In this document: piece after piece, positions 1-42,027 of the stretch
How positions within the stretch are numbered: position 1 is the stretch's first letter
How the letters are laid out: each line of letters opens with the position of its first letter
The notes under the pieces: generated by a model
Database searches by the model: none
What the model was told of the DNA's origin: nothing
The model's input: only the letters and a program-made list of their open reading frames with translations
Assembly: GCA_030611105.1 (NCBI GenBank)
Contig: JAUWQL010000013.1
Coordinates: 1-42,027, forward strand
Source of the DNA: Bacteroidales bacterium
GTDB lineage: Bacteria > Bacteroidota > Bacteroidia > Bacteroidales > UBA12077
Reading direction: 5' to 3'
Length of the DNA: 42,027 bases
Made by a program: the position numbers and the translations under genes

Positions 1-115
1 TAACTCTGGCATAATTTCTGTTTACTTTAATTTCTATTGCATTTACCGGGCACACCCTTACACATGAGTAACTTAAGTTACATTTATCTTTTAATATTTC
101 AACAATCGGTTTCAT
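1..115 (-). CDS. N-terminal fragment of a 4Fe-4S / [FeFe]-hydrogenase-like (HydS-type) protein, truncated by window edge
   Basis: Minus-strand reading from ATG at 115: MKPIVEILKDKCNLSYSCVRVCPVNAIEIKVNRNYARV... Ferredoxin-like start resembling the N-terminus of the 4873-6864 protein. Not in the ORF track because it runs off the edge. Confidence 0.6.
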   Translation of the reverse strand, partial: MKPIVEILKDKCNLSYSCVRVCPVNAIEIKVNRNYARV

Positions 116-153
116 AAAATCAAATTGTTTTCAAAAATTAAGAAAAGCCGGAT

Positions 154-399
154 TTAGTCTTTTCCAAAAAGGTTTTCCAATAAATAAATTACATTTTCAG
201 GAGAAATATTCTGGTATTCTTTTCCGTCTACTGTTATGATCGGTCCATTTTCACAGTTTTCATAGCAATGATTTCCATGGAAAAATACTTTGTCTTCCAG
301 TTGATGTGTTTTAATGTAATCTTTTATTAATTGAACCGATTGTTTGTTTCCCCTTGAAAAGCAAGAGCTACCCAGACATATAACTATTTCTTTTTTCAT
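154..399 (-). CDS. Small thioredoxin-like [2Fe-2S] ferredoxin
   Basis: CLGSSCFSRGN...GNHCYENCENGPIITVDG: CX4C...CX3C pattern of NuoE-like 2Fe-2S proteins that accompany multimeric [FeFe] hydrogenases. Confidence 0.75.
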   Translation of the reverse strand: MKKEIVICLGSSCFSRGNKQSVQLIKDYIKTHQLEDKVFFHGNHCYENCENGPIITVDGKEYQNISPENVIYLLENLFGKD

Positions 400-618
400 T
401 TATAAAAAATCAAAAGTAAAAACTTTCAGCTTTTAAATTGAATAATAAAGTTGTCTTTAAATTTATTGCAAGATAGATAATTTAATTGATTTTGCTGTAA
501 TCTTAGAATACATGTTGTACAATATATAAGCATTTTGGTAATGTTTATTCTTTACTCATTCAAATGCAACTGGTAGTTAATGAGTAAGTTACGTTGCGGG
601 TTCTGTGATTTACAATTA

Positions 619-636
619 GTGTTAATAAAATAACAA
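619..636. promoter_or_regulatory. Candidate Rex operator 1 (gTGTTAA-TAAA-ATAACAA)
   Basis: 16 of 18 positions match the TTGTTAA-N4-TTAACAA Rex consensus by eye; upstream of the hydrogenase operon; rex is encoded at 8700-9326. Confidence 0.7.
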
Positions 637-653
637 TGTTTATTAAATAACAA
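636..653. promoter_or_regulatory. Candidate Rex operator 2 (aTGTTTA-TTAA-ATAACAA)
   Basis: 15 of 18 positions match the Rex consensus; phased 17 bp after operator 1 and covering the expected -33 region. Confidence 0.55.
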
Positions 654-662
654 CAATATTCG

Positions 663-670
663 TATATTTG
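663..670 (+). promoter_or_regulatory. Bacteroidota-type -7 element TATATTTG (TAnnTTTG)
   Basis: Exact TAnnTTTG match 37 bp before the likely ATG (707); the -33 position (TTTA) falls within Rex operator 2. Confidence 0.5.
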
Positions 671-706
671 TAAAGTATAGCATTTGTGAATTTAATATTT
701 TGGTTT

Positions 707-1168
707 ATGCCAGATTTAGATGAAATACTAGAGAAGTATCCATTTGTACAAAGAGATAATCTTATCCCTGTTTTACAGGATATACAAGATGAGTTTGGAT
801 ACTTATCGGAAGAGGCTATTGTAAAAGTAGGAAAATATCTTAACCTGCCTACAGTTAAAATATACGGTCTGGCTACATTTTATCATCATTTTCGATTTAT
901 TGCCAAAGGAAAATATCATATTAAAATATGTAATGGCACTTCTTGCCATGTTAATTCAAATATTTTAATAATTAATGAACTTGAAAAAAAACTGGGAATT
1001 AAAGATGAAGAGATAACGAAAGATGGCTTATTTAGTTTAGAGGAAACGACCTGTATGGCGGCATGTGGTGAGGGGCCTGTAATGGCTGTAAACGATAAGT
1101 ATTTTACTAATTTGACCATTGAAAAAGTTGCTGAAATTATTGATTCTTATAAAAGTATGGAAGAATAA
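707..1168 (+). CDS. NuoE-like [2Fe-2S] subunit of multimeric [FeFe] hydrogenase (HydC/HndA-type)
   Basis: MPDLDEILEKYPFVQRDNLIPVLQDIQDEFGYLSEEA...LATFYHHFRF...CNGTSCHVN...TTCMAACGEGPVMAV. The track starts at 686; ATG 707 fits the family start better. Confidence 0.92.
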   Translation: MPDLDEILEKYPFVQRDNLIPVLQDIQDEFGYLSEEAIVKVGKYLNLPTVKIYGLATFYHHFRFIAKGKYHIKICNGTSCHVNSNILIINELEKKLGIKDEEITKDGLFSLEETTCMAACGEGPVMAVNDKYFTNLTIEKVAEIIDSYKSMEE

Positions 1169-1171
1169 AAT

Positions 1172-3121
1172 ATGTCTGAAAAGGTCAACTTTAAATATAA
1201 AGATTTCTTAATTGAGAATGTTCTAAAACTCAAATCTGATAAACCAGAAAAAGAAGTTGTTGCACAACTAAATTTAATACAACGCAAAACGATTGATAAA
1301 CCAGTAATAACTGTTAGTATAAATTCTTCTTCGATTATATCGGGGGTACAGAAACTAAAAACGGACATAGAAGAATATCTGGTTGACAGGAATATTGATG
1401 CTGAGATCATTCCTGTTGGGAGTTTGGGTTTAAGTTCTTTAGAACCTGTTATCTCGATTCAATTACCTGGGAAAACGCGTTTGTTTTATAAAAAAGTATT
1501 ACCCGAAAATGTAATTTCAATCCTTGATGGTTCTTTTAATAATTTTATTCAGGAAGAAAATATTCTGGGACAATTGAAAAATGATATACAAGATGCGTGG
1601 GAACAGGTACCTTTTTTAGACGAACTGGCTTATTTCCAAAATCAACAAAGATTAATTTTAAAAAACTGTGGATTTATCAATCCTGAATCAATAGAAGAAT
1701 ATATAGCTTCAGGCGGGTATAAGTCGTTTTATAAAGTAATTAGCAAAAATACCCCGGAAGAAGTTTGCGATATAATTGAAAAGAGTATGCTTCGTGGGCG
1801 TGGAGGCGAAGGTTACTTAACGGGGAAGAAATGGAAAATAGCTTATAAAACACCCAGTGATCAGAAATATTTAATCTGCAATGCAGGTGAAAGTGATCCG
1901 GGGGCATTTATGGAACGATTACTCATTGAAAGTGATCCACATAAAGTAGTTGAGGGAATTGCGATTTCGGCTTATGCAATTGGTGTGAAGAAAGCATATA
2001 TATATATTGAATCCGAATATGACCTTGCCATTGAGCGAGTGAAAAATGCAATAGCTCAAGCTAAGGAATTTGGATTGTTAGGACATGATATTTTAGAAAG
2101 TGGTTATAACTTAGAAATTATAATTAAAAAAGGAGCTGGTGCTTATGTTTGTGGTGAAGAAACGGCATTGATAAGTAGTCTGGAGGGGAAACGTGGTAAA
2201 CCACATTCAAAACCTCCGTATCCTGCTACAAAAGGATTATATAATCAACCTACAGTAGTTAATAATATTGAGACACTGGTTAATGTGCCGATAATTATTG
2301 AGAAAGGTATAGAATGGTATAAGTCAGTAGGAACAAAGGATAGTAAAGGAACGAAAGTTTTTTCCATTTCGGGGAAAGTAGAATACACTGGTTTAGTAGA
2401 GATTGAAATGGGAACAAAACTTCGTGATGTGATCTTTCGTGTAGCCGGAGGAATAAAAAACGGGAAAAGATTTAAAGCTGTTCATATTGGAGGGCCATCG
2501 GGTGGAAGCTTAACCGAAAAACATTTGGATACTTTGATTGATTATGAATCTATAATGTTAACAGGAGTGTCTCTTGGTTCTTCAGGAATGGTTGTACTTG
2601 ATGAGGATAATTGTATAATTGATATGGTTAAATATTTCATGAACTTTATGCAAAAGGAAAGTTGTGGAATTTGCATTCCTTGTCGTGAGGGAACCAGAAG
2701 AATGCATGAAATATTAGAGAATATTAGCAAAAGACCAAAAGATGAAAATGGTCATACAACCTTACAGCGCTTTAAAGGCGTAATGCAATTAGAAAGTTTG
2801 GCTGAAGTATTAAAAGATACTTCCATGTGTGGATTAGGAAAAAAAGCATCAAATCCGGTATTGAGTACTCTTAAATGGTTTAGAGATGAATACGAAGAAC
2901 ATATTTTTGAACGTAACTGTGAGGCTGGTGTTTGTCAGGAATTAAGAACTTTTGAAATTGATGTTGATGTTTGTAATGGTTGTACATTATGTGCAAAGAA
3001 ATGCCCGACAGGCGCTATATTCGGCACAGTCAAAAATGTTCATTTCATAGTTCAGGATAAATGTATTGGATGTGGAATATGTTTCGAAACGTGTAAGTTT
3101 TCGGCAATTATAAGTAAATAA
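1172..3121 (+). CDS. NuoF-like flavin/Fe-S subunit of multimeric [FeFe] hydrogenase (HydB/HndC-type)
   Basis: NuoF core (GRGGEGYLTGKKW, GAGAYVCGEETAL, SCGICIPCREGTRR) plus C-terminal 2x[4Fe-4S] (CNGCTLCAKKCPTG, CIGCGICFETCK). Confidence 0.94.
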   Translation: MSEKVNFKYKDFLIENVLKLKSDKPEKEVVAQLNLIQRKTIDKPVITVSINSSSIISGVQKLKTDIEEYLVDRNIDAEIIPVGSLGLSSLEPVISIQLPGKTRLFYKKVLPENVISILDGSFNNFIQEENILGQLKNDIQDAWEQVPFLDELAYFQNQQRLILKNCGFINPESIEEYIASGGYKSFYKVISKNTPEEVCDIIEKSMLRGRGGEGYLTGKKWKIAYKTPSDQKYLICNAGESDPGAFMERLLIESDPHKVVEGIAISAYAIGVKKAYIYIESEYDLAIERVKNAIAQAKEFGLLGHDILESGYNLEIIIKKGAGAYVCGEETALISSLEGKRGKPHSKPPYPATKGLYNQPTVVNNIETLVNVPIIIEKGIEWYKSVGTKDSKGTKVFSISGKVEYTGLVEIEMGTKLRDVIFRVAGGIKNGKRFKAVHIGGPSGGSLTEKHLDTLIDYESIMLTGVSLGSSGMVVLDEDNCIIDMVKYFMNFMQKESCGICIPCREGTRRMHEILENISKRPKDENGHTTLQRFKGVMQLESLAEVLKDTSMCGLGKKASNPVLSTLKWFRDEYEEHIFERNCEAGVCQELRTFEIDVDVCNGCTLCAKKCPTGAIFGTVKNVHFIVQDKCIGCGICFETCKFSAIISK

Positions 3122-3141
3122 GTATTTTATAAACTATCATC

Positions 3142-4866
3142 ATGCTTATTGATATAGAGGTTAATAATAAAAAGATACAGGCTAAAAAAGGAGAAACTAT
3201 TCTTGAAACTCTTAATAGGAATGGTATAAAAGTTCCTACTTTATGTCGAATGGATGGTTTTACACCAACCGGGGCATGTCGAATGTGCGTGGTTGAGGCT
3301 GAAGGTAAATCAGGATTAATTCCTTCTTGTTCGTACCAGATTGAAGAACCGATTAAAATAAGAACACATTCTCCAAGGGTAATTCAAGCCAGAAAAATGC
3401 TTGTTGAATTATTGCTTTCTAATCACCCTGATGATTGTTTATATTGTGCAAGTAACGGTAATTGTCAGTTACAGGATTTAGCTGTTGAACTGAATATAAG
3501 GGAAAGAAGAATATCAGGAGAAAAAACAAAAGCCAGTTTGGATCAATCAAGTCCCGGAATTGTTCGGGATCCGGCAAAGTGCATACTTTGTGGTCGTTGT
3601 GTAAGAGTTTGCGAAGAAGTTATGAATGTTTTTACTTTTGATTTTTATAAACGTGGCAACAAAACAGCAATTGCTACCAGCATGAACAAGGACCTTAATT
3701 TTTCAAATTGCATAAACTGTGGTCAATGCCTGTTGGTTTGCCCGACAGGAGCATTATACGAAAAAACAAATCTTGATATTGTTCAACAGATGTTGAATAA
3801 TACGGATGTAACTGTTATTGCTCAATATTCACCGAGCATTTCTGTTTCTATAGCTGATGAATTAGGATTACGTTCAGGAAAGGATATCAATGGCGTTTTA
3901 AATGCTGTTTTAAGAAGAATAGGGTTTAATAAAGTTTTTGATACATCGTTTGCAGCTGATGTAGCAATTTTTGAACAATCAGCAGAGCTCGCAGACAGAA
4001 TTAAAAATGATGAAAATTTACCTATGATGAGCAGTTGTTGTCCGGGATGGATTAAGTATATGGAACAGTCTCATCCGGATATGATTGATCATATTTCGAC
4101 AACCAAATCGCCACAACAAATATTGGGAACTTTAATAAAAAGTTATTTTGCACAAAGAGAAGATATATCACCGGAAAAAATATTTTCAATTTCTATAATG
4201 CCTTGTACTGCTAAAAAATTTGAGGCTCAACGTGAAGAAATGACACACAAAGGTATTTCAGATATTGATGTGGTATTAACAACACGTGAATTACTTAAAC
4301 TTATTAAACTTTATGGTGTCGATGCACAGTCATTAGATGAAGAAATGCCTGATATTCCTTTTAATACCCGAAGTTCAGCAGGGAAAATGGTTTCGGTTAC
4401 GGGTGGAGTTGCTGAAGGTGTAGCACGAACTTTAAACTATCATCTTACCGGAAAAGAATTACCAAATATAAAAATCACTAAATTAAGAGGATTTAAAGAT
4501 AGAAAAGAAGTATCTGTAAAAATTGGAAAACAGGAAATAGGAATTGCGGTCGTAAGCGGACTAAAATCAGCTAATAAGCTTATAGCCGAAATAAGGGAAG
4601 GTAAAAGTGATATTCATTTTATTGAAATAATGGCTTGCCCTGGAGGGTGTATTAACGGAGGAGGACAAGCTTTTAATAATGATGAGAAAACATTAAAGGC
4701 CAGATCAAAAACCATTTATGATTTAGATGATAAAGAAGCGATTAATGTTGCACACAAGAACTCAAATCTCATTAGTTTATATAATGAATTTCTGGGTGAA
4801 CAATTAAGTGAGAAGTGCATTAAGTTGCTTCATACCAAATATAGTAAGCGTGATGTATTACTTTAA
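3142..4866 (+). CDS. hydA: [FeFe] hydrogenase catalytic subunit (HydA/HndD-type)
   Basis: N-terminal 2Fe-2S and [4Fe-4S] domains; H-cluster motifs MMSSCCPGWIKY, IMPCTAKKFEA and FIEIMACPGGCINGGGQ. Confidence 0.96.
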   Translation: MLIDIEVNNKKIQAKKGETILETLNRNGIKVPTLCRMDGFTPTGACRMCVVEAEGKSGLIPSCSYQIEEPIKIRTHSPRVIQARKMLVELLLSNHPDDCLYCASNGNCQLQDLAVELNIRERRISGEKTKASLDQSSPGIVRDPAKCILCGRCVRVCEEVMNVFTFDFYKRGNKTAIATSMNKDLNFSNCINCGQCLLVCPTGALYEKTNLDIVQQMLNNTDVTVIAQYSPSISVSIADELGLRSGKDINGVLNAVLRRIGFNKVFDTSFAADVAIFEQSAELADRIKNDENLPMMSSCCPGWIKYMEQSHPDMIDHISTTKSPQQILGTLIKSYFAQREDISPEKIFSISIMPCTAKKFEAQREEMTHKGISDIDVVLTTRELLKLIKLYGVDAQSLDEEMPDIPFNTRSSAGKMVSVTGGVAEGVARTLNYHLTGKELPNIKITKLRGFKDRKEVSVKIGKQEIGIAVVSGLKSANKLIAEIREGKSDIHFIEIMACPGGCINGGGQAFNNDEKTLKARSKTIYDLDDKEAINVAHKNSNLISLYNEFLGEQLSEKCIKLLHTKYSKRDVLL

Positions 4867-4872
4867 TTTAAC

Positions 4873-6864
4873 ATGAACGGGGTGTCTAATAAAAACAGAG
4901 ATTTAGTTTATACACTAAAGAACAGATGCAGGGTATGTTATACCTGTGTTAGGGAATGCCCTGCCAAAGCCATTAAAATTATTAACGGGCAGGCCGAGGT
5001 ATTAAATGAGCGATGTATTGTTTGTGGGAACTGCACAAAGGTTTGCAGCCAGGGAGCTAAAGTATTTTTAAACACGGTCGATTATGTTTATAGCTTGCTA
5101 AAAAATGGCAATAAAAATATTGCTATTGTAGCACCAAGCTTTCCGGCCGAATTTACAGAAATATCAAATTATAAGATTTTTGTTTCAATGGTTCGGGCCA
5201 TTGGATTTGATATAGTTTCAGAAGTTGCATTTGGAGCAGATTTGGTGGCAAAAAAATATAGAGAATTAATAGATCAGAAAAATGATAAATGTTTTATCTC
5301 TTCTGATTGCCCTGCTGTTGTTTCATATATTGAACATTACCATCCGGCATTGGTAAAAGATTTAGCCCCTATTGCTTCTCCAATGGTTACAATGTCGCGG
5401 GTTATGAAATATATATATGGAGATGATATTAATGTGATTTTTATAGGCCCCTGTGTTGCAAAAAAATCGGAGACTGACGAAGTGGACGAAATGATAACTT
5501 TTACCGAGTTGCGTGATATTTTTGAACAAAAAGAAATTACCCAAAAAACAGTTCAACCTTCGGAGTTTGATCCTCCGTTAGGAGGTAAAGGTGCTATTTT
5601 CCCTGTGAGTCGTGGGCTTTTGCAAACTGCCGGAGTTACTGACGATGTTTTTGATGGAAATATTATTGTAGCCGAAGGTAGAAATAATTTTCAGGAAGCA
5701 ATTAAAGAATTTGAAGATGGATTATTACGCTCTCAACATCTGGAATTACTGAGTTGTGATGGATGTATTATGGGGCCTGGAATGTCGGGCAATGGAAAAC
5801 ATTATACACGCATGATACTTATAAATAATTATGTCCAGAAGAAGATTAATAGCTTAAAAGAAACTGAGTGGCAAAAATATATTGATGAATATATTGATAT
5901 TGATTTATCGGCTAAATTTGAAACTAAACGAAAAATCTTAAAATTCCCTGATTGGAATGAAATACAAAAAGTATTGGAATCCATGGGAAAGAAAGATACA
6001 AAAGACCATTTAAATTGCGGTGCTTGCGGATATGAATCGTGTGAGGAGCATGCTATTGCTATTGTTCAGGGATTAGCTGAAAATGAAATGTGTTTACCTT
6101 TTACAATAGAAAAATTACATAATTCGGTTAACGAGTTGGCTATTACTAACGATAAGTTAACTTCCATACAACAAGCACTTAAACAATCGGAAAAGATGGC
6201 TAGTATGGGACAGTTATCGGCAGGAATTGCTCATGAGTTAAATAATCCATTGGGTGTAGTAGTTATGTATGCCAATATTTTACTTGACGAATCAACTAAA
6301 GATTCTCAAGTATATAAAGACCTTAAATTGATTGTTGATCAAACAAACAGATGTAAGAAAATAGTTGGTGGTTTATTAAACTTTGCCAGAAAAAATCAGG
6401 TAAACTACAGTAAGATTAATATTATCAAATTGGCAGAGCAATGTACTGAGGCTGTTATCATTCCAAAAAATATTGATATTCACATTTATTCATCAGAGCT
6501 GAAAGATCCTTTTGCAATGCTTGATCATGAACAAATGACACAGGTTATTACAAATCTTATTAAAAATGCGATTGATGCAATGCCGAAGGGAGGCAAACTT
6601 GAAATCAAACTGGAAGAAAATAAAGAAAATGTAATTTTTAGTATAAAGGATTCCGGAATTGGAATTGAACCGGAAGCTCTTGATAAAATATTTGAACCTT
6701 TTTATACGACTAAAGGCATAGGAGCAGGGACAGGACTGGGGCTAGCTACAGCTTATGGAATAGTGAAAATGCATAAAGGAAAAATAACAGTGTATTCAAA
6801 TAACGATCCTGAGAAGGACCCGACAGGAACTGAATTTAAAATATCAATTCCAAGATTTGTGTAA
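4873..6864 (+). CDS. HydS-like degenerate [FeFe]-hydrogenase domain fused to FeS domain and histidine kinase
   Basis: 2x[4Fe-4S] (CRVCYTCVRECP, CIVCGNCTKVC); H-domain motifs SSDCPAVV, IGPCVAKKSE and ELLSCDGCIMGPG; FeS domain LNCGACGYESCEEHA; HisKA (AGIAHELNNPLG) and HATPase_c (NAIDAMPKGG...GIGAGTGLGLA). Confidence 0.9.
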   Translation: MNGVSNKNRDLVYTLKNRCRVCYTCVRECPAKAIKIINGQAEVLNERCIVCGNCTKVCSQGAKVFLNTVDYVYSLLKNGNKNIAIVAPSFPAEFTEISNYKIFVSMVRAIGFDIVSEVAFGADLVAKKYRELIDQKNDKCFISSDCPAVVSYIEHYHPALVKDLAPIASPMVTMSRVMKYIYGDDINVIFIGPCVAKKSETDEVDEMITFTELRDIFEQKEITQKTVQPSEFDPPLGGKGAIFPVSRGLLQTAGVTDDVFDGNIIVAEGRNNFQEAIKEFEDGLLRSQHLELLSCDGCIMGPGMSGNGKHYTRMILINNYVQKKINSLKETEWQKYIDEYIDIDLSAKFETKRKILKFPDWNEIQKVLESMGKKDTKDHLNCGACGYESCEEHAIAIVQGLAENEMCLPFTIEKLHNSVNELAITNDKLTSIQQALKQSEKMASMGQLSAGIAHELNNPLGVVVMYANILLDESTKDSQVYKDLKLIVDQTNRCKKIVGGLLNFARKNQVNYSKINIIKLAEQCTEAVIIPKNIDIHIYSSELKDPFAMLDHEQMTQVITNLIKNAIDAMPKGGKLEIKLEENKENVIFSIKDSGIGIEPEALDKIFEPFYTTKGIGAGTGLGLATAYGIVKMHKGKITVYSNNDPEKDPTGTEFKISIPRFV

Positions 6865-6880
6865 TTTAAAATCATTAATT

Positions 6881-7276
6881 ATGACAGATAATAAAAAACT
6901 TATATTAATAGCAGATGACGATTTGGACTACTTGTTTCAGATGGAACTTTATGTAAAAAGCTTTGGTTTTGATGTCGTTAAGGCTGAAAGCCAAAAAGAA
7001 GCTGAAATATTAATTGAAAATACAAAACCTGATCTTGCAATATTCGATTTAATGATGGAAAAAGATGATAGTGGTTTTATTTTATGTTATAAGATGAAAA
7101 GAAAACATCCGGATGTTCCTATAATTTTAGCTACTGCAGTAGCATCAGAAACAGGAATTTCTTTTGGAGTTAATTCTGATTCAGATAAACAATGGATTAA
7201 GGCTGATTTATACCTGGAAAAAGGAATTAGAAAAGATCAATTACATAAGGAGATTAATAAATTGCTTAAAATATAG
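6881..7276 (+). CDS. Single-domain response regulator (receiver)
   Basis: LILIADDDLDYLFQ...LAIFDLMMEKDDSG...; no output domain. Track start 6857; ATG at 6881 is more likely. Confidence 0.85.
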   Translation: MTDNKKLILIADDDLDYLFQMELYVKSFGFDVVKAESQKEAEILIENTKPDLAIFDLMMEKDDSGFILCYKMKRKHPDVPIILATAVASETGISFGVNSDSDKQWIKADLYLEKGIRKDQLHKEINKLLKI

Positions 7277-7405
7277 TGGCGGAAAAACCCTGTCTGCGAC
7301 AGGCAGGTTGACAGAGCCTGTGGGTTGACAGCGGGAAGGAAAGGCCTGTCAGAGTTTGAGTGAAGCGGCAGTTGGCAGTGGCAGGAACACAGATACAGTT
7401 TGCAG
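7275..7405. repeat. Dispersed intergenic repeat, copy A
   Basis: AGTGGCGGAAAAACCCTGTCTGCGACAGGCAGGTTGACAG...GTTTGAGTGAAGCGGCA...GGCAG...CAGTTTGCAG; near-identical to 18099-18190, with an extra ~38 bp internal segment. Confidence 0.85.
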
Positions 7406-7423
7406 TCCCGAAAACTTTCGGGA
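7406..7423. repeat. Palindromic element TCCCGAAAACTTTCGGGA
   Basis: 18-bp near-perfect palindrome; related copies at 10402-10419, 11962-11979 and 13570-13587. Confidence 0.8.
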
Positions 7424-7470
7424 GTAGTTTATTAACTTGTAAATTGGCAAAAACCTGAAACCTGAACCGA

Positions 7471-7486
7471 TCCGCCAGCTGGCGGA
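7471..7486. repeat. Perfect 16-bp palindrome TCCGCCAGCTGGCGGA
   Basis: Read directly; GC-rich palindrome in an AT-rich genome. Confidence 0.8.
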
Positions 7487-7538
7487 GAGCTCAACGAATG
7501 TAAGGAGTTAAATTTGAAACTAATTAAACAACTATTCG

Positions 7539-8657
7539 ATGAAGAATTTAAATGTAATGGTGGTTGACGATGAACCCGGAATACGTTCCGGGGTAAGCCG
7601 GATATTAAATAACTTTACAGTTAGTTATCCATTTATGGATGCTGATATTGACTTTAATATAATTAAGGTTGAGACAGGAGAAGAAGCGATAGAAAAAATT
7701 AAATCAGATCATATTGATATTGTTTTACTAGACAATAAATTGCCCGGAATACAAGGTACAGATGTTCTGGAATTTATTAATGAAAACAAACCCGAAATTC
7801 TGGTAATGATGATAACATCTTACGCTTCACTGGAGCTTGCTGTAAAAGCGACAAATAATGGTGCTTACGATTTTATACCAAAACCATTTACTCCTCAAGA
7901 GTTAAAGTCATCTCTTGAAAACGCAACGAAACACCTTTTTCTTCGTGGAATGACAAAAAAAATGAAAAAGGAAGGAAAGGAAATTCGATACCAGTTTTTA
8001 TCTGTTTTATCGCATGAACTTAAAGCGCCATTAAATGCAATTGAAGGATATTTACGTTTAATGCAAGATAAAGATGTAGGTGAAAATATTACAGACTATG
8101 AGCAGATGATTGATAGGTCTTTGAAAAGGATTAAAGGCATGCGCAATTTGATTATGGATTTACTTGATTTAACTAAAATTAATTTTGAAAAGAAAACTGA
8201 AAAATTCAGAACAATAATATTGGGCGAAATAGCTCAGCTTTCAATAGAAGCAATGAATCCTTATGCCATACAAAAAGATGTGCAGATTAAACTTTTAGAT
8301 GATGAAAATATAAAACTAAACGCAGATCCAGGTGATATTGAAATAATATTTAACAACCTGATATCTAATGCGGTAAAATATAACAATGATGGTGGTGAGG
8401 TTCTTGTTTCATTAAAATCTGCTAACGATAAAATATATATTATTGTTAAAGATACCGGAATAGGTTTGTCGCAGGAAGAAACTGATAAATTATTTGATGA
8501 GTTTTTCAGGGTTAAAAACGAACAAACAAAACATATTACCGGTAGCGGATTAGGTTTGTCAATAGTTAAGCGTGTTGTAGATTTATACAATGGCGAAATT
8601 CATATTGATAGTAAAGTTGGTAAGGGTTCAATTTTTACTGTAATATTGCCAATGTAA
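7539..8657 (+). CDS. Receiver-histidine kinase hybrid
   Basis: Receiver (VMVVDDEPGIRSG, LLDNKLPGIQG, PKPFTPQEL) followed by HisKA (LSVLSHELKAPLNAIEGY) and HATPase_c (DTGIGLSQEE, GSGLGLSIVKR). Confidence 0.9.
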   Translation: MKNLNVMVVDDEPGIRSGVSRILNNFTVSYPFMDADIDFNIIKVETGEEAIEKIKSDHIDIVLLDNKLPGIQGTDVLEFINENKPEILVMMITSYASLELAVKATNNGAYDFIPKPFTPQELKSSLENATKHLFLRGMTKKMKKEGKEIRYQFLSVLSHELKAPLNAIEGYLRLMQDKDVGENITDYEQMIDRSLKRIKGMRNLIMDLLDLTKINFEKKTEKFRTIILGEIAQLSIEAMNPYAIQKDVQIKLLDDENIKLNADPGDIEIIFNNLISNAVKYNNDGGEVLVSLKSANDKIYIIVKDTGIGLSQEETDKLFDEFFRVKNEQTKHITGSGLGLSIVKRVVDLYNGEIHIDSKVGKGSIFTVILPM

Positions 8658-8699
8658 TTTTTTTTTGTAAATTAACAAATTAAAATAATTCAAAATATT

Positions 8700-9326
8700 A
8701 TGAACAGACTTCCAGAAAAAACAATAGGAAGATTAAGTGAATACAGAAGGACATTACTGAATTGTCTGGCAAAGGGTAAAACACATATTTATTCTCATGA
8801 GGTGGCAAATTTACATAATATAACAGCTGTTCAGGTACGCAGAGATATTATGCTTATAGGATATTCGTCAACACTTAAAAAAGGCTATGATGTAAAAGCT
8901 CTTATTGATGTTATAGGAGAAATAATTGATACTGAAGAGGGGTTAAATGCTGCAATTATTGGAATAGGTAATCTAGGACGTGCCATTACAACCTATTTTA
9001 ACGGAAAAAGAACAAAGCTTAAAATTGCAGCTACATTTGACACTGACCCGGAAAAATCAAATCGTGTTATTTCGGGTGTTAAGTGTTATCCAATGAGTGA
9101 ATTAAATAAAGTAATTAAGGAGCAAGATATTTCTATCGGAATACTTACTGTTCCTCCGGAAGATGCTGCTGCTGTTACAGAAATACTTATAATGGCAGGG
9201 GTAAAAGGAATTCTTAATTATACATCAACACCCTTAAACGTTTCTCCTAATGTACATTTAGAGGAATATGATATGATTACTTCGCTTGAAAAGGTTGCTT
9301 ATTTTGTAAAACAAAAAGAAGATTAG
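8700..9326 (+). CDS. rex: Redox-sensing transcriptional repressor Rex
   Basis: Winged-helix N-terminus (ITAVQVRRDIMLIGYS), Rossmann GIGNLGRAI, and TVPPEDAAAVTEILIMAGVKGILNY typical of Rex. Confidence 0.95.
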   Translation: MNRLPEKTIGRLSEYRRTLLNCLAKGKTHIYSHEVANLHNITAVQVRRDIMLIGYSSTLKKGYDVKALIDVIGEIIDTEEGLNAAIIGIGNLGRAITTYFNGKRTKLKIAATFDTDPEKSNRVISGVKCYPMSELNKVIKEQDISIGILTVPPEDAAAVTEILIMAGVKGILNYTSTPLNVSPNVHLEEYDMITSLEKVAYFVKQKED

Positions 9327-9458
9327 AAAGTTGATTGATTGTGAATAGTGGGATTTTAATAAAAATCGGCAATCCCTAAAATAAAACTGATCGTTTTTAA
9401 TTAATTTTAAAACTTCCGAATTCAATAACTTAACGCAACAAATCACAAATTAATGTAA

Positions 9459-10391
9459 ATGCAGATTCACAGAGATTTTGAGAGTTTAGGAAAGATAAAG
9501 AATGCTGTTGTAACCACTGGTACTTTCGATGGAGTTCATTTTGGCCATAAAGTTATAATTAACAGGCTCAGTTCTTTGGCGAAAAACATTCAGGGAGAGT
9601 CTGTTTTAATTACTTTTCATCCGCATCCGCGAATAGTATTATACCCTGATACAGCCGGTAAAAATTTAAAACTGATTAATACGCAAAGAGAAAAAATTCA
9701 GCTTCTTGAAAAAACTGGATTGGATCATCTTGTTATAATAAATTTTACCAGAGAATTTGCAGAAACAACTTCAAAGGAGTTTGTAGAAAATATTCTGCTC
9801 GGAAAGCTTTATGCAAAGATTATTATTGTTGGATTTAATCATCATTTTGGACATAATCGCGAAGGAGATTATTCTTACCTCTACGAATTAACTAAAACGC
9901 ATGATTTTCAGGTTGAAGAAATCCCTCAACAGGATATAGAAAATGAAACTGTAAGTTCAACTATCACTAGAAAAGCATTGTTGGAAGGCCGGATTCAAAG
10001 AGCTAATGCCTATCTCGATCATTTTTTTATTATGACTGGTGAGTTGAAAAACGGACATCCAAAATGTAAGCAAGTTGGTTTTCCTGCTTTAGAGATGATT
10101 ATTGAAGAAGACGTAAAGCTGATTCCATCAGAAGGTGTTTATGCCATTAGTCTGAATTGTGAAGGAGATAGATATCGTGGAATGTTGAATATAAAAATAT
10201 TTTCAGAGACAAACCAGCCAAGTGTTCAGGTTCATTTATTCGACTATGATTCAAATTTTATTCTCAAGGGTAAGGATGCAACAATAACTTTTCATAAAAG
10301 AATGCGTGATGAGTTACAGCTAGATAATGCTGAAAGCCTTAAAATCCAATTGGAGAAGGACAAAGCGGAGATTGAAGAATTAATTTATTAA
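9459..10391 (+). CDS. ribF: Bifunctional riboflavin kinase / FAD synthetase
   Basis: VVTTGTFDGVHFGHKVII, FHPHPRIVLYP, GFNHHFGHNREGD, and riboflavin kinase C-terminal domain. Confidence 0.93.
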   Translation: MQIHRDFESLGKIKNAVVTTGTFDGVHFGHKVIINRLSSLAKNIQGESVLITFHPHPRIVLYPDTAGKNLKLINTQREKIQLLEKTGLDHLVIINFTREFAETTSKEFVENILLGKLYAKIIIVGFNHHFGHNREGDYSYLYELTKTHDFQVEEIPQQDIENETVSSTITRKALLEGRIQRANAYLDHFFIMTGELKNGHPKCKQVGFPALEMIIEEDVKLIPSEGVYAISLNCEGDRYRGMLNIKIFSETNQPSVQVHLFDYDSNFILKGKDATITFHKRMRDELQLDNAESLKIQLEKDKAEIEELIY

Positions 10392-10401
10392 TTTAAATTT
10401 G

Positions 10402-10419
10402 TCCCGAAAGTTTTCGGGA
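10402..10419. repeat. Palindromic element TCCCGAAAGTTTTCGGGA (possible bidirectional terminator between convergent genes)
   Basis: 18-bp near-palindrome between convergent ribF and the ABC ATPase gene. Confidence 0.65.
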
Positions 10420-10446
10420 TGAAATTTAGATAACTCAGAACTTCTT

Positions 10447-11160
10447 TCACTCCATCACATCCCAAATTTTATTTTTCAGCTCAATAATTTCAGGGTTATT
10501 CAATGTTCTGATTTTGTTATTGATAGTAAACTTTTCTTTAATTTTTACAGGAGCTTTGCTAAAAACATATATATCATTTCCAAGTAGTAATGCCTCATCA
10601 ATATCGTGTGTAACAAAAATCACAGTACGTTTATCGGCTTGCCATATTTGGCGAAAAGCTTTTATCAGGTTGAGTTTTAGTTTTAAATCAAGAGCTTTGA
10701 GAGGTTCGTCCATTAAAATTAAATTGGATGGATACGAAAAGGCACGTACAATAGCCACCCGTTGTTTCATCCCGCCACTTAACTTCGAAGGATAATAATC
10801 AGCAAAGTCTTCAAGTTCAACTAATCGAATGTATTTTGCAGCAATCAAATCTTTTTTTTCTTTTGAATATAAATCTTGTAAAACAAAAGCAATATTTTCT
10901 TTTACGGTTTTCCATGGAAGAAGTCTGGGCTCTTGGAAAATGTACGAAATTATTTTATCGTTGAATCCTGAAAATTTTCCTGAATCTGCCTTTATTGTAT
11001 CACTGATCATATTTAATAAGGTTGTCTTTCCACAACCCGAAGGGCCCAGAATACAACTAATCGTATTTTCCTGAAACTCAATATCGAAATCCTGAAAAAG
11101 ATTTATATCCTGAAATGATTTATATAGATTTTCAATTTTAAGTGCCATGTTTACTTCCAA
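10447..11160 (-). CDS. ABC transporter ATP-binding protein (SsuB/TauB-like)
   Basis: Walker A GPSGCGKTT, signature LSGGMKQR, Walker B LILMDEP. Confidence 0.92.
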   Translation of the reverse strand: MEVNMALKIENLYKSFQDINLFQDFDIEFQENTISCILGPSGCGKTTLLNMISDTIKADSGKFSGFNDKIISYIFQEPRLLPWKTVKENIAFVLQDLYSKEKKDLIAAKYIRLVELEDFADYYPSKLSGGMKQRVAIVRAFSYPSNLILMDEPLKALDLKLKLNLIKAFRQIWQADKRTVIFVTHDIDEALLLGNDIYVFSKAPVKIKEKFTINNKIRTLNNPEIIELKNKIWDVME

Positions 11161-11903
11161 ATAACAATTAGTTTTTCTATTCTACGAATAATCATTTCAA
11201 ACAAATAACTTATAATAACAGCAATAATGGTCCATGCTATAACCTCATTTACAATTAAATATGTTTGTGCTGTTTGCATTAAAGTGCCAATTCCAAATTT
11301 AGGCTGGCTTAAAACTTCACCAATAATTATTGCCCTCCATCCAAAGCCCATAGCGCTGGATGCTCCCGAAAAAATAAAAGGTGTTATAGCCGGTAAATAA
11401 ACTTCTTTTACAATCTTAAGCTGATTAACTTTATAAATACGTGACATCTCAATTAAATCATGATCAACATTTTTTATTCCGTCAATAACATTGGTACAGA
11501 TAAATGGAAACATGGTTAAAAATGCAATAAAGACAGCAACAAGATCAACCCTGAACCAAATTAATGCTAAAAGGATTAAAGAAATTACAGGAGTTGAACG
11601 GATGGTAACAAGAATTGGCTTTAAAAAAGCATTGAATGATTTGTTAATGCCAGCCAAAACTCCTAACGACACTCCAAGAATAAAAGATATTATAAATCCG
11701 ATTATTCCACGAAGAACTGTAGCACCTACGATTACAATAAAGTTTTCCGAAATAAATAACTTAAAGGTCGCAATAACAGTAGATTCAGGCGAAGGTAAAA
11801 TTAACTCAGAACCATAAAGTACAGAAGCAATTTTCCATAAACCAATTAATATCAGTATTGATATAAGAGATATTATTCTGGTTTTAGAAAAAACATTTTT
11901 CAT
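11151..11903 (-). CDS. ABC transporter permease (SsuC/TauC-like)
   Basis: Hydrophobic multi-TM protein; STPVISLILLALIWF and SSAMGFGWRAIIIGEVLSQPKFGIGTLM (EAA-like loop); overlaps the ATPase gene start. Confidence 0.9.
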   Translation of the reverse strand: MKNVFSKTRIISLISILILIGLWKIASVLYGSELILPSPESTVIATFKLFISENFIVIVGATVLRGIIGFIISFILGVSLGVLAGINKSFNAFLKPILVTIRSTPVISLILLALIWFRVDLVAVFIAFLTMFPFICTNVIDGIKNVDHDLIEMSRIYKVNQLKIVKEVYLPAITPFIFSGASSAMGFGWRAIIIGEVLSQPKFGIGTLMQTAQTYLIVNEVIAWTIIAVIISYLFEMIIRRIEKLIVIWK

Positions 11904-11961
11904 TCGAAGTAATTATAATTTGATCGAAAATTACAAATAAAATTTGGTTTTAACTTTGTGA

Positions 11962-11998
11962 TCCCGAAAGCTTTTGGGACTTTGTGCGACTTTGTGGT
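11962..11998. repeat. Left arm of ~35-bp inverted repeat containing CCCGAAAGCTTTTGGGA palindrome
   Basis: TCCCGAAAGCTTTTGGGACTTTGTGCGACTTTGTGG; the reverse complement recurs at 13554-13589. Confidence 0.8.
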
Positions 11999-12059
11999 GA
12001 AAAAATCAACCCTTGATTAGAATTTAATAAGTTTCATTTTTACAGTACTTTTTATGAAA

Positions 12060-12452
12060 TTACTTGGTCAGGTGCTCATTGATTTTTTTAAGCAGGAAAT
12101 CAGGCCTAACGGGTTTAGAAATATAATCATCACAACCAAATTCCATGGCTATGGCTTCATCATCAGATAAAGCAAAAGCTGTAAAAGCAATAATCGGAAT
12201 ATTTCTGTTAACACTTCGTATGAATTTTGTTGCTTCCAATCCTCCCATTTCCGGCATTCTGATATCCATTAAAATAACATCAATATCAGGATTTTCCTTG
12301 AAAATATTAACTGCTTCTTCGCCATTTTCAGCATGAAAAATTTTAATCTTGGTTTTTCTCAATGCCATCTCAATGATTACATAATTATGTATTTCATCAT
12401 CAGCAATTAAAATGCTTTTTTTACTCCAATCGTATTTTATTGATGCATTCAT
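12060..12452 (-). CDS. Single-domain response regulator (CheY-like receiver)
   Basis: SILIADDEIHNYVII...VILMDIRMPEMGG...IIAFTAFAL...YISKPVRPD. Confidence 0.9.
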   Translation of the reverse strand: MNASIKYDWSKKSILIADDEIHNYVIIEMALRKTKIKIFHAENGEEAVNIFKENPDIDVILMDIRMPEMGGLEATKFIRSVNRNIPIIAFTAFALSDDEAIAMEFGCDDYISKPVRPDFLLKKINEHLTK

Positions 12453-12543
12453 GTTATTTTAATTTAAAACCTTAAAGGTATACGCTAATTTTAATAAAAT
12501 ATTAAAATACAGACTAAATTTAAGAAATATTTATGATTTTTTA

Positions 12544-13500
12544 TTAATTAAGATAAAAATTATCATCAGGAATTTTTCCACCGACAATATCAGGATTCAT
12601 TTCAAAGAAGATTTTCAAATATTCATTTATTTGATTTTTAATTTTGTTGGCCTCTTCAAAATTAAGGTTAGAACGGGGAATAGAAGATTTTGCCACTTCA
12701 ATATTGGGCAGGATATCATATTTGACAATTAATTCAGCAGCTTCATTTTTGTTTTTATTTACCCAGTTTGTTGATTGTTTATAGCTTTTCAATATTTCCC
12801 GCAACTTATCGGACTCGTTTTTTGCAAAATTAGTTTTAACAAGCAATGCAGTTTGAGCAATTGGAATATTGCTATTTACCTTCTGCCATTCTTTGTTTAA
12901 ATCAAATATTGGTACAACCTCTTTGTTTTTTTGCATAACCAAACTAACCAATGGCTCTGAAATTACTCCTAAATCAGCCTGCCCGGCAGCAACGGCATTT
13001 GCCAAATCAACATGAGTAGGAAAAGAGTAATCTAACTCAACATCTTTTTCCGGATTAATCCCATTTTTAATTAATAGATGTCTGAAAAGAACGTCGGGAG
13101 TCATTCCTTTTGCCATTAAGTGAATTCTTTTTCCTTTTAAATTATCCCAGTTTTGAATGCTTGTGTCGTTCCCAAATAAATATAAAGTTCCCCAAACCGT
13201 AATTGCTGCTAATTGATAATGTACATTTTTATTATAAAGTATAGCTCCCATGGTTGTGGGGAGTATTGCAAAATCAACTTCATTTTCAAGCATTAATTTC
13301 CGAACTCGTATAGGTTCATTATAAATTGTTATTTCAATATTAGCATTGGGAGTATTATTTAAGCTGTCAATCATTTTTACCATTCCCATAGCAGATGGCC
13401 CTTTTAGTGTGGCGATTTTTATTTTTTGGATTTCTGTTTGTTGTTTACAACTAATCAAAAATACAAGAAGTGAAAAAAATATAATAAAGATTTTTCGCAT
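12544..13500 (-). CDS. ABC transporter substrate-binding lipoprotein (NMT1/SsuA-like)
   Basis: Lipobox LVFLISC; AILPTTMGAILYNK, AVAAGQADLGVISEPLVS; same strand as the permease and ATPase genes. Confidence 0.85.
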   Translation of the reverse strand: MRKIFIIFFSLLVFLISCKQQTEIQKIKIATLKGPSAMGMVKMIDSLNNTPNANIEITIYNEPIRVRKLMLENEVDFAILPTTMGAILYNKNVHYQLAAITVWGTLYLFGNDTSIQNWDNLKGKRIHLMAKGMTPDVLFRHLLIKNGINPEKDVELDYSFPTHVDLANAVAAGQADLGVISEPLVSLVMQKNKEVVPIFDLNKEWQKVNSNIPIAQTALLVKTNFAKNESDKLREILKSYKQSTNWVNKNKNEAAELIVKYDILPNIEVAKSSIPRSNLNFEEANKIKNQINEYLKIFFEMNPDIVGGKIPDDNFYLN

Positions 13501-13553
13501 GATAAATAATTTTAAACAAATTTAGTGAAATTTAATTTTAGTATTTTATTAAA

Positions 13554-13589
13554 CCACAAAGTCGCACAATTCCAAAAGCTTTCGGAATT
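13554..13589. repeat. Right arm of inverted repeat (partner of 11962-11998)
   Basis: CCACAAAGTCGCACAATTCCAAAAGCTTTCGGAATT. Confidence 0.8.
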
Positions 13590-13636
13590 GACACACTGAA
13601 CTTTAAACTCAAAACTGACAAACCTGACAAATATCA

Positions 13637-13668
13637 TTTGCCGTTTAAACAAATACTACATATCTTTG
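13637..13668 (+). promoter_or_regulatory. Bacteroidota-type promoter TTTG-N20-TATCTTTG
   Basis: TTTG 13637-13640, 20-bp spacer, TATCTTTG 13661-13668: exact fit to TTTG/TAnnTTTG. Confidence 0.65.
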
Positions 13669-13683
13669 TTAAATAATTAACAG
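13666..13683. promoter_or_regulatory. Candidate Rex operator 3 (TTGTTAA-ATAA-TTAACAG)
   Basis: 17 of 18 positions match TTGTTAA-N4-TTAACAA; overlaps the -7 element of the promoter at 13637-13668. Confidence 0.8.
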
Positions 13684-13706
13684 TAGTATTAATCAAAACT
13701 TTCTGA

Positions 13707-13728
13707 GAAACAGAAGTATATCTGTTTC
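13707..13728 (+). other. 5'-leader hairpin GAAACAGA-AGTATA-TCTGTTTC
   Basis: Perfect 8-bp stem, 6-nt loop, between the predicted transcription start and ATG 13765. Confidence 0.65.
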
Positions 13729-13764
13729 AAGGTTAAAGAATAAATCTAATCCGGAGGAAATCTG

Positions 13765-14028
13765 ATGGAAAAGAGAATTGGATCTGCACTTATTTTAATC
13801 GAAAGCACCGACGTAGTTCAGCAAATGAACGAAATTGCTTTCAAACATTCCAACATTATTATTGGTCGACAAGGTTTACCGCGTAGTAACGGTCAAAATA
13901 TTATTTCTCTGGTTCTTGAAGGTACAACAGATGAGATTGGTTCTCTAACCGGTCAGCTTGGACGCTTAAAAGGCATTCAGGTTAAGTCAGTACTCTTAAA
14001 GAACCGAAATAATGAAGAAGACACTTAA
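13765..14028 (+). CDS. TM1266-family iron-only hydrogenase system putative regulator
   Basis: MEKRIGSALILIESTDVVQQMNEIAFKHSNIIIGRQGLP...ISLVLEGTTDEIGSLTGQLGRLKGIQVKSVLL; preceded by GGAGG at 13753. Confidence 0.88.
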   Translation: MEKRIGSALILIESTDVVQQMNEIAFKHSNIIIGRQGLPRSNGQNIISLVLEGTTDEIGSLTGQLGRLKGIQVKSVLLKNRNNEEDT

Positions 14029-16405
14029 ACTTTTATTTTTCCTGTTAATCTCTTTTAGCTCATTTGCGCAACAGTATGAGTTAAAGGGAATTGTAATGGA
14101 TTCCGAAACTAATGAGAACTTAGGCGGTGTTCATATACAGTTAATCAGTCAAAATCAATCTAATAACTATTATTCAATCTCTAATTTAAAAGGAGAATTT
14201 AATATTAAAGGGATTGAAAAAGGAGAATACCAAATTTTAACTTCTTATGTTGCTTATAAAAAATTCACAGAAATTAAATTGATAAATTCTGATACTCATT
14301 TTGATCTCCAGTTAGAAAAAGAATTAATTAATCTGGGCGAAGTTATTGTAAGCAGTATGCGACAGAACCAAATGATAAAGGAAGTTCCTGTTCCTTTGGA
14401 AATTGTTGATCAAAAACAAATTGAGTTATCGTCTTCGTTTACAGCTTCCGATATTTTGGCGCAGGAGCCGGGAGTGGCGTTAAGTCGCGATGGTGTTTGG
14501 GCTACAGGTATTAACATACGAGGTTTAAGTCAGCAACGAATTGTGATGTTAGTTGATGGCAACAGAATTGAAACTGCCACAGATTTAATGGCTTCAATGT
14601 CGTTTTTTGATATGGATGATATTAAGCGAATTGAAGTAATAAAAGGAGCTTCATCATCACTATACGGAACTGGTGCAATGGGCGGTATTGTTAATGTAAT
14701 AACTAACGAAGGCTATTTTAATTCATCTACGTATTTTAATGGCCGCTTTAATACAGGATATAGCACTGTTAATGATTTATTTACCAGAAAGCTAACATTC
14801 AATTCGGGATCAAAAAAATGGTATGCCAGCATTAGTGGCTCAATGCGTGATGCAAATGATTTAAAAACGCCTGAGGGAACATTAGAAAATAGTCAGTTCG
14901 AAGATAAAAGTATTTCTGCAACGGCAGGTTTTAAAATAAAAGATAATCATATTTTAAAATTAAAATACCAATATTTCGATGCTAATGATGTTGGTATTCC
15001 CGGTGGTGCTGCTTTACCCGGTCCTTCAACGGCAACTTATACCGATGCAAAACGACAGATGTTTTCTGCCAATTACGAAATTAAAGATATTTCAGAATCA
15101 TTCAGATTATTGAATTTCCGATATTTTCATCAATATATTTTGAGAGATGTTGATTTGATTCCGAACATATCAACTGTTACTCCCACATCTATTACTACAC
15201 CTGAGTTATTTACACCAAGTGGTGAACATATAACCGATGGAATTCAAATTCAAAGCGATTGGAGTTTTAGTGAAAGTAATTATTTTATTGCAGGTATTGA
15301 TGTATGGAGAAGAAAATTAACAACCAGCCGTGAAAAGTATATTCGGGTTGATGTATTGGATTCATTAGGAAATATTACTGTAACGAATAATATTGAGCGT
15401 GGCGAAACTCCTATTCCTGAATCTTGTTTTGGAAGCGCTGGTTTGTTCTTGCAGAACGAACAAAAGTTTTTAAATGATGATTTAAAATTGATTATTGGTG
15501 GCCGTTTAGATGGAATACGAATTGCCAATGAGCAAGCTTTTGATTACGATTATTTAATTATAAATGGTACAAGAAATGATTCGCCACCAAACCAACGAAT
15601 TACATTCGAAGAGAACGAAGAATATAAAATATCGTGGAGTGCTAATTTAGGCATTTTGTATGCACTCACTAATGATATGGATTTAAGTTTAAATACCGGG
15701 CGATCATTTCGTGCACCTTCATTGGAAGAAAGTTTTAAATATATCGACCTCGGTAATATGGTTCGATTGGGTGATCCAAATCTTGATCCTGAAAAAGGAT
15801 ATTCGATTGATTTAGGATTACGAATTTGGAAACCAAAATTCAATTTTAAAGTGAATGGTTTTGTCAACTGGCTTTCGGATATGATTGTTGAAGAACCCGG
15901 GGAGTTTATTTATTCTTATACAACAGGTGTTGTTGATACTATTCCTGCTTTAATAAATGCAAATGTCGATAAAGCAAGACTATATGGAGTGGATATGAGT
16001 TTTCAGTATAACTTTTATAAGAATTTTGTTTTACACGGTTCAGGATCGTATGTTAGGGGAGAAGATACCAAAAACGAAACCAATTTACCTCTAATTCCTC
16101 CAATGAATGGTAGATTAGGTTTAAAATACAATTTTCCAAAATATTTTGGTGTGGATTTAATTGCCATCGGATTTGCCGATCAAAATAAAGTAGCCGATGG
16201 TGAATCAGAAACCAAAGGTTTTGCACGATTCGATTTTATGATTCATTCAACTTTAATCAATATCGATTTTGCCAAACTGCAATTATTTGGAGGTGTGGAA
16301 AATATTGGAGATAGGGCTTATAGCAATCACTTGTCAACAAACCGTGGAGCTATAGATATCGAACCCGGAAGGAATTTTTATATTAAAATGAAAATATTGT
16401 TTTAA
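14012..16405 (+). CDS. TonB-dependent outer-membrane receptor
   Basis: Signal peptide, carboxypeptidase-like N-domain, plug (DILAQEPGVALSRDG...INIRGL...VMLVDGNRIE...IEVIKGASSSLYGTGAMGGIVNVIT), barrel, C-terminal F. Confidence 0.93.
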   Translation: MKKTLKLLFFLLISFSSFAQQYELKGIVMDSETNENLGGVHIQLISQNQSNNYYSISNLKGEFNIKGIEKGEYQILTSYVAYKKFTEIKLINSDTHFDLQLEKELINLGEVIVSSMRQNQMIKEVPVPLEIVDQKQIELSSSFTASDILAQEPGVALSRDGVWATGINIRGLSQQRIVMLVDGNRIETATDLMASMSFFDMDDIKRIEVIKGASSSLYGTGAMGGIVNVITNEGYFNSSTYFNGRFNTGYSTVNDLFTRKLTFNSGSKKWYASISGSMRDANDLKTPEGTLENSQFEDKSISATAGFKIKDNHILKLKYQYFDANDVGIPGGAALPGPSTATYTDAKRQMFSANYEIKDISESFRLLNFRYFHQYILRDVDLIPNISTVTPTSITTPELFTPSGEHITDGIQIQSDWSFSESNYFIAGIDVWRRKLTTSREKYIRVDVLDSLGNITVTNNIERGETPIPESCFGSAGLFLQNEQKFLNDDLKLIIGGRLDGIRIANEQAFDYDYLIINGTRNDSPPNQRITFEENEEYKISWSANLGILYALTNDMDLSLNTGRSFRAPSLEESFKYIDLGNMVRLGDPNLDPEKGYSIDLGLRIWKPKFNFKVNGFVNWLSDMIVEEPGEFIYSYTTGVVDTIPALINANVDKARLYGVDMSFQYNFYKNFVLHGSGSYVRGEDTKNETNLPLIPPMNGRLGLKYNFPKYFGVDLIAIGFADQNKVADGESETKGFARFDFMIHSTLINIDFAKLQLFGGVENIGDRAYSNHLSTNRGAIDIEPGRNFYIKMKILF

Positions 16406-16434
16406 AAATAATATAGAATATGTAAATATTTTGA

Positions 16435-16520
16435 GTTTCGTGTAATTTGGTGTTTTAGTGCTTTCGTGGCAAAAAAAAATAGCCACTAAAACACAAAAAC
16501 ACGAAAACCCACAAAAAAAC
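16435..16520. repeat. MITE-like imperfect hairpin repeat (GCCACNAA..CACNAAAACAC family)
   Basis: Arms 16435-16470 and 16482-16517 are inverted repeats (about 27 of 36 matching) with an A-rich loop; same family as the TIRs at 26493-26956. Confidence 0.8.
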
Positions 16521-16625
16521 ACTAAGAATACAATGAAGTCGCCAAGAATACTAAGAAATACTTTTTACATACTTTGAGTCTTCTTTATTTTTAGAATAAA
16601 ATATTAATAAAAGAAACTAAATAAT

Positions 16626-18053
16626 ATGAAATTTTATCCAGAAGAATACAGAATTAAGGATCAGCGAATGAAACCTTTTATTGATCCTGAAGAAATTTGG
16701 GATTATTTAAACAACACCGAATCGACAAAGGAACGAGTTCGAGAAATTATTGCAAAATCATTAAATAAAGAGCGATTAAATTTAGAAGAAACGGCAGTAC
16801 TGGTTAATGCGAAAGATCCAGAATTAATTGAGGAAATTAAACAGGGAGCAAAAACATTAAAAGAAAAAGTTTACGGAAACCGGATTGTTTTATTTGCTCC
16901 ATTATATGTTGGAAATAAGTGTACAAACAATTGTAAATATTGTGGTTTCAGAGTAACAAATAAAGATGCGGTACGTCAAACACTTTCAGATCAGGAACTG
17001 ATAAAAGAAGTAGAAGCACTTGAAGATAACGGGCAAAAGAGATTAATACTGGTTTATGGAGAGCATCAAGATTATTCTCCTGAATTTATTTCCGAAAATG
17101 TTAAAACTGTATATAGTGTAAAAAAAGGAAATGGTGAAATTCGTCGTGTAAATATTAATGCCGCTCCATTGGATATTGATGGTTTCAGAATCGTTAAGGA
17201 ATCAGGAATCGGTACTTACCAGGTTTTTCAGGAAACATATCATCCTGAGGCATATGCAAAATATCATTTAGGCGGTAAAAAGAAAGATTTCGATTATCGA
17301 TTAACTTCCTTAGATCGTGCTCAGGAAGCGGGATTAGATGATGTTGGAATAGGGGCTTTATTTGGATTGTACGATTGGAGATATGAGGTGTTAGCAATGA
17401 TTCGTCATACTAATCACTTCGAAGCTTGTTATAATGTTGGCCCGCATACACTTTCATTTCCAAGAATTCAAGATGCGTCAGCTATTGATGTTGATCCTAA
17501 ATATATGGTTAACGATGATGATTTTGTCAAATTAATTGCCATATTAAGATTAGCAGTACCTTATACCGGAATGATTTTAACAGCCCGTGAATCAATTAGA
17601 GTTCGCCGTGAAGTAATGCAGTTTGGTGTTTCGCAGATAGACGGTGGTACTAAACTGGAATTAGGATCTTACCATGAAAGTCAGAACGAAGACCAAAACC
17701 TGAATCGCGAACAGTTTGCAATTAATGATAATAGATCATTAGCCGAAATTATTGATGAATTAATAGATAATGAATATTTACCATCGTTTTGCACTGCTTG
17801 TTACAGATTAGGTAGAACAGGAGAGCATTTTATGGAGTTTTCGGTTCCCGGATTTATAAAAAGATATTGTACTCCAAATGCTATTTTAACTTTGGCTGAA
17901 TATCTCGAAGATTATGCAACGCCTGAAGTTGTGGAAAAGGGATGGAAAATCATTGATAGAGAGATGGCAGACTTGGACAACTTTAAGCGCGTTGAAGAAT
18001 TACAAAATAGATTGGGTAGAATTAAGAGTGGCGAAAGGGATATGTATTTTTAA
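16626..18053 (+). CDS. hydG: [FeFe] hydrogenase H-cluster radical SAM maturase HydG
   Basis: Radical SAM CTNNCKYCGF, ThiH-like body, and C-terminal auxiliary cluster motif FCTACYRLGRTGEHFMEFSVPGFIKRYCTPNA. Confidence 0.96.
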   Translation: MKFYPEEYRIKDQRMKPFIDPEEIWDYLNNTESTKERVREIIAKSLNKERLNLEETAVLVNAKDPELIEEIKQGAKTLKEKVYGNRIVLFAPLYVGNKCTNNCKYCGFRVTNKDAVRQTLSDQELIKEVEALEDNGQKRLILVYGEHQDYSPEFISENVKTVYSVKKGNGEIRRVNINAAPLDIDGFRIVKESGIGTYQVFQETYHPEAYAKYHLGGKKKDFDYRLTSLDRAQEAGLDDVGIGALFGLYDWRYEVLAMIRHTNHFEACYNVGPHTLSFPRIQDASAIDVDPKYMVNDDDFVKLIAILRLAVPYTGMILTARESIRVRREVMQFGVSQIDGGTKLELGSYHESQNEDQNLNREQFAINDNRSLAEIIDELIDNEYLPSFCTACYRLGRTGEHFMEFSVPGFIKRYCTPNAILTLAEYLEDYATPEVVEKGWKIIDREMADLDNFKRVEELQNRLGRIKSGERDMYF

Positions 18054-18098
18054 TAGCAAAAAGCTGTTTAAGGGTTTACTGGTAAAATTGTAAATTTG

Positions 18099-18190
18099 AG
18101 TGGCGGAAAAACCCTATCTGCGACAGGCAGGCTGACAGTGTTTGTGTGAAGCGGCAATAGGCAGCGGCAGAATACAGCAGCAGTTTGCAG
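18099..18190. repeat. Dispersed intergenic repeat, copy B
   Basis: AGTGGCGGAAAAACCCTATCTGCGACAGGCAGGCTGACAG...TTTGTGTGAAGCGGCAATAGGCAGCGGCAG...CAGTTTGCAG. Confidence 0.85.
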
Positions 18191-18318
18191 TTAACACTTA
18201 GCTTAATTGTTGAATGGAATGTATAAGTTACAATAAGCAGCAGTTGGCAGGAATCAGGAAGCAGTTTGTGTTGGTAACCAAATAACCAAATAAACCAATT
18301 AACTATTAAACTAAAGTA

Positions 18319-18582
18319 ATGAAAGAAAAAAGAATTATTGGTATAAATGTTCTCGATCGCATTAAGGAAGCGGGAAGAACCCAGAAAGTACTAAGCAAAT
18401 ATGCAACTTCAATAAAAACTCGTTTAGGGTTTCACGAATTATCTGAAGATGTTTGTAGTAGAAATGGATTTGTGATTTTAGAATTAACCGGAAAAAAATC
18501 AGACTGGGATATGCTTGAAAATGAGCTAAATGAAATAGGAGGAATAAATATTCAGAAAATGATTTTTGACTTGAATAAATAA
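18319..18582 (+). CDS. TM1266/NikR-C-like small ligand-binding protein, Cys-containing paralog 1
   Basis: KRIIGINVLDRIKEAGRTQKVLSKYATSIKTRLGFHELSEDVCSRNGFVILELTG...; paralogous to the next gene. Confidence 0.6.
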   Translation: MKEKRIIGINVLDRIKEAGRTQKVLSKYATSIKTRLGFHELSEDVCSRNGFVILELTGKKSDWDMLENELNEIGGINIQKMIFDLNK

Positions 18583-18613
18583 TTTTCGTAACTTGATAAG
18601 CTAAAATTTAATT

Positions 18614-18874
18614 ATGTCTAAAGAAACCAGAATCTTAGGTATTTTAATTACCGACAGGCAAAAAGAAGCAGGTAAAGTACAAAATGTACTTACTAAATAT
18701 GGTTGCTCTATTAAAACCCGTTTGGGTTTGCACGAAGTAACAGATAATGTTTGTAGTACAAGCGGATTATTGTTACTGGAACTAATCGGGGATATATCAG
18801 AAATGGATAAACTCGAAAATGAGCTGGTTGTCATTGAGGGCACTCAAACTCAGAAAATGATTTTTGTGGATTAA
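18614..18874 (+). CDS. TM1266/NikR-C-like small ligand-binding protein, Cys-containing paralog 2
   Basis: TRILGILITDRQKEAGKVQNVLTKYGCSIKTRLGLHEVTDNVCSTSGLLLLELIG...QKMIF. Confidence 0.6.
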   Translation: MSKETRILGILITDRQKEAGKVQNVLTKYGCSIKTRLGLHEVTDNVCSTSGLLLLELIGDISEMDKLENELVVIEGTQTQKMIFVD

Positions 18875-18894
18875 ATTTTAGGGTATTGAAAGAG

Positions 18895-18929
18895 AAAAGC
18901 GCGGGTAAATTTTATTCGCGCTTTTTTTT
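18895..18929 (+). terminator. Rho-independent terminator
   Basis: AAAAGCGCG...CGCGCTTTT stem followed by a T-run, just after the stop at 18874. Confidence 0.85.
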
Positions 18930-19000
18930 AATTTAACTAGAAATAGCTGCATCAAGTTTATTTCGTTTTCGTCTTTGCTTTGATCTAAAATTTATATACT

Positions 19001-21406
19001 ATGTTTAAAAATTACCTTATTCTTACTTTTCGAAATATATTCCGTCAAAAAGCATATTCATTTATTAATATTTTTGGCTTGGCTGTCGGAATAACCAGCT
19101 TTATCATCATTCTATTGTATGTTCAGAACGAACTAAGTTATAACAAACATATTGAAGATGCTGAGAATAAGTATCGTATAGTAGAGATTCAATATCCTCC
19201 GGGTGTTGGAGAACAGCATGTTGCTGTAACCATGGGTCCATTAGCTGCTGCATTAAAGAATGATTTTCCCGAAGTTAAACAGAGCATGAGAATAACTAAC
19301 GGAGGCACTCTTTTTGTCACTTATCAGGATAAAAGTTTTAATGAAGAGAATACAAGTTTTGCTGATACGAATGTATTTAATATGCTTAGCATTGATTTGT
19401 TAAGAGGCAATTCTGATGATGCTTTACAAGAAATAAATTCGGTAGTTTTATCTGAGAAAATAGCCATTAAATATTTTAATTCTATTGATGATGCTATGGG
19501 CAAGGTTCTGGAGATAGCCAATGAACCCTTCATTGTAAAAGCTGTGATGAAAAATATGACCAGAAATTCGCATATACATTTCGAAATGCTTATGCCTTTT
19601 ACTATAATGGAAACCCGACATGAGTGGATGAGAAGCTGGGGAAGTAATTCGTTGGATACCTATATCCAGCTGGTTGATGGAACTGATATAAAAAAGTTCG
19701 AAAGTAAATTCCCTGAGTTTATTGAAAAATATACAAAAGAATCATGGAACACCCAATTAGACATGTATATTCAACCTGTTTTAGATATCCATTTAAAATC
19801 AAAACACATAAAATTTCAGACCTATAATTACAAGCAGGGAGATATTAATCAGGTTTATATTTTTTCTGCAGTTGCCCTGCTTATTTTAATTATAGCATGT
19901 ATAAATTATATCAATCTGTCAACAGCAAGAGCTGTAAAACGATCTCGTGAAGTGGGTATCAGAAAAACTGCAGGAGCACAAAAAGAAAAAATAATATTTC
20001 AATTTATTGGTGAATCGTTTATCTTAACATTCATCTCAACGATTATTGCCATTATTTTAGTCGAATTGTTATTACCATACATAAATAATTTACTTGGCAC
20101 CGAACTTGAAATTAGTTTATACAACCTGGTATTTAGCATAGGTTTAATATTGCTGGTTATAATATTAGGTCTGTTCTCAGGGAGTTATCCTGCATTTTAC
20201 TTATCGAGCTTTAATCCCGTACAAGTCTTAAAAGGTAGTGCTGTTAATACTCAAAAAGGTGGTGCTGGCACTTTAAGAAAAATACTGGTTGTTATTCAGT
20301 TTGCCATATCAATTATAATTATTGTTTCAACTTTGGTTTCGGTAGCACAAGTAAACTATTTTCATAAAAAAGATAAAGGATACAATGACGAGGCTGTGTA
20401 TGCCATATCTTTTCACGAAACAGATAATGAACGGCGAGTAAAACAAATGGAATTGTTCAAAAGTGAGTTAGATAATAATCCGGATATTCTTTCTGTTTCG
20501 TTAGCTTCGGGAGCAACAGGAGTTGGCGGGTCTCAAAGTCAGATTCATGTTGTTGATTCATCCGAAACCGCCTTAATGGTTCGGTTTGGATTTGTTGATG
20601 ATTCATATTTTCAGATGATGGAGATTCCTGTTGTTGAAGGCAGGTATTTCAGTAAAGAATATTCTACTGATTTAGGCCATGCTGTGATACTAAATGAAAT
20701 TGCTGTTGAAAAACTTGGATGGGATGATCCAATAGGTAAAGAGTTTCAGCCATTTTATGATGATGGTACAGGCTTAAATATTGCAGTTGTAGGTGTTATT
20801 CGGGATTATAATTATTATTCATTATTAAGCCCGATTGAGCCTGCAGCATATTTCTATTATCCTGAAAGATTTTACAGAGTAATGGTAAAAATAAATCCAC
20901 AAAAAATAGAATCTTCACTCTTATTTTTAGAACAAAAGTGGACAGAGTTATACCCAAAATCACCATTCGATGGTTATTTTATGGATGATATGTTTCAGAA
21001 TCGGTATAAGAATCAGATTAATTCTATGAAAGTGTTCAGTATTTTTGCATTAATATGTATTTTAATCTCCTGCCTTGGATTATATGGATTGGTGGCTTAC
21101 ATTGTCACTCAGCGCACCAGGGAAGTTGCTATCAGAAAAGCACTGGGAAGTTCTTCAATGAATATTGTTAAAATAATTAATAAAGATTTTATAAAATTGA
21201 TATTGATATCAAGTGTAATTGCCGTACCTGTTTCATATTATTACATGTCGGGTTGGTTAAATAACTTTGTTTACAGAATTAATTTAAGCTGGTATTATTT
21301 TGTAATTGCAATTGCAGGAGCACTGGTTATTGCTATTATAACCAATGTTTTCCATACTGTAAAAGCTGCTACGAAAAATCCGGCAGATTCTTTACGATAT
21401 GAGTAA
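19001..21406 (+). CDS. MacB/FtsX-type ABC transporter permease
   Basis: N-terminal LILTFRNIFRQKAYSFINIFGLAVGITSFIIILLYV; two FtsX-like TM regions; SREVGIRKTAGAQKEKII and TREVAIRKALGSSSMNIV. Confidence 0.92.
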   Translation: MFKNYLILTFRNIFRQKAYSFINIFGLAVGITSFIIILLYVQNELSYNKHIEDAENKYRIVEIQYPPGVGEQHVAVTMGPLAAALKNDFPEVKQSMRITNGGTLFVTYQDKSFNEENTSFADTNVFNMLSIDLLRGNSDDALQEINSVVLSEKIAIKYFNSIDDAMGKVLEIANEPFIVKAVMKNMTRNSHIHFEMLMPFTIMETRHEWMRSWGSNSLDTYIQLVDGTDIKKFESKFPEFIEKYTKESWNTQLDMYIQPVLDIHLKSKHIKFQTYNYKQGDINQVYIFSAVALLILIIACINYINLSTARAVKRSREVGIRKTAGAQKEKIIFQFIGESFILTFISTIIAIILVELLLPYINNLLGTELEISLYNLVFSIGLILLVIILGLFSGSYPAFYLSSFNPVQVLKGSAVNTQKGGAGTLRKILVVIQFAISIIIIVSTLVSVAQVNYFHKKDKGYNDEAVYAISFHETDNERRVKQMELFKSELDNNPDILSVSLASGATGVGGSQSQIHVVDSSETALMVRFGFVDDSYFQMMEIPVVEGRYFSKEYSTDLGHAVILNEIAVEKLGWDDPIGKEFQPFYDDGTGLNIAVVGVIRDYNYYSLLSPIEPAAYFYYPERFYRVMVKINPQKIESSLLFLEQKWTELYPKSPFDGYFMDDMFQNRYKNQINSMKVFSIFALICILISCLGLYGLVAYIVTQRTREVAIRKALGSSSMNIVKIINKDFIKLILISSVIAVPVSYYYMSGWLNNFVYRINLSWYYFVIAIAGALVIAIITNVFHTVKAATKNPADSLRYE

Positions 21407-21680
21407 TGAAAGGGCTAATAAAACTCAAAAATCAATATCAGGTATTATTAAAATCATCAATAACACCACCGGTCAATCTTAACAAAGTGTGATAGTTGTC
21501 AATAATATTACATATGATATTCTGATAATTAAACGCAGTATTAAAGTGAGGTTGATAAACTTTTTAGCATGGATGAATAAAATATTTTAATCAAAAAAGG
21601 AGATAAATTATTTTATAATTAAATGAATATAGCTAACTTGTAATGTAATTCAATTTTAATGAGAATATTTATAATCTGGC

Positions 21681-22058
21681 ATGGATAATTTAAAAATATT
21701 TAGTACGCCTTCAACTCCTCAAATTGACTTCAAAAGTTCAGGACAACTGAGTATTAAAGGAAAATCATTACCCGAAGATCCACGTAAATTTTATAACCCG
21801 TTATTTAATTGGCTGGGAGAACTTTCTGCTGAACAGGTCCAAATAGATATTATGCTGGATTATGTTAATACGTCATCATCAAAAAGAATAATTGAACTTA
21901 TTAAAACTATTGATACTAATAGTAATGTGAAAAAAATTAAAATGAATTGGTTTTATGAAACAGATGATGCTGATATGCTGGAGTTTGGGGAAATTATTCA
22001 GCGAGGTGTAAAAAAAATAAAAACTAAATATATTGAATGTGATGATTTGGATGATTAA
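21681..22058 (+). CDS. DUF1987 / SiaC-family regulatory phosphoprotein
   Basis: TPQIDFKSSGQLSIKGKSLPEDPRKFYNPLFNWL...LDYVNTSSSKRIIELI. Confidence 0.85.
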   Translation: MDNLKIFSTPSTPQIDFKSSGQLSIKGKSLPEDPRKFYNPLFNWLGELSAEQVQIDIMLDYVNTSSSKRIIELIKTIDTNSNVKKIKMNWFYETDDADMLEFGEIIQRGVKKIKTKYIECDDLDD

Positions 22059-22078
22059 ATGTTTATAGTGATGAATAT

Positions 22079-22112
22079 AAAAACAGTTCGGAATTATTCT
22101 GAGCTGTTTTTT
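22079..22112 (+). terminator. Rho-independent terminator
   Basis: AAAACAG-TTC...GAG-CTGTTTTTT stem plus T-run after the 22058 stop. Confidence 0.75.
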
Positions 22113-22187
22113 ATTTAAGAAATAAGCATTTTTGGTTTATAAGGAATAGAATGATTATAATTGCACCTTGAAATTAAATTTTAAAAT

Positions 22188-23153
22188 ATGCGAAAATTAT
22201 TATTTAATCCCCTTTTAATAGGAACGTTTCTAGTTTTATCTTTTTCTTCGTGTGAAAAAGATGATGGATCTATTGATGAAGACATATCTTCATACCGGAT
22301 ATCAAAAATATCATATGAAAGGGGGGCTTATTCTAACTTAATACAATATTTAGCTGATATCAGTTATGAAAACGGGAAGGTTGCTACAATAACCATAAAG
22401 GAAAATTTAGATTCAGACACAAGTTATTACAAATTTGAATATGATGTAAATACTATTTATCGATCTTATTATAATATTAACAAAGAACTTAAATCAAAGC
22501 AAACTTGTGAATTTGAAAACGATAAGTTATTATTCTGGATGCTTGAAGAAGATTATACCGATCAACTAGAACCCGTTGAAAAGATCAATTACAGTTATAA
22601 TGGAGATTTATTAGAATCATTTCTTACTTATGATTATTTACATGATATATGGCGTTCATATATGGAGGGAAACTATAGTTATAATAATGATCTATTAAAA
22701 GAATATAAACTATATTTTAATTGGAATGAAGGGGATCCCGAGGAATTTGCAGTAGAAAACTCATATACATACAAAGATAATGATGTTACTTTTATTGAAA
22801 GGATTGATTTTGCTGACGATCAATGGTCTGATGATGAAATTTATCATTATCATTTTACTTATGCAGAATCTAAGGTAGTCAAAATTGAGAATTACTATAT
22901 TGATGATCAAAATATTGATTCTACATTATATGAACTATTTGAATTCAGCTACGATTTGGAAGGTAGGCTACAATCAACTTCGTATGAAGATTTTAATTAT
23001 AATACCAAATCGGAATGGACTTATGAGTATGAAAAAGGTAATGGGAATATAATATTTGATAAAGATAAATTTGCCTGGGAAATTATTGATTGGCATCAAC
23101 TAAAATTTAAAGAAACTCTTATAAATGATTTCTTTACTGTTTTGCCTAAATAA
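22188..23153 (+). CDS. Hypothetical lipoprotein with repeated Y-rich beta-strand motifs
   Basis: Lipobox LSFSSCEKDDG; repeated Y-rich segments (INYSYNGDLLESF, GNYSYNNDLLKEY). Confidence 0.7.
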   Translation: MRKLLFNPLLIGTFLVLSFSSCEKDDGSIDEDISSYRISKISYERGAYSNLIQYLADISYENGKVATITIKENLDSDTSYYKFEYDVNTIYRSYYNINKELKSKQTCEFENDKLLFWMLEEDYTDQLEPVEKINYSYNGDLLESFLTYDYLHDIWRSYMEGNYSYNNDLLKEYKLYFNWNEGDPEEFAVENSYTYKDNDVTFIERIDFADDQWSDDEIYHYHFTYAESKVVKIENYYIDDQNIDSTLYELFEFSYDLEGRLQSTSYEDFNYNTKSEWTYEYEKGNGNIIFDKDKFAWEIIDWHQLKFKETLINDFFTVLPK

Positions 23154-23195
23154 AAAATATAATGTTTTTCAAATAGCTATTCAATATAAGAATAT

Positions 23196-24296
23196 CTATT
23201 TTAGTCTTCTTTCAATAGATGCCGCATATACCATTGCAACTACCCTGAATAAAAGATGTCCAAACTTTGTATAAGGCAAATAAATAATAATAAACCAAAC
23301 ACAAACCAGGTGGAAAAAATATAGATGGTATGCCAATTGCCAGTTTAAAAATCTTGCTGCTTCAACGATAACACCTGAAATGGTTAGTAAGAAAAGTGAA
23401 ATTAAAAATAACCAGTCAGTATAAGTACTGTTTCCGAAATCTTTTTTATTGAAAATTCTGTTTGTTATCATAATTCCTATTCCGACAAAAAGCATTATGG
23501 CCGCTACATTTCCCAAAATCTTGAATGGATTTGTTAATTCTAATGGATAATTATGTGTTACTGCTGCATAAATGGCAAACGCCGTAACAAAAAGCAATAA
23601 AATAAATCCGTAGAATACTAAGAAGTGTGCAATCTTTCTTGTTTTTTGAGCAGAACAAGAACCAAAATTAGAATGAAGAATGATTTCTTTTCGTATTGAA
23701 AATAGGTTCTTAATAAAATTTCCTTTTGGTTTAACATCAGGATTTTGCTTTTTCATATCTTCCCGGAAATTTCTTAAACCTATAATTCCAAGTATAATTG
23801 TTAAAAACCATAAAAAAGAAAAAGAGCCGTTAAGCCAGGCATGTGGAAAGAATTTGGAGTAATTTACCGGTCCTTCAGGAATTTGCAATGTTCCTGCCAT
23901 AAATAAAATTAAAGAAATTATGATCACAGGAATTAAAATAGCCACAGGTAACCATTTAGGATTATTTAATATTTTACCTAAAAATTTAGGCTTGGCATAA
24001 TGCTGGTAACTAATTTCCCGAATAGCAGAAAATACATCAGAAGGATTTACTCCGCGTGGGCAATGTGTACTGCAATCTCCACACTGATGACATAACCAGA
24101 TATCTGTGTTCCCAACCAATTTATCTTTCATTCCCCAACCTGCCCAAATCATTTCTTTTCTTGGAAAAGGCCTGTCATCAGGAGCAAGTGAACAAACAAC
24201 AGAGCAATTACCACACTGCATACATTCGTTCAACGAAGACTTACTTATTTTCTTAAGTTCTTTTTTAAATTCTATGTTTGGTCTTACTTCAATCAT
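23196..24296 (-). CDS. qmoC: Quinone-interacting membrane-bound oxidoreductase subunit QmoC
   Basis: HdrC-like 2x[4Fe-4S] (CMQCGNCSVVC, CHQCGDCSTHCPRG) plus a HdrE/NarI-like membrane domain. Track starts at 24368; M at 24296 is the likely start. Confidence 0.9.
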   Translation of the reverse strand: MIEVRPNIEFKKELKKISKSSLNECMQCGNCSVVCSLAPDDRPFPRKEMIWAGWGMKDKLVGNTDIWLCHQCGDCSTHCPRGVNPSDVFSAIREISYQHYAKPKFLGKILNNPKWLPVAILIPVIIISLILFMAGTLQIPEGPVNYSKFFPHAWLNGSFSFLWFLTIILGIIGLRNFREDMKKQNPDVKPKGNFIKNLFSIRKEIILHSNFGSCSAQKTRKIAHFLVFYGFILLLFVTAFAIYAAVTHNYPLELTNPFKILGNVAAIMLFVGIGIMITNRIFNKKDFGNSTYTDWLFLISLFLLTISGVIVEAARFLNWQLAYHLYFFHLVCVWFIIIYLPYTKFGHLLFRVVAMVYAASIERRLK

Positions 24297-24339
24297 CTTT
24301 CTTAAACTCAAAACTTTAAACTCAAAACTCGAAACTAAC

Positions 24340-26472
24340 TTACATATCTTTAAACGGATTTGGCCCAATCAGTTCAATTTCTTCAACATAATTATTAATA
24401 ATATTCGGAATCTTATAATAATCTGTTATTTCAACAAATTCTGTTCTTATTCTTTCAGGCTCCAGCATCATGGTTTCCAATGTTTCCTGAATATTTTCAC
24501 CACGGGTTTCAGTCAGCTCGCTTCCGTGAATAAAGTGACACTGGTAATCATCTCCGGGTTTACAGCCAATTTGCAATATGCCGTCAAATCCCTGCGACAG
24601 AGCATCTGATATCCAAACTTTGTTTATCGATCCAATACATCTGACAGGAATAACCCTTATGTATGGACTATATTTTAACCCTTTTTGTCCTGCCATATCA
24701 AAAGCAGGATAAGCATCGTTTTCACAAACAAACACAAGGATTCTTGGTTTTTCTTCAAATTCATCAGGTATTTCAACCGATTTAATCATTGCCGATACAC
24801 TGTTAATTGAATAATCGGCAAAGCTAATTACTCTCTCAGGGCAAGAACCTACACAAATTCCACAACGTCGACAACGATTTGGGTTTGGCAAAGGAGTTCC
24901 TTTTTCATTCTCATCATATGCACCAAACGGACATTCTTCAGTACATCGTTTACAGTCAGTACATCTATCCAGATATAATTCAGGATAAGATTTATCGCCT
25001 GATCGTGGATGAACAGCTTCGCCACGTTTTGTTGCCTCGATGGTCTGAATTGCCTTTAACATTGCACCTGTTGCATCTTCTTTACTTGATGCAATATCCA
25101 TCGGAGCTCGTAAGCTACCTGCTGCATATATTCCGGTTCGTCTTGTTTCGTAAGGGAAACAAATAAAATGCGAATCGGAAAAATCATATTTTAATTCCGG
25201 TAAGCCTTTTCCTAATCTGTAATTCAAATTCAAATCCTCAGTTCCTGCCGGCACCATTCCGGTTGCCAGTACTATCATATCAACCGAAAGCGAAATGTCC
25301 TCACCTAATAAAGTGTCTTTTACATTAACTTTTAAATTGTTATTGTCCTCAGTTATTTCTTCAATCTCGCCTTTTGTGAAAAATATTTGATCATCCTTTT
25401 GTACTTCCTTATAAAATTCTTCGTACAAACCCAAAGTACGAATATCCTTATATACTATAAATACATTTGATTCAGGACTTAGATCACGAATATATTTAGC
25501 CTGTTTCAGACTTGTTCCACAACAAAAATTAGAACAATAGGGCAGATGATCTTTATCCCTTGAGCCTGCACATTGAATAAATAAAATGTTTTTCGGTAAA
25601 GCTTTAACAGAGTTATTTTTAACTAATTCTTCAAATTCAACATTGCTTAAAACATTAGATTTACCATATCCCAGATGTGATAATTTGCTTGCATCATAAG
25701 GGTTCCAGCCCATTGATGTAACAATTGAACCTACCGTAATCTTTTCTTCTTTCCCGTTTTGCAGGCCCGCCTGCCGGACGAGCAGGGAAACTTCGAATTG
25801 TCCTGGCTGGCCGTCAATTCTATTTATTGTAGTTGATGTATATATCTTAATATTATCATATTGTCCAAGTTCTTTAATTCTGTCATTAAGTTCAGGATCT
25901 GTTAAGGTATCATATGGTGCTCTGTATGGAATTTGTTTGTGTAATTTATTTAACCAGCCACCCAATTTTTCTTCTTTCTCGATTAGATGAACCGTGTAGC
26001 CTGCTTTTGCTCCTTCAATAGCCGAAGTTATTCCGGTAATTCCGCCACCTACAACTAAAATTTCAGAACTTATATTCTCGGCTATAAAAGGTTTCGGAAC
26101 TTCAATATTATTAACTTTTGTGATTGACATGCGAAGATAATCTTCTGCTGCCATTTGTGTATCTTCTTCACCAGGCTCATAACACCATGCAACTTGTTCT
26201 CTTAAGTTTGTTCTTTCAAGAATTATATTTTCAGGAAAATTAAAAATCTCAGTTTTTGTTCTGGGTGAGCAGGCAGCTATAACAATTCTATCCAGATTTT
26301 CATTTTCAATATCATTGTTAATTAAATCAAATCCTTCAACTGAACATAGCGAAGAATGATTTTTGCAAATTGCAACATTGTGTTCCGAAGCTACCTGACT
26401 AAGCTTTTCAATATCTATACTTTTGCCTATTTCGCAACCGGAACATATATAGACGCCTGTTTTTTTATCCAT
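24340..26472 (-). CDS. qmoB: QmoB (HdrA-like flavoprotein with C-terminal MvhD-like domain)
   Basis: VVGGGITGITSAIEGAKAGY, FIQCAGSRD...LPYCSNFCC, CTDCKRCTEECPFG, CRRCGICVGSCPE, C-terminal MvhD-like region. Confidence 0.92.
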   Translation of the reverse strand: MDKKTGVYICSGCEIGKSIDIEKLSQVASEHNVAICKNHSSLCSVEGFDLINNDIENENLDRIVIAACSPRTKTEIFNFPENIILERTNLREQVAWCYEPGEEDTQMAAEDYLRMSITKVNNIEVPKPFIAENISSEILVVGGGITGITSAIEGAKAGYTVHLIEKEEKLGGWLNKLHKQIPYRAPYDTLTDPELNDRIKELGQYDNIKIYTSTTINRIDGQPGQFEVSLLVRQAGLQNGKEEKITVGSIVTSMGWNPYDASKLSHLGYGKSNVLSNVEFEELVKNNSVKALPKNILFIQCAGSRDKDHLPYCSNFCCGTSLKQAKYIRDLSPESNVFIVYKDIRTLGLYEEFYKEVQKDDQIFFTKGEIEEITEDNNNLKVNVKDTLLGEDISLSVDMIVLATGMVPAGTEDLNLNYRLGKGLPELKYDFSDSHFICFPYETRRTGIYAAGSLRAPMDIASSKEDATGAMLKAIQTIEATKRGEAVHPRSGDKSYPELYLDRCTDCKRCTEECPFGAYDENEKGTPLPNPNRCRRCGICVGSCPERVISFADYSINSVSAMIKSVEIPDEFEEKPRILVFVCENDAYPAFDMAGQKGLKYSPYIRVIPVRCIGSINKVWISDALSQGFDGILQIGCKPGDDYQCHFIHGSELTETRGENIQETLETMMLEPERIRTEFVEITDYYKIPNIINNYVEEIELIGPNPFKDM
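25761..25787. repeat. GC-rich palindromic element inside qmoB
   Basis: gcaggCCCGCCTGCcggacgaGCAGGga: local GC-rich inverted repeat encoding VRQAGLQ within qmoB. Confidence 0.55.
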
Positions 26473-26492
26473 TTAATTTAATATTATTTTTT

Positions 26493-26956
26493 GCCACTAA
26501 GTCACTAAAACACGAAATTCCACAAAACATTAAAAAACAAACCGTTTGATTCCTTGTCCAATATTTGTAACGTTAAAATTTATCAAATAACCCAGTCTAT
26601 TATTTGTTAGTTTTAAATGACTTAGTATTTGTGCATCCCAAACAGGATTGACCGTTTCCAGAGCTTTTAACTCACAAATAATTACGTCTTCAACTAAAAC
26701 ATCTAATCTTAGACCTTCTTCAAATGTCAATCCATCGTACACTATAGGAATATTTACCTGTCGCTTATAATTTAATCCACGTTTTGTTAATTCATGACAA
26801 AAGCAAATTTCATAAACTTTTTCAAGTAATCCGGGACCTAATTCTTTATGTACAGTATATGCGGCATCTACAATCTTTTTACCAATAATCTCAAGTTCTT
26901 CAGGAATTGGCTTGAAATACTTTTGGTGGGATTTCGTGTTTTCGTGATTTGGTGGC
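26493..26956 (-). mobile_element. GxxExxY cassette flanked by ~36-bp terminal inverted repeats
   Basis: Left 26493-26528 and right 26921-26956 are inverted repeats, about 30 of 36 matching by eye. Confidence 0.75.
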
Positions 26957-26958
26957 AT
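26530..26958 (-). CDS. GxxExxY protein
   Basis: IVDAAYTVHKELGPGLLEKVYEICFCHEL...VIICELKALETVNPVWDAQILSHLKLTNNRLGYLINFNV. Confidence 0.93.
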   Translation of the reverse strand: MPPNHENTKSHQKYFKPIPEELEIIGKKIVDAAYTVHKELGPGLLEKVYEICFCHELTKRGLNYKRQVNIPIVYDGLTFEEGLRLDVLVEDVIICELKALETVNPVWDAQILSHLKLTNNRLGYLINFNVTNIGQGIKRFVF

Positions 26959-26989
26959 ATTTTAATTCAATTTTGATGCTTTTTAATTG

Positions 26990-28222
26990 TTAAATGTATT
27001 GAATCGCTTTTAATGCTGCAGCAGTTGCATCTTTTACCGATGATGAAACATCCATTGGCTTTCTGCTGCAGGCAACAGGGAAAATTCCTTCAGATTGTAA
27101 ATCAGATATAAAATGATTTTGGTCTCTATTAAGGTTTAGCTTAATATTAGACGGTACAATTCCCGTGGCAAGAACAACCATGTCTGCCTCGTATTTTATT
27201 TTTTTACCTGAAAGAACATCTTCAGCTTCCAGAATTAAGTTATTCGATTCTGTTTCAGAAATTTTACCAACTTTTCCTTTAATTAATTCGATATTCTTAT
27301 TCTCTTGTACTTTAGCCAGAAAATCTTCATTACGGCCAGCAACACGCATATCTATATAGAAAATATTTATCTTGATATTTGGATATAATTCCTGAATGCT
27401 TAATGCATGCTTTAATGATGCTGAGCAACAAACAGCCGAACAATAAGGAAGATTATTTTCATCGCGCGATCCTGCACACTGAACAAAAGCAATTTTGGCA
27501 GGTTCTGAATTATCAGACACTCTCAACAATTTATTGTGTCCGGGGCCATTAGACGCTATAAACCTCTCAAATTCAACATTTGTAATTATATTTTTTGATG
27601 TTGAATAATTTAAGTTATCAATTTTTGATGCATCGTAATTCCTCCATCCTGTAGCAATAACTACAGAGCTAGCTTCTAAATCAAAAACTTCTTCTTTTGC
27701 AGATAAATCGATGGCATTATACTCGCAAACTTCAACACACTTATTGCAGGATTCTTTTTTGCAATATTCATCATCAATACTGAACTTATAGGGAAAAGCC
27801 ATTTCGTGTGGTAAATAAATTGCTTTTGTTTTGGTAAATCCATAGTTGAACTCATCTGGTCTTTCTTCGGGGCAAACATCAAGGCATTTTCCACATGCTG
27901 TACAATTATTTTTTACATATTGAGGAGCTGTTTTAAGTGTAACTTTAAAATCTCCTTTTTCCCCTGATATTTCCTTAACTTCAGTTGAAGTATAATATTT
28001 GATTCGTGGATTTTGTTTTATCCTACGAAAGTTAATTTCCAGTCCACAAGTTGGCGGGCAAAGTTTCGGGAAATAATTATTAAACTTAACTACATTCCCA
28101 CCCAAATATGTATTTTTCTCGATAAGAATAACTTCTTTTCCAACTTCAGCAATTTCAACAGCAGTTGTTATACCACTTATACCACCACCAATAATAAGAA
28201 CAGGCTTTTGGTTTTTATACAT
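26990..28222 (-). CDS. qmoA: QmoA (HdrA-like flavoprotein)
   Basis: VLIIGGGISGITTAVEIAEVGKEVILIEKNTYLGGNVVKFNNYFPKLCPPTCGLEINFRR; [4Fe-4S] motifs; AFVQCAGSRDENNLPYCSAVCC. Confidence 0.93.
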   Translation of the reverse strand: MYKNQKPVLIIGGGISGITTAVEIAEVGKEVILIEKNTYLGGNVVKFNNYFPKLCPPTCGLEINFRRIKQNPRIKYYTSTEVKEISGEKGDFKVTLKTAPQYVKNNCTACGKCLDVCPEERPDEFNYGFTKTKAIYLPHEMAFPYKFSIDDEYCKKESCNKCVEVCEYNAIDLSAKEEVFDLEASSVVIATGWRNYDASKIDNLNYSTSKNIITNVEFERFIASNGPGHNKLLRVSDNSEPAKIAFVQCAGSRDENNLPYCSAVCCSASLKHALSIQELYPNIKINIFYIDMRVAGRNEDFLAKVQENKNIELIKGKVGKISETESNNLILEAEDVLSGKKIKYEADMVVLATGIVPSNIKLNLNRDQNHFISDLQSEGIFPVACSRKPMDVSSSVKDATAAALKAIQYI

Positions 28223-28253
28223 TCAAAATCTTGTTTCTAGTTACTCGATACTA

Positions 28254-28283
28254 GTTACTTGTAATTTACCAGCGACAAGTAAC
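28254..28283. repeat. Intercistronic inverted repeat GTTACTTGT...ACAAGTAAC between aprA and qmoA
   Basis: Perfect 9-bp arms, 12-nt loop; further AGTTACT/AGTAAC units adjacent. Confidence 0.75.
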
Positions 28284-28301
28284 CAGTAACAAATTGTAAA
28301 T

Positions 28302-30191
28302 TTATGTAAGTTCTTTTATTTCCCTTTTAATCATTTCCCACTCACCCGTTTCAGGATCCCATTTACAGTTAGCAAAAGCTTTCCATTCTTCCTTCATTGT
28401 AGGATGATCGGTTCGGAAATAATATCCCGGCCATCTGGTTTCTTCACGGAATAACATGGTTCTGATATGCGATTCTGCTTGCCATAGACGATGAATATTC
28501 TCCCAACAACGCATTAATTCATTTGTATCTTTAGCAGCAAGTTTTTCAGAATCTTCTTTCATAAATTCTAAAAACTCAAGGCCTTTTTCAAGCAATGCTT
28601 TTGATGTTTTAAAATGGACTGATGCTCCACCGGCATATTCATCCATAATTTTCTGTAATCGGAACATAAACATTTTAGGCTTGATGAAATTAGGATTTAC
28701 ATCTTCATCATTAGTGTAATCTTTATGTTCGTCAAAAATAGCAAGTGGTTGTAAAATTCTTTCTTTTAATTTTTTGATTTTTTCATCATCAATATTTGCT
28801 GAATCAGGATTATCAACAATAAATGCTAAAGCAGCTTTAGCAGCAATCCGGCCTTCGGTAAACGAACCGGATGAGAATTTATGAGATGAAGCTCCTGAAG
28901 CATCACCCGCAGCAAATAAACCTTTTATGGTTGTCATATTATCATATCCCCAATGATAATCATCTGATGGAGATAAATCTTTTGGTCCGCTAACCCATGC
29001 TCCTGAAGCTCCGGAGTGCGAGCTTATAAAGTAAGGTTCGCAAGCAGAAATTTCCGATGGTGTTTCTTCCGGCGAAATATTATGTGAAGCCCAGTTTAAA
29101 GCTTGGCTAACAGTCATATCTAAAAAGTCTTCCCAGGCTTCTGATTCCAACTCTTTCATTTTTCTTTTAGCTTCTTTTTCATCAGTGATATCAGCCATTA
29201 ACTCTTTAATTGCTTCATCTGTTTTCATGTAAATAGGGCCATTTCCTGCTTCCAGTTCCTGAAGCATTAGGTAATTTCTAAGATTAGTGGGTGTTGGTTT
29301 TGATGTTCCGTACGGAGCCCAGTTTTCAAGTTCAGCAGCACGGGTTTCCATATAATCTTCACCTTTGGCATTGGTAGCTTTCGCTTTGAATAATAAGAAC
29401 CATGCACCAACAGGACCATAAGAATCTTTAAAACGAACAGGAACAAAACGTACTTCCTGACAGGTCATTTCGGCACCTGCTTTAAGTGTAAAATAAGTAC
29501 TTGCTCCGGAATTAAACGGAGGATACCAAGATCTTCCTAAACCTTCGCCAACCGAACGAGGACGGAAAATATGCACTGCACCACCCATTACATCCAGCAC
29601 AGCATTTGCTTTAAATATGTAAAATTTATTTTCGCGAACACTGAAACCTGCTGCACCAACACAACGATCGCCATCCATAATTGGCTCAGTAATGAATATC
29701 CTTTCGTAATATTCACCATTATCACCCAATTCTTTTAAGGCATTTTTAGCAGCTTCAGAAACTATATTTTTATACGATTCACCATGAATCATGATTTGCC
29801 ATCGGCCTTCATTTACATAATTTCCTTCTTCGTCTTTCCAGATTGGTAAGCCCCATTTTTCGAAAAGGTGAACTGATGAATCAACATGGCGGGCAATGTT
29901 AGCAACCAAATCGTCGCGGGTAATTCCCATTAAATCATTTTTAACGTAATTCACATAATCTTCTATTGTGTTTTTACCGTTTTTTAATCCTAAGTAAAGA
30001 TTTATGGCAGAAAGTCCCATTGCTACAGCACCACTACGTTCCATAGCTGCTTTATCAACAACAGTTACTTTTTTATTATGTTGTTTTGCCCAGTGTGCTG
30101 CTTCAAATGCAGCTCCGCAAGCAGCCATTCCACCACCAAGAATTAATAAATCGGTTTCTATAATTATGGTTTCAAAATTTTCAGTTATCAT
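28302..30191 (-). CDS. aprA: Adenylylsulfate (APS) reductase alpha subunit
   Basis: DLLILGGGMAACGAAFEAAHWAKQH...VVDKAAMERSGAVAMGLSAINLYLG...SSGSFTEGRIAAKAA...RTDHPTMKEEWKAFANCKWDPETGEWE. Track start 30233; likely start 30191. Confidence 0.95.
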   Translation of the reverse strand: MITENFETIIIETDLLILGGGMAACGAAFEAAHWAKQHNKKVTVVDKAAMERSGAVAMGLSAINLYLGLKNGKNTIEDYVNYVKNDLMGITRDDLVANIARHVDSSVHLFEKWGLPIWKDEEGNYVNEGRWQIMIHGESYKNIVSEAAKNALKELGDNGEYYERIFITEPIMDGDRCVGAAGFSVRENKFYIFKANAVLDVMGGAVHIFRPRSVGEGLGRSWYPPFNSGASTYFTLKAGAEMTCQEVRFVPVRFKDSYGPVGAWFLLFKAKATNAKGEDYMETRAAELENWAPYGTSKPTPTNLRNYLMLQELEAGNGPIYMKTDEAIKELMADITDEKEAKRKMKELESEAWEDFLDMTVSQALNWASHNISPEETPSEISACEPYFISSHSGASGAWVSGPKDLSPSDDYHWGYDNMTTIKGLFAAGDASGASSHKFSSGSFTEGRIAAKAALAFIVDNPDSANIDDEKIKKLKERILQPLAIFDEHKDYTNDEDVNPNFIKPKMFMFRLQKIMDEYAGGASVHFKTSKALLEKGLEFLEFMKEDSEKLAAKDTNELMRCWENIHRLWQAESHIRTMLFREETRWPGYYFRTDHPTMKEEWKAFANCKWDPETGEWEMIKREIKELT

Positions 30192-30269
30192 GATTTTAAT
30201 TTTAAATAACAATACACAAATTACAAATAACAATTAATACTCAATTCTAAAATATCAAAATCCAAAATT

Positions 30270-30638
30270 CTATTTTGATTTTTCGATAATAGATGAAAAT
30301 ATTTTTTTGAGTTCAACTGCTTCTTGATATAATATTTTTAAATTTTCATTATTATTTTCATAAGTAGAATCATTAATTAATCTAAGCCAATATGCACTTT
30401 CCTTTGCTTCTTTTCGGCAAATCTTAATTCTATGTACAAAATCTTTTTTGCTAAATGATTCGTTTGCTTCAATATAATTAGCACCAACTGACCCGGATGA
30501 TCTTATTAATTGTCTGATGTCATCTTCATTAAAGAAATACTTTTTTACTTTTTTCATTTCTTGCCTAACATTTTTTGCAAAAAGATAAGTTCTTTCTTCA
30601 AGATCGTAAACTGGTTTGTTATTTGAAATATTGGCCAT
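30270..30638 (-). CDS. Four helix bundle protein (S23 / 23S rRNA intervening-sequence family)
   Basis: YLFAKNVRQEMKKVKKYF...LIRSSGSVGANYIEANESFSKKDFVHRIKICRKEAKESAYWLRLI. Confidence 0.9.
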   Translation of the reverse strand: MANISNNKPVYDLEERTYLFAKNVRQEMKKVKKYFFNEDDIRQLIRSSGSVGANYIEANESFSKKDFVHRIKICRKEAKESAYWLRLINDSTYENNNENLKILYQEAVELKKIFSSIIEKSK

Positions 30639-30676
30639 TGGAATTTAATTGAAAATTATTTTTTGTTTTTTGGAAA

Positions 30677-31111
30677 TTATTTTTTGTAAAGTTCTGTCCC
30701 TAATGAATCAGGTTCAGTCCTAAGCAAAGGATTTTTTAAATCATCAGTTCCGGTTTCCATTCCTGTTTTTGGATCAATGCTTCCTTCAGGTGTTGTTCTT
30801 ATAGGGAATTTAAATCGTTTTATCTTTTTATTCCGGAATTTTACCGACCACATTATTGAGTCAGTGCTACGTAAAGGTTGAACCACTGCACCTAATGGCA
30901 TAAAATCTGCATATCCGCGAATTTCAATAGCTTGAGTAGGACAAATTTTTACGCAACTATAGCATTCCCAACACATATCAACAGCACGATTATATGCTTT
31001 GTTTTTTTCTTTATCTAAGACCATTAAATCATTTGGACAAATATATTGGCAGGCAGTTTTATCTAAAGCCTTGCAGCCATCACACTTTTCACTTATTACG
31101 AAGCTAGGCAT
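30677..31111 (-). CDS. aprB: Adenylylsulfate (APS) reductase beta subunit
   Basis: MPSFVISEKCDGCKALDKTACQYICPNDLMVLD...MCWECYSCVKICPTQAIEIRGYADFMPLGA...IMWSVKFRNKKIKRFKFPIRTTPEGS. Confidence 0.96.
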   Translation of the reverse strand: MPSFVISEKCDGCKALDKTACQYICPNDLMVLDKEKNKAYNRAVDMCWECYSCVKICPTQAIEIRGYADFMPLGAVVQPLRSTDSIMWSVKFRNKKIKRFKFPIRTTPEGSIDPKTGMETGTDDLKNPLLRTEPDSLGTELYKK

Positions 31112-31329
31112 AATTCAAAGTATTTTTAGGTTAATCCACAAACATAATAAAATTATTCAACTATAATAAGGCTTTGCTGATGATTGATTTTTAACGATAT
31201 TAATGTTGATATTAAAGTTTTGAAAATCAATCTTTAATAATAAATTTTCAGACTCCGGTGTTGAAAAAACCTACTTATTTAAAATGAATATAAAGTATCT
31301 GATTTTACTCTATTAGAGGAAAGTGTAAA

Positions 31330-32820
31330 TTAAAATTCAGGCTCGGGTAAAGGGAGTGTAAAGAAAAATGTACTTCCTTTATCGGGCTCACTTTTCACCC
31401 AAAGTTTGCCGCTGTTTTTTTCAACAAACTCTTTGCAAAGTATTAATCCTAGTCCGGTACCTTTTTCTCTTTCAGTGCCAATGGTTGAAAAACTTTCATC
31501 TATTTTGAAAATTTTAGCGATATTTTCTTCACTTATGCCTATTCCGGAATCTGATACACTTATTTTGCAAACTTTATTATCGCTATAACTTTTTATATTT
31601 ATATGACCGCCCTGGTTTGTATATTTAATGGCATTTGAAATTAAGTTTCGAATAATGGTTTTAACCATGTTTTTGTCTGCGAATGCAGAAAGACCTTTAT
31701 CAAATTCTGAATATATCTGAATGTTTTTGTTTTGGGCAGTAGATTCCAATAAATCAATACTTTCATCAACTAATTTATTGATAAGAATTTTCTCAGGATT
31801 GAATTTCAGAGTGCCAGTTTGTGATCTTGACCAATCTAATAAATTCTCAAGTAAGTTATATGCAAGTTTTGAGCTTTGGTGTATAATCTTAACAAATTGT
31901 TCAATTTTTGATTTATCGTATTTTTCTATATTTAGGGCAAGTAACTGAGTAAAACCCATTAAATCGTTAAAAGGATTTTTTAAATCGTGTGCTATGATAG
32001 AAAAAAACTTATCTTTTGTTGCATTCAGTTCTCGTAATCTTTGTTCAGATTTTATAAGTGTTTGTTCTGCTTTTTGTTGTAGTGTAATATCACTGAATAC
32101 ACAATGCGTTCTGTAGAATTGTTTAGTATCTGAATATTCAACTTTGCCGTGATAATTTGTATAGATAACAGAACCGTCTTTTTTAAATAAATCAAACTGA
32201 ATATTACTGATCTCTCCCTTTTTCATGAAAATATTAAATGCTTTTTTGAATCTTTTCTGATTGTCTGCTGATAAAATACTTGTAAAGTTTTTTCCAACGA
32301 TTTCTTCTTTTGAATAACCCATTAGTTCTAGCCAGGCAGGATTAACATCTATAATTATCCCTTTCTCGTCGAGTGATTGATAAGGTAGAGGGAAGTTTTG
32401 AAAAATTTGTCTAAAATGTTTTTCTTGTGAGGTTAACTTTTTATATTTTTTTTCTTTTTCGGTAATATCAATGGCAATACATCTTAACCCAACGATTTCT
32501 CCATTCTCCTTAATATGGCTATTATATATCTCTAAAGTTAATTTTTCTTTATTTTTATTAAATATTTCGTAACTATTTCCGGAAATATGAATACCGTTTA
32601 AATTTTTATTGATATCATTTTTAATCTTTTCTATGTCGTCAGGGACTACAAAGTCTTTTAATGAAGATTTATTATTAATTAATTCGCTTTTATTATAACC
32701 CAGGATTTTCTCACATGCTTGATTTAGAAATTTAATATTTAGATTTTTATCAATTTCGAATACTATTTCGGGCAATAAATCTAAAAACTCGGTCTGATTA
32801 AAACTCTGGTCTTCTTCCAT
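31330..32820 (-). CDS. PAS-PAS sensor histidine kinase
   Basis: Two PAS domains, HisKA FFSIIAHDLKNPFNDLMGF, HATPase_c DSGIGISEENIAKIF...GTGLGLILCKEFV. Confidence 0.92.
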   Translation of the reverse strand: MEEDQSFNQTEFLDLLPEIVFEIDKNLNIKFLNQACEKILGYNKSELINNKSSLKDFVVPDDIEKIKNDINKNLNGIHISGNSYEIFNKNKEKLTLEIYNSHIKENGEIVGLRCIAIDITEKEKKYKKLTSQEKHFRQIFQNFPLPYQSLDEKGIIIDVNPAWLELMGYSKEEIVGKNFTSILSADNQKRFKKAFNIFMKKGEISNIQFDLFKKDGSVIYTNYHGKVEYSDTKQFYRTHCVFSDITLQQKAEQTLIKSEQRLRELNATKDKFFSIIAHDLKNPFNDLMGFTQLLALNIEKYDKSKIEQFVKIIHQSSKLAYNLLENLLDWSRSQTGTLKFNPEKILINKLVDESIDLLESTAQNKNIQIYSEFDKGLSAFADKNMVKTIIRNLISNAIKYTNQGGHINIKSYSDNKVCKISVSDSGIGISEENIAKIFKIDESFSTIGTEREKGTGLGLILCKEFVEKNSGKLWVKSEPDKGSTFFFTLPLPEPEF

Positions 32821-32998
32821 TTTTATCTCATTACATTATATCAACCGTTCTTTTTCTTAAAAGGTTTACTGTAAAACGAAATGTTTCAAAAACAATTTTA
32901 ACGGATAGATTTTTAAAATTATAAAAAGCAATATTTATTTCGAAATTTTAGACCTCTATTTTTTTAACAATTCAAAGAAAATTAAAGATGTATTGATA

Positions 32999-34330
32999 TT
33001 ATTGAACTCTGAGTAATTCTATTTTAAAAATATTTTTGGTGATATCTGTTATTTTAAACCTTTCATCGATTCGATAGCCTAAAATCCAGATTATTTTATT
33101 TTCACTTTCCAGAATCCAGGCATTTTCCTTGTCCGATAATGAAAGTTTGCTGTCGATGAAAAAGTCACTAACTTTTTTTAAGTTTTTCATTCCCAGTGGC
33201 ATAAAATAATCACCTTTTTCCCATTTTCTTAATATGATCGGGAATTCTATTTTATTTAAATCAAATAAGCCAATTTGACTGTCTTTAATAATTTTAAAAT
33301 CTCTGTTTAACTCAAATTTTGAAAAATTTAATTTAACAGGAGATTCAAATCTCTCTGTATTAACATCTATATAATAATGTTTTTCATTGATTGAAGATAT
33401 TTCCTCAATAATCAGTTCGGTTCTGTCTTTAATTAATCTATAAGTTGATGAAAAAAACTGTTTTCCCGATATTCCATCGAGCGATTCAATAATATCATTT
33501 ACCTGTGAACCGGAAAATCCAAATGGTTTTAAAATTTCATATAGAAAGGTCGAAAGAGGATATAATTGTTTTAATTTTTCAAGATTCAATAATGTTCTTT
33601 GATTCTCTTCTCTAACAATTGATTCCCGGGTTTTAGAAATATTATCTAAATAAACTTTTTCTGTATCTTTTAATCTTGAAATATTTTCAATAATTGTTTC
33701 TCGAAAACTAGGATTAATTTTTTCAAACAATGGAATTATCTCATGCCTGATTAGATTCCTGCTATATTTTACTGCGCTATTTGATGAATCCTCTCGATAT
33801 TCAAAATTGTTTTTGTTTAGATATTCCTCTATTACATTTCTTGACGCGAAAAGCAAAGGTCTTATAATTTTTCCTGATTTCGATTTAATTCCTGTAAAGC
33901 CTTTTATGCCAGAACCCCGTGTAAGATTAATTAGAAATGTCTCAATAACATCATCTTTGTTATGAGCTATTGCAATATAATTATAGTCATATTTGTTTCT
34001 AATCTCTTCGAACCAGTCGTATCGTAAATCTCTTGCAGCCATTTGTATTGATATTCCCTCGTTTTCAGCAATTTCTTTTGTTTCGAAACGTGTTGAGAAG
34101 AACGGAATATTATATTTATTAGCAAGGTTTCTGACAAATATTTCATCTTGCTCCGATTCATCACTTCGTAATTGGAAATTACAATGAGCAATACCGATTG
34201 AAAACTCCAATTGCCTGAAAAGGTGAAACATGCAAATAGAGTCGATGCCTCCACTTATCCCCAGTAGAATTCGGTCTGTATTATTACACAGCTTGTTGGA
34301 ATCAATAAATATTTGAAAATCTGATTGCAT
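32999..34330 (-). CDS. tilS: tRNA(Ile)-lysidine synthetase
   Basis: PP-loop LLGISGGIDSICMFHLF; ARDLRYDWFEEI; HNKDDVIETFLINLTRGSGIKGFTGI. Confidence 0.94.
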   Translation of the reverse strand: MQSDFQIFIDSNKLCNNTDRILLGISGGIDSICMFHLFRQLEFSIGIAHCNFQLRSDESEQDEIFVRNLANKYNIPFFSTRFETKEIAENEGISIQMAARDLRYDWFEEIRNKYDYNYIAIAHNKDDVIETFLINLTRGSGIKGFTGIKSKSGKIIRPLLFASRNVIEEYLNKNNFEYREDSSNSAVKYSRNLIRHEIIPLFEKINPSFRETIIENISRLKDTEKVYLDNISKTRESIVREENQRTLLNLEKLKQLYPLSTFLYEILKPFGFSGSQVNDIIESLDGISGKQFFSSTYRLIKDRTELIIEEISSINEKHYYIDVNTERFESPVKLNFSKFELNRDFKIIKDSQIGLFDLNKIEFPIILRKWEKGDYFMPLGMKNLKKVSDFFIDSKLSLSDKENAWILESENKIIWILGYRIDERFKITDITKNIFKIELLRVQ

Positions 34331-34346
34331 AAAAATTAAGGTAACC

Positions 34347-35654
34347 TTAAATAAGTACTCTCATCATTGCTTCTGCCTTAACCATACATTCTTCATATTC
34401 CTTTTCAGGATCAGCAAGACTTGTTATTGCGCCACCAACGGTAAAAGATACGTAATTTTTTGTTTGATTGTATAAAATACTTCGTATTACTACATTAAAA
34501 TCGAAATCATTATCCGGAGTGATAAATCCAACTGAGCCAGAATATAAACCACGCTTTGTTCTTTCGTATTTTTCAATTAATTGCATTGCTCGAATCTTTG
34601 GTGCGCCTGTCATGGAACCCATTGGAAATGCATTTTTTATTATTTCTATAATATCAGTATCGTTTTCAACTTCTGAAACAACGGTTGATATCATTTGATG
34701 CACTTGACTAAAACTGTATATCCCGTATAATTCTTCAACTTTAACAGAGCCTTTTTTTGCTGTGCGTGACAAATCATTTCTTACTAAATCTACAATCATT
34801 ATATTTTCGGCTCTTTCTTTAGGATCATTAAAAAGTTTATCTTTTAAATATGAATCTTCTTTTTCATTCAACCCTCTTTTGATAGTTCCCTTTATGGGTT
34901 GCGAAATAATCTTGGTTTTTATCTTTTTTATAAATCTTTCCGGACTTGCTGATATCAAATACTTATCATCTAATTTGTAATAACACGAAAATGGAGTAGG
35001 AGATATATTTTTTAATCTCACATATGTATTGACAGGATAAATGGTCGTTTTACCATAGAATTCCTGACAAAAGTTAATTTCGTAAATATCGCCACGTTGA
35101 ATATGATTCTTAAGTTTTTTTACGGTTTCAATATATTCATTTTTATTAAGTCGCTGTTTTAATTGCACTGAAGGTATTTTTTGATCTATATCTGTTAAGT
35201 CGACAGATTCAATTTTTTGAATAATGCTGTATATCTCTTTTTCTGAGTACTGATTTTCATAATACAAAAATGAAACTGTTGAATCTTTTGATAAAATAAC
35301 TATTTCGGGTGAGAAAAAGTGGATAGCCGGAAAGTTTAACTCGTCAATATTTTTTGATTTTAAACTTTCAAGTTCATTTTTTAAATCGTAGGTAAAAAAT
35401 CCAAAAAACCAATCTTTAGTTTTGGCTTTTAGTTTAATAAGATCTTTAAAACCTGATGAATCATTACTAATAATTTCTTTTATAGAACCTATTCCTGCAA
35501 GAAAATTGTACTCGTGATAGGTGTGTTCTGAATTATTTAAATTAAAATTATTACTATCAAGAAAAGCAAATATCTTGAATTTACTGCCATATATTAAAAC
35601 TTTCTTTTTAAATGAATCAATATCATCAACTCCTGTTACGAATTCTTTTCTCAT
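34347..35654 (-). CDS. pabB: Aminodeoxychorismate synthase component I-like (chorismate-binding)
   Basis: GDIYEINFCQEF, SPERFIKK, QPIKGTIKRG, NIMIVDLVRNDLSR, GSMTGAPKIRAMQLIEKYE, GGAITSLADPEKEYEE. Confidence 0.88.
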   Translation of the reverse strand: MRKEFVTGVDDIDSFKKKVLIYGSKFKIFAFLDSNNFNLNNSEHTYHEYNFLAGIGSIKEIISNDSSGFKDLIKLKAKTKDWFFGFFTYDLKNELESLKSKNIDELNFPAIHFFSPEIVILSKDSTVSFLYYENQYSEKEIYSIIQKIESVDLTDIDQKIPSVQLKQRLNKNEYIETVKKLKNHIQRGDIYEINFCQEFYGKTTIYPVNTYVRLKNISPTPFSCYYKLDDKYLISASPERFIKKIKTKIISQPIKGTIKRGLNEKEDSYLKDKLFNDPKERAENIMIVDLVRNDLSRTAKKGSVKVEELYGIYSFSQVHQMISTVVSEVENDTDIIEIIKNAFPMGSMTGAPKIRAMQLIEKYERTKRGLYSGSVGFITPDNDFDFNVVIRSILYNQTKNYVSFTVGGAITSLADPEKEYEECMVKAEAMMRVLI

Positions 35655-35746
35655 AATACAAAAATAGATAAAGGAAATTATTTAATTGAAATATGAAGGG
35701 TATTATTTAAATAGTTAATCTATATTTTATACCAATATTAATTGTC

Positions 35747-36898
35747 ATGAAACACCAAAGAATTACTCTCTTAATTTTAGTTTCTTTTTGTTTTAGTATT
35801 TTCGCTATATCACAGGATAAACAAGATTATGTTACTACAGAACAAATTATAAGTTCTTCGATTTTAGAGGTTGATTTTGATCGGATAAATTCGTTTAATC
35901 TTGAAAATCTGGAATTGCAGGCGTATATACTGTTTCTTAAAAAAGATTTTGAAAAAGCAGCAAAGTATTATTTGAATATTATTGAGCATAATATTGATGA
36001 TGCTAACTCTCTTTATCAATTAGCATGTTGTTACGCAATGATGAAAAATTCTGAGTATGCAAGCAATTTTTTAATAATGGCAATTAATGCCGGATACAAT
36101 AATTTTTCTAAAATTAAGGATGAAGAATGTTTTAAAGTGTTGGCAAATAATACAGGTTTTAAGAATACTCTATATGAAGTATTGAATTATGGTAAAGATT
36201 TGGGAGAAACTGTTTATGTGGATGCAAATGTTCTGATAAAATGTAGAGTTATTGTTCCTAAAAACTATAACCCAAATAAAAGCTATTCATTGTTAATTGG
36301 TTTACATGGTTTTGGTGGGAACGCTGAAGATTTTTGTATTATAAATAGTTACATAGAATCAGACGATTTTATTTATGTTGTACCTGAAGCTCCTTATTTA
36401 AAAGATGATATTGGGAATAGAAAATATCAATATTCGTGGGATTTTCGAGGATACAAAAAAGAATTATGGGAGAAAAGTGATCCTGCAGTAATGAAATATA
36501 TTATTAATGTTGTGGATCAAATGAATAGAAAGTATAAGATTGATAAAAATTATTTATTGGGTTTTTCTCAGGGAGCTGCGTATGCTTATGCAACGGGAAT
36601 AAAAAACTCAGATAAGATTGATGCTGTTATTGCTTTTGGGGGGAGATTACCAGACACAAAAATATATCCTTGGTTTATTTCAAATGAGGATTTAATAAAT
36701 GGGAAAGATCTTAAAATATTTATTGCTCATGGTAAAAATGATTCTGTAATAAGTTATAAAAAATCTAATGAGGCAAGAAAGAAACTATCAAAACTAAATT
36801 ATGATGTAGAATTATTGCTTTTTGAAGGAGGACATGTTGTTAATAAAGAAGCTTTTAATGAAGCTTTAAATTGGGTTGACAAAACCTTACATAAATAA
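35747..36898 (+). CDS. Secreted TPR-alpha/beta hydrolase (esterase-like)
   Basis: Signal peptide; TPR-like segment; LLIGLHGFGGNAEDF, nucleophile elbow GFSQGA, HGKNDSVI, GGHVV. Confidence 0.85.
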   Translation: MKHQRITLLILVSFCFSIFAISQDKQDYVTTEQIISSSILEVDFDRINSFNLENLELQAYILFLKKDFEKAAKYYLNIIEHNIDDANSLYQLACCYAMMKNSEYASNFLIMAINAGYNNFSKIKDEECFKVLANNTGFKNTLYEVLNYGKDLGETVYVDANVLIKCRVIVPKNYNPNKSYSLLIGLHGFGGNAEDFCIINSYIESDDFIYVVPEAPYLKDDIGNRKYQYSWDFRGYKKELWEKSDPAVMKYIINVVDQMNRKYKIDKNYLLGFSQGAAYAYATGIKNSDKIDAVIAFGGRLPDTKIYPWFISNEDLINGKDLKIFIAHGKNDSVISYKKSNEARKKLSKLNYDVELLLFEGGHVVNKEAFNEALNWVDKTLHK

Positions 36899-36924
36899 AA
36901 ACATCTCTGCGAAGAGATGCTTTT
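36897..36924. terminator. Hairpin terminator between convergent genes
   Basis: CATCTCT-GCGA-AGAGATG followed by CTTTTAT, flanked by A/T runs. Confidence 0.75.
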
Positions 36925-36944
36925 ATAAGAATTCTATTATTTGA

Positions 36945-37574
36945 TTATTTACTTAAATAATCTGCTATTCCTTCTTGAGTTGGCTTTAATGCTTTGTCGC
37001 CCTTTTTCCAGTTTACAGGACAAACTTCGCCGTTTTCTTCATAATATTGCAATGCATCAATCATTCGCAAAGCTTCATCGGTACTTCTTCCTAATGGCAT
37101 ATCGTTTACAACCTGATGGCGAACAACTCCTTCTTTGTCAATCAAGAACAAACCTCTATATGCCATAGGAGTTCCATTAAAAATACTTTCTCCGGTTTCA
37201 GAATAGTCGTAACTACCGGCAAGTACATCATAGTTTTCCGATATAGTTTTTGAAAGATCGGCAACAAGCGGATATTTTACGCCTTTTATACCTCCGTCTT
37301 TTAATTCTGTTTGTAACCATTTCCAATGCGAAAAAGCTGAATCAACAGAACAGCCAACAACTGCAACATTTCTTTCTTCAAATTCCGGCAGTCTTTCTTG
37401 AAATGCAAGAATTTCGGTTGGGCAAACAAAAGTAAAATCGGCTGGATAAAAATAAAATAACACATATTTTTCACCCAAATATTGTTCTAGCGAAAAATCT
37501 TCAACTATTTGGTTTCCTTTAATAACAGCACTCGTGTTAAACGAAGGTGCTTTTTTCCCTACTAATACAGACAT
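36945..37574 (-). CDS. 2-Cys peroxiredoxin (AhpC/Prx1-like)
   Basis: FYPADFTFVCPTEILAF, VDSAFSHWKW, C-terminal GEVCPVNWKKGDKAL. Confidence 0.95.
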   Translation of the reverse strand: MSVLVGKKAPSFNTSAVIKGNQIVEDFSLEQYLGEKYVLFYFYPADFTFVCPTEILAFQERLPEFEERNVAVVGCSVDSAFSHWKWLQTELKDGGIKGVKYPLVADLSKTISENYDVLAGSYDYSETGESIFNGTPMAYRGLFLIDKEGVVRHQVVNDMPLGRSTDEALRMIDALQYYEENGEVCPVNWKKGDKALKPTQEGIADYLSK

Positions 37575-37676
37575 AAAATAAAATTTTAAATGGTTTTTAA
37601 ATTAATTGTTTGTTACATTATAAGAGTAACCAGGCAAGTGGTTGCTTTGTTCACTAAGAAATATTATAAATGAATA

Positions 37677-39581
37677 TTAATCGTATTCTATGATATAAGG
37701 AGCAGTTGGTTCAAAATTTATTGGTTTCTGGTAGTTTTCTCCGGAAATTAGTAAATAAAAATGTTCTGAATCATTAGGAACAGTGGGATAATATGCAAAT
37801 CTTACTTGAACGGTTTTGAAAACTAAATTTTCGTTTCTAACCTTTATTCCCAGCCCAATTCCGGAATATAGTTTATTACTGAAAATTGATTTGTTTTCAG
37901 GGCCGATTAATCCAATATCGCCAAATCCGAAAAATAAAAATCTAAAGTTATATATGTATAAATTTGAAAACGCAATAAGTTCGGAATGAAATGAGACTTT
38001 CTGAATTCCAAATAAATAATCGCTTGATAAACCCCAAATGTCTTTGGTAGTTAAGTACACTTTTTCATCACTAAAACGATTAATCCCTCTTGTATAGTTT
38101 ACGCTTAGAAATTCGCGTAATTTTAATCGATTGAAATAGTGTAAGTTGCTAATAGCTTGTCCGGTAAAAGTAATAACACCCTGTTCGAGTTGATCGTCAT
38201 AATATAAACCACCGAATTCGCCATGAAAATTTAAGTAACCTATTTTGGGATAATAAATACCTCGTGATAGTCTTAAGCCCCAATATGGTCTTTTATAAAA
38301 TTCATCTTTTTCAAATCCTATATTAAATTGAACTAAACATCCAATAGGAATATCTTCGGTTTTACCAAAACCATATACTAGATTTGATTTGTAATATTTT
38401 TGTTGTGAAAATGCAATACCTGCCAGTATCATTTGATTGTCGTGATATTGGAAGTTGTATCTTTCACTTACCTCAGGACCCTTATAAAACGTATTGTTTA
38501 TATACCTTGCTCCAATTATAAGCCTTGTTCTGTTTTGGTATTGCAAATTGCTTGTTTTTAATAAAAATGAACGACCAAACCATATATCCTGAGTAGCATA
38601 ATTTAATCTTACATCTAATAATGTTGTATCTATCTTTTTAATGTTATTTAGCGAAGATGTTTGATAAAGCCTAAGTCCTCCTGCCCATTTAGTGTTATAT
38701 GAAAAGAAGGTTCGGTTTAATGTAATTCCAAACTTTTCTGTTTCAAATGCTTTTAAATATTGAATTCTTGATTTTACGAATGAGCCTCCTATATTATTTA
38801 TATTGTAATTAAATTCAAATCCTGTTGGTGGAATTTCATTTGTATTTAAATAAAGGCTACCATTCAATTTATGACCTAATCCGGCAAGATTATTTTCATA
38901 TAATTCTATTACACCGGATTCTAAACTAAACAAATCAACATAAAAACCTGCTGAATAAACATCTTTTGTTATTATAAGTATATCGACATAATCAGGTGAC
39001 CCGGGGATTTCTGCAATCTGAATTGATGCATCTTTTATATAATCCAACTGTCGAATTAATCTCTCATTATCAACTAATAAAATTGGGTTGATAGTATCTC
39101 CTGAATTGAAGAGAAGGTTGTTTCTAATAATAAATTCACGGGTTTTAACATGTGTATTATTTCCAAATCTGTTTATCCAACTGGTAGCTGTTGTTGTATC
39201 TTTTAAAGCAGGCCCAAATACGTCAAGTTTTACAATTTCTATATTCCTGATTTTTTTACCGGAATATAATCTGTAATATTCTTCATTTCTTAAATCTTCA
39301 ATACCTATAAATTTACCTGATGTAGGTTGGCTTATTAATAGAAGATTGAGAGCAGCTTTTGTTATTTTATTTTTTGAAGCTTTAGTTATTAGTGAATCGT
39401 AAAATTGATCATATTTTATTTGATTATTTATAAATAAACTGTCGTTGTGAAATGAGTCCTGATTATTCCATTCAATGGTGTCAGTTAAGTAATTACCATT
39501 GCTATTTATCTGACTTAATAACGTTAATGGAATTATTATTAAACAAAATAAAAAATAATATTTAATATCCTTAAGATTCAT
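37677..39581 (-). CDS. Outer-membrane protein, POTRA plus barrel (Omp85/BamA-like)
   Basis: Signal peptide; POTRA-like region (KIRNIEIVKLDVFGP...FIIRNNLLFNSGDTINPILLVDNERLIRQLDYIKDASIQI); long beta-barrel. Confidence 0.75.
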   Translation of the reverse strand: MNLKDIKYYFLFCLIIIPLTLLSQINSNGNYLTDTIEWNNQDSFHNDSLFINNQIKYDQFYDSLITKASKNKITKAALNLLLISQPTSGKFIGIEDLRNEEYYRLYSGKKIRNIEIVKLDVFGPALKDTTTATSWINRFGNNTHVKTREFIIRNNLLFNSGDTINPILLVDNERLIRQLDYIKDASIQIAEIPGSPDYVDILIITKDVYSAGFYVDLFSLESGVIELYENNLAGLGHKLNGSLYLNTNEIPPTGFEFNYNINNIGGSFVKSRIQYLKAFETEKFGITLNRTFFSYNTKWAGGLRLYQTSSLNNIKKIDTTLLDVRLNYATQDIWFGRSFLLKTSNLQYQNRTRLIIGARYINNTFYKGPEVSERYNFQYHDNQMILAGIAFSQQKYYKSNLVYGFGKTEDIPIGCLVQFNIGFEKDEFYKRPYWGLRLSRGIYYPKIGYLNFHGEFGGLYYDDQLEQGVITFTGQAISNLHYFNRLKLREFLSVNYTRGINRFSDEKVYLTTKDIWGLSSDYLFGIQKVSFHSELIAFSNLYIYNFRFLFFGFGDIGLIGPENKSIFSNKLYSGIGLGIKVRNENLVFKTVQVRFAYYPTVPNDSEHFYLLISGENYQKPINFEPTAPYIIEYD

Positions 39582-39608
39582 TTACTGTTATTAGAAAAAA
39601 ATATTGTT

Positions 39609-41252
39609 TTAGTTTAATCCAAGCATTTCTTTTCCCTGCTTAAATCTAATATCTCTTGGTATACCGGCAGCATTAATTCTGTCTAAATCTTTTTGTAAGA
39701 TTTCTTTAATTTTACCATCGGCTTCAACCCAGGCTTTAGCTTCTTCGTAATTTCCATCTCCCTGAATAATTAGGATTTTTTGAGCTAACTCATCCATGGC
39801 TGCTTTCATTTTCTCGAAATCAATCTTATATGTTCCGGTAGCTTCATCTCTGGTAAATGCATTTTTTTCCTGGAAGAAATAAAAACGCATCATATTAGCT
39901 TTTCCATGCGAGCTTGCAATACCAAAACGTGCCGAGCGGAAAATGCCAGCCATAAATGTTACAAAATTATCCATTAGTTCGCCACTTGATAATTCGCCCA
40001 TTTCGTATAGCTTAGTTACAACATAAAGTCCTAATATATCAGCTTTTCCTTCTTCAATTGATGTGTAGTAATTTTGCAAGGCTTCGCGTACAGTTTGGCT
40101 ACCATCAATAGTTCTTCCCAGTCCTAAACCATGGCCTACTTCGTGAAACATTGTATTTTCGAAGAAAGCATCAAATTTCACATGTTTTCTTTGATCTTCG
40201 TCAATTAATAAATCAGAAATTGGAACTAATATTTTGTCGAATTTAGCTCGCATTGAATTTTTCAATTGAAGTTTACGGCTTCCTTTATCTAATCTGACTT
40301 GTTCGTCGTTAGGGAGGTTAATAGCAATTGTTTTACTCCCTGCATTACAGTCGCCTGCATAAAAAACTGCATCATAAGCACCTAAGTCTGAATCGCTTCC
40401 CGGTGTTTCGCTTTTATATTCATCGGGTACCGGTAAATCTTTTTGGAATTGAGGAAGCAAAGCTGCAAATTTTTCCAGTTTTTTACTCCATTCCTTATCT
40501 TTAATTAAAATGAAAGATTCATGAGCAGCTTTATATCCGTATAATGCATCTTCGTAATTTTCGATCGGACCAACAATAAAATCAATATCATTTGTTTTCA
40601 TTTCCATCCATGCAATATCACTAGCGTAATAATCATCAGTTAACAGGGCTTCAGCTCTTAATTCCAGGTATTTTTTAAATCCTTCATCTTCTGCTAACTC
40701 TGCTGCTTTTTTAATTAATTCAACAGCTTTTTCTGTTTCTTCTTTAAATGCTTCATGATAAGGGATTGGATATAATTCACCTTCATCATCTCTGCGAATC
40801 AAGGTGTATAAGCTTGTTTTCTTTTCGAATTCAATTGCATCAAATTCTTCCTTAGTCATATCAACAGGGTAGAAGTTTGCTCCGGCTGGTTTTGGAATAC
40901 TATCAAAGAAAGGAATATTGTTATTTAGCCTTTCCCAGGGCCCAAAATTAATTTTTACAAATTCTTTTACAATTGGATCAGTTATACTATTGCATAGCTC
41001 TTCTTTATTTCCGTATGCTTCTTTCCAGAAAATGTCTTCCATTAATTTGGCGGCTTCGAATAAATAAACAAGCATTTCTTTTTGATTTTCAGATAAGTGG
41101 CTTATATCAGAAGTTAATTCTACTTCAATAAACTCATCTACTTTTTTCTGAATTTCATTTTCTGTTTCCATGGTTTTTGTTTGATTTCCACAACCTGCAA
41201 TAATTAAAATTGCAAAAACTGATAAAATAAATGATGAGATTTTTCGCTTCAT
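39609..41252 (-). CDS. M49 (dipeptidyl-peptidase III)-like zinc metallopeptidase lipoprotein
   Basis: Lipobox ILIIAGC; NTMFHEVGHGLGLGRT and EEGKADILGLY metal-binding motifs. Confidence 0.75.
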   Translation of the reverse strand: MKRKISSFILSVFAILIIAGCGNQTKTMETENEIQKKVDEFIEVELTSDISHLSENQKEMLVYLFEAAKLMEDIFWKEAYGNKEELCNSITDPIVKEFVKINFGPWERLNNNIPFFDSIPKPAGANFYPVDMTKEEFDAIEFEKKTSLYTLIRRDDEGELYPIPYHEAFKEETEKAVELIKKAAELAEDEGFKKYLELRAEALLTDDYYASDIAWMEMKTNDIDFIVGPIENYEDALYGYKAAHESFILIKDKEWSKKLEKFAALLPQFQKDLPVPDEYKSETPGSDSDLGAYDAVFYAGDCNAGSKTIAINLPNDEQVRLDKGSRKLQLKNSMRAKFDKILVPISDLLIDEDQRKHVKFDAFFENTMFHEVGHGLGLGRTIDGSQTVREALQNYYTSIEEGKADILGLYVVTKLYEMGELSSGELMDNFVTFMAGIFRSARFGIASSHGKANMMRFYFFQEKNAFTRDEATGTYKIDFEKMKAAMDELAQKILIIQGDGNYEEAKAWVEADGKIKEILQKDLDRINAAGIPRDIRFKQGKEMLGLN

Positions 41253-41370
41253 AATATTTAAATTTTAATAGGTTTTGTTTTAATGCTGCAAGATATAAAT
41301 AAATTAATAATCTATAGAAACAAAATGTATAGAATTTATTCCCGATTTTAGGATAATTGCGTTTTACGTC

Positions 41371-41901
41371 TTATTTCTTTTTTATTTCTCCAGCCTTCAT
41401 TAATGAATATTTTGCTGCTATCGGGCCAATTAATTCATGAATAATTGTTGCTCCCATAATTACGGTTAGTAATATTTCGGAAATTTCCTTAAATTCTTCA
41501 TTTTGGTATATGCTAAGTACCATTCCAATAACTATTCCGGCTTGTGGTAATAATCCCCCGGCTGTATATTTTCGGATAGAAGGATGAGCTTTTGAAACAC
41601 GTGCACCTATATTTGACCCCAGATATTTCCCAATTATTCGTAATATAACAAAAATGATTATTAAATATGCAGCATGTGGGATTGTTGTAATATCCAGGTG
41701 CAAACCACTTAACAAGAAAAATAAAAGAAATATAAATTCCTCAGTGTACCGTTCTATTACTTTGAATATTTTATCATGAAATTTACTTTTATTTGTAATC
41801 ACTGTTCCCATGGTCATACAGGCAAGCAATTCGCTAGTTTGTAACAATTTAGCTAATCCAACACATAAAATGATTAATGATAAAATAACACTAGTGTCCG
41901 G
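41371..41901 (-). pseudogene. C-terminal part of a Kef/Nha-type cation:proton antiporter, N-terminus missing
   Basis: Frame open from 41901 (stop TAA at 41902-41904) to 41371: ...VILSLIILCVGLAKLLQTSELLACMTMGTVITNKSKFHDKIFKVIERY...; no proper N-terminal half or start. Confidence 0.65.
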
Positions 41902-42027
41902 TTAAAGGTACAAAAAAATGGAAGAAGCCTTATAAAATAAACAAAAGCGTTCTTTGAAATATTTTTCGATTTGAAATCAAATTTTACAAAATTGATATCA
42001 GTTTTGCCATATGAATACAGGCAGAAC
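41892..42027 (+). mobile_element. Left end of an IS4-family-like insertion sequence (truncated by window)
   Basis: TAGTGTCCGGTTAAAGG end-like sequence interrupting the antiporter; ATG at 42011 reads MNTGR(T).., a start resembling Bacteroidota IS4-family transposases. Confidence 0.55.

Follow-up and report, generated by a model that had tools for sequence, protein, structure and literature searches.

A putative Rex operator and a conserved structured leader RNA at the TM1266-TonB-hydG operon of Bacteroidales

Results

Gene content of the hydrogenase locus

We analyzed a 42,027-nt stretch of DNA from a Bacteroidales bacterium of the UBA12077 lineage (contig JAUWQL010000013.1, hereafter the window), which carries hydC-hydB-hydA, encoding a group A6-like NADH-linked [FeFe] hydrogenase, along with genes for a hydrogenase-domain histidine kinase, two response regulators, the redox-sensing repressor Rex and RibF. 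The Rex protein (8700-9326, + strand) scores over the NF003995 cut-off and has Rex relatives in PDB; a second Rex gene over cut-off lies outside the window (G000:C27:47929-48522), giving two such loci in this genome. Beyond a set of ABC importer genes on the minus strand (10447-13500, with the ATPase at 10447-11160, the permease at 11151-11903 and the substrate-binding protein at 12544-13500), the gene order on the plus strand is TM1266, a TonB-dependent receptor, hydG and two CPF_0552-family genes. The TM1266 family protein (TIGR03959; 13765-14028) scores 76.7 bits against a curated cut-off of 60.8 bits and has a PDB relative in 2nzc, the TonB-dependent receptor gene (14012-16405) overlaps its end by 17 nt, and the H-cluster maturase HydG (16626-18053) scores 499.8 bits against TIGR03955 (curated cut-off 312 bits). 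The tandem CPF_0552-family genes 3' of hydG (18319-18874, +) are distantly related to TM1266. Elsewhere in the window, we also observed an aprB-aprA-qmoA-qmoB-qmoC-like cluster on the minus strand (23196-31111), i.e., adenylylsulfate reductase and its quinone-interacting complex in a Bacteroidales genome, with aprA, aprB and qmoC scoring over their cut-offs.

A conserved palindrome overlaps the predicted promoter

Upstream of TM1266 lies a Bacteroidota-type promoter (13637-13668, +) composed of TTTG at 13637-13640 (-33), a 20-nt spacer and TATCTTTG at 13661-13668 (-7). A putative Rex-type operator, TTGTTAAATAATTAACAG (13666-13683, +), covers the last three bases of the -7 box and differs from the Rex consensus TTGTTAANNNNTTAACAA at one position; it is a two-fold site of the type TTGTTA-N6-TAACAA or TTGTGA-N6-TCACAA, and the -7 consensus it overlaps is conserved among relatives, which places it on the predicted promoter. 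The original prediction, made from this sequence, had pointed to a 17-of-18 Rex-type palindrome over the -7 element of an exact TTTG-N20-TATCTTTG promoter, and we confirmed both its coordinates and its sequence. It had also called this operator the third, an apt description given two tandem imperfect palindromes, GTGTTAATAAAATAACAA and ATGTTTATTAAATAACAA, before hydC (619-653, +; copies at 619-636 and 636-653). In the window and its relatives, the two hydC copies are 17 bp apart and stand immediately 5' of TATATTTG.

Within this single genome, pattern searches yielded a moderate signal, with about 13 distinct sites at one mismatch or fewer in 3.77 Mb, and judgement on the palindrome therefore rests on its conservation in relatives. 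At up to two mismatches the palindrome was not enriched genome-wide (179 matches vs. 229 for a reversed control), and at up to three mismatches the window held 20 matches against 15 expected. We accordingly rejected the window's own genome as a source of significance for the operator, there being no excess over the reversed control, and likewise rejected the promoter consensus as evidence, as the pattern alone occurred twice in the window with 2.1 occurrences expected.

Within the family, TM1266 was found in 24 of 25 genomes, and every relative with a readable TM1266 start carries the palindrome at -89 to -99 from that start, usually with zero to two mismatches and in all cases directly 3' of a -7 box that is kept in the family alignment. 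Across the order, we searched 72 loci bearing the leader RNA described below (one per genome, duplicates removed) and found TTGTTA-N6-TAACAA, allowing a single mismatch, in 20 of them, compared with 0.3 expected from dinucleotide shuffles. Only a spacing of 6 works among spacings 0-12, the true half-site ranks first of 30 permutations (20 vs. 3), and the palindrome is found in none of 11 loci without the leader. Two geometries recur, with the palindrome either joined to the -7 box at its 3' end or placed between -33 and -7. The genomes surveyed are mostly MAGs, so single absences carry little weight. In one genome (G017, locus L189), a perfect second palindrome, TTGTTATGGCTATAACAA, stands at -77 of hydG, with no TonB gene between TM1266 and hydG.

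Rex is the likely regulator

By these comparisons, the palindrome at 13666-13683 is genuine, and many Bacteroidales have conserved it. Coincidence in AT-rich DNA, which the lack of genome-wide enrichment would allow, is already refuted by the order-wide conservation and spacing specificity, and we give it next to no weight.

For Clostridiaceae, PMC5367854 and PMC9600882 quote a Rex box, TTGTTAANNNNTTAACAA, from Ravcheev et al. 2012, and the palindrome matches it. The rex gene lies within the window, and in several other families it adjoins TM1266-hydG. Rex over cut-off was present in 20 of 21 genomes from other families that carry the palindrome at one mismatch or fewer, vs. 14 of 38 genomes with TM1266 and the leader and no palindrome (Fisher p = 7e-6; p = 0.008 once genomes are collapsed by family and state). 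The sole palindrome genome without Rex, G159, is a 92% complete MAG whose congeners carry the gene. Many genomes with Rex and the leader have no palindrome, and there is little sign of the palindrome at rex itself.

CRP/FNR-family sites share the 16-18 bp two-fold layout of the palindrome, and TTGTTA-N6-TAACAA is formally compatible with binding by such a regulator in place of Rex. That assignment does not predict the 20/21 vs. 14/38 co-occurrence with Rex, nor does it sit well with rex genes within or adjoining the locus in several families, with the identity of the palindrome to the Clostridiaceae Rex box as quoted in the papers above, or with targets belonging to an NAD-linked hydrogenase, and we consider it unlikely. 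Taken with the palindromes before hydCBA, the published box match, the rex gene in the window and the Rex co-occurrence support the originally proposed Rex operator on the TM1266-TonB(-hydG) promoter, and Rex is the likely regulator of these genes, with binding inferred from these sequence patterns.

Compared with Clostridiaceae Rex operators, the Bacteroidales sites have the same half-sites, spacing, promoter overlap, hydrogenase gene targets (under putative Rex control) and a Rex gene in the genome. They differ in a Bacteroidota promoter whose -7 box is fused to the operator, in the tandem pair at hydCBA, in the TM1266-TonB-hydG operon as target and in the lack of clear rex autoregulation.

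A structured leader RNA spans the TM1266 start codon

Between the operator and the TM1266 start codon, where the family alignment contains near-identical blocks, we identified a conserved structured leader RNA of about 75 nt (13699-13773, +) whose 3' end overlaps the first TM1266 codons. The original prediction, whose operator reading is supported, had missed this element. Its consensus reads UCUGA-[stem-loop]-AAGGA, a 9-21 nt linker, UCURAUCCRRAGG, 4-8 nt and CURAUGGARAAG, so that the invariant core runs into the AUG. The stem-loop, P1 (GAAACAGA / TCTGTTTC; 13707-13728, +), is flanked by CUGA and AAGG and exhibits the compensatory base changes of a structured RNA: in a broad alignment, two-sided changes occur at 8 of 8 pairs, with 169 two-sided cells vs. 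50 in shuffles, although the broad alignments were fitted to covariance models and their base-pair counts lean towards the model. A first, structure-free MAFFT alignment (A1) already gave three two-sided pairs. The P1 covariation score is 0.565, compared with at most 0.123 for slid partners, and covariation is strongest at the columns of P1 and of an outer pair, UCU/GGA. Taken alone, the window's leader folds only slightly better than shuffles (z -1.4).

A second hairpin, P2 (13751-13768, +), is predicted to pair CCG with the UGG of AUGG and GG with CU, enclosing an SD-like GGAGG and the start codon; it has no covariation support, as the start codon itself forms its 3' arm. We rejected translation of an upstream ORF, as well as translational coupling through a UGA or UAA stop overlapping the AUG at CURAUG, since the linker (9-21 nt) and the gap between AGG and CU change in length with no regard to reading frame.

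None of the papers in the library searched for leaders of hydG, TM1266 or Bacteroidales hydrogenases described such an element, and no Rfam 15 family matches at or above its gathering score at the leader. (One match to RF01687, Acido-Lenti-1, barely over the gathering score, occurred away from the leader at L172:1773-1818 on the minus strand.) Like the riboswitches and protein-binding leaders in Rfam, this RNA combines a covarying hairpin with invariant unpaired blocks in a 5' UTR and overlaps the start codon, but unlike the cis-regulatory leaders catalogued there it matches no family, is tied to one operon type and to TM1266 genomes, and is nearly always single-copy. HydG is a homologue of ThiH, whose gene is TPP-regulated. 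The leader shares the short strings CUGAGA and CUGAUC-GG with the TPP riboswitch but differs in element order and pairing, and in cmscan the window's leader is unmatched even at E-values up to 10.

The leader tracks TM1266

We built a first covariance model from 23 sequences and used a refined model across the order, with E-values from these models to be read as rough. The first model detected a single copy in each of 24 of 25 family genomes, with a weak second match (E 0.06) in G018, and also picked up distant copies elsewhere in the order. Across 394 sampled Bacteroidales genomes, the refined model detected the leader in 81, single-copy in all but two, and all 81 encode TM1266 over cut-off, a gene present in 93 of the 394. 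Among 179 genomes with hydG, 64 also have TM1266, and the leader occurs in 56 of those 64, compared with 0 of the 115 that have hydG without TM1266. An unfiltered search and by-eye reading of 16 hydG upstream regions from TM1266-negative genomes likewise found no leader. The distant copies across the order all lie at a TM1266 start or before hydG, and most of the upstream regions read for further TM1266 genes have the same leader architecture.

Family f8 separates the two genes: here TM1266 follows rex and is leaderless, and the leader stands directly 5' of hydG, where in two of three cases it retains the AUGGARARG block as a remnant. Together with the distribution, this arrangement indicates that the leader tracks the presence of TM1266 in the genome, not hydG, and that it could act on hydG alone; the 0 of 115 count led us to reject the leader as belonging to hydG as such. 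We also rejected spread outside Bacteroidales, as a class-level search gave only marginal scores and the matches outside the order had no TM1266 start there. The leader occurs in genomes both with and without Rex, which suggests a second control layer independent of Rex.

The TonB receptor and the ABC importer

Among 93 tabulated locus entries, in which some genomes are counted twice, the gene after TM1266 is a TonB receptor gene in 14 and hydG itself in 72. The TonB receptor is an optional operon member. The original prediction that a TonB importer belongs to a Rex/hydrogenase regulon holds in at least three families, f1, f23 and f44, each of which combines the palindrome with TM1266 and TonB. 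The recurrence of TonB 3' of the palindrome in these three families argues that its place in the regulon is no accident of one genome.

Several genomes with TM1266-TonB lack hydG (G027, G046, G067 and G095), and three more (G159, G256 and G271) have hydG matches below cut-off only. Most of the hydG-less TM1266-TonB loci whose surroundings were read are accompanied by an ABC importer of the window's type; in G027, TM1266-TonB and the importer lie in one apparent operon. At L208:10933-15883, TM1266, the TonB receptor, a substrate-binding protein, a permease and an ATPase follow one another on the same strand in an apparent single operon. At L206:4420-10781 (G067, without hydG), TM1266-TonB is followed by hypF-hypA-hypB, genes of [NiFe] hydrogenase maturation. 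These patterns suggest that the TonB receptor is best seen as part of a TM1266-tied uptake module.

HydA-like proteins were also observed in the hydG-less G046 (L201:10071-11957) and G256 (L204:13269-15008), still adjacent to rex, TM1266, TonB and the ABC importer. Their H-cluster L1 motif is altered, reading TSCSP or SFCP instead of SCCP, and this weakens the idea that hydG-less genomes keeping HydA-like proteins import an H-cluster precursor.

Discussion

Our main reading, to which we assign a probability of roughly 0.74, is that a Rex operator controls the TM1266-TonB-hydG operon and that the structured leader adds Rex-independent control, likely of translation. At low NADH, Rex dimers would occupy the -7 box and the predicted transcription start and block transcription; at high NADH, Rex would leave the operator. 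The tandem palindromes would put hydCBA under Rex as well, such that the NADH-linked hydrogenase and its maturation operon would respond together. The transcript would begin with the roughly 75-nt leader, composed of P1 (CUGA-stem-AAGG), the variable linker and the invariant core UCURAUCCRRAGG..CURAUGG, in which the start codon and its SD-like sequence lie. This leader would act as a cis-regulatory RNA, most likely setting translation of TM1266 and the downstream genes independently of Rex.

What the leader senses can be read in several ways, and the evidence so far favors neither TM1266 nor a small molecule or metal over the other. The leader may be a riboswitch whose ligand is a metal or small molecule tied to hydrogenase maturation, or to the TonB/ABC cargo, with TM1266 merely the controlled gene. 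Such a role would fit its compact, aptamer-like build, in which one stem covaries, unpaired blocks stay invariant and the core lies over the start codon, and also its position ahead of importer and maturation genes (e.g., TM1266-TonB-SBP-ABC at L208 and TM1266-TonB-hypFAB at L206). Riboswitches usually spread to many operons, however, whereas we found no second unrelated gene class with the leader and no leader in any genome without TM1266, and this possibility is tentative. The same distribution (TM1266 in 81 of 81 leader genomes, the leader in none of 115 hydG genomes without TM1266) speaks for the alternative that TM1266, or a TM1266-metal complex, binds the leader and feeds back on its own operon and hydG. 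Family f8, where the leader stays on hydG and the relocated TM1266 beside rex has none, points in the same direction. Against this, the association is partly built in where TM1266 itself carries the leader, which leaves one family as the real test, and RNA binding is not known for TM1266, a small NikR-C/ACT-like protein; we regard feedback by TM1266 as equally tentative.

A static element for translation initiation, serving only to keep the start codon usable, would account for the invariant block around the SD-like GGAGG and AUG, but it would have no need of a long covarying hairpin so far upstream or of confinement to one operon type, and several members lose the SD core yet keep the remaining leader, making this the least probable of the three. 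In its specific form, the proposal that the leader is TM1266's RNA target holds that a small NikR-C-like metal or ligand sensor without a DNA-binding domain uses the leader to set translation of the hydrogenase-maturation or importer operon it belongs to, and in f8 that of hydG in trans; we put this forward as a speculation, a shade less probable than binding in general.

Under our main reading, two layers of control would act on H-cluster maturation in Bacteroidales: at the promoter, a repressor that responds to NADH, and at the start codon, a structured RNA. This leader RNA is new to Rfam, nearly always single-copy and confined to genomes with TM1266, and a TonB/ABC importer appears tied to the hydrogenase regulon, even in lineages without hydG. 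TM1266 is widespread, yet its annotation goes no further than "putative regulator," specifically a putative hydrogenase regulator. The operon's first gene is a member of this family over cut-off (TIGR03959, PDB 2nzc), but differs from the family as described in being linked with a particular RNA leader and, in some families, with a TonB/ABC importer in genomes lacking hydG. If the leader is indeed the RNA target of TM1266, the TM1266 family would gain a function.
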